A stretch of 64,000 nucleotides of DNA from Thermobifida alba (GTDB taxonomy: Bacteria; Actinomycetota; Actinomycetes; Streptosporangiales; Streptosporangiaceae). A program made the position numbers and the translations under genes. Below are positions 1 to 64,000 of the stretch, piece after piece. The first letter of the stretch is position 1. Each line of letters starts with the position of its first letter. Location of the stretch: contig NZ_CP051627.1 in the NCBI RefSeq assembly GCF_023208015.1, positions 4,632,422 to 4,696,421 of the forward strand, given 5' to 3'. The notes below the pieces were generated by a model, which did not search any database, had not been told where the DNA came from, and worked only from the letters and a program-made list of their open reading frames with translations.

Positions 1-1
1 A

Positions 2-44
2 GCCGGGGCGCCGTGCGGACCATCCGCACGGCGCCCCGGCTTTT
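2..44 (+). terminator. Rho-independent terminator of a gene left of the window
   Basis: A perfect 18-bp stem (2-19 with 23-40) closes on a 3-nt CCA loop and is followed directly by TTTT and a T-rich tail. The T-tract is on the + strand, so it ends a + strand gene lying before position 1. Confidence 0.85.
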
Positions 45-475
45 GTTATTGGGTGACTGTTTTGTGGTGATTGTCGGGTGGGTGGGGTGGTGTCTGGTTT
101 TCTGGCCCCTCCTTCCGGGACGGGCGTGTCGTCCCGGTCCCGCACGGCGGACGGCGGAGCCCCGCCGAGAAAGGGTCCGACCGGTTCTTGGCTGGAAAGT
201 TACATTCTGCTACGCAGAGTGATATCCGGTGGTCCACCGGTCCTTCCGCTGCCCTGGGGGAGTGCGTCCGGAGGGGCGATATTGAGCTATCTTTAAATAG
301 TTGACTGATTGCGGAGCGTCACTCCGCTCATTACGAAGCAGATTCGTAATTCCGTAATTTGGAAGCGGAACCGCGCTTCTTCGCCACCGATCGGGGTGAG
401 TTCGGGGCGATTGAATGTCGCACGCCGCGATTGCCGTTAAACTAGCCGCCACATCCCCTTCAGGGAGGAAATTTC
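45..475. other. Intergenic region with two adjacent inverted repeats
   Basis: No convincing gene is seen here. It is less GC-rich than its surroundings near 280-360. Two small inverted repeats stand side by side: GCGGAG at 311-316 with CTCCGC at 322-327, and TTACGAA at 331-337 with TTCGTAA at 343-349, each with a 5-nt spacer. They could be operators or a leader RNA structure. No known riboswitch class is recognised. Confidence 0.4.
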
Positions 476-529
476 ATGCCTTCGTTTGCGAGGCGAAAAG
501 CGCGGGGGGCGCTAGAAAGGCGGGGATAG
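476..529 (+). CDS. Candidate 17-residue leader ORF
   Basis: A 17-codon ORF (MPSFARRKARGALERRG) follows a strong ribosome binding site, AGGGAGG, with about 7 nt spacing. The peptide is very basic (six Arg/Lys). It ends 2 nt before the ATG of the next mini-ORF, an arrangement that suits translational coupling or a leader peptide. There is no homology that I recognise, and chance occurrence is possible in GC-rich DNA. Confidence 0.25.
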   Translation: MPSFARRKARGALERRG

Positions 530-531
530 GG

Positions 532-618
532 ATGTTCTGGTTGTTCAACGGTCTCATGCTGCACCTGGCCGCCGTGGCCATGTTCGTCACGACGGTCACC
601 GGATGGACCTGGTGGTAG
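532..618 (+). CDS. Candidate 28-residue single-pass membrane miniprotein
   Basis: The reading frame starts MFWLFNGLMLHL, is almost entirely hydrophobic, and ends GWTWW, as expected of one transmembrane helix with an aromatic belt. It begins 2 nt after the preceding 17-codon ORF and lies about 60 nt upstream of the HD-GYP gene. It may be a small membrane protein associated with that operon. The role is unknown and the call rests only on composition and spacing. Confidence 0.35.
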   Translation: MFWLFNGLMLHLAAVAMFVTTVTGWTWW

Positions 619-679
619 GTCCGGATCTCTGGGAGCATGGCGGAATGGTCGGCTGCAGGACGACGAGAAGGAGCGGGAA

Positions 680-2110
680 TTGCGTGCCCTACCCGTGGCC
701 GCGCGGTTGTACGTGGGCCTTGTCGTGCTCGGTGCCGCCACCGTCATACTCCTGGGAGTGCTCCTCGGCCCCATAGCAGAGGTCGACCTGGGCACTCTCC
801 TGCTTCTGGCGATCCTGTTCGTGATCGCCGAATCGATCGCCACGATGGTCGACAGCGGCAAGACGGGGATCTCGCCGGCCTCGGCGGCCTCTCTTGCCGC
901 TGTCGTCCTGGTGGGACCGGTGGGCGCCGCCGTTGTCGGTATCGCCTCGGGGCTGGTCATCCGGAGACAGGACCTCGTCAAACGGCTCTTCAACGGAGCG
1001 CAGTTCGTGGTCGCCGGATACGCCTCGGGGACGGTGTTCCAACTGCTCGGTGGGAGGATGGGGGTCCCGGAACCGGAGATGTTCCCGTGGATCATCCTCC
1101 CCTTCACCGCAGCGGTCCTGACGTTCTCCCTGTGCAACACACTGCTGATGACCGGGCTGATGCGGTCCCTGGGTGAGCTGCGGCTGAAACGCCCCCGCCA
1201 CATGCGGTGGCGGCCGCTGGCCACCCTGGAGCTGTCCTCCATCGGCTACGCCATGCTCGGCCTGTTCATCGCCGCCATCTGGGGCGCGGTCGGCCCGTTC
1301 GCCGTGCTGCTGGTCCTGCTTCCGCTGTTCATCGCACGCTGGGCCTTCGACCAGTACGTCTTCCAGCAGCGCGCCCACGAGGCCACCCTGGCCACGCTGT
1401 GCCAGGCGGTGGAGACCAAGGACTACTACACGCGGGGCCACTGCATGCGGGTGGCCAAGGCCGCCGCGATGATCGCGGAGGAGCTGGGCATGTCCGCCGA
1501 GCGGGTGCAGACGATGCGCTACGCGGGCATGCTCCACGACATCGGCAAGCTCGGCGTGCCCACCAAGATCCTCCAGAAGGCCGGGAAGCTCACCGAGGAG
1601 GAGTTCGCGGCCATCCAACTGCATCCCATGCGGGGCTACGAGATCGTGCGGGAGATCGGCTTCCTCGACGAGGCGCTGGCCGGAATCCTGCACCACCACG
1701 AGCGCATGGACGGCGGCGGGTACCCGAAGGGACTGGCGGGCGAGGACATCCCCGAGGCAGCCCGGCTGGTCTCGGTGGCCGACGTGTTCGACTGCCTGAC
1801 CTCCACGCGCTCCTACCGCACGGCGTGGAGCGCCGAGGACGCCATCGCCGAACTGCGCAGGTGCGCGGGCACCCAGTTCGATCCGCGGATGGTCGAGGCC
1901 CTGGTCCGCGCGGTCGAACGAGAGGGCTGGGAGGTGCCCGACCTCGTCGAGCCGCTGAAGGACGAGTGCGAGAGCCTCGCGGCCAAGACGCCGCCGACCG
2001 GGGCGGAGGGCGGAGCCGAGGAGGCGCCGGCCGAGGTCGTGCCGGCGGGCGCGGCCGAGACGGGAGCCGACGTCGCGGTCGGGGTCGTGGAGGAGACGGC
2101 CGGATCATGA
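680..2110 (+). CDS. Membrane HD-GYP domain protein (putative cyclic-di-GMP phosphodiesterase)
   Basis: The 476-residue protein has a hydrophobic N-terminal half with about seven or eight membrane segments (residues 8-230), then a cytoplasmic HD-GYP domain. Visible motifs are a metal-binding HD (MLHDIGKLG), the HHER motif, and GGGYPKGL, which is the GYP signature, followed by VSVADVFD. HD-GYP proteins hydrolyse cyclic-di-GMP using a metal centre, and the essential residues are present. The start is a TTG at 680 preceded by GAAGGAG at about 7 nt. The gene overlaps the next, related gene by 4 nt (ATGA), so the two are co-translated. The N-terminal membrane part probably senses a signal, but the ligand cannot be inferred. 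The C-terminal tail from about residue 430 is Ala/Glu/Val-rich and looks disordered. Confidence 0.85.
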   Translation: MRALPVAARLYVGLVVLGAATVILLGVLLGPIAEVDLGTLLLLAILFVIAESIATMVDSGKTGISPASAASLAAVVLVGPVGAAVVGIASGLVIRRQDLVKRLFNGAQFVVAGYASGTVFQLLGGRMGVPEPEMFPWIILPFTAAVLTFSLCNTLLMTGLMRSLGELRLKRPRHMRWRPLATLELSSIGYAMLGLFIAAIWGAVGPFAVLLVLLPLFIARWAFDQYVFQQRAHEATLATLCQAVETKDYYTRGHCMRVAKAAAMIAEELGMSAERVQTMRYAGMLHDIGKLGVPTKILQKAGKLTEEEFAAIQLHPMRGYEIVREIGFLDEALAGILHHHERMDGGGYPKGLAGEDIPEAARLVSVADVFDCLTSTRSYRTAWSAEDAIAELRRCAGTQFDPRMVEALVRAVEREGWEVPDLVEPLKDECESLAAKTPPTGAEGGAEEAPAEVVPAGAAETGADVAVGVVEETAGS

Positions 2111-3432
2111 TGAACAGCGCGCCGACCGTCTCACCGCACAGATCCCGGGGAGCCCGCCACGGCAGGCAGTGGCGGGCCGTCGGCTGGACCCGCCCGCTGC
2201 TGATCGGGGCGGCGCTGGTCAGTGCGGCGGGCTCACTGCTGTGGACGGCCGCCGTGAGCGGCTTCGAACAGCCGCGGGTCACGCTGGCCTTCGGAGTCCT
2301 GGTCGCCCTGGGGGAGTTCGCGCGCATCGCACTGCCCGGCGGACGCGAGGCCGCCCCCATCGCCTCGGCCTCCGCCATGTCCTACGCCTTCCTCTTCACT
2401 ATCGCCGGCGACCCCGTCCCCCATTCGGGGGTGCAGGTCGTGGCGGTGGTCGCGGTGGGCATGGCGCTCGGGGAACTGCCGCACGTCATGGTGGGCCGCC
2501 CGCCGCACTGGGGGGACCTGGCCCGCAGGCTGCTCAACGTCGCGATCATCGCCCTGCTCTTCCGCCCCCTGGTGGCCCTCATCGACCTGGAGGGGCCGCT
2601 GTGGTGGATGACCCTGCTCCTCATGGCGGTGATCGTGGTGGGGGTGTGGGCGGCCGACTCGGTGGCCGCCGCCGCGATCCGCGCCGACCGCCTGCGCACC
2701 CGTTTCGGGGTCACGGTGCGCGACGAGATGCGCGCCCAGGTGGCCATCGGCATGGCGGTGGGGGCCTCGGCCATCCTGATGGCGCTGTCCGTCCACGTCA
2801 TGGGACTGACCACGCTGCTGGTGTTCACCGCGCCGCTGCTGGTCACCCAGGTGGCCTTCCGGCGCTACGCCCAGATCCGGCTCACCTACCTGCAGACGGT
2901 GCGGGCGCTGTCCCGGGTCACCGAGGTCGGCGGCTACGTCGAGACGGGGCACTCCCACCGGGTCAGCCGGCTGGCCCAGGGGATCGGCCGCGAGCTGGGG
3001 ATGTCGGAGTCGGAGCTGCTGGAGCTGGAGTACGCCGCCCTCATGCACGACATCGGCCAGCTGTCGCTGCGCGATCCCATCCCCAGCGGCGCCACCGTGC
3101 TGGCCTCCCCCCGGGAGCAGCGCAGCATCGCCGAACTCGGTGCGGCGATCGTCCGCGAGACCGGGGTGCTCGACGGAGTGGCCGAACTGGTCCGCCGCCA
3201 GTGCGAGCCGTACACCGGCGACGGCGAGGCGGGGCCGCCCCCGCTGGGCAGCCGGATCATCAAGGTGGCCAACGCCTTCGACGACCTGGTCGGCGGTTCC
3301 GCGGACCGCGACCGCGTCGAGGCGGTGCTGCAGCGGCTGCGCATGGACACCGGGCACGAGTACGACCCCGTGGTGGTCGAGGCGCTGGCGACGGTGTTGC
3401 AGCGGCCGGACTTCCACTGGCGGGGCGACTGA
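2107..3432 (+). CDS. Membrane HD-domain protein, degenerate paralogue of the upstream HD-GYP protein
   Basis: The 441-residue protein repeats the plan of its neighbour: a multi-pass membrane region (about residues 25-250), then an HD-type domain. The HD pair is kept (ALMHDIGQLS), but the HHE and GYP motifs are lost; the corresponding stretch reads RRQCEPYTGDG. It still has the late KVANAFDDL segment. Known HD-GYP enzymes need the missing motifs for cyclic-di-GMP hydrolysis, so this is likely a non-catalytic partner, a sensor subunit or an HD hydrolase of other specificity. The start ATG at 2107 overlaps the stop of the upstream gene. The pair probably arose by tandem duplication and may form a heteromer (inference). 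Confidence 0.8.
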   Translation: MMNSAPTVSPHRSRGARHGRQWRAVGWTRPLLIGAALVSAAGSLLWTAAVSGFEQPRVTLAFGVLVALGEFARIALPGGREAAPIASASAMSYAFLFTIAGDPVPHSGVQVVAVVAVGMALGELPHVMVGRPPHWGDLARRLLNVAIIALLFRPLVALIDLEGPLWWMTLLLMAVIVVGVWAADSVAAAAIRADRLRTRFGVTVRDEMRAQVAIGMAVGASAILMALSVHVMGLTTLLVFTAPLLVTQVAFRRYAQIRLTYLQTVRALSRVTEVGGYVETGHSHRVSRLAQGIGRELGMSESELLELEYAALMHDIGQLSLRDPIPSGATVLASPREQRSIAELGAAIVRETGVLDGVAELVRRQCEPYTGDGEAGPPPLGSRIIKVANAFDDLVGGSADRDRVEAVLQRLRMDTGHEYDPVVVEALATVLQRPDFHWRGD

Positions 3433-3435
3433 GGC

Positions 3436-3462
3436 CACAGCGCCCGCGCCGCGGGCGCTGTG
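3436..3462 (+). terminator. Hairpin terminator after the HD-domain pair
   Basis: An 11-bp perfect stem (3436-3446 with 3452-3462) with a 5-nt loop sits 3 nt after the stop codon. There is no clear T-tract, as is common in high-GC actinomycetes. Confidence 0.6.
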
Positions 3463-3611
3463 GGAGGCGGGGAGCGGAGGGCGCGTCGCTATGCTGGGGC
3501 CCGACGCGGTGCGGCCCACCCGCCTCCGCCCTCGCGGGAAGCAGCCGACGACAGGTGTCCCCCGGATCCCCCGGAACCGACCGGCCGACGAACACGGGAG
3601 GGAAGCGGGCG

Positions 3612-3824
3612 ATGGCCGAGATCCGCGCGGAGACGGCCGCGAGCGTCTGGAAGGTGACGGCGCGGGCGGGCGACACGGTCGCCGAGGGCGACACGCTGCT
3701 GATCCTGGAGTCCATGAAGATGGAGATCCCGGTACTGGCCGAGGATCCGGGCAGGATCGTCGACATCGCCGTCGCCGAGGGCGACGTCGTCCGGGAGGGC
3801 GACCTGCTCGCGGTGGTCGAGTAG
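3612..3824 (+). CDS. Stand-alone biotinyl carrier peptide, TB7.3-like
   Basis: This 70-residue protein is a single biotinyl/lipoyl domain. The attachment motif ESMKMEIPV is intact and its central Lys is the biotinylated residue in this family. Length and sequence match the small mycobacterial biotinylated protein TB7.3 (Rv3221c). Its partner enzyme is not known from this window, since no carboxylase subunit lies nearby. A ribosome binding site GGGAGGGAAG precedes the ATG. In Mycobacterium tuberculosis the TB7.3 gene lies beside pdtaS and whiB1; both follow here within 5 kb, which supports the assignment. A thioesterase gene starts 31 nt downstream and may be co-transcribed. Confidence 0.85.
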   Translation: MAEIRAETAASVWKVTARAGDTVAEGDTLLILESMKMEIPVLAEDPGRIVDIAVAEGDVVREGDLLAVVE

Positions 3825-3855
3825 GAAGCACGGCACACGAGTGGAAGGCGGCCCC

Positions 3856-4242
3856 ATGCCGATCGACGCCGGACTGACCGGCACCGCGGAACTGACGGTC
3901 ACCGACGCCGACACCGCCGCGGCGCTGGGCAGCGGAGACGTTCCCGTCCTGGGCACCCCGCGGGTGCTGGCGCTGGCCGAGGCCGCCACCGTCGCCGCGC
4001 TCGCCGGGCGCCTGGACGCCGGGCGGACGACGGTGGGCACGGAGGTCCGGCTCGCCCACACCGCGCCCACGCCGGTGGGGGCGCGGGTGGTGGCCACGGC
4101 GCACCTGGTCCGGGTCGAGGGCAGACGGCTGGCTTTCGAGGTCGCCGTCACCCAGGAGGGCCGCCAGGTGGCCGTGGGAACCGTCGAGCGCGTCGTCGTC
4201 CACCGCGAACGCTTCCTCGCCGGGGCGCGCCGCGGCGAGTGA
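3856..4242 (+). CDS. Hotdog-fold thioesterase, FlK-like
   Basis: The 128-residue protein fits the single-domain hotdog thioesterases related to fluoroacetyl-CoA thioesterase FlK. Recognisable segments are the helix LALAEAATVAALAG, which in the family carries a catalytic Glu, and GTEVRLAHTAPTPVGARV. Such enzymes hydrolyse acyl-CoA thioesters in the cytoplasm; the substrate here is unknown. The ATG at 3856 is chosen over the GTG at 3841 because GGAAGG lies about 7 nt before it. It is probably co-transcribed with the biotinyl peptide upstream and meets the convergent ThDP-enzyme gene after a 15-nt gap. Confidence 0.7.
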   Translation: MPIDAGLTGTAELTVTDADTAAALGSGDVPVLGTPRVLALAEAATVAALAGRLDAGRTTVGTEVRLAHTAPTPVGARVVATAHLVRVEGRRLAFEVAVTQEGRQVAVGTVERVVVHRERFLAGARRGE

Positions 4243-4257
4243 GCCCGGCCCCGGAGC

Positions 4258-5919
4258 TCACACGCCCATGGTCTTGCGGGGGTAGACGTTCTCCGGGTCG
4301 GTGACGATGTTGACCAGGTAGGGGACGCCCGAGTCGAAGGCGCGGCGCAGCGCCGGACCGATCTCGGCGGGGTCGGTGACGAGTTCCCCGCCGCCGCCCA
4401 GCGCCGTGACCACCTGGTCGTAGCGGGTCTGCGGGGCCAGGTCGGCGACCACGTCGTAGCCGTAGACCAGTTGCATCGGCGCCTTCTCCAGGCCCCAGAT
4501 GCCGTTGTTGCCGCACACCATGACCACCGGCAGGTCGTGCCGGACGAGGGTGTCCACGTCCGCCAGGGAGAAGCCCAGGGCGCCGTCCCCGAACAGGGCC
4601 ACCACCTGGGAGGAGGGGTGTGTCAGGCGGGCGGCGATCGCGTACCCCATCCCGGTGCCCAGGCAGCCGAACGGTCCCGGGTCCAGCCAGTGGCCCGGGC
4701 GGCGCGGCTCCACGTACTTGCCCGCGTAGGAGACGAAGTCGCCGCCGTCGCCGATCACCACCGCGTCGTCGTCCAGGATCCGGTTCAGTTCGCCGTAGAT
4801 GCGGGCGGGGTGGATGGGGGAGGCGTCGCTGTTCAGGGCCTCGCGGTCGTTGGCCGCGGTCGCGGCGGCCGCCTCGGCCACCTCCGTCCGCCACTGGGCG
4901 ACCTCGGGGCGGGGCCTGGCCTGTTCGGCCAGGGCGCGCAGGATCTGTGCCAGGTCGCCGCAGACCGCTCCCGCCAGGGTGAGGTGCGTGGCGAGCTGGG
5001 CGGGGGAGTCGGTGATGTGCACGGTGCGCGCCAGTGGGGCGCCGTCGCGGCCGCCGAACAGGCCGTGGTTGAGCCGGAAGTCCAGCGGGGTGCCCACGAC
5101 GACGACCAGGTCGGCACTCCCCAGGGCCAGCCCCCGGGCGCGGGTGGCGAGCAGCGGGTGTCCGGCGGGGAGCACGCCGCGTCCCTGGCCGTTGGTGATC
5201 ACCGGGACGCCCAGTTCCTCGGCGGCCTCCAGGGCGACCTGTTCGGCACCGTCCAGCCACACGTCCGAGCCGTACACCAGCACCGGTCGCCGTGCCTCGC
5301 CGAGCAGGCGGGCGACGGCGGCCACCGCGTCGGGGTCGGGGGAGCGGTCGGCCGCGGAGCCGTCTCCCTCCAGGGTGACCTCGGCCTGGTCGTAGAGGCG
5401 GTCCATCGGGATGTCCAGGAACACCGGGCCCCGGTGCGCGGCGTTGGCGAGGGTGAACGCCTCGTCCAGGGCCGGGCCGATCAGTGCGGGGTCGTGGACG
5501 GTCCACGCGCGCTTGGTGATCGGGGAGAACAGCGGCGGCTGGTCCAGTTCCTGGAGCAGGCCCTGGCCCCAGCGGCTGTCCGGCGCCCGTCCGCCGACCA
5601 CGACCAGGGGGGAGCCGTTGAAGTGTGCGGTGGCCACCCCGCTGACGCCGTTGGTGACTCCCGGCCCGGCGGTGAGCACCGCCCAGCCGGCCCGTCGGGT
5701 GAGTTTGCCGACGGCTTCGGCGGCGAACACGGCGGTCTGCTCGTGGCGGACGTCCAGCAGGCGCATCGGGGGGTCGGCCTGGACCGCGCCGTCGTAGACC
5801 GGGAAGACGTGCCCGCCCGAGAGCGTGAAGATGGTGTCCACGCCGTGGTGGCGGGCGACCTCCACGGCGTGCCTGCCGCCGTGGCCGGTGAGTCGCCCGG
5901 AGAAGGGAGAGGAGCCCAT
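4258..5919 (-). CDS. Thiamine-diphosphate enzyme of the acetolactate synthase / 2-hydroxyacyl-CoA lyase family
   Basis: The 553-residue protein has the full three-domain layout of ThDP-dependent decarboxylases and synthases. The N-terminal Pyr domain has the cofactor-activating Glu in RHEQTAVFAAEA, a central Rossmann-like domain follows, and the C-terminal PP domain has the ThDP/metal motif GDGALGFSLADVDTLV ending in CGNNG. It is shorter than typical IlvB and no small regulatory IlvN gene is adjacent, so biosynthetic acetolactate synthase is doubtful. A 2-hydroxyacyl-CoA lyase, oxalyl-CoA decarboxylase-like or IlvG-type enzyme is equally possible. The promoter side carries a 14-bp palindrome shared with the etfBA promoter, which would fit an acyl-CoA role. 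The start ATG at 5919 has AAGGAG about 11 nt before it. Confidence 0.7.
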   Translation of the reverse strand: MGSSPFSGRLTGHGGRHAVEVARHHGVDTIFTLSGGHVFPVYDGAVQADPPMRLLDVRHEQTAVFAAEAVGKLTRRAGWAVLTAGPGVTNGVSGVATAHFNGSPLVVVGGRAPDSRWGQGLLQELDQPPLFSPITKRAWTVHDPALIGPALDEAFTLANAAHRGPVFLDIPMDRLYDQAEVTLEGDGSAADRSPDPDAVAAVARLLGEARRPVLVYGSDVWLDGAEQVALEAAEELGVPVITNGQGRGVLPAGHPLLATRARGLALGSADLVVVVGTPLDFRLNHGLFGGRDGAPLARTVHITDSPAQLATHLTLAGAVCGDLAQILRALAEQARPRPEVAQWRTEVAEAAAATAANDREALNSDASPIHPARIYGELNRILDDDAVVIGDGGDFVSYAGKYVEPRRPGHWLDPGPFGCLGTGMGYAIAARLTHPSSQVVALFGDGALGFSLADVDTLVRHDLPVVMVCGNNGIWGLEKAPMQLVYGYDVVADLAPQTRYDQVVTALGGGGELVTDPAEIGPALRRAFDSGVPYLVNIVTDPENVYPRKTMGV

Positions 5920-5983
5920 GTGCCGTCACGCTCCTTGGGTGCGGTAACCGAATGGGGGCGGAAGAGGTCCGCCCACCAGTAAA

Positions 5984-5997
5984 TTACCAGTGAGTAG
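5984..5997 (-). promoter_or_regulatory. Candidate TetR-type operator upstream of the ThDP enzyme
   Basis: TTACCAGTGAGTAG reads as the imperfect palindrome TTACC-N4-AGTAG. It lies 65-78 nt upstream of the ThDP-enzyme start. The same architecture occurs upstream of etfB at 60834-60847. A neighbouring direct repeat ACCAGT (5975-5980 and 5986-5991) overlaps it. The regulator is not in this window. Confidence 0.4.
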
Positions 5998-6058
5998 CAC
6001 TCGTGGGTGAGGTGCCTCACAGGATTCGGTCCCCCGGGAGCCGTGCGGGATCCGTCCC

Positions 6059-6805
6059 CTAGTTCCGCTCCTTCGGGGGGCGCAGGCGGGTGACGAACTT
6101 GTACCGGTCGCCGCGGTACAGCGACCGCACCCACTCCACCGGGTGGCCCTCGGCGTCGAAGCTGTGCTGGCAGTGCAGGACCAGCGGCAGCCCGACGTCC
6201 ACCCCGAGCAGCCGGGCCTCGCTGGGGGTGGCCAGCACGGTCTCGATCGTCGCCTCGGCCTCGGCCAGGTGCACGTCGTAGACGGTCGCCAGCGCCTCGT
6301 ACAGCGAGGCGTGCCGGTCCAGGCGGCGGCGCAGTCCCGGGAACCGGCGCGCGGGCAGGTGGGCGGTCTCCACGGCCATCGGTTCGCCGTTGGCCAGCCG
6401 CAGCCGCTCGATGCGCAGCACCCGGCCGCCGAGCCGGATGGCCAGCAGGCCGGCCAGCTCCTCGTCCGCGTTGACATAGCTGACGTCGAGGATCCGGGTG
6501 TCCGGATGGAGGCCGTGCGAGCGCATCTCCTGGGTGTAGCTGGTCAGTTGCAGCACCTGGGTCACCTTCGGTTTGGCGACGAAGGTCCCCTTGCCCTGGA
6601 TACGCAGCAGGCGTCCCTCCACCACCATCTCGGTGAGCGCCTGCCGCACCGTCGTGCGGGACGTGCCGAACTGGGTCGCCAGCGTACGCTCCGGTGGCAC
6701 CGGGTTGCCGGCGGGCATCGTCTCGATCAGTTCCAGGAGCTGTTTTTTGACCTGGTAGTACTTCGGAACCCGGGGGCTGTCCTCAACAGTTCGCTGACCC
6801 GTCAC
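6059..6805 (-). CDS. dasR: DasR, GntR/HutC-family GlcNAc-responsive regulator
   Basis: This 248-residue protein closely resembles Streptomyces DasR throughout. The N-terminal winged helix-turn-helix includes [13 protein letters not shown] and [10 protein letters not shown], then [13 protein letters not shown] leads into a UTRA effector domain with [29 protein letters not shown] and [17 protein letters not shown]. DasR represses chitin, GlcNAc and development genes and is released by phosphorylated amino sugars. The reading frame is open further upstream, to an ATG at 6931, but I chose the GTG at 6805. It has GGAGGAA 8 nt before it, gives the usual length, and leaves the dre operator outside the gene. 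The operator implies autoregulation. Confidence 0.9.
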
Positions 6806-6900
6806 GTCGATTTCCTCCACCACTCCCCGCCCGTTCGGCGTTTGACGCATCTTCGCAGTGCCGGCGGTCCGACGCGTAGTCGGGACGCCGGAAGGCGGCG

Positions 6901-6916
6901 ACTGGTCTAGGCCATT
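6901..6916 (-). promoter_or_regulatory. dre-like DasR operator (autoregulation)
   Basis: ACTGGTCTAGGCCATT matches the DasR responsive element consensus (ACTGGTCTAGACCACT type) at about 13 of 16 positions, and its first ten bases are exact. It lies about 96 nt upstream of the chosen dasR start and about 53 nt upstream of the divergent pdtaS start, so it could affect both genes. Confidence 0.75.
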
Positions 6917-6968
6917 GGTAGAAAGATGCATCTCTTGAGTATGCCTTCCCCCGTGGGATGATTTGTGA

Positions 6969-8531
6969 GTGCCTCACCTCAGCGATCTGATCCGACGGTA
7001 TACGGCGCTCACCACGGCTGACCTGGAGTGGCTGCACGCCCTGGTCTCCGACTGGCAGCTGCTCGCCGACCTGTCCTTCGCGGATCTGCTGCTCTGGACG
7101 CGGCTGCGCGAGAACGACGGGTGGATCGCGGTCGCCCAGATGCGGCCGACCACCGGGCCGACCGCCTTCCAGGACGACCTCGTCGAGACGGTCCTGCCCG
7201 ACGCGCCCGAGGGCCCGGAGGAGCAGGACCCCGTGCCCCCGCCGATGCGGACCAAGCGCGCGCTGATCGACCGCGCCTGGCGCGAGGGACGGATCTGCCG
7301 GGAGGGCGACCCCGACTGGTCGGGAGGCGTCCCGGTACGGGAGGAGACGATCCCGGTGCGTCGGGACGGGATCATGCTGGGGGTGATCCAGCGCAGCACC
7401 AACCTCAGCGCCGCACGCACTCCCAGCCGCCTGGAACTCACCTACCTGCAGAGCGCCAGTGACCTGGCGCAGATGATCGCCGAGGGCGGCTTCCCGTTCA
7501 GTGAGCAGGGGCCGCTGATGGTCCGCTCCCCCCGGGTCGGGGACGGCCTGCTCCGGTTGGACCGCGAGGGCCGGGTGGTCTACGCCAGTCCCAACGCCCT
7601 GTCCGCCTACCGCCGTCTGGGGCTGGCCACGGACCTGGTCGGAACGTCGCTGGCGCGCACCACCGTGGAGCTGTCCGCGGACCCCGACCCCCGGGACGAA
7701 TCCCTGAGCTGGACCGCGGGCGGCCGGGTGCCGCTGGAGGCGGAGGTGGAGGCCCGCGGGACCACCGTCCAGCTGCGCGCCATCCCCCTGACCGTCAGCG
7801 GGGAGCGGATCGGGGCGCTGGTCATGGTGCGCGACGTCACCGAGCTGCGCCGCCGGGAGCGGGAGCTGATGACCAAGGACGCCACCATCCGGGAGATCCA
7901 CCACCGGGTGAAGAACAACCTGCAGACCGTCGCGGCCCTGCTGCGGCTGCAGGCCCGCCGGCTGCACAACCCCGAGGGCCGGGCGGCGCTGGAGGAGGCG
8001 GTGCGCAGGGTCGGGTCGATCGCGATCGTCCACGAGATGCTCTCCCACACCCCGGACGAGACGGTGGACTTCGACGACATCGCCGACCGCGTCATCGAGA
8101 TGGCCGCGGAGGTGTCCTCCACCGGCGCGGCGGTGGCGCCGCGCCGGGTGGGGCACTTCGGCCTGCTGTCCGCACTGGTCGCGACCCCGCTGTCCATGGT
8201 CCTGGCCGAACTGGTGCAGAACGCGGTCGAGCACGGACTGGAGTACGGTCCCGGCACCATCGAGGTGCGGGTGCGCCGTCAGGCGCCGGTGCCGGGAACG
8301 GACGACGGTGGGAGGGGGACGGGGCGACTGATCATCGAGGTCGTCGACAACGGATCAGGCCTCCCCGCCGACTTCGACCTGGAAACCAGTAGTAGCCTTG
8401 GACTGCAGATCGTTCGGACCCTGGTGACGGGCGAACTCGCGGGCCGTCTGGAGATGACTCCCCAGGAGGGCGGCGGCACCAAGGTCCTGTTGGATCTGCC
8501 GGTGGACCACGAGGTCCAGTACTACAACTGA
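6969..8531 (+). CDS. pdtaS: PdtaS-type sensor histidine kinase
   Basis: The 520-residue cytoplasmic kinase has an N-terminal GAF-like region (about 1-170), a PAS-like region (about 180-290), a HisKA_2 dimerisation domain and a HATPase domain. The phosphoacceptor His lies in [21 protein letters not shown], the signature of the HWE/HisKA_2 class. The ATP site shows [10 protein letters not shown] and VDNGSGLP. There are no membrane segments, as in mycobacterial PdtaS (Rv3220c). Its usual partner PdtaR, an ANTAR RNA-binding response regulator, is not in this window. The start is GTG at 6969; an in-frame stop lies directly before it. It meets whiB1 tail to tail after 20 nt. Confidence 0.85.
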
Positions 8532-8551
8532 GACGAGACGAGACGGACTGG

Positions 8552-8815
8552 TCAGACCGCGGTACGCAGTCGGGCGGCGGGAAGGACGGAGCGGCGGCGC
8601 TTCAGGGCGCGGCGCTCGTCCTCGCTCATACCGCCCCAGACTCCGCCGTCCTGGCCGGTCTCCAGAGCCCATTGCAGACAGGCGGTGCTGACAGAGCAAC
8701 GGCGGCATACCTCTTTGGCCTCTTCGATCTGGATCAGAGCCGGACCGGAGGTGCCGATCGGAAAGAACAGTTCGGGGTCTTCGTCACGGCAGGCAGCGTG
8801 ATGGCGCCAGTCCAT
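8552..8815 (-). CDS. whiB1: WhiB1/WblE, iron-sulfur transcription factor
   Basis: This 87-residue protein has the four [4Fe-4S] cluster Cys residues at positions 9, 37, 40 and 46 (CxxC spacing intact), the GVWGG turn at 59-62, and a basic C-terminal DNA-contact tail. MDWRHHAACRDEDPELFFP is characteristic of the WhiB1/WblE clade, which binds the main sigma factor and is nitric-oxide sensitive in mycobacteria. The ATG at 8815 is chosen over the GTG at 8824 because GAGGAG is correctly spaced before it. A CRP-type palindrome lies 42-57 nt upstream of the start; in M. tuberculosis whiB1 is a known CRP target. Confidence 0.9.
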   Translation of the reverse strand: MDWRHHAACRDEDPELFFPIGTSGPALIQIEEAKEVCRRCSVSTACLQWALETGQDGGVWGGMSEDERRALKRRRSVLPAARLRTAV

Positions 8816-8856
8816 GCGGGTCACTCCTCACGGTGAGGCGGTCGGGGCGTCAACCT

Positions 8857-8872
8857 TGTGAAACAGTTCACG
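8857..8872. promoter_or_regulatory. CRP-type binding site upstream of whiB1
   Basis: TGTGAAACAGTTCACG is a TGTGA-N6-TCACG palindrome, one base from the perfect TGTGA-N6-TCACA core, extended by flanking CTT and AAG. It lies in the whiB1 promoter region. Confidence 0.65.
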
Positions 8873-9160
8873 AAGCAGGGCGCTTCGGGGCCGCAGTGAT
8901 GGTGTGTCCAACGGTCCCCGCTCCCTTTCTTCGCACGCCCCACACGGGACGTCGCGGTGGTCTGCGACGGTCGCTACGCGCGGATGCCGAGGAATCCGCG
9001 ACCGTCGAACCCGGAACCAACCGTTAACGTGCCCGTAACGTGCGGCGATACTTTGAGCGTGGCAGGGTTAAGAGAAGCTTTCAAGAGAGATGGCGCACTA
9101 AAGCCCGTTATAGGGTGTCGCGTACGTCACAGGCGCCCTGACCTGCGGTTTTATGTCCCC
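8873..9160. other. Intergenic region upstream of whiB1, downstream of the lipid kinase
   Basis: I see no gene. Short open frames here have no ribosome binding site and no coding-like composition. The stretch from 9040 to 9180 is clearly less GC-rich than its neighbours. No terminator hairpin is obvious for the lipid kinase gene. Confidence 0.4.
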
Positions 9161-10096
9161 TTAAGCCACAATTCGTAACGCCTTCGGAACCGATCGGAAA
9201 TTGACCTGTTGTCGGTGCCCGAGGTACTCTCCGTCGATCTGAAACGCTCGGGGCCGCCGCGACTGGATCGTGAACTCCGCGCGGTCGTGCCAGGTGAGGT
9301 AGCCGCTCCCCCGGGGCGGCACCCCCTTCGCCGAGAACATCATGCGCAGCACGTTGGCCGTGGTCATCGTGTCCACCCTGGTCAACGCGAACACGTCCAG
9401 GCCCAGCTCGAAACGCGACCGGGGTGTCGGCTGCACCGGGGACGGCCCCGCGTAGGTCCACGGGGTCGTGTTCGTCACCAGCGCGAAGTACAGGTCCGGC
9501 ACCGGGGGGCGCCCCGGCATCCGCACGCTCAGCGACGGGTCGCCGCCCACACCGCCCCGGAGGAACAGGTTCAGCGCGATGGCCACGTACAGGGCGGGGG
9601 AGGCCCGGCGGCCGCGCCGCCGCTGCCGTTCGACCTCGTGCACCACGTCGGCGTCCCAGCCGAACCCCGCGCAGAAGGTGAAGTAGCGCCCCCCGTCCGG
9701 ACCGTCGATGTGCCCCAGGTTCACCGTGCGCCGCGACCCGGTGTGCAGCGCCTCCAGCATCGCCCCGGTGGCCTCCACGGGGTCGACGGGCAGCCCCAGG
9801 GCGCGGACGAACACGTTCGCGCTGCCGCCCGGCAGGGCGGCATAGATCGGCCGCTGCTCCTCGGGAACGGCGAGCAGGCCGTTGGCCACCTCGTTCACAG
9901 TCCCGTCGCCGCCGAAACTGATCACCATGTCGTAGCCGTCCTCGGCGGCCCGCCTGGCCAGTTCCACGGCGTGGCCCCGGTACTCGGTCAGGGCGGTGTC
10001 GAGTTTGATGTCGCTGGCGAGCGCACGGACGATCACCTCACGCGAACGAGGGGTCGTCGTGGTGGCCTGGGGGTTGGAGATGAACAGGGCGCGCAC
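9161..10096 (-). CDS. Diacylglycerol/lipid kinase family protein
   Basis: The 311-residue protein belongs to the DagK/YegS lipid kinase family. The nucleotide-binding signature SFGGDGTVNEVANGL and LPGGSANVFVRALG are intact. The C-terminal beta domain ends with FQIDGEYLG, another conserved segment. Members phosphorylate diacylglycerol or related lipids at the inner membrane face, recycling lipid headgroup remnants; the true substrate here is not determined. There is no ribosome binding site. A TAGACT -10 box lies 6 nt before the GTG start, so the transcript is probably leaderless. It is divergent from a small membrane protein gene. Confidence 0.85.
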   Translation of the reverse strand: MRALFISNPQATTTTPRSREVIVRALASDIKLDTALTEYRGHAVELARRAAEDGYDMVISFGGDGTVNEVANGLLAVPEEQRPIYAALPGGSANVFVRALGLPVDPVEATGAMLEALHTGSRRTVNLGHIDGPDGGRYFTFCAGFGWDADVVHEVERQRRRGRRASPALYVAIALNLFLRGGVGGDPSLSVRMPGRPPVPDLYFALVTNTTPWTYAGPSPVQPTPRSRFELGLDVFALTRVDTMTTANVLRMMFSAKGVPPRGSGYLTWHDRAEFTIQSRRPRAFQIDGEYLGHRQQVNFRSVPKALRIVA

Positions 10097-10102
10097 CCGG
10101 CC

Positions 10103-10108
10103 AGTCTA
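10103..10108 (-). promoter_or_regulatory. -10 box of a leaderless promoter (lipid kinase)
   Basis: TAGACT on the - strand fits TANNNT and is followed by 6 nt and then the GTG start at 10096. No ribosome binding site is present. Confidence 0.5.
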
Positions 10109-10192
10109 TTGACCGCCCGCGGGCACGGGGCACGGGCAGGGGACCCCCTCGGGGGGCCGAAGGTCCCGTCACGGGGGCCGGAGGGAGCGGGT

Positions 10193-10198
10193 TACAGT
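10193..10198 (+). promoter_or_regulatory. -10 box of a leaderless promoter (membrane protein)
   Basis: TACAGT fits TANNNT and is followed by 6 nt and then the GTG start at 10205, the mirror image of the divergent lipid kinase promoter. Confidence 0.5.
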
Positions 10199-10204
10199 GA
10201 AGCC

Positions 10205-10606
10205 GTGTCCCGACGACCGATCACCCTTGTCCTCGCCGTGGCGTGTGAAGCGCTGCTCGGGCTGCTGCTGCTCGTCCTCGGCGGTTACGTCCTGGTCAAC
10301 ACGCTGCTGGGCCATGCGACGGACATCAGCTTCGCGCTTCCCCTGGCGGTGTTCGCCTTCGGCGGCGGCGCCGCGCTCTGCTACGTCTCCTGGGGCCTGT
10401 TCAACCTCAGGGACTGGGCGCGCACCCCGGTCGTGCTGACCCAGATCTTCGCCCTGGTGGTCGCCTACTACCTGTGGACCAGCGAGCAGCCCCGGATGAG
10501 CCTCGGCCTGGGGGCCTTCGCGCTCCTCACCCTGGCCCTGGTGCTGGCCCCGCCGACGACGGCGACCCTCTTCCCGGCGGAGGGCGGTTCCCGCAACCGG
10601 AGATGA
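10205..10606 (+). CDS. Four-helix integral membrane protein of unknown function
   Basis: The 133-residue protein has about four transmembrane helices (residues 8-30, 42-62, 75-92 and 98-116), short loops and a basic C-terminus. I do not recognise a named family beyond generic small actinobacterial membrane proteins. The GTG at 10205 is the only in-frame start that keeps the first helix and sits at leaderless-promoter distance from TACAGT. Its promoter lies back to back with that of the lipid kinase, which may hint at a membrane-lipid context. Confidence 0.7.
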   Translation: MSRRPITLVLAVACEALLGLLLLVLGGYVLVNTLLGHATDISFALPLAVFAFGGGAALCYVSWGLFNLRDWARTPVVLTQIFALVVAYYLWTSEQPRMSLGLGAFALLTLALVLAPPTTATLFPAEGGSRNRR

Positions 10607-10610
10607 CAGA

Positions 10611-10644
10611 CCCGCGCCACGGGCGCCGGTGACCGTGACGCGGG
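10611..10644. terminator. Convergent hairpin between the membrane protein and sigF
   Basis: A 12-position stem with one mismatch (10611-10622 with 10633-10644) and a 10-nt loop lies between two convergent genes and could end transcription from both sides. Confidence 0.55.
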
Positions 10645-10657
10645 CGGAACGTATCGG

Positions 10658-11461
10658 TCAGTCGTCTGTGGTGAGAGCCTGACGCAGTTGCGCGAGCGTG
10701 CGCGCCAGCAGCCGGGACACGTGCATCTGCGAGATGCCGAGTTCCGCGGCGATCTGCGACTGGGTCATGTTGCCGAAGAAACGCAGCAGCAGGATGCGCT
10801 TCTCCCGGGGAGGCAGCCGTTCCAGGAGCGGCTTGAGGGACTCCCGGTACTCCACGCCCTCCAGGGACTCGTCCACGATCCCCAGCGAGTCGGCGACCGC
10901 GGGAGCGTCCTCGTCACCGTTGTCGGGGGCGTCGAGGGACACGGTGGAGTAGGCGTTGGCCGACTCCAGCCCCTCAAGCACCTCCTCCTCGGTCATCTTG
11001 AGGTACTCGGCGAGTTCGGCGACCGTGGGAGCGCGGCCCTGCCGCTGGGACAGTTCGCTGACGGCCTTGGTCAGCGAGAGCTTGAGCTCCTGGAGACGGC
11101 GCGGAACCCGCACCGCCCATCCCTTGTCCCGGAAGTGCCGCTTGATCTCGCCGACGATGGTCGGGGTCGCGTAGGTGGAGAACTCCACCCCGCGGCTCAG
11201 GTCGAAGCGGTCGATGGACTTGATCAGCCCGATCGTGGCCACCTGGGTGAGGTCATCGAGCCACTCGCCCCGGTTGCGGAACCGCCGGGCGAGGTATTCC
11301 ACCAGGGGAAGGTGCAATTCGACGAGTTCGTCCCGGATGCGCTGGCGTTCCGGCGAGTCCGGGTCGAGTTCTCCCAGACGTTCGAACAGCTCCCGCGCAC
11401 GGGCCCGGTCAGGCGTTGAGTGTTCCGTTTGCGCCGTCAGAGCGGGCCCCCTTTCACTCAC
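10658..11461 (-). CDS. SigF/SigB-type alternative sigma factor
   Basis: This 267-residue protein is a group 3 sigma factor of the stress and sporulation class. Region 2 has LVEYLARRFRNRGEWLDDLTQVATIGLIKSI-type core-binding sequence (about 50-85). Region 3 includes VRVPRRLQELKLSLTKAVSEL, and region 4 includes LPPREKRILLLRFFGNMTQSQIAAELGISQMHVSRLL. The GTG start overlaps the stop of the upstream anti-sigma gene by 4 nt (GTGA), so the two are translationally coupled, as in rsbW-sigB operons. In Streptomyces a comparable pair (prsH-sigH) lies near wblE and dasR, matching this neighbourhood. Confidence 0.9.
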   Translation of the reverse strand: MSERGPALTAQTEHSTPDRARARELFERLGELDPDSPERQRIRDELVELHLPLVEYLARRFRNRGEWLDDLTQVATIGLIKSIDRFDLSRGVEFSTYATPTIVGEIKRHFRDKGWAVRVPRRLQELKLSLTKAVSELSQRQGRAPTVAELAEYLKMTEEEVLEGLESANAYSTVSLDAPDNGDEDAPAVADSLGIVDESLEGVEYRESLKPLLERLPPREKRILLLRFFGNMTQSQIAAELGISQMHVSRLLARTLAQLRQALTTDD

Positions 11462-11883
11462 ACCGACTCCACCGGGTCGCGGCGTTTGTGCAGGACGATG
11501 GATACCCGGTCATCAGAGCCGACGACAGCGTCGACGTCACCGGCCAACGCCGAGAGCACGGTCCATGCGAAGGTGTCGCGCGCCGGCGGCCGACCGTCCG
11601 TGGTCAGCACCGAAACGCTGATGCGCATCCCGTCCCCGGTGAGTTCGAACTCCGTGGTCAGGTCTGTACCGGGCAGTGCCTGAGTGAGGAGCATCGCGCA
11701 CGCCTCGTCCACACCGATGCGCAGATCCTCGATCTCGTCCAGCGTGAAATCGAGACGGGCGGCGAGCCCTGCTGTGGCCGTGCGGAGCACGGAGAGATAG
11801 GCGCTGTCCGCGGGCATACGGACCGTCACCGTGTCTCTCACGCTCATGGCGTCCGCCGTCGGTACAGCGGTGTCTTCGGTCAC
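11458..11883 (-). CDS. RsbW-type anti-sigma factor (GHKL ATPase fold)
   Basis: The 141-residue protein has the small HATPase fold of RsbW/SpoIIAB. The segment LDFTLDEIEDLRIGVDEACAMLL carries the N-box-like ATP/Mg region with its conserved Glu and Asp. Such proteins hold their sigma factor inactive until an anti-anti-sigma factor binds them, and they phosphorylate that antagonist. No antagonist gene is present here. The GTG at 11883 was chosen because AAGGAGG lies just before it; the internal ATG at MSVRDT lacks a ribosome binding site. It is coupled to the downstream sigma gene. Confidence 0.85.
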   Translation of the reverse strand: MTEDTAVPTADAMSVRDTVTVRMPADSAYLSVLRTATAGLAARLDFTLDEIEDLRIGVDEACAMLLTQALPGTDLTTEFELTGDGMRISVSVLTTDGRPPARDTFAWTVLSALAGDVDAVVGSDDRVSIVLHKRRDPVESV

Positions 11884-11902
11884 GTCCCTCCTTAGGGAAG
11901 CG

Positions 11903-11925
11903 AGATTGCCGCTTGTAAGCAATCT
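11903..11925 (-). promoter_or_regulatory. Inverted repeat in the rsbW-sigF promoter region
   Basis: AGATTGC (11903-11909) and GCAATCT (11919-11925) form a perfect 7-bp inverted repeat with a 9-nt spacer, 20-42 nt upstream of the rsbW start. It could be an operator or a leader hairpin. The rest of 11926-12178 shows no recognisable feature. Confidence 0.35.
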
Positions 11926-12178
11926 ATCTTGTTCCCCCCGGGTGCGTGACAGGTGCGCGCTGATCCGTTTCCGCTCACGCAGGGTGAGGAGGTCTGCGCC
12001 GCGGGCGCCATCCGCTGGGGCCGCGGGCCGGAGCGTCGACGGGAGGGGGTTTCCCGGACCACCGCCACGGAGCATGCACGCGGCCCGCGAGGCGTTCGTC
12101 GAGCGGGAGACGCGAGAGCGGGACGGTGCCGCGGCCCGGCGGGCCGTCCGGGAACCGCGCGCGAGCGGCTTCCCGACC

Positions 12179-12209
12179 GCTGCCCCGGGGAGGTGCTTCC
12201 CGGGGCAGC
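12179..12209 (-). terminator. Hairpin terminator after the GNAT gene
   Basis: An 11-bp perfect stem (12179-12189 with 12199-12209) and 9-nt loop lie 14 nt downstream of the acetyltransferase stop on the - strand. Confidence 0.6.
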
Positions 12210-12223
12210 CGCGCCGGGGTCGG

Positions 12224-12706
12224 CTACTGTCCCAGCTTGAGCAGTGCGTCCCCGTCGAGGCGGTAGACCGTCCACCCGTCCATGGGGACCGCGCCGAGCG
12301 ACCTGTAGAACTCGATGGACGGGGCGTTCCAGTCGAGTACCGACCATTCGAGCCGCCGGTATCCGCGGGCCACGCAGATCCGGGCCAGTTCGGTCAGCAG
12401 CGCCCTGCCGTAGCCGAGCCCCCGGAACTCGGGGCGCACGTACAGGTCCTCCAGGTAGATGCCGTGGCGTCCGGTCCAGGTGGAGAAGTTGCGGAACCAC
12501 AGGGCCATCCCCACGACCTCGGTGGAGCCGTCCTCAGCGGTGTGCTCGGCGACGTGCGCGAAGGCCGCCGGATGCGCGCCGAACAGTGCGGCGGCGAAGT
12601 CCTCCTCGGTGGCCGTCGCGGACTCCGGTTCCTTCTCGTACTCCGCCAGATCGCGAACCAGCTGGGCGATGACGGGAACGTCCTCGGGCCGGGCGGGACG
12701 GATCAC
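12224..12706 (-). CDS. GNAT acetyltransferase, diamine acetyltransferase-like
   Basis: This 160-residue protein is a GNAT-fold acetyltransferase. The acetyl-CoA pyrophosphate loop is in VRPEFRGLGYGRALLTEL, preceded by YLEDLYV. The C-terminal motif LDWNAPSIEFYRSLGAVPMDGWTVYRL is typical of the spermidine/spermine or thialysine N-acetyltransferase subgroup. It likely acetylates a small amine; the substrate is not determined. The GTG at 12706 has GAGG at 6 nt, and a further in-frame GTG at 12718 is an alternative. It appears monocistronic, between two strong hairpins. Confidence 0.8.
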   Translation of the reverse strand: MIRPARPEDVPVIAQLVRDLAEYEKEPESATATEEDFAAALFGAHPAAFAHVAEHTAEDGSTEVVGMALWFRNFSTWTGRHGIYLEDLYVRPEFRGLGYGRALLTELARICVARGYRRLEWSVLDWNAPSIEFYRSLGAVPMDGWTVYRLDGDALLKLGQ

Positions 12707-12771
12707 AGCAGACCTCACAGCATGACGAGTCGGTGCCGACGACCCGTCCACGTTAACCCCGGTGCCGGGCG

Positions 12772-12819
12772 GTCGGGGCCGCGGGGGCGGCGGCTTCCCG
12801 CCGCCCCCGCGGCCCCGAC
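12772..12819 (-). terminator. 22-bp hairpin terminator of the amino-acid ABC operon
   Basis: A perfect 22-bp stem (12772-12793 with 12798-12819) closes on a CTTC tetraloop, 5 nt beyond the ATPase gene stop. It lacks a T-tract but is exceptionally stable. Confidence 0.8.
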
Positions 12820-12824
12820 GGGCC

Positions 12825-13613
12825 TCACAGCACCTTGGACAGGAACGCCTGGGTCCGTTCGTGCTGCGGGGAGCCGAGGACCTCCCGGGGAGTGCCGCGC
12901 TCCACCACCACACCGCCGTCCATGAAGACGAGGGTGTCGCCGACCTCGCGGGCGAAGCCCATCTCGTGGGTCACCACGATCATGGTCATCCCCCCTTCGG
13001 CGAGGTCCTTCATCACGTCCAGGACCTCGCCGACCAGTTCGGGGTCGAGCGCGCTGGTGGGCTCGTCGAACAGCATCAGCGAGGGGCTCATCGCCAGGGC
13101 CCGGGCGATCGCCACCCGCTGCTGCTGTCCGCCCGACAGCTGCTCCGGGTAGGCGGTGGCCCGGTCGGCCAGGCCGACCCGCTCCAGCAGGTCCATCGCG
13201 ATGCCGCGGGCCTCGTCCCGGGGCACCCGTTTGACCTGGACCGGCGCCTCCATCACGTTGGCCAGTACCGACATGTGCGGAAACAGGTTGAACCGCTGGA
13301 ACACCATGCCGATCTCCCGGCGCTGCGCGGCGATCTCCGACTCGCGCAGTTCGTGGAGTCTGCCGCCCTTCTCCCGGTAGCCCATCAGCTGGCCGTTGAC
13401 CCACAGCCGGCCGGCGCTGATCTTCTCCAGGTGGTTGATGCAGCGCAGGAAGGTGGACTTGCCCGAGCCGGACGGCCCGATCACGCAGCACACCTCGCCG
13501 CGCCGCACCTCCAGGTCGATCCCGCGCAGCACGTGGGTCCGCCCGTAGTGCTTGTGGACGTTGTCGGCCACCACCATGCGGCTGTCCGCCGCGGAAGTGT
13601 TGTCTTCGACCAT
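12825..13613 (-). CDS. Polar amino-acid ABC transporter ATPase (GlnQ-type)
   Basis: The 262-residue protein is a complete ABC ATPase: Walker [11 protein letters not shown]-loop in [10 protein letters not shown], signature LSGGQQQR, Walker [13 protein letters not shown], and H-loop [26 protein letters not shown] and the position of the signature mark the GlnQ/GltL polar amino-acid family. It energises uptake of a polar amino acid such as glutamine or glutamate through the permease encoded 9 nt upstream. The start ATG at 13613 has GAGG at 7 nt. It is last in a binding protein-permease-ATPase operon and is followed by a strong terminator. Confidence 0.9.
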
Positions 13614-13622
13614 CGAAGCGCC

Positions 13623-14588
13623 TCAATTCCTGGCTTGGACCCGCAGCAGCCTCACCCCGGCCCCCGCCCGCCGGTCGCCCTTGGTGAAGGAGCGCTCCAG
13701 CAGGTACTGGCCGATCATGAACACGCTGGTGATCGCCAGGTACCACAGGCACGCGGCGACCAGCATCGGGAACGGGTCGTAGGTACGGTTGCCGATGGCC
13801 TGCAACTGGAACCACAGCTCCGTGGTCAGCGGCACGTAGGCGACCAGGGACGTGTCCTTGAGCATCGCCGTGGCCTCGTTGCCGGTCGGCGGCACGATCA
13901 CCCGCAGCGCCTGCGGCAGCGTGATCCGGCGCAGTACCGTGAACCGCCGCATGCCCAGTGCCTGGGCGGCCTCGGTCTGGCCCGGGTCCACCGACTGCAG
14001 GCCCGCCCGCACGATCTCGGCCATGTAGGCGCCCTCCGACAGCGCGAGCGCCAACAGGGCCGCGACGAAGGGGGTGAGGAGGTCCCGGGTGTCGAAGGAG
14101 AAGAACCGGGCACCGGTGTCCAGGCCCAGCAGCGGCGCCCAGTAGTGGTCGAACGGCAGGCCCAGGTCGATGCGGTTGTAGAGCACTCCCAGGTTGCCGA
14201 AGAGCACGCACAGCACCAGGCGCGGCACCGCCCGGAAGAACCAGGTGTACAGCCAGCCGACCCCGGCCAGCACCGGGTTGCCGGACAGCCGCATGATCGC
14301 GACGACGACACCGACCAGGACGCCGATGAGCATCGCCAGCACGGTCAGCACGAGCGTGGTGCGCACCCCGAGGAGCACCGGCTCGGAGAACATGTTCGCC
14401 GCCATGAACGGCCAGTTGAACGCCTCGTTGGTGACGAGCATGTGCACGAACATGGCGGTGAGCACCAGCAGCACCCCGGCGGCGACCCAGCGGCCGGGGT
14501 GCCGGACCGGAACGGCCCGGATGAGTTCGGGGGCGCCCGTCCCGGGCGGGGAGGTCTCCGCCCGGGACGGACCGGTTCGCGTGTTCAC
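13623..14588 (-). CDS. Polar amino-acid ABC transporter permease (GlnP/HisM-type)
   Basis: The 321-residue membrane protein has an unusually long N-terminus with an extra early helix (about 35-58), then the standard five-helix permease core. The cytoplasmic EAA loop reads VDPGQTEAAQALGMRRFTVLRRITLPQALRVIVPP, which is diagnostic of the HisM/GlnP family, and ends before a final helix. Only one permease gene is present, so the channel is probably a homodimer. The start is GTG at 14588, 9 nt after the binding-protein stop. It co-operates with the lipoprotein and ATPase on either side. Confidence 0.9.
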   Translation of the reverse strand: MNTRTGPSRAETSPPGTGAPELIRAVPVRHPGRWVAAGVLLVLTAMFVHMLVTNEAFNWPFMAANMFSEPVLLGVRTTLVLTVLAMLIGVLVGVVVAIMRLSGNPVLAGVGWLYTWFFRAVPRLVLCVLFGNLGVLYNRIDLGLPFDHYWAPLLGLDTGARFFSFDTRDLLTPFVAALLALALSEGAYMAEIVRAGLQSVDPGQTEAAQALGMRRFTVLRRITLPQALRVIVPPTGNEATAMLKDTSLVAYVPLTTELWFQLQAIGNRTYDPFPMLVAACLWYLAITSVFMIGQYLLERSFTKGDRRAGAGVRLLRVQARN

Positions 14589-14597
14589 AGTCGACCG

Positions 14598-15554
14598 TTA
14601 CTCCGCGTCCGGGTTGACTTCGGGCGTCTCGATACCGCCGCTGGCGATGCCCCACTCAGCGAGGATCTCGTCGTAGGTGCCGTCCTCCATGATGGCGGCG
14701 AAGCCGGCCCGGATCGCCTCGGCCAGTTCGGTCTCCTCCTTGGGCAGCACCACGCCGTAGGGGGCGGCCTCGTACTGCTCCCCGTAGGTCTCCAGCTTGT
14801 CGCCGGTCTGCTCGATCGCGTAGGCGGCCACCGGCAGGTCGGCGAGGCTGGCGTCGCTCTGCCCCGACACCACCGACGAGGTCGCCTGGGTCTGGCTCTC
14901 GAACTGCTGGATCTCGATGGGGTCCTTGCCCTCGTCGACGCACTTGTCGCTGCGCGCCTCGATGTCGTCCACCTGGATGGTGCCGGCCTGGACCGCGATC
15001 CGCTTGCCGCAGGCGTCGTCGGGGTCGACCCCCTCGGGGTTGCCCGCCAGCCCGAACCACTGGGTGCCCACGACGAGGTAGCTGACCATGGTCACGTTCT
15101 CCAGCCGTTCGGCGGTGATCGTGAACGAGGAGACCCCGACGTCGTACTTGCCGGAGTTCACGCCGGTGATGATGGAGTCGAACTGGGCGGACTGCCATTT
15201 GGTCTCCAGACCGAGCTTGCCCGCGACGGCGTCGAACAGCTCCACGTCGAAACCGAGGACGGTCTGCCCGTCGGTGTCCAGGAACTCGGCCGGCGGGTAC
15301 TCGCTGTCCACACCGATGGTGATGACGCCCCGCCCGGCGATCTCCTCGGGGACCATCGCGGCGAGTTCCTCGTCGACGGCCACCGCCGGGGAGCCGCCTC
15401 CCTCGGCCGCCTCCTCGCCTCCGCCTCCGCAGGCGCTCAGCGTCAGCACGGCCGCCGTGGGCAACGCCACCAGGTAGGGCAGGCGGCTGCGGAGAGCGGA
15501 GAGCTGCGTGTCCCGGTCTGTCGCGGATTCCGCGGGGTACCGCAGGTCCTTCAC
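14598..15554 (-). CDS. Amino-acid ABC transporter substrate-binding lipoprotein
   Basis: The 318-residue protein begins with a lipoprotein signal peptide: basic residues, the hydrophobic run YLVALPTAAVLTLSA, then the lipobox Cys in LSACGGGG. The mature part is a type II periplasmic binding fold (SBP_bac_3) with ITIGVDSEYPPAEF, LGFDVELFDAVA, and GVSSFTITAERLENV. It would sit on the outer face of the membrane and deliver a polar amino acid to the permease. The frame extends upstream, but the GTG at 15554 has a strong AAGGAGG at 8 nt. First gene of the three-gene operon. Confidence 0.9.
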   Translation of the reverse strand: MKDLRYPAESATDRDTQLSALRSRLPYLVALPTAAVLTLSACGGGGEEAAEGGGSPAVAVDEELAAMVPEEIAGRGVITIGVDSEYPPAEFLDTDGQTVLGFDVELFDAVAGKLGLETKWQSAQFDSIITGVNSGKYDVGVSSFTITAERLENVTMVSYLVVGTQWFGLAGNPEGVDPDDACGKRIAVQAGTIQVDDIEARSDKCVDEGKDPIEIQQFESQTQATSSVVSGQSDASLADLPVAAYAIEQTGDKLETYGEQYEAAPYGVVLPKEETELAEAIRAGFAAIMEDGTYDEILAEWGIASGGIETPEVNPDAE

Positions 15555-15919
15555 GTCGGTTTCCTCCTTCTGAGGTGCCGGCCTGCCGGTGAGCGGGCCG
15601 ATCTGTCGCGTGCGGAAGCTGTGAGAGCGTCGCATGGCACACCGAGTTGTGGGGTGATAGATGTCAATCGTCCCCTCCTGGCATGGGTCTGGGGTCACCG
15701 TTGTGAGATGATTGAGTAACGGGCCACCCCCCGTACCGCTGGCAGCGCTTCCGCACAACCGTTGCGGAGAGTCCGACCGCCGCAACCGGTCGCAGACGAT
15801 CGGTGTGGACGAGTCCCCCCACACGCCTCTTCGACCCTCTCCGCTCGCTGCTTCCCACCGCATCACTGTCCCCGTCAACGCCGAGGGGGACGCGCACGGA
15901 TTCACTGAGGGGTTTTCAC
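15555..15919. other. Divergent promoter region between the ABC operon and malic enzyme
   Basis: No gene is supported. It holds promoters for both divergent units. A 7-bp inverted repeat GTTGCGG/CCGCAAC lies in the middle (about 15762-15787). No match to a regulator consensus known to me was found. Confidence 0.4.
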
Positions 15920-17098
15920 GTGACCAGCGACCACAGTTCCCGGCTTGACGACGATCCCGCGTTTGCTCTGCATCGCGGCGGCAAGCTGGAAGTCCACTCC
16001 ACCATCGAGGTCAGGGACCAGGAGGGCCTGTCCCTGGCCTACACACCGGGTGTGGCGCGTGTCTGCACCGCCATCGCCGACAACCCGGAACTGGTGGACA
16101 CCTACACCTGGAAGAACAAGGTCGTCGCCGTCGTCACCGACGGCACCGCCGTGCTCGGACTGGGGGACATCGGCCCGGAGGCCTCCCTGCCCGTCATGGA
16201 GGGCAAGGCGCTGCTGTTCAAGCAGTTCGCTGGGGTCGACTCGGTGCCGATCGCGCTGGCCTGCACCGACGTCGACGAGATCGTCGAGACGGTGGTCCGC
16301 ATGGCGCCGTCCTTCGGCGGGATCAACCTGGAGGACATCTCCGCTCCGCGCTGCTTCGAGATCGAGCGGCGGCTGCGGGAGCGTCTCGACATCCCCGTCT
16401 TCCACGACGACCAGCACGGCACCGCCATCGTGGCGCTGGCCGCGATGCGCAACGCGGCCCGGGTCACCGGTCGGGAGCTCGGCGAGCTGCGGGCCGTGGT
16501 GTCCGGAGCCGGGGCGTCGGGGATCGCGGTCTCCCGCATGCTGATCAGGGGCGGGATCGGCGACATCGCGGTGGCCGACAGCAAGGGCCTCATCTACGAG
16601 GGTCGGCCCGGGCTCAACCAGTACAAGGCGGAGCTCGCCGCGATCAGCAACAAGGCCGGACTTCAGGGGTCCATCGAGTCCGCGCTGGTCGGAGCCGACG
16701 TGTTCGTCGGCCTGTCGGCGGGCGAGGTGCCCGAGGAGGTCGTCGCCACGATGGCCGACAACGCCATCATCTGCGCCATGGCCAACCCCAACCCGGAGGT
16801 CCACCCGGAGGTGGCCCACCGGTACGCGGCGGTCGTGGCCACCGGGCGCAGCGACTTCCCGAACCAGATCAACAACGTGCTCGCGTTCCCCGGCGTCTTC
16901 CGCGGCGCGATGGAGGTGCGGGCCACGCAGATCACCGAGAACATGAAGCTCGCGGCGGCCACCGCGCTGGCCGACCTGGTCGGCGACGACCTCGCGCCCG
17001 ACTACATCATCCCCAGCCCGTTCGACGAGCGGGTCGTCCCGGCGGTCTCCGCGGCCGTCGCCGACCAGGCCCGCAAGGACGGGGTGGCCCGGGCCTGA
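15920..17098 (+). CDS. NAD(P)-dependent malic enzyme, short bacterial form
   Basis: The 392-residue protein is a short-form malic enzyme that oxidatively decarboxylates malate to pyruvate. Visible features are [12 protein letters not shown] with the catalytic Tyr, [23 protein letters not shown] with the catalytic Lys, [11 protein letters not shown] with metal-ligand Asp residues, and the nucleotide-binding [34 protein letters not shown] is also characteristic. The GTG at 15920 follows GAGGGG at 7 nt. Cofactor preference cannot be decided safely from sequence. It ends at a clear hairpin, so it is monocistronic. Its product feeds the pyruvate and TCA pool also served by the 2-oxoglutarate decarboxylase nearby. 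Confidence 0.9.
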
Positions 17099-17121
17099 CG
17101 CCCGGAAGTCCGGAGCAGCGG

Positions 17122-17151
17122 ACGGCCCGGAGGGTTCTCCCTCCGGGCCGT
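17122..17151 (+). terminator. Terminator after malic enzyme
   Basis: A perfect 13-bp stem (17122-17134 with 17139-17151) with a TTCT loop is followed by TCCCC. Confidence 0.75.
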
Positions 17152-17241
17152 TCCCCGTCACGGGCACCGGACCGCCGGGGCGGGCCCTCCCCGGCCCCCG
17201 GGGGTCACGGTTCCTCGGAGCGGGCCGCGGGTGCGTGCCGC

Positions 17242-18111
17242 TCAGCTCGTGGAGTCGTCCGTTCCCTTCTCGGAGCCGTCCGCCCCCTCCGTGCCCTCGG
17301 TGGAGCGCCGGGAGGCGGAGTCGGGGGCCGGAGGCCCCCAGTTGGCGGTGTCCCGGCGGATGACCTCGAAGGTCTCGTCCAGGATGCGGCGCAGGTCGGC
17401 GACGGCGGCCTCGCTGACGCTGCCCGCCTCGCGGACGAGGCCGCGGACCCGTTCGGTGAAGTCGTGCAGGGTCTGCTCGAAGTCGCCGAACGCCGCGCGC
17501 TCCCGGGGGCCCCGGCCCCAGGAGACCCAGCCGAAGCCGTGCGCGAACTTCTCCCACTCGCGGCTCCACTCGCGGCCCCACTGGAAGCCGTGCTCGCGTT
17601 CCCCCCGGTCCCGTCGGCGGTCCCCGCCGGTCCGCTCCTCCTCGTCGGCGACCCGGCTCCAGACGTCACCGGTCTTCCCGGCTTTTCCGGCCTTCCCGGC
17701 CTTCTGCTGTTCGGAGCGGACGCGCCGGGTGCTCTGGGCCGCGTACTTCAACTCCTCCCGCAGGTGGCTGATGGTGTCGCGGACGTCGCGCTGCACGGCC
17801 TGTGCGATGTCGCGGACCGACTCGGTGATCTCCCGTTCCAGGTCCTCCAGGTCCCGGCTGCGGTCGCGCAGTTCGGCGCGGCCCTTGTCGGTGAGCCGGT
17901 AGACCTTGCGTCCGTCGACCTCCTCGTGGGTGACCAGCCCCTCCTCCTCCAGGCGGGCGAGGCGGGGGTAGATGGTGCCGGGGGAGGGGGAGTAGATGCC
18001 GAGGAACCGGTCCCGCAGCAGACTGATGATCTCGTAACCGTGGCGGGGGCTCTCGTCCAGCAGTTTCAACAGGTAGAGGCGGAGTCGGCCGTGGCCGAAG
18101 ATGGTGCTCAT
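17242..18111 (-). CDS. PadR-family transcriptional regulator with long coiled C-terminus
   Basis: The first 90 residues are a PadR winged helix: LLKLLDESPRHGYEII, SPSPGTIYPRLARLEEEGLV and GRKVYRLTDKGRAEL are diagnostic. The rest, to residue 289, is highly charged and partly helical (residues 85-135 look like a coiled coil), followed by a low-complexity basic/acidic stretch. This makes it much longer than the usual 110-180 residue PadR. It is translationally coupled by an ATGA overlap to the upstream DUF4097 gene. A duplicated 12-bp sequence ahead of that gene is the likely operator. PadR proteins generally repress their own operon until a ligand binds; the ligand here is unknown. Confidence 0.85.
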   Translation of the reverse strand: MSTIFGHGRLRLYLLKLLDESPRHGYEIISLLRDRFLGIYSPSPGTIYPRLARLEEEGLVTHEEVDGRKVYRLTDKGRAELRDRSRDLEDLEREITESVRDIAQAVQRDVRDTISHLREELKYAAQSTRRVRSEQQKAGKAGKAGKTGDVWSRVADEEERTGGDRRRDRGEREHGFQWGREWSREWEKFAHGFGWVSWGRGPRERAAFGDFEQTLHDFTERVRGLVREAGSVSEAAVADLRRILDETFEVIRRDTANWGPPAPDSASRRSTEGTEGADGSEKGTDDSTS

Positions 18112-18962
18112 GCGTCCCCCTTCGGGATTGCGGCCGGAGTGTCGGCCGCACGGCGCAGCAGTGAGACGGCGCCGGAGACGGTGGTCGTGGTGACGGTGGC
18201 GGGGTCGATCCCCGAGCCGATCGTGCCGCTGAGCCGGCTGAGTCCGCGGGCGTCCTTCCGGTCCAGACTGAACGCCGAGTCCAGGGTCCCGGTGGCGGAG
18301 CGCAGGTCGACCGTGGCGGAGGTGTCGGCGGGCAGGCGCAGGGCCACCTCGCCGGAGACGGTCCCCAGGGCGACCCGGGCGGCCGGGGCCAGGTCGACGT
18401 CGGCGAGCAGTTCCCCCGAGGCGGTCTTGGCGGACAGCTCGGCGAACTGACCGCCGGCGACCTCCAGGTCGCCGCTGACGCTCTTGTAGGAGAGCCTGCC
18501 GGTGAGGTTGCGTGCCTCCAGGTCTCCGGAGACGGTGCTGACCTCCATCTCACCGCCCACGCCGTCCAGGGTGACGTCGCCCGATCCGCCGCGCAGCTGG
18601 GTCTTGGCACTCATCCCGGCGACCACGACCGACGCGGTGGCCGCGGTGACCTCGACCGGGCAGTCGTGCGGAACGCGGACGCTGACGGTCGCGCTGCGGC
18701 GGGGCAGGTCCCGGTAGCTGCCCAGCTGGATCGGCTTCAACCGGTCCAGGACTCCGTCGCGGGTCAGGTCGTCGTAGGTGATGGTGAGGATTCCGGCCTC
18801 GTGCGAGACCAGCAGCGGTTCGCCCGAGAGTTCGGAGACCTCGAAGGTCACCGGGTCGTCCGTCGGCAGGATGTTGACGTGGCCGCCGATGACGCGCACG
18901 CGCAGGGCCACGATCCCGTCGAGTGTGCGTGTGGTTGGTTGGTCGATGGTCCAACGTGCCAT
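18108..18962 (-). CDS. DUF4097 beta-repeat (putative adhesin-like) protein
   Basis: The 284-residue protein consists of repeating beta strands with recurring SGDLE/SGEV-type turns (VSTVSGDLEARNLTG, YKSVSGDLEVAGG, AKTASGELLADVD, GTVSGEVALRL), typical of the DUF4097/DUF4098 beta-helix family. No signal peptide or membrane segment is seen, so it should be cytoplasmic. Function is unknown, but the family is often encoded with a PadR regulator, as here. ATG 18962 has GAAGGGG upstream. It is first in a two-gene operon with the PadR gene and lies behind a duplicated palindromic element. Confidence 0.8.
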   Translation of the reverse strand: MARWTIDQPTTRTLDGIVALRVRVIGGHVNILPTDDPVTFEVSELSGEPLLVSHEAGILTITYDDLTRDGVLDRLKPIQLGSYRDLPRRSATVSVRVPHDCPVEVTAATASVVVAGMSAKTQLRGGSGDVTLDGVGGEMEVSTVSGDLEARNLTGRLSYKSVSGDLEVAGGQFAELSAKTASGELLADVDLAPAARVALGTVSGEVALRLPADTSATVDLRSATGTLDSAFSLDRKDARGLSRLSGTIGSGIDPATVTTTTVSGAVSLLRRAADTPAAIPKGDA

Positions 18963-18997
18963 CGCGGTCCCCTTCTGGTAAGCGCCTCTGGAAACAC

Positions 18998-19036
18998 GAT
19001 ATGTCGCGATGGCGCCAGTCTCAAGATATGTCGCGA
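18998..19036 (-). promoter_or_regulatory. Duplicated putative PadR operator
   Basis: GATATGTCGCGA occurs twice, at 18998-19009 and 19025-19036, 27 bp apart. Each copy centres on the self-complementary TCGCGA, and the second extends to the near-palindrome TATGTCGCGAGATA. They lie 36-74 nt upstream of the DUF4097 start. PadR control is inferred. Confidence 0.55.
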
Positions 19037-19115
19037 GATACCGGGGAAGTCCCCGACCTCCCCTCCGGGAGTCCCCTACCCCGGACCGGGGACGGCCTCG
19101 CCCCGAGAACGCGAA

Positions 19116-19144
19116 AGGCCCCCGGCCGCAGTGGCCGGGGGCCT
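19116..19144 (-). terminator. Terminator after kgd and the DUF6104 gene
   Basis: A perfect 12-bp stem (19116-19127 with 19133-19144) with a 5-nt loop is followed on the - strand by TTC. It lies 22 nt beyond the DUF6104 stop. Confidence 0.7.
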
Positions 19145-19166
19145 GGAGAGTCACGCGGAGGCCGCG

Positions 19167-19343
19167 CTACTCGTCGTCCTCATCGTCGCGGGCCAGCCAG
19201 GTGGCCAGCCGGTCGACGGCGGTCTCGAACTCCGGGTGCAGGTCGGTGAAGGTCCGCAGCTGCTCGGCGAGCCACGCCAGACTGACCTCCTCCTCGCCGC
19301 GGCGCTTCTCCAACTCCTCGATTCCGCGATCGGTGAAGTACAT
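19167..19343 (-). CDS. DUF6104-family small protein
   Basis: This 58-residue protein starts MYFTDRGIEELEKRR and contains WLAEQLRTFTDLHPEFE and RLATWLARDDEDDE. It matches the short acidic DUF6104 family that is widespread and highly conserved in Streptomyces and relatives. It starts 12 nt after the kgd stop, so it is almost certainly co-transcribed with kgd. A GGAGG motif lies unusually close (3 nt) to the ATG. The function of the family is unknown. It is below the usual ORF-size cutoff and easily missed. Confidence 0.85.
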   Translation of the reverse strand: MYFTDRGIEELEKRRGEEEVSLAWLAEQLRTFTDLHPEFETAVDRLATWLARDDEDDE

Positions 19344-19355
19344 CGGCCTCCTGCC

Positions 19356-22300
19356 TCAGGCGGTCGGCGGGAAGACGGTGTTCACCAGAGCCTGCTGCTC
19401 CACCTCGTGCCGCTTGGCGGAACCCGCGGCGGGAGAGGAGCTCGCGGAACGCGACACCCGGGTGAACGGGCGGTCGAGCTGCTCGGAGAAGACCAGCGCC
19501 ACGAACGGCCACGGCCCCATGTTCGCCGGCTCCTCCTGCACCCACAGCACCTCGCCCGCGTTGGGGAAGGCCTTGAGCTGCTGGCGGATCTCGTCGATCG
19601 GCAGCGGGTAGAGCCGCTCCACCCGGATGATCGCGGTGTGGGTGTCCCCGGTCTTCTTCCGGGCGGCGTCCAGCTCGTAGTAGAGCTTGCCGGAGCACAG
19701 CACCACGCGCCGCACGTCGTCCGGCGCGATACCGCTGGTGTCCGGGATGAGCGGCTGGAACGATCCGGAGGTGAACTCCGAGACCGCCGAGACCGCCGCC
19801 TTGTGCCGCAGCATCGACTTGGGCGTGAACACGATCAGCGGACGCTGGTACGGCGACTTCACCTGCCAGCGCAGCAGGTGGAAGTAGTTCGCCGGGGTCG
19901 TCGGGATGGTGACCGTCATGTTCTCCTGCGCGCACAGCTGCAGGAAGCGCTCGATGCGCGCGGAGGAGTGGTCCGGTCCCTGGCCCTCGTACCCGTGCGG
20001 CAGCAGCAGGGTGACGCTGGAGCGCTGGCCCCACTTCTGCTCACCCGAGCTGATGTACTCGTCGATGACGGTCTGCGCGCCGTTGACGAAGTCGCCGAAC
20101 TGCGCCTCCCAGGCGACCAGGGCGTCGGGGCGTTCCAACGAGTAGCCGTACTCGAAGCCCAGGGCCGCGTACTCGCTCAGCAGCGAGTCGTGCACGTAGA
20201 ACTTCGAGGTGCCCCGGTCGAAGGCCTTGAGCGGGGTGTGCTCCGCACCGGTCTTGCGGTCCACCAGGACGGCGTGCCGCTGGCCGAAGGTGCCGCGGCG
20301 GCTGTCCTGGCCGACCAGGCGCACCGGGTGGCCGTCGATCAGCAGCGAGCCGAACGCCAGCGTCTCGCCGAGCGCCCAGTCGATCGCGTCCTCCTCGACC
20401 ATCCGGACGCGGCGCTGCAGCTGGGGCAGCAGCCTCGGGTGCACGGTGAAGCCCTCCGGCAGCGAGACCTGGGTCTCCACCACCCGCTTGATGACCTCCT
20501 CGCTGACCGCCGTCTCGGTGGCGGAGTGGTCGATCCTGCCCTCGGTGAACACCTCGGGCTTGATCACCGACCCCGGTTCGATCGGGTTCTTCGCGGCCTC
20601 GCGGGTCTCGGTGAAGGCGCGCTCCAGCTGCTCCTGGTAGTCGCGCAGCGCCTGCTCGGCCTCCTCCACGGAGATGTCGCCGCGGCCGATCAGCGCCTCG
20701 GTGTACAGCTTGCGGGTGGACCGCTTGGCGTCGATCACGTCGTACATCAGCGGCTGGGTGAACGAGGGGTTGTCGGCCTCGTTGTGCCCGCGACGCCGGT
20801 AGCAGACCAGGTCGATGACGACGTCCTTGTTGAACGCCTGCCGGTAGGCGAAGGCCAGCTGGGCCACCCGGACCACGGCCTCGGGGTCGTCCCCGTTGAC
20901 GTGGAAGATCGGCGCCTGGACCATGCGGGCCACGTCGGTGGCGTAGACGCTGGAGCGGCTGTCCTTGGGCGAGGTGGTGAAGCCCACCTGGTTGTTGACG
21001 ATGATGTGCACGGTGCCGCCGGTGCGGTAGCCGCGCAGCTGCGACAGGTTCAGGGTCTCGGCCACCACGCCCTGACCGGCGAACGCGGCGTCGCCGTGGA
21101 TCAGGATCGGCAGGACGGTGAAGCCGTTGGAGCCCTTGTTGAGGACGTCCTGCTTGGCGCGCACGATGCCCTCGGCGACCGGGTTGACGGTCTCCAGGTG
21201 GCTGGGGTTGGCGGCCAGCGTGATCGCGATCTTCTCACCGTCGGGCGTGGTGAAGGTGCCCTCGGTGCCCAGGTGGTACTTGACGTCGCCCGACCCGTGG
21301 GCGCTGCGCGGGTCGAGGTTGCCCTCGAACTCGCCGAAGATCTGCGCGTAGGACTTGCCGCAGATGTTGGCCAGCACGTTGAGGCGGCCGCGGTGCGCCA
21401 TGCCGATGACGACCTCGTCCAGCTGGGCCTTGGCGGCCTTGGAGATCACCCCGTCCAGCAGCGGGATCAGGGACTCTCCGCCCTCCAGGGAGAAGCGCTT
21501 CTGACCCACGTACTTGGTCTGGAGGAAGGTCTCGAACGCCTCGGCGCTGTTGAGGCGGCGCAGGATGTGCAGCTGCTCCTCGCGGCTGATCTTCTCCGGC
21601 TCCCGCTCGACGCGGGCCTGGATCCACTCCCGTTCCTCGGGGCTCTGGATGTGCATGTACTCGATACCCACCGTGCGGCAGTAGGTGTCGCGCAGCACGC
21701 CCAGGATCTCGCGGAGCGTCATGACCGGCTTGCCGCCGAAGCCGCCGGTGGGGAACTCGCGGTCCAGGTCCCACAGCGTGAGGCCGTGTTCCAGGACGTC
21801 GAGGTCGGGGTGGCGGCGCTGCTTGTACTCCAGCGGGTCGGTGTTGGCCATCAGGTGCCCGCGCACGCGGTAGGCGTGGATGAGCTCCTGGACCCGGGTG
21901 GCCTTGTCGAGCTGGCTGTCCCGGTTGATCGAGATGTCCTGCACCCAGCGCACCGGTTCGTAGGGGATGCGCAGGGCCTCGAAGATCTCGTCGTAGAAGC
22001 CGTCCTCGCCGAGCAGCAGCTGGTGGATGGTGCGCAGGAACTCGCCCGACTGCGCACCCTGGATGATGCGGTGGTCGTAGGTGGAGGTCAGCGTCATGAC
22101 CTTGCTGATGGCCAGGTCGTTCAGGGTCTCCGGGGAGGCGCCCTGGAACTCGGCCGGGTACTCCATGGCGCCCACGCCCAGGATGGTGCCCTGGCCCGGC
22201 ATCAGCCGCGGCACCGAGTGCACGGTGCCGATACCGCCCGGGTTGGTGAGGCTGATGGTGGTGCCCTGGAAGTCCGCCACGGTGAGCTTGTTGGTGCGGG

Positions 22301-23048
22301 CCTTGCGCACCACCTCCTCGTAGGCGCTCCAGAACTCCTTGAAGTTCATGGTGTCGGCGGCCTTGATGTTCGGCACCACCAGCTGCCGGGAGCCGTCCGA
22401 CTTGGCCAGGTCGATCGCCAGCCCGAAGTTGACGTGCTCGGGCTTGACCACGGCGGGCTTGCCGTCGATCTCGGTGTAGGAGTAGTTCATCACCGGGACC
22501 GACTCCAGCGCCTTGACCATGGCGTAGCCGATCAGGTGGGTGAAGGAGACCTTGCCGCCCTGTCCGCGCCGCAGGTGGTTGTTGATCACGATGCGGTTGT
22601 CGAACAGCAGCTTCACCGGCACCGACCGCACACTCGTGGCGGTGGGCAGGGCGAGGCTGGACTCCATGTTGGCGGCGGTGCGCGCCGACGCTCCGCGGAG
22701 CCGTTCCTCGGACACCGCGAGCGCCTCACCGGCAGCGCCCTCGGGCTTCGTGGCGGATGCGGACGTGGTCGCGGCAGATCGGGCGGGGGAGGCCTTGGCC
22801 GCGCCGCCGGTGGCTGCCTTCGGGGCCGCGGCCTTGGCCGCGCCGCTGGCACCGTTTCCGACGGATGAGGTGCCCTTGGCAGGGGAGGTTGCCCCGTCGG
22901 CGGCGGATCCGGACTTGTAGTCCGCGAAGAAGTTCCACCATGCCTTGTCAACAGAGTTGGGGTCGGCGAGGTACTTCCGGTGAAGCTCGTCGACCAACCA
23001 CTCGTTCGGGCCGAAATCGGTCAGGGGTTGGGATGCCTCAGACGACAC
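19356..23048 (-). CDS. kgd: Multifunctional 2-oxoglutarate decarboxylase / dehydrogenase E1-E2 (KGD)
   Basis: The 1230-residue protein has the actinobacterial fusion architecture. A short N-terminal E1 segment ([18 protein letters not shown]) is followed by an Ala/Lys-rich linker, then an E2-type acyltransferase domain (about 110-340) with the [14 protein letters not shown] catalytic His. The large ThDP-dependent E1 domain shows [29 protein letters not shown] and [16 protein letters not shown]. It decarboxylates 2-oxoglutarate and supports the 2-oxoglutarate dehydrogenase step of the TCA cycle. Length equals mycobacterial Kgd. The GTG at 23048 fits that length; the frame is open further upstream without homology. 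A CRP-type palindrome lies 302 nt upstream. In mycobacteria the enzyme is inhibited by the FHA protein GarA, which is not encoded here. Confidence 0.93.
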
Positions 23049-23657
23049 GGCGGAGATCGCCCTCTTCCGCAGCTCGCTTGTGAATTGATGGTGAGACGGG
23101 TGGTCAGGTGGATGTGGCTGTACTGCGTGTGACCACGCCAGGGCAGGCCCCAGCGGCCCGTCTCGTGGTAACAGGCTACTTTGCCAGAGGCACCCGCGGC
23201 ACCTCCAGCACAGTGCCACGCTGGGATATACCTAACATTTATTCACAAATCAAGGGAGGCACCAGCGAGGATCGCCGGTGCCCTGCTGCTGGAGAGCGGA
23301 GTTGGGCGGTGTCCCGTGCAACATCCCCACCTCCGCTTGCGGCTAATCCTGTGATCTGCTTCACATTTTTGCACAGGTGGTGGGGGAGGGCCGTCGAAGC
23401 AGCTCAAAAGCGGACATCGCGCCGGTTCCGGCGCGTCCCGCCCGGGGCGGAGCGCCCCGTGTCGAAACCGTGTCCCAAAACGACCGCGCACCGGGCGCGG
23501 ATCGGGTACTTTCCTCTGGCCCCGTGGTGCCGCGGCGGACGGCGGTGCTGCGCCGACCGCGCCCGCGCACCGCGAGGGGACGACCGGCGACCGGCCGGTT
23601 TCCCCGACCCCGCGCCCGGGGAACCCCGATCCCGGACGCCTCACGGAGGAGGAAGCA
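23049..23657. other. Divergent regulatory region between kgd and the SDR gene
   Basis: This 609-nt stretch has no supported gene. An AT-rich island at about 23222-23260 (with ATATACCTAACATTTATTC) looks like a promoter region for kgd. A perfect CRP-type palindrome lies at 23350-23365. The remainder up to 23640 is GC-rich without recognisable elements. Confidence 0.45.
23350..23365. promoter_or_regulatory. Perfect CRP-type palindrome between kgd and the SDR gene
   Basis: TGTGATCTGCTTCACA is an exact TGTGA-N6-TCACA site. It lies 302 nt upstream of kgd and 293 nt upstream of the SDR gene, so which gene it controls is open. Confidence 0.7.
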
Positions 23658-24527
23658 ATGGGCGAGCTGCGGTTCGACGGAAGAGTCGCCGTCATCACCG
23701 GAGCCGGACACGGACTGGGCCGCTCCCACGCCCTCGGGTTCGCCGCGCGCGGGGCCAAGGTGGTGGTCAACGACCTCGACGCGCAGGCCGCCGCCACGGT
23801 GGCGGCCCGCATCCGCACCCACGGGGGCAGCGCCCTGGTCCACACCGCGGACATCTCCACCGAGGAGGGCGCGCAGTCGCTGATCGAGAAGGCCACCGAC
23901 ACCTTCGGCCGGGTGGACGTGATCGTCAACAACGCGGGAATCCTGCGCGACCGGTCCTTCAAGAACATCTCCCCCCGGGAGTGGGACGAGGTGCTGGCCG
24001 TCCACCTGCGCGGCTCCTTCCTGGTGTCCCACGCGGCCTTCGGACACCTGCGGGAGTACGGCTACGGCCGGATCGTCAACACCACCTCGCCCTCGGGGCT
24101 GTTCGGCAACTTCGGGCAGAGCAACTACTCGGCCGCCAAAATGGGCGTCGTCGGACTCACCAAGACCCTGGCGATCGAAGGCGCCAAGTACGACATCAAC
24201 GCCAACGCCATCGCCCCCATCGCCTACACCCGGATGACCGAGGACCTGTTCCCCGCGGACGCCGCGGCCGTGCTCAGCCCGGAGAAGGTCACCCCGCTGG
24301 TGCTGTGGCTGGCCCACGAGGACTGCCCCACCACCGGAGAGGTCTACTCGGTGGGCGGCGGCCGGATCGCCCGGGTGTTCGTGGCCGAGGGCCCGGGCGT
24401 GGTGCTGGAGCGCGGTACCGCCGAGGAGGTCCAGGACAACTGGCCCGACATCAACGCCGAACGCCCCTACGTCATCCCGCGCAACCTGGCGGAGCAGACC
24501 GACCTCCACATCCGGGGACTGCTCTGA
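23658..24527 (+). CDS. Short-chain dehydrogenase, 3-hydroxyacyl-CoA dehydrogenase (MFE-2) type
   Basis: The 289-residue protein is a classical SDR: the nucleotide motif TGAGHGLGRSHALG, NNAG at about 92-95, the catalytic Ser in TTSPSGLFGNFGQ and the YSAAKMG catalytic Tyr-Lys pair. The long insert after the NNAG motif (ILRDRSFKNISPREWDEVL) and the LEREG-type tail resemble the dehydrogenase unit of peroxisomal multifunctional enzyme type 2. A 3-hydroxyacyl-CoA substrate is therefore likely. GGAGGAGG precedes the ATG. It is transcribed divergently from kgd with a CRP-type site between them, which would fit fatty-acid or carbon-source control. Confidence 0.8.
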   Translation: MGELRFDGRVAVITGAGHGLGRSHALGFAARGAKVVVNDLDAQAAATVAARIRTHGGSALVHTADISTEEGAQSLIEKATDTFGRVDVIVNNAGILRDRSFKNISPREWDEVLAVHLRGSFLVSHAAFGHLREYGYGRIVNTTSPSGLFGNFGQSNYSAAKMGVVGLTKTLAIEGAKYDINANAIAPIAYTRMTEDLFPADAAAVLSPEKVTPLVLWLAHEDCPTTGEVYSVGGGRIARVFVAEGPGVVLERGTAEEVQDNWPDINAERPYVIPRNLAEQTDLHIRGLL

Positions 24528-24716
24528 GGGGGCCCCGGCCGCCGGGCGGGGCACGGAAACGCGTCCCCGGTTCCCGAATTCACGGGCTGGATCGCCCCCG
24601 CGACGGTGAAAACGGCGGTTCTGTCCGGAGAAGGGCACGGATCGGTGCGCCAGGCCGCGTTCCGCCCTGATTGGCGCATCCCCGCTTCTAGCATGCTGCC
24701 CTGGAGGTGGGGACAA

Positions 24717-27051
<2,335 letters not shown>

Positions 27052-27211
27052 GTAACAGCAGGATGGCCGCTCCGTCACCGAAGGCCGGTATCGTAAACGG
27101 CAGGGAGCAGGCGGCCCCCAGTAACGCCTGTCTCAAAACGACCTTTTCGTGAACCCATCGCCCCCGTCTGCGCGTCAAATCGTTAGCGCTTGCAAAGTGT
27201 GGGGAGCGACG

Positions 27212-30200
27212 ATGCCAGGGGGCGACGAACTGAGCGAGAGCAGCAACGGCGACAACATTCCGCGCCCTGAGACCGAGGAAGCGACTGTCGCCGATTCTTC
27301 CGTGACAAGAGACGATGTGAACGGCAACGAGTCCGGTTCCGAGGACGACGCCGACCGTGTCGCCGAGGACGGAGACGCGACCGAGGACAAAGGCGAGCCC
27401 GAATGGTTCGCCTCGGACGGCGACTCCCCCTACCTTGAGGCCAGCGCCTTCAAGGACAGCGGCAGCTTCTTCCGGGACAGGGTGGCACGCAGCCTGGCCG
27501 AGGAGTACGGACTCGACTTCGACGAGAACGGAGGGAAGGGTACCGATCCCGTGAACGCCGACGGCGGGGACGAGCAGCGGTCCGACGACCAGGACGGACC
27601 GGCCGGGACCACGCCGCCGGCGGAGGACACCGACCAGGAGGCCGAGAGCTCCGGGTCGGTTGACGAGGAGGAGACTGAGCGGATCGGTTCGGGCTCCGGG
27701 TCGGTTGACGAGGAGGAGACTGAGCGGATCGGTTCGGGCTCCGGGTCGGTCGATGAGGAGGAGACTGAGCGGATCGGTTCGGGCTCCGGGTCGGTTGACG
27801 AGGAGGAGACTGAGCGGATCGGTTCGGGCTCCGGGTCGGTTGACGAGGAGGAGACTGAGCGGATCGGTTCGGGCTCCGGGTCGGTCGATGAGGAGGAGAC
27901 TGAGCGGATCGGTTCGGGCTCCGGGTCGGTTGACGAGGAGGAGACTGAGCGGATCGGTTCGGGCTCCGGGTCGGTTGACGAGGAGGAGACTGAGCGGATC
28001 GGTTCGGGCTCCGGGTCGGTTGACGAGGAGGAGACTGAGCGGATCGGTTCGGGCTCCGGGTCGGTCGATGAGGAGGAGACTGAGCGGATCGGTTCGGGCT
28101 CCGGGTCGGTCGATGAGGAGGAGACTGAGCGGATCGGTTCGGGCTCCGGGTCGGTTGACGAGGAGGAGACTGAGCGGATCGGTTCGGGCTCCGGGTCGGT
28201 CGATGAGGAGGAGACTGAGCGGATCCAGCCGTCCGCACCGGCCGCCGGACAGTCCTCCGGCCTCGACGAGGCCACCATCCAGGTCCCGGCCGTGGGAGCG
28301 GCCCCGGAACAGCCCGCACCCCCCTCCGCACCGACCTCCGAGACCACCGCGGTCTTCAGCCACAACCCGGCCGACCCCGGTTCCCGACGGCGCCCCCTGC
28401 CCCCACGCTTCATGAAGTCGGCCGGGCGGACGGGCGACTCCGGACCCGCCACCCCGCCCCCGCCCACCACCACCGCGGCGGGCGGCGCCGGCCCTGACGG
28501 CAAAGGCAAGAACAAGAAGGGCAAACCCAAACGCAAGAAACCGCTGTGGTGGCGCATCACCCGTGTCGGGCTGATCGCGGCGGTGCTCCTCGTCGGCCTC
28601 GTGGCCGGCGGCTTCGCCTACGCCTACACGGCCTTCGAGGTCCCCGACGCCGCCCAGGCCGACGCCACCGCGCAGGGCTCCGTCTTCTACTACGCCGACG
28701 GCTCGGTCCTCACCGAACGCGGCGTCAACCGCAAGCCCGTCTCCCTCGACAGCGTTCCCGAACACGTCCAGAACGCCATCCTCTCCGCGGAGAACCGCGG
28801 CTTCTGGGACGAGCCGGGCGTCTCCCTCACCGGTACGGCGCGCGCGGTCTGGTCCACCGTCACCGGAAAGCAGGTCCAGGGCGGGTCCACCATCACCCAG
28901 CAGTTCGTGCGCAACTACTACGAGGGACTCAGCCAGGAGCAGACCATCGAGCGCAAGCTCAAGGAGATCATCATCGCGCTCAAGGTCGACCGCTCCCAGC
29001 CCAAGGAGTGGATCCTGGAGCAGTACCTCAACACCATCTACTTCGGGCGCAACGCCTACGGTATCCAGGCCGCAGCCGAGGCCTACTACGACAAGAACGT
29101 CGGCGACCTCACCCCCGACGAGGCGGCGTTCCTGGCCGCGGCCATCCAGCAGCCCACCAAGTTCGGGTTCGCCGACAGCGACACCACGCCCGAGATGGAG
29201 AACCGCTGGGAGTACGTGGTCAACGGCCTGGTGGACATGGGGTCCATCACCGAGGCCGAGGCCGCGGAGTACGAGTTCCCCAAGCCGCTGCCGGAACGGC
29301 CCCAGGACAACATCGACCTGAGCGGCTACAAGGGCTACATGTTCCAGCAGGCCATGAAGGAGCTGGAGGAGCTCGGCTACAGCGAGGACAACATCAACCG
29401 GGGCGGCTACGAGATCCACACCACCTTCGACCCGGACCTGATGGAGGCGGCCTACGAGGCCGTGCAGGAGACCGTGCCCGTCGACGACCTGCCGGAGGGG
29501 GTGCGGGTCGGACTCAGCGTGGTCGACCCGTCCACCGGAGGAGTGGTGGCCTTCTACGGGGGCCAGGACTACTTCGAGAACCAGTACGACAGCGCGTTCC
29601 TGGGCACCGCGCAGGCGGGGTCGGCGATGAAGCCGTACGTGCTGGCCGCCGCCCTCAAGGACGGGCTGGGGCTGTACACCGTGGTGAACGGCAACGGGCC
29701 GCGGTACATCAACGGCACCATGATCCAGAACGCGGGCAACGCCCCCGGTGGCGCGATGAACCTCATCCAGGCCACCACCGTCTCCAACAACCTCGGCTAC
29801 ATCGACCTGGCCGAGCGGGTCGGACTGGAGAAGGTCGCCGAGACCGCCTACGACATGGGGCTGCCCGAGGGCAGCATCGACCTGGTGCCGGTGCTGCCGC
29901 TGGGCGCCAACAGCGTGAGCCCCACCGACCAGGCGGGCGGCTACGCCACCTTCGCCAACGGCGGCGAGCACATCGAGACGCACGTCGTCTCCTCCATCAT
30001 CAACAAGGAAGGGGAGGAGGAGCGCCCCGAACCGGAACGCAAGCGGGTGCTCACCGAGGAGCAGGCGGCCGACGCCACCTATGCGATGCGCCAGGTGATC
30101 AACTCGGGTACCGGCACCGCGGCCGGTATCGGACGCCCCGCGGCGGGCAAGACCGGGACCACCAACGGCAGCGTCGCCGCCTGGTTCGTCGGCTACACGC

Positions 30201-30619
30201 CGCAGCTGTCCGCGGCGGTGGGCATCTACAGCGGCGACAACGAGAGGTTCTCCGTGCCCGGCTGGGGCACCCTGTCCGGCGGCACCCTCCCGGCGACGGT
30301 GTGGCGCACCTTCATGCAGAAGGCACTGGAGGGCGAACCCGTCAAGGACTTCCCCTCGCCGACGTTCGGCGGATCATCGCCGAACTGGGCGCCGGCGCCC
30401 GAACCGGAGGAAACCACGACGGACGAGAGCACCTCCGAGGAGTCGGCTCCGGAGAACGGGCAGCCCGCGGTCCCCGCACCCGAGGTGCCCCAGCCCGTGG
30501 TTCCCGAGCCCGTGGTCCCCGAGCCCGTGGTCCCCGAGCCCGAGGTGCCCCAGCCCGGCATCCCGCCCCCCGGAGACCCCGGAAGCGGAACGACCGAGGG
30601 GTGGTCGCCGACAGGCTGA
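27212..30619 (+). CDS. Class A penicillin-binding protein with a 13-fold acidic Thr-repeat cytoplasmic tail
   Basis: The 1135-residue bifunctional peptidoglycan synthase has a very long cytoplasmic N-terminus (1-450), one membrane anchor (about 451-473), a GT51 glycosyltransferase and a transpeptidase. GT51 shows the catalytic Glu527 in AENRGFW and GGSTITQQFVRN. The transpeptidase shows SAMK (Ser804, Lys807), a SNN motif and KTGTT at 980. The extracellular tail is Pro-rich with PVVPEP repeats. Residues 144-338 are thirteen tandem 15-mers with core SVDEEETERI, each with one Thr preceded by three Glu and followed by Ile at +3. Two similar motifs follow at Thr355 (DEATIQV) and Thr378/379 (SETTAVF). 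I chose ATG 27212, with GGGGAG upstream; GTG 27149 is an in-frame alternative. Phosphorylation of class A PBP tails by PknB-type kinases is known in mycobacteria. Confidence 0.92.
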   Translation: MPGGDELSESSNGDNIPRPETEEATVADSSVTRDDVNGNESGSEDDADRVAEDGDATEDKGEPEWFASDGDSPYLEASAFKDSGSFFRDRVARSLAEEYGLDFDENGGKGTDPVNADGGDEQRSDDQDGPAGTTPPAEDTDQEAESSGSVDEEETERIGSGSGSVDEEETERIGSGSGSVDEEETERIGSGSGSVDEEETERIGSGSGSVDEEETERIGSGSGSVDEEETERIGSGSGSVDEEETERIGSGSGSVDEEETERIGSGSGSVDEEETERIGSGSGSVDEEETERIGSGSGSVDEEETERIGSGSGSVDEEETERIGSGSGSVDEEETERIQPSAPAAGQSSGLDEATIQVPAVGAAPEQPAPPSAPTSETTAVFSHNPADPGSRRRPLPPRFMKSAGRTGDSGPATPPPPTTTAAGGAGPDGKGKNKKGKPKRKKPLWWRITRVGLIAAVLLVGLVAGGFAYAYTAFEVPDAAQADATAQGSVFYYADGSVLTERGVNRKPVSLDSVPEHVQNAILSAENRGFWDEPGVSLTGTARAVWSTVTGKQVQGGSTITQQFVRNYYEGLSQEQTIERKLKEIIIALKVDRSQPKEWILEQYLNTIYFGRNAYGIQAAAEAYYDKNVGDLTPDEAAFLAAAIQQPTKFGFADSDTTPEMENRWEYVVNGLVDMGSITEAEAAEYEFPKPLPERPQDNIDLSGYKGYMFQQAMKELEELGYSEDNINRGGYEIHTTFDPDLMEAAYEAVQETVPVDDLPEGVRVGLSVVDPSTGGVVAFYGGQDYFENQYDSAFLGTAQAGSAMKPYVLAAALKDGLGLYTVVNGNGPRYINGTMIQNAGNAPGGAMNLIQATTVSNNLGYIDLAERVGLEKVAETAYDMGLPEGSIDLVPVLPLGANSVSPTDQAGGYATFANGGEHIETHVVSSIINKEGEEERPEPERKRVLTEEQAADATYAMRQVINSGTGTAAGIGRPAAGKTGTTNGSVAAWFVGYTPQLSAAVGIYSGDNERFSVPGWGTLSGGTLPATVWRTFMQKALEGEPVKDFPSPTFGGSSPNWAPAPEPEETTTDESTSEESAPENGQPAVPAPEVPQPVVPEPVVPEPVVPEPEVPQPGIPPPGDPGSGTTEGWSPTG
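27641..28225 (+). repeat. In-frame 45-bp tandem repeat, 13 units
   Basis: The unit encodes GSGSGSVDEEETERI. The first copy starts imperfectly (AESSGSV). Units are otherwise identical apart from one two-base alternation, GTTGAC (A) or GTCGAT (B), both encoding Val-Asp. The order is A A B A A B A A A B B A B. Near identity at the DNA level points to recent expansion or homogenisation. It lies wholly inside the PBP gene. Confidence 0.97.
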
Positions 30620-30622
30620 CAG

Positions 30623-30663
30623 GGGTGCGGGCCGCCTCCCGGGAGGGGAGGCGGCCCGCACCC
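30623..30663. terminator. Bidirectional hairpin after the PBP gene
   Basis: A perfect 17-bp stem (30623-30639 with 30647-30663) with a 7-nt loop starts 3 nt after the PBP stop and lies between convergent genes. Confidence 0.75.
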
Positions 30664-30695
30664 TGTTGCACGGTCCCGGCACCGGAGCCGGCCGG

Positions 30696-31778
30696 TCACC
30701 TGACCGGAAGCGCCACCGGCCGGTCGCAGCAGCCCTCGGCGCTCTGCTCCGCCGCACCGGGGACAGCGGTGAAGACCCGGGCTCCGGGAGTGGCCCCGCA
30801 CAGCGCGTCGACGGCCAGGATCATCGCGGCGGTGGTCCAGGTGCTGCGTTCCACCGGCCAACGCACGTCGTGGACGAACTGGTAACCCGTCCAGTAGGCG
30901 CCGTCGTCGGGGTCGCGCAGGTGCTGGACCGAGTCGAGCAGTTCGGCCCCCCGGTCGTACTCGCCGACCGCGGCCAGCGCGAGCACCAGCTCCGAGGTCT
31001 CGGCCCCGGTGACCCACGGCTGGTCGCTGACGCAGCGGATGCCCAGACCGGGCACCACGAAGGTGTCCCAACGCTCCGCGAGGCGCTCCTCGGCCCGCTC
31101 GCCGCGCATCGCGCCGCCCAGGATCGGGTAGTACCAGTCCATCGAGTAGCGGCTGCGGTCGGCGAAGACCGTCTCGTGGTCGCAGATCAGGTGCGCCAGG
31201 CGCGCGGCGGCCAACTCCCAGTCCGGCTGGGGGCGGTCCAGGTACTCGGCGAGCGCGACGGCGCAGCGCAGCGAGTGGTGGATGCTCGCGCACACCGTGA
31301 GCAGTGCGTGGTCGCCCGGACGGCCGTCGGTGTCGCGTGCCCAGAGGATCTCTCCCCGCTCGGTGCGCAGGCCCAGCACGAAACCGATCCCGGCGCGCAC
31401 GGTGGGCCACAGCCGCTCCGCGACCGCGTCGTCACCGCTGACCAGCAGGTGGTGCCAGACGCCGACAGCGACGTAGGCGGCGTGGTTGGCCTCCCGGAGG
31501 GGATCGACGACCCTGCCCTGGCGCAGTTTCGCGGGCCAGGAGCCGTCCGGGTTCTGCACCGTCGTCAACCAGTCGTAGGCGCGCACGGCCGCCGCGTGGT
31601 GGCCGACCGTGGACAGCGCCATGGCGCACTCGACGTGGTCCCACACGTCCAGGTGGCCGCCGGGGAACCACGGGATCGCCCCGGAGGGCTCCTGGGTGTT
31701 GAGCAGGTAGTCGGCGCTGCGCACGAGGTCGTCGGCCCGCAGGACGCCGGGCAGTTCCGGAAGGTCGTGCGCGCTCAT
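30696..31778 (-). CDS. Prenyltransferase/terpenoid-cyclase (alpha/alpha barrel) fold protein
   Basis: The 360-residue protein has repeats of the alpha/alpha toroid seen in squalene cyclases and prenyltransferase beta subunits: ADYLLNTQEPSGAIPWFPGG, DWLTTVQNPDGSWPAKL, and DDGAYWTGYQFV. No DxDD or DCTAE cyclase motif is visible, so cyclase activity is not supported; a glycan- or lipid-handling role is possible. The ATG overlaps the stop of the upstream methyltransferase (ATGA), making a tightly coupled glycosyltransferase-methyltransferase-toroid operon. I recall this trio as conserved in actinomycetes, but its product is unknown to me. Confidence 0.7.
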   Translation of the reverse strand: MSAHDLPELPGVLRADDLVRSADYLLNTQEPSGAIPWFPGGHLDVWDHVECAMALSTVGHHAAAVRAYDWLTTVQNPDGSWPAKLRQGRVVDPLREANHAAYVAVGVWHHLLVSGDDAVAERLWPTVRAGIGFVLGLRTERGEILWARDTDGRPGDHALLTVCASIHHSLRCAVALAEYLDRPQPDWELAAARLAHLICDHETVFADRSRYSMDWYYPILGGAMRGERAEERLAERWDTFVVPGLGIRCVSDQPWVTGAETSELVLALAAVGEYDRGAELLDSVQHLRDPDDGAYWTGYQFVHDVRWPVERSTWTTAAMILAVDALCGATPGARVFTAVPGAAEQSAEGCCDRPVALPVR

Positions 31779-32506
31779 CCGGTGTCCCCGCCGTGCCGTG
31801 GTTTGCGGAGGTAGACGACGACGCTCTTGCCGATCAGCGGGTTGAGCGCGCGTTCGGTGAGGCGGGTGAGGCGGGGGGCCTTGAGCATGTCCCAGACCAG
31901 GAGGTCGTGGTAGGCGCGCACCAGCGGGTGGGAGTCGTTGTCGGTGCCCACCGCGCACTTGAGCCACCAGTAGGGCGAGTGCAGGGCGTGCGCGTGGTGG
32001 TGCGGGCCGATCTCGAACCCGGTGGCCTTGAGCTTGGCCTCCAGTTCGGCCCGGGTGTAGATGCGGATGTGGCCGCCCTCGACGGTGTGGTACTCCTCCG
32101 ACAGCGCCCAGCAGACACGTTCGGGCAGCCAGCTCGGCACGGTGACGACGGCGATGCCGCCCGGGCGGAGCACACGGTACATCTCGGCCATGGCGGCGGT
32201 GTCGTGCGGGATGTGCTCCATGATCTCGGCCGCGATGACCCGGTCGAAGGAGTTGTCGTCGAAGGGCATGGCCAGCGCGTCGCCCTTGACGGTCTCGGCC
32301 GCGGCCTCGGCGGGGGCCTCCCCCTCGGCGCGCATGGCGGCGAACATGGCGGAGACCTCGGCCAGGTCGTTCTCGTTCTGGTCGAAGGCCACCACGTCGG
32401 CTCCTCGGCGGTAGACCTCGAACGCGTGCCGGCCGCCACCGCAGCCCAGGTCCAACACCCGCTTGCCGGGACCGACGGGGAACAGAGTGAAGTCAACGGT
32501 GATCAG
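31775..32506 (-). CDS. Class I SAM-dependent methyltransferase with a probable CTG start
   Basis: The 243-residue protein has motif I VLDLGCGGGRHAFE, acidic motif II VVAFDQNEND, and FDRVIAAEIMEHIPHD with RVLRPGG, as in the Methyltransf_11 group. The annotation-friendly GTG at 32458 would begin inside motif I. The frame is open only to a TGA about 30 nt upstream of the CTG at 32506, with no other ATG, GTG or TTG between. That CTG has AAGGAG exactly 6 nt before it and gives an N-terminus (ITVDFTLFPVGPGKR) like homologues that begin MLTVDF. I therefore place the start at CTG 32506. It forms one operon with the neighbouring glycosyltransferase and toroid-fold protein. Confidence 0.75.
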   Translation of the reverse strand: MITVDFTLFPVGPGKRVLDLGCGGGRHAFEVYRRGADVVAFDQNENDLAEVSAMFAAMRAEGEAPAEAAAETVKGDALAMPFDDNSFDRVIAAEIMEHIPHDTAAMAEMYRVLRPGGIAVVTVPSWLPERVCWALSEEYHTVEGGHIRIYTRAELEAKLKATGFEIGPHHHAHALHSPYWWLKCAVGTDNDSHPLVRAYHDLLVWDMLKAPRLTRLTERALNPLIGKSVVVYLRKPRHGGDTG

Positions 32507-32580
32507 AGGACGCTCCTTCTGGTCGTACCTGCGGTGTCACGTGTGCGGAGAACACGCGTTCACGGTGGGGTCACGGGAAA

Positions 32581-33858
32581 CTACGAGGCCCGGGCGGAGC
32601 GGTCCGTCCGGGTGTGTCGGGCGGCCTCGATGGCGGAGACGTAGTGGCGGGCGGTCGCCTCGGCCACCGCCCGCCACGTGAAGCGTTCCTGGACGCGCCG
32701 CCAGGCGGCCTCGCTCATCCGGGCGCGTTCGGCGTCGTTGTCCAGCAGTTCGGCCACCGCTGCGGAGAGCGCCTCGGCGTCGCCGGGAGGCACCAGGCGT
32801 CCGGCGCCGTCCTCACCGACCACTTCGGGCAGGGCGCCCGCCCGGCTGGCCACGAGCGGGGTCCCGGTGGCCATGGCCTCCACGGCGGGCAGGGAGAAGC
32901 CCTCGTACAGCGAGGGGATCACCGCGATCTGGGCACTGGACAGCAGGCAGGCCAGCTCGGTGTCGTCGATGCCGTTGACGAAGGTGACGCGGTCCCGCAG
33001 CGACAGTTCGTCGACGAGCTGCTCGGTGGGGCCTCCCGGCTGGGGCCTGCTGACGACGGTCAGTTCGACGTCGCGTTCGGTGGCGAGTTTGGCGACGGCC
33101 CGCAGCAGCGTCGCGACCCCCTTGAGCGGACTGTCGGCGCTGGCCACGCAGACGATCCGGCCGGGGACACGGGAGACGTCGGGACGGGGGTGGAAGAACC
33201 TGGTGTCCACGCCGAGCGGGACCACGTCGATGACGGAGGGGCGCACCCGGAACTCGCGGGCGACGTCCTCGGCGGAGGAGCGCGAGGGAACCAGGATGGA
33301 CCGCAGCCGACGGGCCACCCGGCCCTGCATGTTCACGAAGCTGTACCAGCGGCGTTTGGACAGGCGCTGCCAGCCGGTGGCGGACTCCAGTTCGATGCGG
33401 CGGTCCACGGTGATGGGGTGGTGGATGGTGGTGACGAGGGGGAGGGCCGCCTGGACGCCGAGCAGGCCGTAGCCGAGGGTCTGGTTGTCGTGCACCACGT
33501 CGAACTCGTCACGGCGGGCCCGTAGTTCGCGCAGGGCCCGCAGGGAGAAGGTGAGCGGTTCGGGGAAGCCCGCGGTCCACATGGTGGTGACTTCGAGCGC
33601 GTCGATCCAGTCCCGCCACTGGCGCATCGGCGGGGCCTGGAACGGGTGGGCGTCGTTGTACAGGTCCAGGCTGGCGATCCGGTCCAGTGCGACGCCGTCG
33701 TCGAGAACGGGGTAGGGCTGGCCGGACAGCACCCGCACCTGGTGTCCGAGCGCGGCGAGTTCTCGGGAGAGGTGTCGGACGTAGACACCCTGGCCGCCAC
33801 AGTGCGGCTTGCTTCGGTAGGAGAGCAGGGCAATGCGCAGAGGACGGTCAAGAGGCAT
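32581..33858 (-). CDS. GT4-family glycosyltransferase
   Basis: The 425-residue GT-B protein has an N-terminal acceptor domain starting RIALLSYRSKPHCGGQGVYVRHL, with the glycine-rich GGQG loop, and a nucleotide-sugar domain with VPLGVDTRFF, SADSPLKGVATLL and EGFSLPAVEAMATGTPLVAS. The EGFSLPAVEA segment carries the family's EX7E-type motif. It transfers a sugar from an NDP-sugar with retention; donor and acceptor are unknown. No membrane segment is present, so it is probably peripheral. It is first in the three-gene operon. A TAATAT -10-like box lies on the - strand at 34050-34055. Confidence 0.85.
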   Translation of the reverse strand: MPLDRPLRIALLSYRSKPHCGGQGVYVRHLSRELAALGHQVRVLSGQPYPVLDDGVALDRIASLDLYNDAHPFQAPPMRQWRDWIDALEVTTMWTAGFPEPLTFSLRALRELRARRDEFDVVHDNQTLGYGLLGVQAALPLVTTIHHPITVDRRIELESATGWQRLSKRRWYSFVNMQGRVARRLRSILVPSRSSAEDVAREFRVRPSVIDVVPLGVDTRFFHPRPDVSRVPGRIVCVASADSPLKGVATLLRAVAKLATERDVELTVVSRPQPGGPTEQLVDELSLRDRVTFVNGIDDTELACLLSSAQIAVIPSLYEGFSLPAVEAMATGTPLVASRAGALPEVVGEDGAGRLVPPGDAEALSAAVAELLDNDAERARMSEAAWRRVQERFTWRAVAEATARHYVSAIEAARHTRTDRSARAS

Positions 33859-34196
33859 GTGGCAGACAACCCATCACAGGCGAGGAGCCGCGGGCCGACC
33901 CGTTGGCGTCGGGCGGGGTCCCGCACGCTCACGATGGCGGCGGAGTCACTCGGGGCGGTGGGGACGTCGGGCGGTGTCCATGACGCGACGTGTTGGCTGC
34001 CCCCCGTTCCGACACTGTCGACAAGCCACCTGTCCGTCACCCGCCTCGCATATTACCCACCAGTTCGCTCCCGGGCTCTTCCCGGGGGTACCGGACGGCC
34101 GGGGGCGGAGGCTACCTCCGTTACCCTCCGGTCGCTCACCGAAAACATCGGCTCGGGGGAGGCCCGGGCCGCGGGGCAGCGGTCCGGAAGACGGCC
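33859..34196. other. Intergenic region upstream of the glycosyltransferase operon
   Basis: No gene is supported in these 338 nt. The only element I can point to is TAATAT (- strand, 34050-34055), a possible -10 box for the glycosyltransferase operon about 190 nt from its start, suggesting a long leader. Confidence 0.35.
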
Positions 34197-34228
34197 GGGC
34201 GGCCCCGAGCCGGAGCTCGGGGCCGCCC
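34197..34228 (-). terminator. Terminator of the sigma-like membrane protein gene
   Basis: A perfect 13-bp stem (34197-34209 with 34216-34228), extendable to 14 bp with a CGGA loop, lies 16 nt beyond the stop on the - strand. Confidence 0.65.
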
Positions 34229-34244
34229 GCCGGAAGTGGAGCGG

Positions 34245-35735
34245 TCAGCGCCTGCCGCTCAGACCCAGCAGCCCCAGCACCCCTTCCAGCAGCGAGACCA
34301 CCCCGCTGCCCGGCCGGCGCGGGGACTCCTCCGGGGCGGGGGCGGGAGCCGGTTCGGGCTGGGACACCGGCTCCTCCCGGGGTTCGGACACCGGCTCCTG
34401 CGGGGCGGCCGGTGCGGGAGGGGGCGCGGGAGGAGCCGCGGGCTCGGCTCCCCCGGTCGAGGGGGCGGAGCCGCCGGACTCCGCACCGCCGCCCGTGCTG
34501 CTGCCCGCACCGCCGCTTGCACCGCCACCCGTCCCGCTGTCTGTCCCGCCGCCCGTTCCGCCGTCCGCTCCGCCGGGCTGTGCCGGCTCGGGTTCGGCGG
34601 CGGGCTCGGGCTCCACCGCGGGCGGGGGCTCGAACGCCGGCTCGGAGACCTCGACGGGGGGCGCACCGCCGGAGTCGGGTTCGGTGCTCTGGGGCGCGTG
34701 CTCGGACATGGGACTGGCGGTCACCCCGTCGACGGGCGGCAGCGCCCCCGCGAGGGTGTCGTCGGAGCTGTTCAGGAAGGCGCCGAGCCCCCACAGGGTG
34801 AACGCGACCAGTGCGGTGACCAGCCCGGCCGTGGCCGGAAGCAGCCATCCGGACAGGCGCTGGGGCTCCTCGGAGGCCTGAGCGGCGGCGGGGGCGGACA
34901 GCGGTTCGGCGTCCGCGTCGAGCGAGGAGGCGGGGGCCGTGTGCTCCTCCGGGGCCGCCGCCGCCTCCGGACCGTCGGGACCGGCCGTGCCGGGGTCGGT
35001 CCCGCGGACCCGCTGGAGGGGGAAGCCGTTGGCGCCCAGGGGGCGGACCAGGGCGGCCGCCGCCTGGCGCCGGGGGGCCGCCTCGGAGGCGGAGCAGTCG
35101 GCGACGACCTGCTCGCGGAGGTGCCGCGGCGGCCCGGGCAGCGCGACCGAGTTCAGGGCCAGCGGGACGTCCGCGATGATCCACCGGGCCCCGGAGCCGT
35201 CCTCGGCCTGGTTCTTCTCGGTGACCAGGTCCGCGACCCGCTGGGCGGCGGACCGGCACAGGTCGCTCACGGTCTCCGGGTCCAGGCCCAGCACGACGGC
35301 GGTCTGGGTGTGCGACAGGCTGTGCCGCAGGGACAGCTCCAGCAGTTCCCGCTGGCTGGGCGGGAGCGTGCCCAGCACCTCGACGAAGGGCTGCTCCTCC
35401 TCGTGGACGGAGAGCAGGGCGTACGGGGAGTCCGGGGTGAGTCCGCGCCGTTCGCACGCGGCCCTGGCCAGCGCGAAGAGCCAGGAGCGGAACAGGTCGA
35501 GGTCCTGGAGCTGGGGAAGCAGCTCGACCGCGGCCAGGAAGGTCTCGTGCACGGCCGCCGCTACGGCGTCCTCCTCCTGCTCGCTCCGCGGTCCGAGCAG
35601 GGTCCAGCAGTAGCGGTAGAGCGAGGCGGCGAACGCGTCGTAGCACCGCTCGTACCCCTGCCCCTCCCGCAGGAGCGTCGCGAACGCGTGGTCCTCGCTC
35701 ACCCGCTGTCGGTCCGGTCTCTGCGACGCAGTCAA
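34245..35735 (-). CDS. ECF sigma-like protein fused to a membrane anchor and Pro/Gly-rich extracytoplasmic tail
   Basis: Residues 20-175 resemble an ECF sigma factor: a region-2-like part (YDAFAASLYRYCWTLLGPRSEQEEDAV, FRSWLFALARAACERR) and a region-4-like helix-turn-helix (LPPSQRELLELSLRHSLSHTQTAVVLGLDPETVSDL). A linker of about 120 residues leads to one membrane helix (about 297-320, WLLPATAGLVTALVAFTLWG). Beyond it are about 170 residues that are extremely Pro-, Glu- and Gly-rich, presumed outside the cell. Such sigma-anti-sigma-like membrane fusions may be released or gated by signals at the envelope. Sequence in region 2 is divergent, so DNA-directed activity is not certain. The start is TTG 35735 with GGAGGGG just before it. 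It is monocistronic. Confidence 0.65.
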   Translation of the reverse strand: MTASQRPDRQRVSEDHAFATLLREGQGYERCYDAFAASLYRYCWTLLGPRSEQEEDAVAAAVHETFLAAVELLPQLQDLDLFRSWLFALARAACERRGLTPDSPYALLSVHEEEQPFVEVLGTLPPSQRELLELSLRHSLSHTQTAVVLGLDPETVSDLCRSAAQRVADLVTEKNQAEDGSGARWIIADVPLALNSVALPGPPRHLREQVVADCSASEAAPRRQAAAALVRPLGANGFPLQRVRGTDPGTAGPDGPEAAAAPEEHTAPASSLDADAEPLSAPAAAQASEEPQRLSGWLLPATAGLVTALVAFTLWGLGAFLNSSDDTLAGALPPVDGVTASPMSEHAPQSTEPDSGGAPPVEVSEPAFEPPPAVEPEPAAEPEPAQPGGADGGTGGGTDSGTGGGASGGAGSSTGGGAESGGSAPSTGGAEPAAPPAPPPAPAAPQEPVSEPREEPVSQPEPAPAPAPEESPRRPGSGVVSLLEGVLGLLGLSGRR

Positions 35736-35893
35736 AGCCCCTCCGCTCGCATCGCTTCCTCGGTCGCTTTCCGGTCTGTCCCTAATCGAGGGAAAAGCCG
35801 GGGTTCTTTGAGACGGTAGCGACCAGGGCGGGGCTTGTCTCTGCTTTTCGGAATATTTGTCTAAAAAGCAAGGGGTGTCGTGGTTTCTCCGGC

Positions 35894-35934
35894 GTCGCGG
35901 CGGGGCCGGTCACCCGTGCCGGCCCCGCCGCGAC
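35894..35934 (-). terminator. Terminator of nadA
   Basis: A perfect 16-bp stem (35894-35909 with 35919-35934) and 9-nt loop lie 5 nt beyond the nadA stop. Confidence 0.75.
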
Positions 35935-35939
35935 GGGGG

Positions 35940-36938
35940 TCACTCGCCGCCGCGCGAGGGCGAGCCGATGGCGATCATGCGCTCCACCGACGTGCGGGCC
36001 CGGGCCGCCACGTCCTCGGGCACCGTGATCTCGGTGGTGCCGTCGCGCAGGGACGACAGCAGCTTCTCGGCGGTGATCATCTTCATGTAGTGGCACTCCG
36101 CCCGGGAGTTCACCGGTTCGAAGACGGTCGTGGGGTTGGCCGCGCGCAGCTGGTGCAGCATGCCGGTCTCGGTGGCGATGAGGACCTTGCGCGCGTCGGT
36201 CTTCTCCGCGGCGCTGAGCATGCCGCCGGTGGACAGCACCTTGACCCGCTCCTGGGGCACCGCGCCGGAGGCGGCCAGGTACAGCGCCGACGTGGCGCAG
36301 CCGCACTCGGGGTGCACGTACAGCTCGGCGTCGGGTTCGGCCTCGACCCGCTCCCGCAGGGTGTGGCCGTCGATCCCGGCGTGCACGTGGCACTCGCCCA
36401 TCCACACGTGGATGTTGTCGCGGCCGGTGACCCGCTTGACGTGCGCCCCCAGGAACTGGTCGGGCAGGAACAGGATCTCCCGGTCCTCGGGGATCGAGCG
36501 GATGACGTCGGCCGCGTTGGAGGAGGTGCAGCAGATGTCGGTCTCGGCCTTGACCGCGGCGGTGGTGTTGACGTAGGCGACCACGACCGCGTCGGGGTGT
36601 TCGGCACGCCAGGCGCGCACGTCCTCGGCGGTGATCGTGTCGGCCAGGGAGCAGCCGGCCTCGGGCTCGGGCAGCAGGACCGTCTTCTCCGGGGAGAGCA
36701 GTTTGGCCGTCTCCGCCATGAAGTGCACGCCGCAGAAGACGATGGTGCTCGCCTCGACGCTGGCCGCCAGGCGGGACAGGGCCAGGGAGTCGCCGGTGTG
36801 GTCCGCGATGTCCTGGATCTCGGGGCGCTGGTAGTTGTGCGCGAGGATGACCGCGTCGCGTTCCCTGGCCAGGCGGCGGACCTCCTCGGCCCACTCCTGT
36901 CGGGTCATGGTGTCCGCGGGGGCGGTGACCGTTGCCAT
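35940..36938 (-). CDS. nadA: Quinolinate synthase NadA
   Basis: This 332-residue protein condenses iminoaspartate with dihydroxyacetone phosphate to quinolinate in NAD synthesis. It has the three pseudo-symmetric domains and the conserved Cys residues that hold the [4Fe-4S] cluster, in [21 protein letters not shown] and [29 protein letters not shown] is the start of domain 1. The length matches the long NadA form. NadB and NadC genes are not adjacent. An NrtR-type inverted repeat lies 76-98 nt upstream, and the divergent gene encodes NrtR itself, so repression by NrtR is likely. Confidence 0.93.
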
Positions 36939-37013
36939 GTCGGTGCTTCTTCCTTCAGATGGACCGGGCGCCCGCCCGGTGGGGCGGGCTGTCGGGTGCC
37001 GGTGGGCCGGATG

Positions 37014-37036
37014 GTTTTTGTCTCATAGGCAAAAAC
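37014..37036. promoter_or_regulatory. NrtR operator between nadA and nrtR
   Basis: Perfect 7-bp arms GTTTTTG (37014-37020) and CAAAAAC (37030-37036) flank a 9-nt spacer. It is a sharply AT-rich island in the divergent promoter and most plausibly the NrtR binding site for both nadA and nrtR. Confidence 0.7.
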
Positions 37037-37112
37037 TCGGGGAAGCTTAACATGATTCCCAGTGGACGGAAGGAACCGGGGGTGGATATTGGACGGGGTC
37101 GGAGGAAGTCTC

Positions 37113-37817
37113 GTGAGACCCGCCCAGGCGCATCCGACCGGGGGCGACCCCGGGAGCGCCCACGAGGTGCTGGCCGTGGTCTTCCAGATCCGCCACGACC
37201 GCCTGTGCGTGCTGGTCTGGCGGCGCGGCCGCCCTCCGTGCGAGGGGCTGTGGGCGCTGCCCGGCGGACGGCTCGGCACCACCGAGGGGCTGGGCGAGTC
37301 GATCCGCCGCCAGCTCGCCCAGAAGGTCGACGTGCGGGAACTCGCCCACCTGGAGCAGTTGGAGACCTGGGGCGACCCCGACCGCGCCCCCTTCGGCCGC
37401 GTCCTGGCCACCGCCTACCTCGGCCTGGTGCCCGCGGGGATCGACCCGCTCGTCCCCGACGACACCGAGTGGTGGCCGGTCTCGGAACTGCCGCCCATGG
37501 CGTTCGACCACGCGGTCATGGTCGGCGCGGCCAGACGGAGGCTGCGCGCCAAACTCTCCTACACCAACATCGGGTTCGCGCTCGCTCCGCCCGAGTTCAC
37601 CATGTCCCAGCTCGCCCGCTACTACCGCGCCGCCCTGGGCCACGACGTCGCGGCCACCAACCTGCGCCGGGTACTGCTGCGCCGGGGGCAGATCGAGGAG
37701 ACCGGCCAAAGCGTGCCCTCGGGACGCTCCGGCGGCCGTCCCGCGGCGCTCTTCCGGTTCCGCACCCGCAAACTGGAGATCACCGACGCCTTCGCGGTGC
37801 TGCGCCCGCCGAGCTGA
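37113..37817 (+). CDS. nrtR: NrtR, Nudix-related repressor of NAD metabolism
   Basis: The 234-residue protein has a Nudix-like N-terminal domain (residues 15-140) and a winged-helix C-terminal domain (PPEFTMSQLARYYRAAL, ATNLRRVLLRRGQI). The Nudix box is degenerate: ESIRRQLAQKV replaces the catalytic REUxEExGU residues, as in NrtR, where the domain senses ADP-ribose rather than hydrolysing nucleotides. The GTG at 37113 has GGAGG at 7 nt, while the open frame from 37062 has no ribosome binding site. Divergent nadA and the intervening 23-bp inverted repeat confirm the regulator-target relation. Confidence 0.88.
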   Translation: MRPAQAHPTGGDPGSAHEVLAVVFQIRHDRLCVLVWRRGRPPCEGLWALPGGRLGTTEGLGESIRRQLAQKVDVRELAHLEQLETWGDPDRAPFGRVLATAYLGLVPAGIDPLVPDDTEWWPVSELPPMAFDHAVMVGAARRRLRAKLSYTNIGFALAPPEFTMSQLARYYRAALGHDVAATNLRRVLLRRGQIEETGQSVPSGRSGGRPAALFRFRTRKLEITDAFAVLRPPS

Positions 37818-37858
37818 CCGCCTCCCGCACAGGCGGACCACCTGGGAAGGCGTTGTGT

Positions 37859-37864
37859 TAGCGT
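37859..37864 (+). promoter_or_regulatory. -10 box of a probable leaderless promoter (HAD gene)
   Basis: TAGCGT fits TANNNT and is followed by 7 nt and the GTG at 37872. No ribosome binding site is present. Confidence 0.4.
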
Positions 37865-37871
37865 CCTTTTT

Positions 37872-38531
37872 GTGATGATTCGCAGCGTGGTCTTCGACGT
37901 CGGTGAGACCCTGATCGACGAAACCCGGATCTTCGGCCGCTGGGCCGACCGCCTCGGGGTCCCCCACCTCACCTTCTTCGGCACCCTGGGCGGGGTACTC
38001 GCCGAGGGGCGCCCGATGCTCGACGCCTTCCGGCTGGTCAAGCCCGGTTTCGACCTGGACGCCGAGATCACCGCGTGGCAGCGGGACGAACCCCACTCGC
38101 TGCGGGAGAACTTCGACGCGGACGACCTCTACCCCGACGTCCGTCCGACCCTGGAGCGGCTGCGCGCCCAGGGCCTGCGCGTGCTCGTCGCGGGCAACCA
38201 GCCCGCCCAGGCGGAGGACGCGCTGCGCGCCATGGACCTTCCGGTCGAGGAGATCCACGTCTCGGCCGCGTGGGGCGTGGCCAAACCCGAACGGGCGTTC
38301 TTCACCCGGGTGATCGAGGAGGCCGGACACGCCGCCGAGGAGATCCTCTACGTGGGCGACCGCGTCGACAACGACGTCATCCCGGCCCGCGCCGCCGGCC
38401 TGCGCACCGCCCTGCTCCGCCGCGGCCCCTGGGGCTACCTGCACGCCGAGCGCCCCGAGGCCGCCCAGGCCGACGTGATCGTGTCCAGCCTGGCCGAACT
38501 CGCGGACTGGCTGGCGGCGAACGTCCGGTGA
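37872..38531 (+). CDS. HAD-superfamily hydrolase
   Basis: The 219-residue protein shows HAD motif I as VVFDVGETL (the nucleophile Asp and the second Asp replaced by Glu), motif II around LVAGN, motif III Lys in GVAKPERAFF and motif IV VGDRVDNDV. The change from DxD to DxE in motif I is known in dehalogenase-like and some phosphatase members. The substrate is unknown. The cap sits between residues 15 and 90. Start GTG 37872 or ATG 37875 differ by one residue. It is a single gene convergent with the flavin reductase gene. Confidence 0.8.
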   Translation: MMIRSVVFDVGETLIDETRIFGRWADRLGVPHLTFFGTLGGVLAEGRPMLDAFRLVKPGFDLDAEITAWQRDEPHSLRENFDADDLYPDVRPTLERLRAQGLRVLVAGNQPAQAEDALRAMDLPVEEIHVSAAWGVAKPERAFFTRVIEEAGHAAEEILYVGDRVDNDVIPARAAGLRTALLRRGPWGYLHAERPEAAQADVIVSSLAELADWLAANVR

Positions 38532-38616
38532 ACCCGCCCCCGGCACCCCCCGCCCTCCCGGGAGGCCGCGCCTGCGCGCCCACCGGCGGCGCGGTCCGAG
38601 CCCGGTCGGGCGGCGC

Positions 38617-39108
38617 TCAGCCCAGCGTCCGGTAGCGGCGGCCGTAGCGGACCAGCGGACCGTCGGCCTCCCCGGTCACCCGGGGCAGGGCCACCACGGA
38701 GGCGAGGTAGACGGTGTGGTCGCCCGCGACGATGCGCTGCGCCACCTCGCACTCGCACGCGGCGGCCGCGGCGGACAGCACCAGCGCGCCGGTCCGCTCC
38801 CCCCGGTGGTGCGGCTCCGACGCCAGCAGCAGCCGCGCGCTGGGACGGCCCGCGGCGGCGAACCGGCCCGCGATGGCCTTCTGGCGGGCGCTGAGCACGT
38901 TCACCGCGAACCGCCCCTGCCGGTCGATCACCTCGGCCAGGTAACTGGTCGAGGTGACGCTCACCATGACGATCGGCGGATCCGCCGAGATCGACGCGAA
39001 CGCGTTGATCGTGCTGCCGATGTCGTCGCGGCCCTCGGCGATGGTCACCACGGTCACCCCGGTGGCGAAACGGGCCAGGGTCTCGGTGAACTCCGCGCTC
39101 GTGATCAC
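38617..39108 (-). CDS. Flavin reductase-like FMN-binding protein
   Basis: The 163-residue protein belongs to the flavin reductase (HpaC/ActVB-like) split-barrel family: FATGVTVVTI, GSTINAFASISADPPIVMVSV and the late GDHTVYLASVVAL. Such proteins reduce FMN or FAD with NAD(P)H for a partner monooxygenase, but none is encoded nearby. The GTG start overlaps the sppA stop (GTGA), with GGGAG inside sppA as ribosome binding site, so it is translationally coupled to sppA. Confidence 0.82.
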   Translation of the reverse strand: MITSAEFTETLARFATGVTVVTIAEGRDDIGSTINAFASISADPPIVMVSVTSTSYLAEVIDRQGRFAVNVLSARQKAIAGRFAAAGRPSARLLLASEPHHRGERTGALVLSAAAAACECEVAQRIVAGDHTVYLASVVALPRVTGEADGPLVRYGRRYRTLG

Positions 39109-40817
39109 CGGATCTCCCACGTCCCCGGCATCACCAGCGGACCCGCCGCGGGCAGCCCCAGCCGGGCCGACAGGTCGGCCAGCGGACCCCACGCGCTCAG
39201 CCGCAGCCGTGCCTGCGCCGCCCTGTCCTCGCTCGACTCGGCCGGAACCAGCCGCTCCAGCGGCCCCAGCCGCGGGAAGTGCCGCACCGGGGCGAACGGC
39301 GGCAGACCGGCCCGGTCGCGGGCCAGCCGCACCGCGGTCTCCAGTCCGCCCACCTCGTCCACCAGGCCCTTGGCCAGCGCGTCCTGGCCGGTCCACACCC
39401 GGCCCCGGGCCACCTCGTGCACCTGCTCGCGGGTCATCCCCCGCCCCTCGGCGACCCGGCCGACGAAGTCGTCGTAGATGTGGTCGAGCATCGTGTTGAC
39501 GCGCTCCCACTCGGTGTCGCTGAACGGGCGGTTGCTGCTGAACATGCCCGCGTGGCGGCCGCCGTCGACGGCGTCGCTGGCGATCCCCAGCCGGTCGAGC
39601 AGGCCCGACAGCACCGCCTTGCCCACGAACACGCCGATCGAACCGGTGATCGTGCCCGGCTGCGCCACGATCACGTCGGCGCCCGCGGCGACGAAGTAGC
39701 CGCCCGAGCCGGCGACCTCGCCCATCGACACCACGACCGGGGTGCCCGCCCGGCTGGTCAGCACCACCTCGCGCCAGATCACGTCGGAGGCGGTGTAGGA
39801 GCCGCCGGGGCTGTTCACCCGGAACACCACCGCGCGCACGTGCGGGTCCCGGCGGGCCGCGCGGAACGCCGCCGCCACGGTCTCCGAGCCCATCGCCGCG
39901 CCCCCGCCCAGCGGCGAGCGGCGGCTGTGCCCGGGCACGATCTGCCCCACCCCGGAGATCAGCGCCACGTAGCCGCCGCGGTGCGCGGCCGGGACCCGGT
40001 CGGCCAGGGAGCGGGTCCGCTGGTAGCGGGAGACGTACTGCAGGTGGGCGGGGGCGCCGGGGGCGGAGCAGCGGTCCAGCAGCTCCGTGTAGATCTCGTC
40101 GCGGTAGGCGATCCGGTCGACCAGACGGCTCTCCAGGGCCTCGGCGGCCAGGAACGGGCCCCGGTCGATGAGCGCGCGCACCGTGTCCTCGGTCAGGTCG
40201 CGGCCGGCGCTGATGCCCGCCACGAGCTGTTCGGTGAAGGACTCGACGATCCGGCCGCTGGCCTCCCGGTGCGGTTCGGTGAAGCCGCGCTCGGTGAACA
40301 CGTTGACGGCGGTCTTGTACTCGTGCCGCGCCCCGGCCTGGTACTCGACGCCGAGCTTCTCCACGGCCTCGCCGAAGAAGGTGTTCTCCGCGCTCACCCC
40401 GGTGAGCCCCACCGACCCCGAGGGCAGCAGCACGATCTCCTCGAACGCCGTGGCCAGGTAGTAGGGCAGGGAGCCGGGGCCGAACTCCCCGAACGACTCG
40501 CTCCACGCCACCGTGGCCTTGCCGGCGCGGCGGAACACGGCGACGGCCTGCCGCAGTTCCTGCACCTTGGCCATGCCGATCGGGTGGGAGCCGATCTTGA
40601 CGACCAGCGCCCGGACCCGGGGGTCGCGGGCGCCGCGCCGGATGCCCTCGACGACGTCGAACAGCCGCTGCCGCCGCATCGCCATGAGCTGGCCGAGCGG
40701 ATCACCGGGCGGTTCGTCGGTGATTCCCTCGGTCAGGTCCAGTTCGAGGACCAGCGGGGCACTGCGCCGCCGCCGGATCGCGGTCACGGGGTCGAACAGC
40801 TTCGCGACATCCACCAT
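39105..40817 (-). CDS. sppA: SppA-type signal peptide peptidase (protease IV), long form
   Basis: The 570-residue protein is the duplicated long form of SppA. The catalytic Lys is in the N-terminal half (Lys168 in RHEYKTAVN) and the nucleophile Ser in the C-terminal half (Ser371 in GEVAGSGGYFVA), matching the split dyad of Escherichia coli SppA. PGTITGSIGVF is also conserved. SppA degrades cleaved signal peptides. No N-terminal membrane anchor or signal peptide is visible (the start is RRRRSAPLVLELDL), so this form may be peripheral or cytoplasmic. ATG 40817 has a GAGG rather close to it. It is co-translated with the flavin reductase-like gene. Confidence 0.87.
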   Translation of the reverse strand: MVDVAKLFDPVTAIRRRRSAPLVLELDLTEGITDEPPGDPLGQLMAMRRQRLFDVVEGIRRGARDPRVRALVVKIGSHPIGMAKVQELRQAVAVFRRAGKATVAWSESFGEFGPGSLPYYLATAFEEIVLLPSGSVGLTGVSAENTFFGEAVEKLGVEYQAGARHEYKTAVNVFTERGFTEPHREASGRIVESFTEQLVAGISAGRDLTEDTVRALIDRGPFLAAEALESRLVDRIAYRDEIYTELLDRCSAPGAPAHLQYVSRYQRTRSLADRVPAAHRGGYVALISGVGQIVPGHSRRSPLGGGAAMGSETVAAAFRAARRDPHVRAVVFRVNSPGGSYTASDVIWREVVLTSRAGTPVVVSMGEVAGSGGYFVAAGADVIVAQPGTITGSIGVFVGKAVLSGLLDRLGIASDAVDGGRHAGMFSSNRPFSDTEWERVNTMLDHIYDDFVGRVAEGRGMTREQVHEVARGRVWTGQDALAKGLVDEVGGLETAVRLARDRAGLPPFAPVRHFPRLGPLERLVPAESSEDRAAQARLRLSAWGPLADLSARLGLPAAGPLVMPGTWEIR

Positions 40818-40892
40818 GGTCCTCAGCCTAGACGAGCGGTTCCTCCCGAGATCTCCGGAACGGGACCGGGCTTGGGCGGCGCGCGCGGCCGC

Positions 40893-42092
40893 TCACCCGT
40901 GCATGGCGCGCACCAGGGAGCCGTGCGAGTCGTCGTTGTCCAGCGACCACAGGCTCAGCCCGGCCAGTCCCAGGTCCTTGGCGTAGGCGGCCTTCTGCCG
41001 GATCACCTCGGGATCGTCGTAGCTCCAGAACTCGTCCCCGTCGTACAGCCACAGCGCCCCGTGCTCGCGGTCGCGGAACCGCCTGCCGGGGCGGCGCGCC
41101 AGGGTCCGGTAGTCCTCATCGCCCGGTTCCCAGGTGCCCGGGGCCACCTCCCGGGCGCGCTGGTAGAGGCCGTTGCGGCGGCCGCGGACGCCGCGCCAGC
41201 CCCGCCCGAACCCGGGGACGCCGATGACCAGCTTCTCCGGGGGCACGCCCAGTTCCAGGTAGTTGACCACGCCGGTGTCCAGGCTGAGCTTCCGCGGCGA
41301 GGGATCGTCGCGGGGGGTGTACAGCTGCGAGGCGTGGTTGGTGGTCAGGTCCCAGTCGCCGTTGAAGTCGTAGCCCTGCACGATCCCGAAGTCCAGGTAG
41401 TCGAACAGTTCCAGTTCGATTCCCGCCGCGATGCGCTCGGCGTCGGCGGGCAGGTAGGCGCTGATCTCCACCGGGCGGCCCGTCCGCGCGGTGAAGTCGT
41501 CCAGCTGGCGGCGGGTCTCAGCGAGCAGCAGCGTGTAGTTGCGCCGGTCCTCGGGGCGGACCACGTTGTGCTCGTGCCCGTCGGAGCCCGGCCACTCCCA
41601 GTCGAAGTCGACGTAGTCGAAGATCCCCGCGGCGGTTCCCGGACCGCCCTGCGGCTCGCCCGGCAGCACCGGGAGGTTGCCGTCGAAGTAGAGGGAGACC
41701 AGTGAGGAGGCGAAGGCCGCCCGCGACTCGGGGGTGTGCGCGGCGTTGGACAGGTACTTGGAGGCGTTCCAGCCGCCGAAGGAGATGCCGACCTTGAGGT
41801 GCCGGTGCCGTTTCTTCAGTTTCCGCAGCTGGTTGAAGTTTCCGGCCAGGGGCTGTTCATAGGAGTCGCCCCTGCCGTCTACGCTTTCCGAAGTGCTGAA
41901 CCGGCACTGGTAGTCCGCCCAGGCGTCCCCGGTCGCCTCGTCGGTCATGACGCAGACGCCCTGCTCGTCCAACTCACCGAAGGCGTAGGTGAGGTGGGTG
42001 AGTTTGGCGGCCTGTCCGCTGGAGTGGACGTCACGCAGGAAGTAGTGACGGTCGTAGATGCCCCACTGGGGAAAGTAGCCGATGATGCGCAC
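40893..42092 (-). CDS. GH18 glycoside hydrolase (chitinase-like) without a signal peptide
   Basis: The 399-residue protein is a GH18 TIM barrel. Motifs are KVGISFGGWNASK (SxGG) and DYVDFDWEWPGSDG (DxxDxDxE, catalytic Glu). Further conserved parts are QGYDFNGDWD and KLVIGVPGFGRGWRGV, then SYDDPEVIRQKAAYAKDLGLAGLSLWSLDND. All are typical of bacterial chitinases. The sequence starts directly with RIIGYFPQWG, with no signal peptide or binding module, so it is predicted to be intracellular. It may act on imported chito-oligosaccharides or another GlcNAc polymer. GTG 42092 has GAGAGGA at 6 nt. No dre site was found in its short upstream region although DasR is encoded in the window. Confidence 0.85.
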   Translation of the reverse strand: MRIIGYFPQWGIYDRHYFLRDVHSSGQAAKLTHLTYAFGELDEQGVCVMTDEATGDAWADYQCRFSTSESVDGRGDSYEQPLAGNFNQLRKLKKRHRHLKVGISFGGWNASKYLSNAAHTPESRAAFASSLVSLYFDGNLPVLPGEPQGGPGTAAGIFDYVDFDWEWPGSDGHEHNVVRPEDRRNYTLLLAETRRQLDDFTARTGRPVEISAYLPADAERIAAGIELELFDYLDFGIVQGYDFNGDWDLTTNHASQLYTPRDDPSPRKLSLDTGVVNYLELGVPPEKLVIGVPGFGRGWRGVRGRRNGLYQRAREVAPGTWEPGDEDYRTLARRPGRRFRDREHGALWLYDGDEFWSYDDPEVIRQKAAYAKDLGLAGLSLWSLDNDDSHGSLVRAMHG

Positions 42093-42198
42093 CGGGGGTC
42101 CTCTCGCGTCTGGGCGGTCGGTGTCACGGAGTGTGGCGCAGAACGCCAGATTCGCCCGCTATCGTCGTTGAGGTCAAGCGTGTAGAGAAGGGAATCGC

Positions 42199-42960
42199 AT
42201 GTCCGGCATCCCCAGCCGAGCGCGGTTCGAAGCCCCTCGGAAGCGTCCCCCCGTCCGTGCGGCGGCGGCCCTGGCCGCCGCGACGCTGGCCGTGACGGGG
42301 TGCGGCGGCTCCGACTCGGCCTCGTCGGAGCGTCCCCCCGTTCCCGAACCCGACGCCACGTACGGCGGTGTCCTCACGGCCGCCGAGGCTCCCCCGCCCG
42401 CGGGGTTCACCCCCCTCAACATCGAGGGGGTCAAGATCAACGCACCCCAGGGATGGGAGGTCGACCAGGGGGAGGGAGTGCTGTGCATGCGTCCCCCCGG
42501 GCAGGCGACCTGCGGCTACGGTGCGATCGAGGTGCGGCCCAAGGCCGCCGAGCGGCACCCCGCCAACTGGCCCAAGAAGGACAGCGCCTTCCACAAGGAC
42601 GACGGCTGGGCCGCGGAACCCGACACCTGCCGCAGCCTGAACACCGCCGAGGCCGGGAACGTCGGGATCAGGGAGTCCAAGCTGAACCTGGTCGGCGACG
42701 GGTTGACCACCCACGCCGACGGACTCCGGTCGCACTACTCCACCTGGAAGGTGACCTGCGAGAACGACGACGTCTTCGAGGTGCGGCTGTGGTTCCTCCC
42801 GGAGAGTGACGTGCTGGTCTACGCCTGGTCGGTGGACCAGCGCTACGACAGCCTCTACCTCACGGTCGCCGAGTCGATGGACGTCACCGAGTACAAGCAG
42901 CGCAACAGCGAGCAGGAACGGCGGGACGAAGACGAGGACGAGGACCGCGACGACGACTAG
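42199..42960 (+). CDS. Putative lipoprotein of unknown function
   Basis: The 253-residue protein has a signal peptide with basic residues (RKRPPVR), a hydrophobic Ala-rich run and the lipobox TGC with the lipidated Cys at about residue 35. The mature part contains four more Cys residues (MRPPGQATCGYG, EPDTCRSLN and VTCEND) that could form disulphides. The end is strongly acidic and basic (RRDEDEDEDRDDD). I do not recognise a family. GAAGGG precedes the ATG. It is divergent from the GH18 gene and may share its promoter region, which could suggest a joint envelope role. Confidence 0.7.
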   Translation: MSGIPSRARFEAPRKRPPVRAAAALAAATLAVTGCGGSDSASSERPPVPEPDATYGGVLTAAEAPPPAGFTPLNIEGVKINAPQGWEVDQGEGVLCMRPPGQATCGYGAIEVRPKAAERHPANWPKKDSAFHKDDGWAAEPDTCRSLNTAEAGNVGIRESKLNLVGDGLTTHADGLRSHYSTWKVTCENDDVFEVRLWFLPESDVLVYAWSVDQRYDSLYLTVAESMDVTEYKQRNSEQERRDEDEDEDRDDD

Positions 42961-42967
42961 CGGGGCG

Positions 42968-42993
42968 CCCGGGGAGGCGGCCGCCTCCCCGGG
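42968..42993. terminator. Palindromic bidirectional terminator
   Basis: A perfect 26-bp palindrome (two 13-nt arms, no spacer) lies between the convergent lipoprotein and glgB genes, 7 and 2 nt from their stops. Confidence 0.7.
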
Positions 42994-42995
42994 GC

Positions 42996-45179
42996 TCACT
43001 CCCCGTCGAACACCAGCCAGGACACCCCCAGCGGCGGATAGGTCACCAGGGCGGAGGCGGGCTGGCCCTGCCACGGGGTCTCCTCGGAGGCCTCGATGAC
43101 CCCCGGCTGGGAGACCCCGCTGCCGCCGTAGAGCACGGCGTCGGTGTTGAGGACCTCCCGCCACCGGCCCGCGCGGGGCAGGCCGACCCGGCGCTCCGGG
43201 TGCGGACCGCCGCTGAAGTTCACCAGGCAGGCCAGCACCGAGCCGTCGTCGCCCCACCGCAGGAACGACAGCGTGTTGCCGCCCGCGTCGCCGCCGTCCA
43301 GCCAGGTGAAGCCCTCGGGAACGGTGTCCTGGCTCCACAGCGCCGGAGTGTCCCGGTACAGCCGGTTGAGATCGGCCACCAGACGGCGCACCCCGGCGTG
43401 GTGCGGGTACCGCAGCAGCCACCACGGCACCCCGGCGTCGTGCGACCACTCCTCGCCCTGGGCGATCTCGGCCCCCATGAACAGCAGCTGCTTGCCGGGG
43501 TGCGCCCACATGTACCCCAGCAGCGCCCGCAGGTTGGCGCAGCGTTGCCACTCGTTCCCGGGCATCTTGTACAGCAGGGAGCCCTTGCCGTGCACCACCT
43601 CGTCGTGGGAGAGCGGCAGCACGTAGTTCTCGCTGTGGGCGTACACCATCGAGAAGGTGATCTCGTTGTGGTGGTACTGCCGGTGCACCGGGTCGTGTCG
43701 CAGGTAGGCCAGGGTGTCGTGCATCCAGCCCATGTTCCACTTGAAGCCGAAGCCGAGGCCGCCGGTGTCGGTGGCGCGGGTCACCCCGGGCCAGGCCGTC
43801 GACTCCTCGGCGATCATGGTGATCCCCGGGTTGCGCCGGTAGGCGGTGGCGTTCAGCTCGCGGAGGAAGTCGATGGCCTCCAGGTTCTCCCGGCCGCCGT
43901 AGGCGTTGGGCTCCCACTGGCCCGAATCGCGGGAGTAGTCCAGGTAGAGCATCGAGGCCACGGCGTCCACCCGCAACCCGTCGACGTGGAACTCCTCCAG
44001 CCAGAACAGCGCGTTGGCGACCAGGAAGTTGCGCACCTCGGTCCGGCCGTAGTTGAAGATGAGCGTGTCCCAGTCGGGGTGCTCGCCGCGCCGCGGGTCG
44101 GGATGCTCGTACAGGGCGGTGCCGTCGAAGCGGGACAGCGCCCACTCGTCCCGCGGGAAGTGCGCGGGAACCCAGTCCAGCAGCACCCCGATGCCCGCCT
44201 GGTGCAGCCGGTCCACCAGGTGCCGGAAGTCGTCGGGGGAACCGAAGCGGGAGGTGGGCGCGTAGTAGGAGGTGACCTGGTAGCCCCAGGACCCGCCGAA
44301 CGGGTGCTCGGCGACGGGCAGGAACTCCACGTGCGTGAAGCCCATCTCGCGGACGTAGTCCACCAGCTGGTCGGCCAGCTCCAGGTAGGACAGGCCGGGC
44401 CGCCACGAGCCGAGGTGCACCTCGTAGACGCTCACCGGCTCCCGGGTGAGGTCTGCGGTCTTGCGTTCGGCGAGCCAGGCGTCGTCGTGCCACTCGTGGC
44501 GGGAGGTGAACACCACCGACGCGGTCTCCGGCGGCACCTGGGTGGCGAACGCCATCGGATCGGCCTTCTCCCGCCACACGCCGTCGGCGCCCAGCACCTG
44601 GTACTTGTAGCGGGTGCCGTCGCCGACCCCCGGAACGAACAGCTCCCACACGCCGCAGGCGCCCAGGGAGCGCATCGGGTGCCCGGTGCCGTCCCAGTGG
44701 TTGAAGTCCCCGACGACACGCACGCCGCGGGCGTTGGGCGCCCACACCGCGAACGCCGTCCCGGCGGTCTCGCCCAAGACCGAGGGAAAACGTCTGGTGT
44801 GGGCGCCCAAGGCCCGCCACAGTTCTTCGTGCCGCCCCTCGCAGATGAGGTGGATGTCCAGTTCACCGAGGGTGGGCAGGTGCCGGTAGGGGTCGTCGAC
44901 GACGAGCTCCTCGCCGTCGTCGGAGTAGCGGACCACCAGTCGGTAGTCGGGGACCTGCGTGCCCGGCACCGTGCCGGCGAACACCCCGCTGCGCAGGTGG
45001 GGCAGTTCGACCCGGCTGCCGTCCGGCAGCAGGACGTGCACGGAGCGGGCCAGCGGGCGCAGGGCGCGCACGTGGACCCCCTCCGGTCCCGGATGGGCTC
45101 CGAGCAGGCCGTGCGGGTTGTGGTGTGCTCCGGAGACGAGGGTGTCGATCTCGGCGAGGAGTGCGTCGGTCATGGTCAT
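42996..45179 (-). CDS. glgB: 1,4-alpha-glucan branching enzyme GlgB
   Basis: The 727-residue GH13 protein makes alpha-1,6 branches in glycogen-like glucan. It has an N-terminal CBM48 pair, then the catalytic barrel with [38 protein letters not shown] (nucleophile Asp), [10 protein letters not shown] (acid/base Glu) and [14 protein letters not shown] (stabilising Asp). The length matches actinobacterial GlgB of the GlgE pathway. ATG 45179 has no strong ribosome binding site; a second ATG lies two codons in. It is last in the operon glgE-treS-mak-glgB and would branch the linear maltosyl chains made by GlgE. Confidence 0.93.
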
Positions 45180-45254
45180 CCGTAACGGTCGAAGGATCGG
45201 GAGAAGGGGGTCGGAGCCCCGCGGAGAGGACGGGACGGACCAGGGAGACCGGGA

Positions 45255-46649
45255 TCACCCGGTCAGTGCCGTGATCGAGTCCAGTGGAATGCTGATCCAG
45301 TGCGGTCGGTGGCGGGCCTCGTACATCACCTCGTAGACCGCCTTGTCGTACTCGAACGCGCGCAGCACGACCTGGTGCTTCTCCGGGTCGACCCCGCCGC
45401 CGGAGGCGTAGCCCTCGCAGAACGCCTCGCGGTTGCGCTGCGCCCACGCCCGTGCCGCCGTGACCAGGGCGGCATCGTCGGTATGGCCGACCAGCTGGTA
45501 CCGGGCGGCGTAGTCGAACGACCGCAGCATGCCCGCCACGTCCCGCAGCGGACTGGACAGCTTCTGCCGTTCGCCGACCGGGACCGCGGGTTCGCCCTCG
45601 AAGTCCAGCAGCACCCACCCGGAGTCGGTGCGCACCACCTGGCCCAGGTGGTAGTCGCCGTGGACCCGCTGCACCGGCAGGTCGGCGTGGGAGTCGCGCA
45701 GCGCCTCGAACGCCGCGTACAGCGTCTGTGCGTGCGGAGCCAGTTCCGGCACCTCGGCCACCGCCGTGTGCAGCCGGGCCGTCATGGCGTCGGCCAGGCG
45801 CGACTGGGCCTCGGAGCCGAGCACGTCCGTGGGCAGGACGCGGGCCAGGTCCCGGTGGACCGCGGCGGTGGCGGCGCCCAGCCGCTGGGCCTCGCCCGCG
45901 AAGTCGCCGCCCGCCTCGCCGGGCGGCAGCCCCGGGGAGGCGTACAGGTCGCGCACGCTGGTCGCGGCCAGCACCCAGCCGTCGGTGGCGCTGCGCAGGT
46001 ACTCCTGGAGCATCGCCAGCGTGGTGGGCGTGGTCCGTCCGGTGGCGGGGTCGGCCACGTCGACCTCGATCCAGCCGTGGGGCCGGGCGACGAACTCCGA
46101 TCCCGCCCCGGCCAGCGCCGAGGTCAGCTCCAGGTCCGGGTTGAGTCCCGGCCACAGCCGCCGGAACGTCTTGAGCACGTACTCCTCGCCGTAGACGAGG
46201 GTGGTGTTGGACTGCTCACCGGTCAGCACCAGGCTGCGCAGCCCGGTGTGCACCCCGGTCCCGGGCGTGGTGCGGAACCGCACCGCGCCGACGTCGCGGT
46301 TCTCCGCGATCCCGGACAGCAGGTGCGCCGTCATGACCGTGTCGTGCGCGGCGTCGTAGGCCGCCACGGTCGACGGGCCGTCCAGGCCGGCGGGGGACTC
46401 GCACACGCCGATGACGGCGTGTGCGAGTTCGTCCGGAACCGCGCCGGGACTGCGCAGCCCGAGGAGCACCTGGTAGCGGTCGGTTCTGCCGTCCTGGGTG
46501 ACCGCCACCACCAGTATGCGCAGGCCGGGGAGGCCGGGGACGACGACGTGCGCGGCTTCGATCCGCAGGGCGTCGACGGCCACCCCCTTGCCCGCGAACC
46601 AGCGCTGGGTCGGAAGCCAGGTGGTCAGTAGCTCCTCAAGCCGAGTCAT
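45255..46649 (-). CDS. mak: Maltokinase (Mak/Pep2)
   Basis: The 464-residue protein phosphorylates maltose with ATP to maltose-1-phosphate, the donor for GlgE. It has an aminoglycoside-phosphotransferase-like fold. The catalytic loop is VHGDYHLGQVV, the metal Asp is in LLDFEGEP, and RWFAGKGV near the N-terminus is typical of the maltokinase cap. It is a separate gene rather than fused to treS as in some bacteria. ATG 46649 lies 21 nt after the treS stop, so the two are likely co-transcribed. Confidence 0.92.
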   Translation of the reverse strand: MTRLEELLTTWLPTQRWFAGKGVAVDALRIEAAHVVVPGLPGLRILVVAVTQDGRTDRYQVLLGLRSPGAVPDELAHAVIGVCESPAGLDGPSTVAAYDAAHDTVMTAHLLSGIAENRDVGAVRFRTTPGTGVHTGLRSLVLTGEQSNTTLVYGEEYVLKTFRRLWPGLNPDLELTSALAGAGSEFVARPHGWIEVDVADPATGRTTPTTLAMLQEYLRSATDGWVLAATSVRDLYASPGLPPGEAGGDFAGEAQRLGAATAAVHRDLARVLPTDVLGSEAQSRLADAMTARLHTAVAEVPELAPHAQTLYAAFEALRDSHADLPVQRVHGDYHLGQVVRTDSGWVLLDFEGEPAVPVGERQKLSSPLRDVAGMLRSFDYAARYQLVGHTDDAALVTAARAWAQRNREAFCEGYASGGGVDPEKHQVVLRAFEYDKAVYEVMYEARHRPHWISIPLDSITALTG

Positions 46650-46670
46650 GACAGACAGATCCGTTTCTCC

Positions 46671-48506
<1,836 letters not shown>

Positions 48507-48582
48507 CGACTTCTCCACCTGTGTTGGCTGTCCACTGCGTTCCCACAGGACCCCGGATGCGGGCGTGATTCGGTTCGGGGCC

Positions 48583-50550
48583 CTAGGCAGAGGTGACTGT
48601 GAATACGTGAGCGGTCTGAACGTGCGGGTCGAGGCGGACGTAGTTGGCCTCTACCCAGTGATACGAATCTCCCGACAACTGGTCGGTGACCGTGATGTGG
48701 TCGCCGGGGGCGAAGCCGAGCGCCGGCATGTCGAGCCAGACGGTCGCTTCGCGCGTGTGGTGCGGGTCGAGATTGGCGACGACCAGGACGGTGTCGTCAC
48801 GCCCCTGGTCGGCGGAGGCCAACCGCTTCGAGTAGCAGATGATCTCGGGCTGGTCGGCGTGGTGGAACCGCAGGTTGCGCAGTTCTTGCAGGGCCGGGTG
48901 GCTGCGCCGCAGGTAGTTCAGCTTGCGGATCAGCGGGGTGATGGTGATCCCGGCCTCCTCGGCCGCGTCCCAGTCGCGCGGCCGGTACTGGTACTTCTCC
49001 GAGTCGAGGTACTCTTCGCTGCCCGGCTTCAGCGCGCGGTTCTCGCACAGTTCGTAGCCGGAGTACATGCCCCAGGTCGGGGAGAGCGTGGCGGCGAGGA
49101 TCGCCCGGACCTCGAACGCCGGGCGCCCGCCGTGCTGCAGGTAGGCGTGCAGGATGTCAGGGGTGTTGACGAAGAAGTTGGGGCGCATGTAGGCGGCCGC
49201 CTCACCGGTGAGCTCGGTGAGGTACTCCTCCAGTTCCTGCTTGGTGTTGCGCCAGGTGAAGTAGGTGTAGGACTGGTGGAACCCGATCCTGGCCAGGGTG
49301 TGCATCATCGCCGGCCGGGTGAACGCCTCGGCGAGGAAGATGACGTCGGGATCGGTCGCGGCGATGTCGGCCAGCAGGCGCTCCCAGAACGACACCGGCT
49401 TGGTGTGCGGGTTGTCCACGCGGAAGACGCGCACACCGTGCGACATCCAGTACCGCACGATCCGGCGCACCTCGGCGAAGATCCCCTCGGGGTCCTTGTC
49501 GAAGTTGAGCGGGTAGATGTCCTGGTACTTCTTGGGCGGGTTCTCCGCGTAGGCGATCGAGCCGTCGGCGCGGACCGTGAACCACTCGGGGTGCTCCTTG
49601 ACCCACGGGTGGTCGGGGGAGGCCTGGAGGGCCAGGTCCAGGGCGACCTCCAGCCCGAGTTCGCGGGCGCGGGCCACGAAGGCGTCGAAGTCCTCGATGG
49701 TGCCCAGGTCCGGGTGGACGGCGTCGTGGCCGCCCTCGTAGGAGCCGATCGCCCACACCGACCCGGGGTCGCCCGGCTGGGCCAGGGGCGAGTTGTTGCG
49801 CCCCTTGCGGAAGGAGTGGCCCACCGGGTGGATGGGCGGCAGGTAGACGATGTCGAACCCCATGTCGGCGATGGCGGGCAGGCGCCTGGCCGCGGTGGCG
49901 AACGTGCCAGAGCGGGGTTCGCCGTCCTCGGTGTCGAGCACCGCGCCCTCGGAGCGCGGGAAGAACTCGTACCAGGAGCCGAACAGCGCGCGCCGGCGGC
50001 TGACCACCACGGGGAAGCGCTTGGACCGGGTGACCAGTTCCCGCAGCGGGCGCTCGGCCAGTTCGCTGAGGACGAGGTCGGACACGGCGAGTTCCAGCCG
50101 TTCGTGGGCGGGGCGGGACTCGTCCCGCAGGGCGGCGGCGATCTCGGCGATCGCGGGACGGCGCGGGACGCGGCGGGCGATGCGGTCGAGCAGGCGGGCG
50201 CCCTCCTCCAGCATCAGGTCGACGTCCTGGCCGAGCGGGATCTTGATCTCGGCGTCGTGGCGCCACGTCGCGTACGGGTCGCCCCACGCCTCGATGACGA
50301 AGTGCCAGCGCCCCTCCGAGGTGACGGTGACCTCGGCTTCGTAGCGGTCGGTGCCCGGGGCGACCTCGCGGAGCGGGACGAGGGGCCGGCGCTGCCCCTC
50401 GGGGGTGTAGAGGACCACGCCCGCACCGAGTGCCTCGTGGCCTTCGCGGAACACGGTCGCACGCACGGGAAAGGTCTCGCCGACGACGGCCTTGGCCGTC
50501 CCGGCCTCGACCACGGGCGAGACGTCGAGAATGGGAAATCGTCCGATCAC
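48583..50550 (-). CDS. glgE: GlgE, alpha-1,4-glucan:maltose-1-phosphate maltosyltransferase
   Basis: The 655-residue GH13_3 enzyme extends alpha-glucan with maltosyl units from maltose-1-phosphate. Visible features are the N-terminal domain starting [15 protein letters not shown], the [14 protein letters not shown] loop, [15 protein letters not shown] (nucleophile Asp and donor-binding Lys) and [12 protein letters not shown] (acid/base Glu). The GTG at 50550 has no clear ribosome binding site, so the start could be used by a leaderless or weakly led transcript. It is first gene of the operon glgE-treS-mak-glgB. The 568-nt divergent region toward glgP holds a perfect CRP-type site. Confidence 0.94.
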
Positions 50551-50747
50551 GGGTGCACCATCGAGATGTTGAGGTCCGGGTGGTTTGGCGGGTTGTGGCG
50601 GTTGTGCGGCAGAGGGCGGGCCTAGCTGTCAAAAATCGCCCAAGAAACCTTCAAGAGGTGCTTTGGGGCTGAGTGTGGGTGAGTCGCTCCTGTGTCTATA
50701 GTCGGGCTGAATTCTCCACTCTCCGACAGTCCGAACGGATTTATTTT

Positions 50748-50763
50748 TGTGAGGCTAGTCACA
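50748..50763. promoter_or_regulatory. Perfect CRP-type palindrome between glgE and glgP
   Basis: TGTGAGGCTAGTCACA is an exact TGTGA-N6-TCACA site, 198 nt from the glgE start and 356 nt from the glgP start. Confidence 0.72.
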
Positions 50764-51104
50764 TATCCGCCCGGTGGGCAAGTAGCACACCCGAAGGGTA
50801 GGGAAGCAAAAAGGGCGGAAGGGAGCAGGAGAAGCGGGACCCCCAACCCCTCCCCTCCCATCTGCGTGATCAACGTGATCTACGGGTAAACAGCTCGAAA
50901 CACAGAGGAATTCTTCATGTCACATAAGAGGTGTTCCGACGCTGCCTCCGGCTGTTCTTCACGCTTCTGCCACGATCATTCAAAGCGGCGGTAAATCTTT
51001 TTCCCGAAGGATCTCCGGTGTGGCGATTTCCAGGCGGGAGGCGTGATTTGCCGACATCTGCGGTGCGGCGGCGTGGAAGGCTCGCATGCGGTCGGTCTGT
51101 TGGT

Positions 51105-51110
51105 TAGCCT
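51105..51110 (+). promoter_or_regulatory. -10 box of a probable leaderless promoter (glgP)
   Basis: TAGCCT fits TANNNT and is followed by 8 nt and then the GTG start at 51119. No ribosome binding site is present. Confidence 0.4.
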
Positions 51111-51118
51111 CCCGTTTC

Positions 51119-53740
51119 GTGAAGGCCATTCGTAGGTTCACCGTCCGCACCGTTCTGCCCGACGAGCTGGCTGCCCTGGGCAGGCTCGCCGCCAACCTGC
51201 GCTGGGCGTGGCACGCCCCCACGCGTGCCGTGTTCGCCGCGGTCGACCCCGGACTCTGGGAGTCCGTGGGCCACGACCCGGTCCGGCTGCTCGGCGAGGT
51301 CCCCCCGGAACGCCTCCGGGAGCTCTCCGGCGACGCGGAGTTCCGAACCCGTCTCGACGAGGCCGCCGCCGACCTGGACCGCTACCTCGACGCCCCGCTG
51401 TGGTACCAGCGGTTCGCCGACGGCGCCCAGGCCACGCCGCCGGCGGCGGTCGCCTACTTCTCCGCCGAGTACGGACTCGACGCCGCGCTGCCGCAGTACT
51501 CCGGGGGACTGGGCATCCTCGCCGGGGACCACCTCAAGAGCGCCAGCGACCTGGGCGTCCCGGTGATCGGCGTGGGACTGCTGTACCGGCACGGCTACTT
51601 CTCCCAGTCGCTGTCGCCCGAGGGGTGGCAGCTGGAGCGCTACCCCGAGATCGACCCGCGCGGCCTGCCCATGACCCGCCTGGAGGACGACGGCAACCCG
51701 GTCGGGGTCACCGTCGCCCTGCCCGACGACCACCTGCTGACCGCGCACGTGTGGGTGGTGCGCGTGGGCCGGGTGCCGCTGCTGCTGCTGGACACCTACC
51801 AGGAGGACAACGAACCGGAGCTGCGCGGCGTCACCGACCGCCTCTACGGCGGCGGAAACGAGCAGCGGCTGCGCCAGGAACTGCTGCTGGGCATCGGCGG
51901 GCTGCGCGCGGTCCGCACCTACTGCGCCCGCACCGGGCACCCCGAACCCGAGGTCTTCCACATGAACGAGGGGCACGCCGGGTTCCTGGGCCTGGAGCGG
52001 CTGCGCGAGTACATCGAGACCGCCGGCCTGGACTTCGACGAGGCGCTGGAAGCCACCCGGGCGGGCACCGTGTTCACCACCCACACCCCCGTGCCCGCCG
52101 GCATCGACCGCTTCCCCCGGGAACTGGTGGAACGCCACTTCAGCGGCCCCGTCGCACTCCCCGGCCTGCCGGTGGAACGGGTCATGGCACTGGGCGCCGA
52201 GACCTACCCGGGCGGGGACCCCGACGTGTTCAACATGGCCGTGATGGGGATGCGGCTCGCCCAGCGGGTCAACGGGGTCAGCAGGCTGCACGGGGCGGTC
52301 AGCCGGGAGATGTTCGGCGGGCTGTGGCCGGGGTTCGACGTCGACGAGGTCCCCATCACCTCGGTCACCAACGGGGTGCACGCCGCCACCTGGGTGGCGG
52401 AGGAGGCCCTGGAGACGGCCCGGTCCCTGGTCACCGACCCGGAGGAGTTCGAGACGCCGCAGGGCTGGGAGCGGATCGTCGAGAAGGACGGGGAGGAGCT
52501 CTGGCGGATGCGCCGCACCCTGCGGGAGCGGCTGGTCGTCGAGGCCCGGCGGCGGCTGCGCGCCTCCTGGCGGCAGCGCGGGGCCACCGAGGCGGAACTC
52601 ACCTGGATCGACGAGGCGCTCGACCCGGAGGTGCTCACCGTCGGCTTCGCCCGGCGGGTGCCCTCCTACAAGCGGCTCACCCTGATGCTGCGCGACCCCG
52701 AGCGGCTCACCGCGCTGCTGCGCCACCCGGAACGCCCCGTCCAGATCGTCATCGCCGGCAAGGCGCACCCCGCCGACGAGGGCGGCAAGCGGCTCATCCA
52801 GGAGATCGTGCGCTTCAGCGACGACCCCCGGGTGCGGGACCGGATCGTCTTCCTGCCCGACTACGACATGGCGCTGGCCGGGGCGCTGGTGCGCGGCTGC
52901 GACGTGTGGCTGAACAACCCGCTGCGTCCGCTGGAGGCGTGCGGCACCTCCGGGATGAAGTCCGCGCTCAACGGCGGCCTCAACCTGTCGGTCCGCGACG
53001 GCTGGTGGGACGAGTGGTTCGACGGCTCCAACGGCTGGGCGATCCCCACCGCCGACGGGGTGGGCGACCCCGAACGGCGCGACGACATCGAGGCCGCGGC
53101 GCTGTACGACCTGTTCGAGGAGCAGGTCGCGCCGCTGTTCTACGACCGCGACGAGGCGGGGCTGCCCAGGCGGTGGCTGGAGATGGTCAAGCACACCCTG
53201 GTCTCGCTGGGACCCAAGGTGCTGGCCACCCGCATGGTCCGCGAGTACGTGGAACGGCTCTACCAGCCCGCGGCGCTCTCCGCGCGGCGGCTCGCCGCCG
53301 ACGGGCAGCGCGGCGCCCGGGAACTGGCCGCCTGGAAGCGGAAGGTGCGCCGGGCCTGGCCGGGGGTGCGCATCGAGCACGTCGAGGTGTCCGGCAAGGG
53401 GGAGCCGCCGCAGCTGGGCGGGGAACTGGTGGTGCGCGCCACCCTGGTGCTGGGGGACGTCGACCCCGACGACCTGTGCGTGGAGGTGGCGTTGGGCCGC
53501 GTCGACGAGTCCGACGAACTGGTGGACCCCTCCTACACCGAACTGGCGCCGCTGGAGACCCAGGACGTCGCGCGGCCGCTGGTCCGCTTCACCGGGACGG
53601 TCCCGCTGGACCGTGCGGGCGCCTGCGGCTACACGGTCCGGGTGCGCCCCCGGCACCCGCTGCTGACCCACCCGGCCGAGACGGGGCTGGCCGTGGTGCC
53701 CGAGCCCGCCACGGGAATCGGCGGACTGGTGCTGCGCTGA
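51119..53740 (+). CDS. glgP: Alpha-glucan (glycogen/maltodextrin) phosphorylase GlgP
   Basis: The 873-residue GT35 enzyme releases glucose-1-phosphate from alpha-glucan ends using PLP. Its N-terminal DUF3417 region (to about residue 110) and short overall form match mycobacterial GlgP. Conserved parts are YFSAEYGLDAALPQYSGGLGILAGDHLKSASDLG-type sequence, HMNEGHAGFL, TSVTNGVHAATWV, and GTSGMKSALNGGLNLSV with the PLP Lys. The GTG at 51119 gives the usual N-terminus and sits behind a TANNNT box. It is transcribed away from the GlgE operon, placing glucan breakdown opposite synthesis at one control region. Confidence 0.92.
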   Translation: MKAIRRFTVRTVLPDELAALGRLAANLRWAWHAPTRAVFAAVDPGLWESVGHDPVRLLGEVPPERLRELSGDAEFRTRLDEAAADLDRYLDAPLWYQRFADGAQATPPAAVAYFSAEYGLDAALPQYSGGLGILAGDHLKSASDLGVPVIGVGLLYRHGYFSQSLSPEGWQLERYPEIDPRGLPMTRLEDDGNPVGVTVALPDDHLLTAHVWVVRVGRVPLLLLDTYQEDNEPELRGVTDRLYGGGNEQRLRQELLLGIGGLRAVRTYCARTGHPEPEVFHMNEGHAGFLGLERLREYIETAGLDFDEALEATRAGTVFTTHTPVPAGIDRFPRELVERHFSGPVALPGLPVERVMALGAETYPGGDPDVFNMAVMGMRLAQRVNGVSRLHGAVSREMFGGLWPGFDVDEVPITSVTNGVHAATWVAEEALETARSLVTDPEEFETPQGWERIVEKDGEELWRMRRTLRERLVVEARRRLRASWRQRGATEAELTWIDEALDPEVLTVGFARRVPSYKRLTLMLRDPERLTALLRHPERPVQIVIAGKAHPADEGGKRLIQEIVRFSDDPRVRDRIVFLPDYDMALAGALVRGCDVWLNNPLRPLEACGTSGMKSALNGGLNLSVRDGWWDEWFDGSNGWAIPTADGVGDPERRDDIEAAALYDLFEEQVAPLFYDRDEAGLPRRWLEMVKHTLVSLGPKVLATRMVREYVERLYQPAALSARRLAADGQRGARELAAWKRKVRRAWPGVRIEHVEVSGKGEPPQLGGELVVRATLVLGDVDPDDLCVEVALGRVDESDELVDPSYTELAPLETQDVARPLVRFTGTVPLDRAGACGYTVRVRPRHPLLTHPAETGLAVVPEPATGIGGLVLR

Positions 53741-53871
53741 CGGGGAGGACCGCGGCCGTGTCCGGGGCGGCAGCCGGGACGCGGCCCGCCCGGGCACGTG
53801 GCCGGCCCCGGTACGGCGGAGGCCACTGGTCCCGGTTGCTCCCCCGTGGCCATAATGGGGGAGCACAACGA

Positions 53872-53960
53872 ACGACAGGGGAGCGCCTCAGCGCTGAGAG
53901 TGCGGCACAGCCGCAGACCCTTACACACCTGATCTGGGTAATGCCAGCGAAGGAAGTCGT
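53872..53960 (+). promoter_or_regulatory. TPP riboswitch (THI element)
   Basis: The conserved THI-box sequences are present in order: AGGGGAGC at 53877, CTGAGAG at 53894, GACCCTT at 53916, and CCTGATCTGGGTAATGCCAG followed by CGAAGGAA at 53928-53955. P1 pairs ACGAC (53872-53876) with GTCGT (53956-53960). A CATAAT -10-like box lies upstream at 53851. The following 110 nt form the expression platform before the ECF transporter genes. The usual effect is repression when thiamine diphosphate is abundant. Confidence 0.95.
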
Positions 53961-54074
53961 GGGAACCGCCGCCGGTGGCGTGCGCCCGCGCGCCGGTTCC
54001 TCCGGCGGGCGCCGGCTCACCGGTGTGCGCTCTTGGCCGCAGAGCCCTCCGTGATACGCGAAGGGATCACGACC

Positions 54075-54680
54075 ATGACCAGCCCCGCCGCCCCCCGGCC
54101 CGGGCACGACCGCACCACCCCGCTGCACTGGCGCACCGTGGACATCGTGGTGTCCGCCGTCATCGGTGTCGCCGTCGGCCTCGTCTTCTGGCTGTGGAGC
54201 GCCCTGTGGAGCGCCACCACCGGACTGTTCGCCTTCTTCCCTCCGGCCCAGGCCGTCCTCTACGGCATGTGGCTGGTCCCCGGAGTCCTCGGCGGACTCG
54301 TCATCCGCAAACCCGGCGCCGCCCTGCTGACCTCGCTCGCGGCCGCCTCCCTGGAGATGCTGCTGGGCACCGGCTGGGGAGTGTCCGTCCTCGTCTCCGG
54401 AGCCCTGCAGGGACTGCTGAGCGAGCTGACCTTCCTCGCCTTCCGCTACCGCCACTGGGGCATGGGCGTGGCCGTGCTGGCGGGAGTCGCCGGGGGCATC
54501 TCCCCCGCCATCCGGGACAACCTCACCTCCCACATCACCTGGCCGCTGTCCCACCAGGTCACCTACGGGGTGATCGTGCTGATCAGCGCGGGAGTCATCG
54601 CGGGGGCGGGGTCGCGGCTGCTCACCACGCGCCTGGCCGCGGCCGGGGCGCTGGCCCCCTTCCCCTCGGCGCGGGGGTAG
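54075..54680 (+). CDS. ykoE: YkoE-type ECF transporter substrate-binding subunit (thiamine precursor)
   Basis: The 201-residue membrane protein has about six transmembrane helices and resembles YkoE, the S component of an ECF-type importer thought to carry hydroxymethylpyrimidine or a related thiamine precursor. Typical elements are WRTVDIVVSAVIGVAVGLVFW at the first helix and YGMWLVPGVLGGLVIRKPGAAL. ATG 54075 has AAGG about 10 nt upstream; the open frame starts earlier but without homology. It is directly controlled by the TPP riboswitch and followed by the ATPase gene after 4 nt. Confidence 0.88.
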   Translation: MTSPAAPRPGHDRTTPLHWRTVDIVVSAVIGVAVGLVFWLWSALWSATTGLFAFFPPAQAVLYGMWLVPGVLGGLVIRKPGAALLTSLAAASLEMLLGTGWGVSVLVSGALQGLLSELTFLAFRYRHWGMGVAVLAGVAGGISPAIRDNLTSHITWPLSHQVTYGVIVLISAGVIAGAGSRLLTTRLAAAGALAPFPSARG

Positions 54681-54684
54681 TCCG

Positions 54685-56226
54685 ATGCGCACCGCGAACC
54701 ACGACGGCGCCGGCGCGCGCGTCGAACTGTCCGGCTGGGGATGGCGGCACGCCGGACGCGCCGAGTACGCGCTGCGCGGCGTCGACCTGGTGATCGAGCC
54801 GGGCGAACGCGTGCTGCTGCTGGGCTCCTCCGGAGCGGGCAAGAGCACCCTGCTGCACGCGCTCGCCGGACTCACCGGACCCGACGGCGCCCTCACCGGG
54901 GAGGAGGAGGGGCGGCTGCTGGTCGACGGGCAACCGGCGAACCGGCGGCGCGGCGCGGTCGGCCTGGTCGCGCAGGACCCGGAGAGCCAACTGGTGATGG
55001 CCCGCGCCGGGGACGACGTCGCCTTCGGGCTGGAGAACCTCGGCGTGCCCCGCGAGCGGATCTGGGCCCGGGTGGACGAGGCGCTCGCCCGCGTCGGCTT
55101 CCCCCACGGGCGGAACCACCCCACGGCGGCGCTGTCCGGAGGGGAGAAGCAGCGCCTGGTCATCGCCGGGGTGCTCGCCATGCGCCCCCGCCTGCTGCTG
55201 CTGGACGAACCCACCGCCAACCTCGACCCGGCGGGCGCGCGGCTGGTCCGCGGCGTCCTCGCCCGCCTGCTCGCCGACACCGGGGCCACCCTGGTGCTCG
55301 TCGAACACCGCGTCGCCGACGTGGTGGACCTGGTGGACCGGGTCGTGGTGGTGGAACCGAGAGGCGGGGTGGTCGCCGACGGGGCGCCCCGCACCGTGTT
55401 CGCCGACCACGGCCGCGCCCTGGCCGAGCGGGGCGTGTGGGTGCCCGGCGTCGACCCCGCCCCCCGGACGGGGCGCGCCCCCGGCGGTCCCGCCCTCGTC
55501 GAGGCCGTGGGCTGCGCCCTGCGCACCCCGGCCCCCCTGGGACGGCGGAGGCGGGCCGCGACCGTGCTGCGCGACGTGGACGTCACGGTCGCGGCGGGCA
55601 GCGCCACCGCGCTCACCGGGGCCAACGGCGCGGGCAAGTCCACCCTGCTGACGGCGCTGGCCGGGCTGGCGAAACCGGCCGCGGGGCAGGTGCTGCCGCG
55701 CGGCCCGCTCGCCGACGCCGACCCGCGCCCGCTGGTCAGGTGGCCGGCGCGGCGCCTCGCCCGGCACGTCGGCACGGTGTTCCAGCACGCCGAGGACCAG
55801 TTCGTCACCGCCACCGTGCGCGACGAACTGCGGTTCGCGCCGCTGCGCGCGGGAGCGGACGAGGCCGAGGCCGCCGCGCGGGCGGACGAGCTGCTGGACC
55901 GGATGCGGCTGGCCCACCTCGCCGACAAGCACCCCTACACCCTGTCCGGCGGGGAGAAGCGGCGGCTGTCGGTGGCCACCGCGCTCAGCTCCGGCCCCCG
56001 GCACGCCCCCGACGTGCTGGTGCTCGACGAACCCACGTTCGGGCAGGACACCCGCACCTGGGTGGAACTCGTGGAACTGCTGGACGGACTGCGCGCCCAG
56101 GGCCGGGCGATCGTGCTGGCCACCCACGACCCGCTGCTGCTGCGCCACCTCGCCGACGTCGAACTGCGGGTCGCCGACGGCGCGGTCACCGAGGTCCTGC
56201 GCACCGGAACGGAGAACACACGGTGA
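54685..56226 (+). CDS. ykoD: YkoD-type duplicated ABC ATPase of the ECF transporter
   Basis: The 513-residue protein carries two ABC ATPase domains in tandem, corresponding to EcfA and EcfA' in one chain. Domain 1 has LGSSGAGKSTLL, LSGGEKQR and LLLLDEPTANLDP. Domain 2 (from about 270) has TGANGAGKSTLL, VFQHAEDQFVTATV, LSGGEKRR and VLVLDEPTFGQD. The fused form is typical of YkoD. It powers uptake through the YkoE and YkoC membrane subunits. The stop overlaps the next start (GTGA). Confidence 0.9.
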   Translation: MRTANHDGAGARVELSGWGWRHAGRAEYALRGVDLVIEPGERVLLLGSSGAGKSTLLHALAGLTGPDGALTGEEEGRLLVDGQPANRRRGAVGLVAQDPESQLVMARAGDDVAFGLENLGVPRERIWARVDEALARVGFPHGRNHPTAALSGGEKQRLVIAGVLAMRPRLLLLDEPTANLDPAGARLVRGVLARLLADTGATLVLVEHRVADVVDLVDRVVVVEPRGGVVADGAPRTVFADHGRALAERGVWVPGVDPAPRTGRAPGGPALVEAVGCALRTPAPLGRRRRAATVLRDVDVTVAAGSATALTGANGAGKSTLLTALAGLAKPAAGQVLPRGPLADADPRPLVRWPARRLARHVGTVFQHAEDQFVTATVRDELRFAPLRAGADEAEAAARADELLDRMRLAHLADKHPYTLSGGEKRRLSVATALSSGPRHAPDVLVLDEPTFGQDTRTWVELVELLDGLRAQGRAIVLATHDPLLLRHLADVELRVADGAVTEVLRTGTENTR

Positions 56227-57002
56227 ACTCCGCACCCCTGACCGAGACCGGTCCGCCCTCCGGGCGGAGCCGGCCGGGCGGCGTCCGGTCCTGGCTGCTC
56301 GGCGTCAACCCGGCGGCCAAGCTGATCACGGCGGTCGTCCTCTCACTCGGCCTGATCCCCGCGGTGGACCCGGTGACCGGCGGAGTGGTGCTGGCCGTCA
56401 CGGCCGCGGTGGTGCCGTTCAGCGGCATCGGCCGGTCCACCCTGCTGGTCCTGAGCGTTCCGTTCCTGCTCATGGGCGTCTCCACCGGAGTGGTCAACCT
56501 GCTCTACGGCCAGGAGGGCGCCTGGGGCGCGTTCGGCGCGGCGGTCCGCCTGCTGGCCATCGCGCTGCCCGGGCTGCTGGCCGCGGCCAGCAGCGACCCC
56601 ACCGACCTGGCCGACGCCCTGGTGCAGCGGCTCAGGGTGCCGGAGCGGCCCGCGATGGGCGTGCTCGCCGCGCTGCGTCTGGCGCCGCTGCTGGCCGACC
56701 AGTGGCGCACCGTCACCCTGGCCCGCCGGGCCCGCGGCCTGGAAGCCGGACGCAACCCGCTGGCCGCGCTCTCGATCTTCCTGGGCAAGCTGTTCGCGCT
56801 GCTGGTCCGCGCCATTCGCACCGGCACACTGCTGGCGACGGCGATGGACGCCCGCGCGTTCGGCACCGGTCCGCGGTCGCACGCCCGGGTCAGCCGCTGG
56901 CGGACCGCCGACACCCTGCTCGTCGTCGCCGGCCCGCTGCTGCTCGGAGCCGCCTACGCGGTCTCGGCCCACCTGGGCACGCTGCGTCTGCTGTTCGGCT
57001 GA
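56223..57002 (+). CDS. ykoC: YkoC-type ECF transporter transmembrane coupling subunit (EcfT)
   Basis: The 259-residue membrane protein is an EcfT/CbiQ-type subunit with about five helices. NPAAKLITAVVLSL at the start and the cytoplasmic coupling segment VTLARRARGLEAGRNPL with the Ala-Arg-Gly motif are diagnostic; a second such segment is DARAFGTGPR. GTG 56223 overlaps the ATPase stop by 4 nt. It couples the duplicated ATPase to YkoE and closes the riboswitch operon. Confidence 0.88.
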   Translation: MNSAPLTETGPPSGRSRPGGVRSWLLGVNPAAKLITAVVLSLGLIPAVDPVTGGVVLAVTAAVVPFSGIGRSTLLVLSVPFLLMGVSTGVVNLLYGQEGAWGAFGAAVRLLAIALPGLLAAASSDPTDLADALVQRLRVPERPAMGVLAALRLAPLLADQWRTVTLARRARGLEAGRNPLAALSIFLGKLFALLVRAIRTGTLLATAMDARAFGTGPRSHARVSRWRTADTLLVVAGPLLLGAAYAVSAHLGTLRLLFG

Positions 57003-57005
57003 GCA

Positions 57006-57051
57006 GGGAGGGGACGCCCCCGGGGTCACCGGACCGGGGGCGTCCCCTCCC
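57006..57051 (+). terminator. Terminator of the ykoEDC-type operon
   Basis: A perfect 18-bp stem (57006-57023 with 57034-57051) with a 10-nt loop begins 3 nt after the ykoC stop. Confidence 0.8.
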
Positions 57052-57242
57052 CGCGATTCTGTCCACGGGGCCGGACCCCGCGAAGCGGCCGCACCCGCCG
57101 GTGACCGTTTCGGGGGACAGACCGGGCCAACCGTTGGCGTTCCCCCGTCGGGGTGGGGCGCTGCCCTGACCGCGGAACCGCAGGTGATAGGGAGAAGGGC
57201 AGAAACGGCAGGGACCGAAGAACCGAGAGAGAGGAGCGACAC

Positions 57243-58031
57243 ATGGGGGAGTTCGTACGGGTGGAGACCGACACCGAGCACCCGGCGGTCGCCGTCATCA
57301 GACTCGACCGGCCCAAGATGAACGCGCTCAACAGCCAGGTCCAGCGGGAGATCGCCGAGGCCGCCGCCCAGGTCGGCGCGGACCCGAAGGTGGCCGCAGC
57401 GGTCATCTACGGGGGTGAGCGGGTGTTCGCCGCCGGAGCCGACATCAAGGAGATGGCGGACATGGACTACGCCGCCATGTCCGCGCACTCCCGCACGCTG
57501 CAGGACTGCTTCACCGCCGTGGCCCGCATCCCCAAGCCCGTCATCGCCGCGATCACCGGGTACGCCCTCGGCGGCGGCTGCGAACTGGCGCTGTGCGCCG
57601 ACTTCCGAATCGCCGCGGACAACGCCAAGCTCGGCCAGCCCGAGATCCAGCTCGGCATCATCCCCGGCGCCGGCGGCACCCAGCGGCTGCCCCGGCTCAT
57701 CGGCCCGGCGAAGGCCAAGGACCTGATCTACACGGGGCGGCACGTCGACGCCGCGGAGGCGCTGCGGATCGGCCTGGTGGACGAGGTGGTGCCCGCCGAG
57801 GAGGTGTACCGCACGGCGGTGGCCCGGGCGGCCCGCTACGCGGGCGGTCCGGCGGTCGCGCTGCGCGCCGCCAAGCAGGCCATCGACGCCGGACTGGAGG
57901 TGGACCTGGACACCGGCCTGGAGATCGAGCGGCTGCAGTTCTCCGCGCTGTTCGCCACCGAGGACCAGAAGACCGGCATGCGCAGCTTCATGGAGCAGGG
58001 CCCCGGCAAGGCCGAGTTCTCCGGGAGGTGA
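57243..58031 (+). CDS. Enoyl-CoA hydratase/isomerase (crotonase family)
   Basis: The 262-residue protein is a crotonase. The oxyanion-hole parts are in AAGADIKEMAD and GYALGGGCELALCADFRIA, and both catalytic Glu positions are kept (GGCELAL and QPEIQLGIIPGAGGTQRL), as in true enoyl-CoA hydratases. It likely hydrates 2-enoyl-CoA in fatty-acid beta-oxidation. ATG 57243 has GAGAGGAG upstream; the open frame before it is not coding-like. A YbaK-type deacylase gene follows after 3 nt in the same transcript. The etfBA genes 3 kb on would accept electrons from the same pathway. Confidence 0.9.
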   Translation: MGEFVRVETDTEHPAVAVIRLDRPKMNALNSQVQREIAEAAAQVGADPKVAAAVIYGGERVFAAGADIKEMADMDYAAMSAHSRTLQDCFTAVARIPKPVIAAITGYALGGGCELALCADFRIAADNAKLGQPEIQLGIIPGAGGTQRLPRLIGPAKAKDLIYTGRHVDAAEALRIGLVDEVVPAEEVYRTAVARAARYAGGPAVALRAAKQAIDAGLEVDLDTGLEIERLQFSALFATEDQKTGMRSFMEQGPGKAEFSGR

Positions 58032-58034
58032 GCC

Positions 58035-58577
58035 ATGTGGCAGCTGACCGACCACGCCGCCGCTGACCGGCCCGACCTGCTGGCCGATCCGGTCGCCGCC
58101 GCGATCGCCGCGTGGAAGCACACCACCCCGGTGGAGCGGCTCCGGGTCGCCGCCATCGACCCGGAACTGGCCGACACCGCGAACTTCTGCGAAGCCTACG
58201 GGGTGCCCCTGGAGGCGTCGGCCAACTGCGTCGTCATCGCCGCCCGGCGCGGCGGGGAGGCCCGGCTGGCCGCCTGCGTGGTGCTCGCCACCACCCGCGC
58301 CGACGTCAACGGGGTGGTCCGCCGCAGGCTGGAGGCGCGCAAGGCCAGCTTCGCCCCCCGGGAGGAGGCGGTGCGCCAGACCGGCATGGAGTACGGCGGC
58401 ATCACCCCGGTGGGCCTGCCGGAGGAGTGGCCGATCCTGGTCGACGCCGCCGTGGTCGCCCAGCCCTTCGTGGTGGTCGGCAGCGGGCTGCGCCGCTCCA
58501 AGCTCGTCCTGCCGGGCACGGCCCTGGCCGAACTGCCGGGCGCGGAGGTCGTCGACGGCCTGGCCCGACCGGCCTGA
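58035..58577 (+). CDS. YbaK/EbsC-type aminoacyl-tRNA deacylase domain protein
   Basis: The 180-residue protein is a single YbaK/ProX-type editing domain. The conserved Lys lies in RRRLEARKASFAPREEAVRQTG, and GGITPVGLPEEWPILVD and VVGSGLRRSKLVLPG are family hallmarks. Such proteins hydrolyse mischarged aminoacyl-tRNAs in trans; which tRNA is not predictable here. It starts 3 nt after the enoyl-CoA hydratase, so it is co-transcribed with it for no obvious metabolic reason, and ends at a hairpin. Confidence 0.85.
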   Translation: MWQLTDHAAADRPDLLADPVAAAIAAWKHTTPVERLRVAAIDPELADTANFCEAYGVPLEASANCVVIAARRGGEARLAACVVLATTRADVNGVVRRRLEARKASFAPREEAVRQTGMEYGGITPVGLPEEWPILVDAAVVAQPFVVVGSGLRRSKLVLPGTALAELPGAEVVDGLARPA

Positions 58578-58578
58578 C

Positions 58579-58605
58579 GGGAGGGGCGGACGCCCCGCCC
58601 CTCCC
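58579..58605 (+). terminator. Terminator after the YbaK gene
   Basis: A perfect 11-bp stem (58579-58589 with 58595-58605) and 5-nt loop start 1 nt after the stop. Confidence 0.65.
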
Positions 58606-58776
58606 CTCACCCAGGATGAGAATCCCCCTACCGCACGTACCGGCCGCAGGCCAGGGGCGGGGAGGCCGGAACGGGACGGTCGGACGGCGGGATCGGGCGG
58701 AACCCCGTCCCGGGTTTTTCCGTCATACTCATGGAGTCAACTCCACCGGACGGGTGAGGCCGCACGAACGCACCCT

Positions 58777-58804
58777 TTGCGGCTGTACGCGATCCGGCTA
58801 GCGT
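58777..58804 (+). promoter_or_regulatory. Candidate sigma-70-type promoter for the Ser/Thr kinase
   Basis: TTGCGG (58777-58782) and TAGCGT (58799-58804) are separated by 16 nt and lie about 160 nt upstream of the kinase start. No other element was seen in 58606-58967. Confidence 0.4.
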
Positions 58805-58967
58805 GAGAGACCGCGGTGGTACCGCGCCGTCAGTCCGGTGTCACCGAGAAGATGTGTCGTCGGGCCTGTGCGGTCACGGCTCCCGAGCAGTCGGGCATTA
58901 CCGCACGAGTCCGGGGGATCCCGGCCGATAGGCTGCACCAAGCGGTGTTCGAGGGGATGAGATCACT

Positions 58968-60782
<1,815 letters not shown>

Positions 60783-60826
60783 CCTGGTCATATCCTTCCC
60801 ATAAGGGTGTGCGGAGTGCGGTCGCG

Positions 60827-60854
60827 CCAAATGCTACTAGCCAGTAACATTTGG
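60827..60854. promoter_or_regulatory. Nested palindrome upstream of etfBA
   Basis: Outer arms CCAAATG (60827-60833) and CATTTGG (60848-60854) are perfect. They enclose CTACTAGCCAGTAA (60834-60847), itself a CTACT-N4-AGTAA palindrome like that at 5984-5997. It lies about 170 nt upstream of etfB and resembles a TetR-family operator. Confidence 0.55.
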
Positions 60855-61024
60855 TGTGGAGAGCAAGAGCACAGGACACCGCGGTAGGGGAGGGCGTTAA
60901 TGCCCACCCGCCTCCGAATTCCGTTCGGGTGTTTGGCACTCTTGGGGAGAAACCACGGACGCGCCCGCGTCCCCGACCGTCCACGAGGGCGGCGCAGACA
61001 AGGGCAGGGAGGTCGACCACCGAC

Positions 61025-61804
61025 ATGAATATTGTCGTCTTGGTCAAGCAGGTCCCGGACACCGAGACCGAACGCAAACTCAACCCGGCGGACAGCACGG
61101 TCGACCGTGCCGCGTCCGACGGCGTGATCAACGAACTCGACGAGTACGCCATCGAGGAGGCGCTGCTCCTCAAGGAGAAGCACGGCGGCGAGGTGACCAT
61201 CCTCACCGTCGGCCCCGAGCAGGCCACGGACTCCATCCGCAAGGCCCTCTCCATGGGCGCGGACAAGGCGGTGCACGTCAGCGACGACGCGCTGGCCGGC
61301 TCCGACGCGCTGCAGACCGCCTACGCGATCGCGCAGACGCTGGGCACCCTTGAGTACGACCTGGTCATCCTGGGGTCGGAGTCCACCGACGCGCGCACCG
61401 GCGTGGTGGGTGCGGCCCTGGCCGAGTACCTGGGGCTGCCGCAGCTCACCCTGGCCAACAAGGTCGACATCGACGGTTCCTCGGTGAAGATCCAGCGCCA
61501 GACCGACGACGGCTACCAGGTGGTCGAGGCCACCCTGCCGGCCGTCATCTCGGTGGTCGAGAAGATCAACGAGCCGCGCTACCCGTCGTTCAAGCTGATC
61601 ATGGCCGCGAAGAAGAAGCCGGTCGCCAAGCTCGGCATCGCCGACGCGGGCATCGACGCGGCCAAGGTCGGCCTGGCCAACGCCACCACCCAGGTCGTCG
61701 ACTTCGCGCCGGCTCCGCCGCGTGCCGCGGGCACCGTCGTCAAGGACGAGGGCAGCGGCGGCGTGCAGATCGCCGACTTCTTGGCCAGCAAGAAGTTCGT
61801 GTAA
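61025..61804 (+). CDS. etfB: Electron transfer flavoprotein beta subunit
   Basis: The 259-residue protein has the EtfB start MNIVVLVKQVPDTE, the AMP-site-related LDEYAIEEALLLKEKHGGEVTILTVG, the GSESTDARTGVVGAALAEYLGLP segment, and VEATLPAVISVVEKINEPRYPS, all typical. With EtfA it carries electrons from acyl-CoA dehydrogenases to the quinone pool. GGGAGG lies 12 nt before the ATG. An unusually palindromic promoter region precedes it. etfA follows after 27 nt. Confidence 0.95.
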   Translation: MNIVVLVKQVPDTETERKLNPADSTVDRAASDGVINELDEYAIEEALLLKEKHGGEVTILTVGPEQATDSIRKALSMGADKAVHVSDDALAGSDALQTAYAIAQTLGTLEYDLVILGSESTDARTGVVGAALAEYLGLPQLTLANKVDIDGSSVKIQRQTDDGYQVVEATLPAVISVVEKINEPRYPSFKLIMAAKKKPVAKLGIADAGIDAAKVGLANATTQVVDFAPAPPRAAGTVVKDEGSGGVQIADFLASKKFV

Positions 61805-61831
61805 CGGCGAGACGAGAGAGGGATAGAGAAC

Positions 61832-62776
61832 ATGGCTGAGGTCCTCGTCCTCGTCGACCACGTCGACGGACAGGTCAAGAAGGTCACGCTGGAGCTGCTG
61901 ACCGCGGCCCGCCGCATCGGAGAGCCCTCCGCGGTGGTCGTGGGAGAGGCCACCGACGAGCTGAAGGCCAAGCTCGGCGAGTACGGCGCGGAGAAGATCT
62001 ACACCGCCCCCGCCGAGATCGACGACTACGTCGTGGCGCCCAAGGCCGAACTGCTGGCCAAGCTCGCCGCCGACAAGTCCGCCGCCGCCGTCCTCGTCTC
62101 GGCCACCGCCGAGAACAAGGAGGTCGCCGGACGCACCGCCGTCAAACTGGGTTCCGGTGTCCTCACCGACGTGGTGGACGTCACCCCCGAGGTGGTCGCG
62201 GAGCACTCCATCTTCGGTGGCGCCGTCATCACCCACGCCAAGGTCACCAGCGGCGTCCCCGTGGTGGCCGTACGCCCCAACGCCATTCCGGCCGAGCCCT
62301 CCTCCGGGGCCGCCGCGGTGGAGGCCGTCGAGATCGAGATCTCCGACGCCGCCAAGGCCGCGCGGATCACCGACCGCGTCAAGCAGGAGAAGGGCGCCCG
62401 TCCGGAGCTCACCGAGGCCGCTGTCGTGGTCTCCGGTGGCCGCGGTGTGGGCAGTGAGGACTTCTCCGTCGTGGAGAACCTCGCCGACGCGCTCGGCGGC
62501 GCCGTGGGCGCCTCCCGGGCCGCCGTCGACGCCGGCTGGTACCCGCACGCCTTCCAGGTCGGCCAGACCGGTAAGACCGTCTCGCCTAACCTCTACATCG
62601 CCCTGGGCATCTCCGGCGCGATCCAGCACCGGGCGGGCATGCAGACCTCCAAGACGATCGTCGCGGTCAACAAGGACCCCGAGGCTCCGATCCTGGAGAT
62701 CTCCGACTTCGCGGTCGTCGGCGACCTGCACAAGGTCGCCCCGCAGCTGACCGAGGAGATCAACAAGCGCAAGTAG
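61832..62776 (+). CDS. etfA: Electron transfer flavoprotein alpha subunit
   Basis: The 314-residue protein has a divergent N-terminal domain ([22 protein letters not shown]) and the strongly conserved FAD domain: [35 protein letters not shown]-type sequence, [23 protein letters not shown] and INKDPEAPI-like [15 protein letters not shown]. It binds FAD and pairs with EtfB from the same operon. GAGAGAGGG precedes the ATG. The operon ends at a strong hairpin 16 nt beyond the stop. Confidence 0.95.
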
Positions 62777-62792
62777 GCGCGCCACGTTCCAC

Positions 62793-62833
62793 GGCGGCGG
62801 CCCCGGACGGATCCTCCGTCCGGGGCCGCCGCC
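62793..62833. terminator. Terminator after etfBA
   Basis: A perfect 19-bp stem (62793-62811 with 62815-62833) with a 3-nt loop lies between convergent genes and can serve both. Confidence 0.85.
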
Positions 62834-62835
62834 TG

Positions 62836-63624
62836 TCAGTCGAGCTCTTCGGGGAAACGGGGTGTGGCGAGTCCTTCCGCCTCTTGGGAGAGGCCGGGGA
62901 GCTGGTCGGCCAGGTCCGTCTGGCCGTAACGCCGGAGAAGCGCGTCTGCGGTTCGAAGGAACCCCGGATAGTCAGCCGACGAGTTCTCCAGGCGACGGAT
63001 GGCTGAGGCAAGGATGGCGGAGATCCTGATGGCCTTGTCCCGGGGTTCGCTCCCGTCGCGGAGCAGGGGGAGGAAGAACCGGTCGAACACTTCCTGGGAC
63101 TCCTCGGAGATCCCGTGACGGTCGGTCCACCACGCCCGGGCGGTGGCGGTGTCGCGCAGGAGGTAGTCGAGTCGGTCGCGGTGGAAAGCCACCTCACTGT
63201 GCTTGAGGCGGCGCTCCGCATGGTAGCTGGACACCCGCTTTCGGTCCGCGCGCGACAGACCCAGCCGTACCCGGGCACAGACCTGGAGGCCGGGATACTT
63301 CTGAAACGCGGGGTGCTCCCGAAGATCGGGGTGTTCCCCGAAGGGCGGCTGCCGCCAGAGAGCCAGAGCCAGGGAGACCCGGTTGCCGATGTCGTGGTCC
63401 TCTCCGGGGACAGCGGTCCGGGTGAGGCCGCGGGCGATCAGGTACACCGACTGGACCGCGACCAGACGCAGCTCTGAGCGGGCAGAGCGGGTCAGCCGCC
63501 GCTCAGGTTCCACTCGGTAGCGGGCAACACCGCGCAGTCGCACGGAGACGCCGGGGATTGCGGTGGGCAGGCGCGTACGGATCCGTGCGCGCCCGCCCAA
63601 GGCCCTGGTAACGGACATGCTCAT
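62836..63624 (-). CDS. Hypothetical protein, helical and Arg-rich
   Basis: I do not recognise this 262-residue protein. It has no signal peptide, membrane helix or obvious catalytic motif. It is rich in Arg, Leu and Ala and predicted mostly helical; a conspicuous stretch is EVAFHRDRLDYLLRDTATARAWWTDRHG. Codon use is like its neighbours, which supports a real gene. It starts (ATG 63624) 13 nt after the stop of the next gene upstream, so the two form an operon. The content suggests a protein that contacts a partner of the same operon, but nothing more can be inferred. Confidence 0.6.
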   Translation of the reverse strand: MSMSVTRALGGRARIRTRLPTAIPGVSVRLRGVARYRVEPERRLTRSARSELRLVAVQSVYLIARGLTRTAVPGEDHDIGNRVSLALALWRQPPFGEHPDLREHPAFQKYPGLQVCARVRLGLSRADRKRVSSYHAERRLKHSEVAFHRDRLDYLLRDTATARAWWTDRHGISEESQEVFDRFFLPLLRDGSEPRDKAIRISAILASAIRRLENSSADYPGFLRTADALLRRYGQTDLADQLPGLSQEAEGLATPRFPEELD

Positions 63625-63637
63625 TCCGGTGTCCGGG

Positions 63638-64000
63638 TCATTCCCTCAGGTTGCGCTCGACGATCCGGTCCCAGATGCGGCGCCAGTAGGGGTCGTTGTA
63701 CCGGTAGGCCGCACTGACCGAGGGGGGCAGGGGAGTGTCGTAGATGTCGACGAGCAGTTCGGTGATTTCGGGGCCGAGGTGTCCGGCTTTCTCCAGTTCC
63801 CCCCACCGGTCCACGGCCGTCTGTGTGCTGGGACCGGAGTCCCGGCTGCTGATGAGTCTCCGGAAGGAGGAGACGAGGATCTTCCGCTTGGCAGGGTCCG
63901 CCACGTGTTCGGCGTTGTCCCCGAGGAGGAGTCTGGGACCCGCGTCGCTGTGGGCGAGAGCGAGCAGGAAACGGAGCCGGACAGGGTCGGTGTCCGTGTC
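63638..64000 (-). CDS. Hypothetical protein, partial at the window edge
   Basis: The frame is open from the stop at 63638 through the last base, giving at least 120 residues of coding-like sequence, including RFLLALAHSDAGPRLLLGDN before the GTG at 63904. The true start is therefore probably beyond the window. The visible part is helical with charged residues and ends NDPYWRRIWDRIVERNLRE. No family is recognised. It is probably co-transcribed with the downstream hypothetical gene at 62836-63624. Confidence 0.6.
   Translation of the reverse strand, partial: DTDTDPVRLRFLLALAHSDAGPRLLLGDNAEHVADPAKRKILVSSFRRLISSRDSGPSTQTAVDRWGELEKAGHLGPEITELLVDIYDTPLPPSVSAAYRYNDPYWRRIWDRIVERNLRE

Follow-up and report, generated by a model that had tools for sequence, protein, structure and literature searches.

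A threonine-motif array on a class A PBP tail in Thermobifida alba and its possible reading by FHA proteins

The 64,000-nucleotide window of the Thermobifida alba genome analysed here encodes a class A PBP that carries, ahead of its membrane helix, thirteen closely similar units, each with a threonine preceded by a run of glutamates. This raises the question of whether the array serves the peptidoglycan synthase, for example as a set of phosphorylation sites read by FHA proteins, or whether slippage of the DNA has simply multiplied a stretch of acidic sequence.

The gene and its 45-bp array

The open reading frame (27149..30619, + strand) may start at either GTG 27149 or ATG 27212. Pfam places a transglycosylase domain (PF00912, Transgly, E 6e-55) at 28718..29224 (residues 524-692) and a transpeptidase domain (PF00905, E 1e-28) at 29519..30205 (residues 791-1019). 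Both are on the + strand and follow a single transmembrane helix (28565..28627, +), located by eye after a Lys/Arg-rich stretch; this is the organization of a class A (i.e. bifunctional) PBP. From the sequence, and from what is usual in class A PBPs, we take the N-terminal tail to be inside the cell and the enzyme outside. The encoded protein includes MPGGDELSES, which is common to T. alba, T. fusca and a further Thermobifida genome (G002). The tail also contains the motif SAFKDSGSFFRDRVARSLAEEYG (27443..27511, +), found by pattern search in related tails; the pattern is present in 19 of 21 of these, and is absent from one locus that is open at its 5′ end (L071) and one with a shorter frame whose start is unchecked (L057). 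This may be a separate docking motif. At its C-terminus the same protein has a Pro-rich tandem repeat, VPEPVVPEP, at 30461-30557.

The array (27641..28225, +) lies between the conserved motif and the membrane helix. TRF reports it as a single 45-bp repeat at 27648-28225 with 12.8 copies, 97% matches and a score of 1086. This is the strongest repeat of the window, the remaining 11 TRF rows scoring 50-145. A preliminary description of this DNA had counted thirteen identical 15-mers. There are indeed thirteen SVDEEETERI cores, but the first 15-mer is AESSGSVDEEETERI, which is identical only in part to the GSGSGSVDEEETERI of the other twelve. Each core has Glu at -3 to -1 of its Thr and Ile at +3, and the threonines fall at residues 155, 170 and so on to 335, as originally described, provided that the protein starts at ATG 27212; counted from GTG 27149 they are residues 176-356. 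Two linked synonymous changes are the sole DNA differences among the cores, which read GTTGAC or GTCGAT at that place (in the order AABAABAAABBAB). Such near-identity of DNA units is expected after recent slippage and was seen for the T. alba array only, most units of T. fusca and G002 differing among themselves. The copy number in T. alba has thus probably drifted by recent 45-bp slippage, and may be an accident of slippage on top of a selected motif.

Two variant sites follow the array, where the preliminary description had placed them. DEATIQV (28265..28285, +) has counterparts in three other Thermobifida genomes, i.e. DEATVQI in T. fusca, DEATVQV in G002 and DETTVHI in T. cellulosilytica; SETTAVF (28337..28357, +) corresponds to ETTAVF or ETTAVL in the same three. 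The array has 13 matches to the DNA pattern for [DE][DE]-T-E-[QHR]-hydrophobic and the rest of the 4.9-Mb genome has four, while a backward control pattern occurs twice. The four outside matches look unrelated by eye and were set aside as chance; named without a family search, they are a regulator of PadR type, a short frame and two proteins resembling a glycoside phosphorylase and a citrate synthase. In another class A PBP of T. alba (L098, G000:C1:3819216-3821312, minus strand) the tail is charged and repetitive (DDFDDRPRR), with eight Thr in 307 residues and no occurrence of the motif.

Charge and hydropathy predict the tail and the array to be disordered (mean hydropathy of 0.379 for the tail and 0.368 for the array, the boundaries being 0.474 and 0.511), and the enzyme part to be folded (0.461, above its boundary of 0.437). 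Several threonines with a hydrophobic residue at +3 are therefore found within a region of predicted disorder, as expected for a cluster of FHA ligands.

Conservation of the threonine core

At a threshold of E <= 1e-60, 88 of 100 genomes have PBPs of this kind, a count that includes other PBPs of those genomes. Acid-Thr-x-x-[ILV] sites are present in the orthologous tail of all four Thermobifida genomes, with spacers and copy numbers that vary. The preliminary description had proposed a search of actinobacterial PBPs for such arrays and held that their absence from all related strains, together with a lack of FHA binding, would count against it; sites of this kind turn out to be kept in all four genomes. 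The T. fusca tail has 12 sites in 11 distinct 15-mers, and that of G002 has four copies of EEDTER[LV] plus single sites. In T. cellulosilytica two units precede a run of 499 N, with DETTVHI and ETTAVF after it; the simplest reading of the run is an assembly gap in the repeat, masking being the alternative. A query of three window cores matched only the T. alba genome among the four, so that each lineage has a sequence and copy number of its own but retains the core.

Sites were counted by a fixed rule (two acidic residues within -4 to -1 of Thr, and a hydrophobic residue at +3) and compared with shuffled sequences, the identical units of the T. alba tail having been collapsed beforehand. T. 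fusca has 12 such sites against 0.94 in shuffles, G002 seven against 0.90, and the collapsed T. alba tail three against 0.40. The 12 T. fusca sites use ACG, ACC and ACT for Thr and CTC, CTT, ATC and ATA for the Leu or Ile at +3, in varying flanks. To avoid counting just those sites selected by the rule, we also searched for near-copies, i.e. windows one position off a five-position core. Full matches to this core number two in the collapsed T. alba tail, 11 in T. fusca and five in G002 (shuffles 0.005-0.014). The near-copies number one, one and zero, and none is off at the Thr or at +3, in a search that misses units at least two positions off. Within these three tails and this one-off search, the decay of the core alongside diverging spacers that a neutral minisatellite predicts was not found. 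A core kept while its spacers change is what selection on a protein motif would predict, and slippage alone would not.

For the wider comparison, 21 tails from 38 loci (L037-L074) were used in the site counts, the Thr/Ser comparison and the tail-motif search. The 17 omitted are short-tail members (L055, L056, L058-L066), the T. cellulosilytica copies with the N run (L040, L074) and same-locus duplicates (L042, L067, L068, L070). The upstream frames of two short-tail members, L059 and L065, are longer and appear to be non-coding; L057 and L071, incomplete or short, were kept. With repeated 9-mers removed first, a hydrophobic residue stands at +3 of 29 of 90 Thr in the three Thermobifida tails, against 12 of 106 Ser (Fisher p 4e-4). 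Other offsets from Thr average 7.8 hydrophobic residues against the 29 at +3, a number reached by none of 1000 shuffles. In the 18 other tails the figures are 69/531 for Thr and 46/756 for Ser (p 3e-5), again reached in 0/1000 shuffles, although the tails are related by descent and the shuffle tests overstate their independence. Part of this signal is a motif WDPEGTA[EQA]F, of which the PBP tails of several other genera have one to three copies; when WDPE[GS]T sites are left out, 63 of 525 Thr still have the hydrophobic residue, and 0/1000 shuffles reach this. Taken individually, seven of the 21 tails are significantly enriched in acid-Thr-x-x-hydrophobic over their own shuffles and 14 are not, four of them having no site. 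In the 18 non-Thermobifida tails acidity is not linked to the +3 hydrophobic residue (0.94 against 0.97 acidic residues).

The motif was also sought on other proteins. A piece of the T. fusca array matched five of 296 genomes of the class, two of them Thermobifida; two of the matches (L135, L136) fall in frames resembling antisense noise. A scan over 297 genomes of the family matched four, three of them already known, and L181 proved on checking to have no array. The PBP of Actinorugispora (G044) lacks such an array and has a single WDPEGTAEF. In that genome, one of the five matched in the class, a small two-helix membrane protein (L139/L134, G044:C6, ~271687-272850) has 12 acid-Thr-x-x-hydrophobic sites, five of which are EETERITP. 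Relatives of this protein occur in 17 of 80 genomes (G044 included), and most share RTDGLGKASV and a long acidic tail. Outside Actinorugispora they have zero to five such sites each, and the +3 peak is weak there (Thr 19/138 and Ser 12/126 in Thermobifida, Thr 34/300 and Ser 25/294 in the others).

FHA proteins, kinases and the RodA tail

All four Thermobifida genomes encode four FHA domains each. Two of those of T. alba are in a cluster FhaA-FhaB-PstP-RodA-PbpA-PknA-PknB, in which PknB has PASTA domains; FhaA, the FHA domain of FhaB, RodA/FtsW, PbpA and both kinases were named by Pfam, and PstP by a short motif and its position. The FHA domain of T. alba FhaA matches the solved M. tuberculosis domain TB39.8 (E 2.5e-18), the domain of FhaA, and keeps GRG, SR-H and NSTNGT, the signature of phospho-Thr binding. 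The GarA-like protein of the genome carries ETTSTI.

The end of RodA, which adjoins the FHA genes (L094, G000:C1:3764001-3783000, near 13720), has an acidic Thr-x-x-hydrophobic motif of its own. We read RodA tails at 50 loci (L102-L131, L158-L177) among the 98 genomes with a match, i.e. the 30 best-scoring in the family and 20 from the order and class picked to cover families. Thr-x-x-[ILVFM] is present in the last 22 residues of 30/30 family and 20/20 order or class tails, with shuffled means of 5.5 and 6.1. An acidic residue lies at most five positions before it in 30/30 and 19/20, respectively. Most family members have the form IQDEGxTQV-hydrophobic, and the remainder a looser one. No report of the RodA tail motif as an FHA site was found in the open-access literature searched. 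Were it phosphorylated, the whole class would have one mechanism in common.

The preliminary description had regarded the array as matching the preference of PknB-type kinases, and had put forward a kinase encoded in the window (58968-60782). The second proposal finds no special support; Pfam gives that protein a kinase domain and no PASTA domain, and the stronger candidates are the two kinases of the FHA cluster, PknA and PknB. As to the first, the core fits published mycobacterial motifs in part. In one study the pThr sites that depend on PknA show Pro at -1 and +2, Leu or Val at +3, a basic residue at +4 and acidic residues at -1 and from -3 to -6, and no position is significant in the PknB set (PMC7164672). 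The array has in common with the PknA-dependent motif the acidic residues at -1 and -3 and the hydrophobic residue at +3, and lacks its Pro and basic positions. Glu-x-x-pThr is reported among sites lost upon kinase inhibition (PMC5845002).

Interpretation and comparison with known systems

What has to be explained is an array conserved across the genus, a preference for a hydrophobic residue at +3 that is specific to Thr, the presence of kinases and FHA proteins and a similar motif on RodA. A neutral minisatellite, in which 45-bp slippage in an acidic disordered tail multiplies whatever is present and the Thr motif is a passenger, would account well for just two linked synonymous changes among thirteen cores; the repeated charged tail, without such motifs, of another class A PBP of T. 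alba and the Pro-rich repeat of the same protein speak in its favour. It sits poorly with the T. fusca core being kept in diverged units with codon changes, with other species keeping the core between different spacers, with the one-off search having seen no near-copy without Thr or +3 (units at least two positions off being missed), with the difference between Thr and Ser at +3 and with the recurrence of the core on another protein of the sister genus. We judge it quite unlikely. An acidic entropic spacer or polyampholyte in which Thr has no role would agree with the disorder predicted from charge and hydropathy, but such a spacer needs neither a conserved Thr nor the hydrophobic residue, and neither is lost in the near-copies found; this we consider very unlikely.

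Harder to separate is a tail phosphorylated as a kinase substrate without FHA binding, where the charge of the phosphate would tune the enzyme or its contacts with membrane or partners, as proposed for PonA1. Phosphorylation of the PonA1 tail alters elongation, and FHA or FhaA is absent from the main text of that report (PMC4483258); the array moreover fits kinase motifs as well as it fits FHA motifs. The +3 preference does not distinguish these two readings because kinase and FHA motifs share it. Repeated units with single threonines and FHA genes beside RodA would favour recruitment. A tail phosphorylated without FHA binding seems to us unlikely.

We consider it on balance somewhat probable, from the sequences compared here, that the PBP tail works as a platform of multiple phospho-Thr sites through which FHA proteins are recruited to the peptidoglycan synthase. 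The acid-Thr-x-x-[ILV] cores would be phosphorylated on Thr by Hanks-type kinases, of which PknA and PknB of the FHA cluster are the likeliest, and FHA proteins, FhaA or FhaB first and possibly the GarA-like protein, would then bind phospho-Thr plus the +3 hydrophobic residue. Multiple copies could confer avidity or a graded response, and the class A PBP would thereby be tied to the RodA-PbpA elongation machinery, in which the end of RodA bears a similar motif. The multivalent phospho-switch recruiting FHA partners that was suggested in the preliminary description accords with the core kept in 4/4 Thermobifida genomes, the Thr-specific +3 position and the FHA/kinase cluster; phosphorylation, binding and the effect on synthesis are its predicted parts. 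Speaking against it are the 14 of 21 tails that show no enrichment of their own, the missing link between acidity and the +3 residue outside Thermobifida, the weak +3 peak among relatives of the two-helix protein, the Pro and basic positions of the PknA-dependent motif that the array does not have, the PknB set without a significant position and the near-identity of the T. alba units in DNA. Multisite phosphorylation read by FHA proteins is our best reading, as the most economical mechanism.

More tentatively, Actinobacteria might share one docking code, acid-Thr-x-x-hydrophobic, for the FHA proteins of the PknA/PknB cluster. RodA would carry it once, at its end, throughout the class, and the Thermobifida lineage would have multiplied it into arrays, one genus on a class A PBP and its sister genus on a two-helix scaffold. 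This is possible, though we would not expect it. If it held, phosphorylation would bring SEDS and class A synthases together at the growth site in a single complex, multivalent and dose-dependent; the route from PASTA-kinase signalling to actinobacterial peptidoglycan synthases is known only in part. The thirteen nearly identical sites offer an easily measured handle, because trypsin should free IGSGSGSVDEEETER twelve times per chain and site occupancy could thus be read directly.

The titles and abstract openings of the open-access literature searched describe no FHA-ligand array on a PBP, and the parallels lie in single features of other systems. SETTAVF resembles the ETTSVF-type motif at the N-terminus of GarA/OdhI in having Thr-Thr-x-x-Phe/Ile in an acidic context; a difference is that in GarA/OdhI the FHA domain of the same protein binds the motif. 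MDC1 has four TQXF sites that are read after phosphorylation by the FHA domains of RNF8 and Pellino, and so resembles the array in placing several Thr-x-x-hydrophobic sites on one scaffold; it belongs to eukaryotic DNA repair, with four motifs and ATM as the kinase, and no homology is claimed (PMC11884936). Closer in enzyme type is mycobacterial PonA1, a class A PBP whose cytoplasmic tail is long, like that of the T. alba protein, and in which phosphorylation of T34 by PknB slows elongation. In the parts of that paper cited here PonA1 has one reported site (T34; T50 in M. smegmatis), its tail is called unconserved and an array is unmentioned; Thr phosphorylation is demonstrated for its tail and predicted for that of T. 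alba (PMC4483258).

A parallel to the proposed recognition is offered by FhaA itself. FhaA and FhaB have been reported in one operon with rodA, pbpA, pknA, pknB and a phosphatase (PMC11898655), and pT382 of CwlM, which has Phe at 385 (i.e. at +3), binds the FHA domain of FhaA (PMC6180346). CwlM and MviN differ from the array in that CwlM has one or two sites and neither ligand is a PBP, as these sources present them; their binding to FhaA in M. tuberculosis is phospho-dependent and acts in the control of the cell wall, as we propose for the T. alba tail (PMC6180346, PMC11898655).
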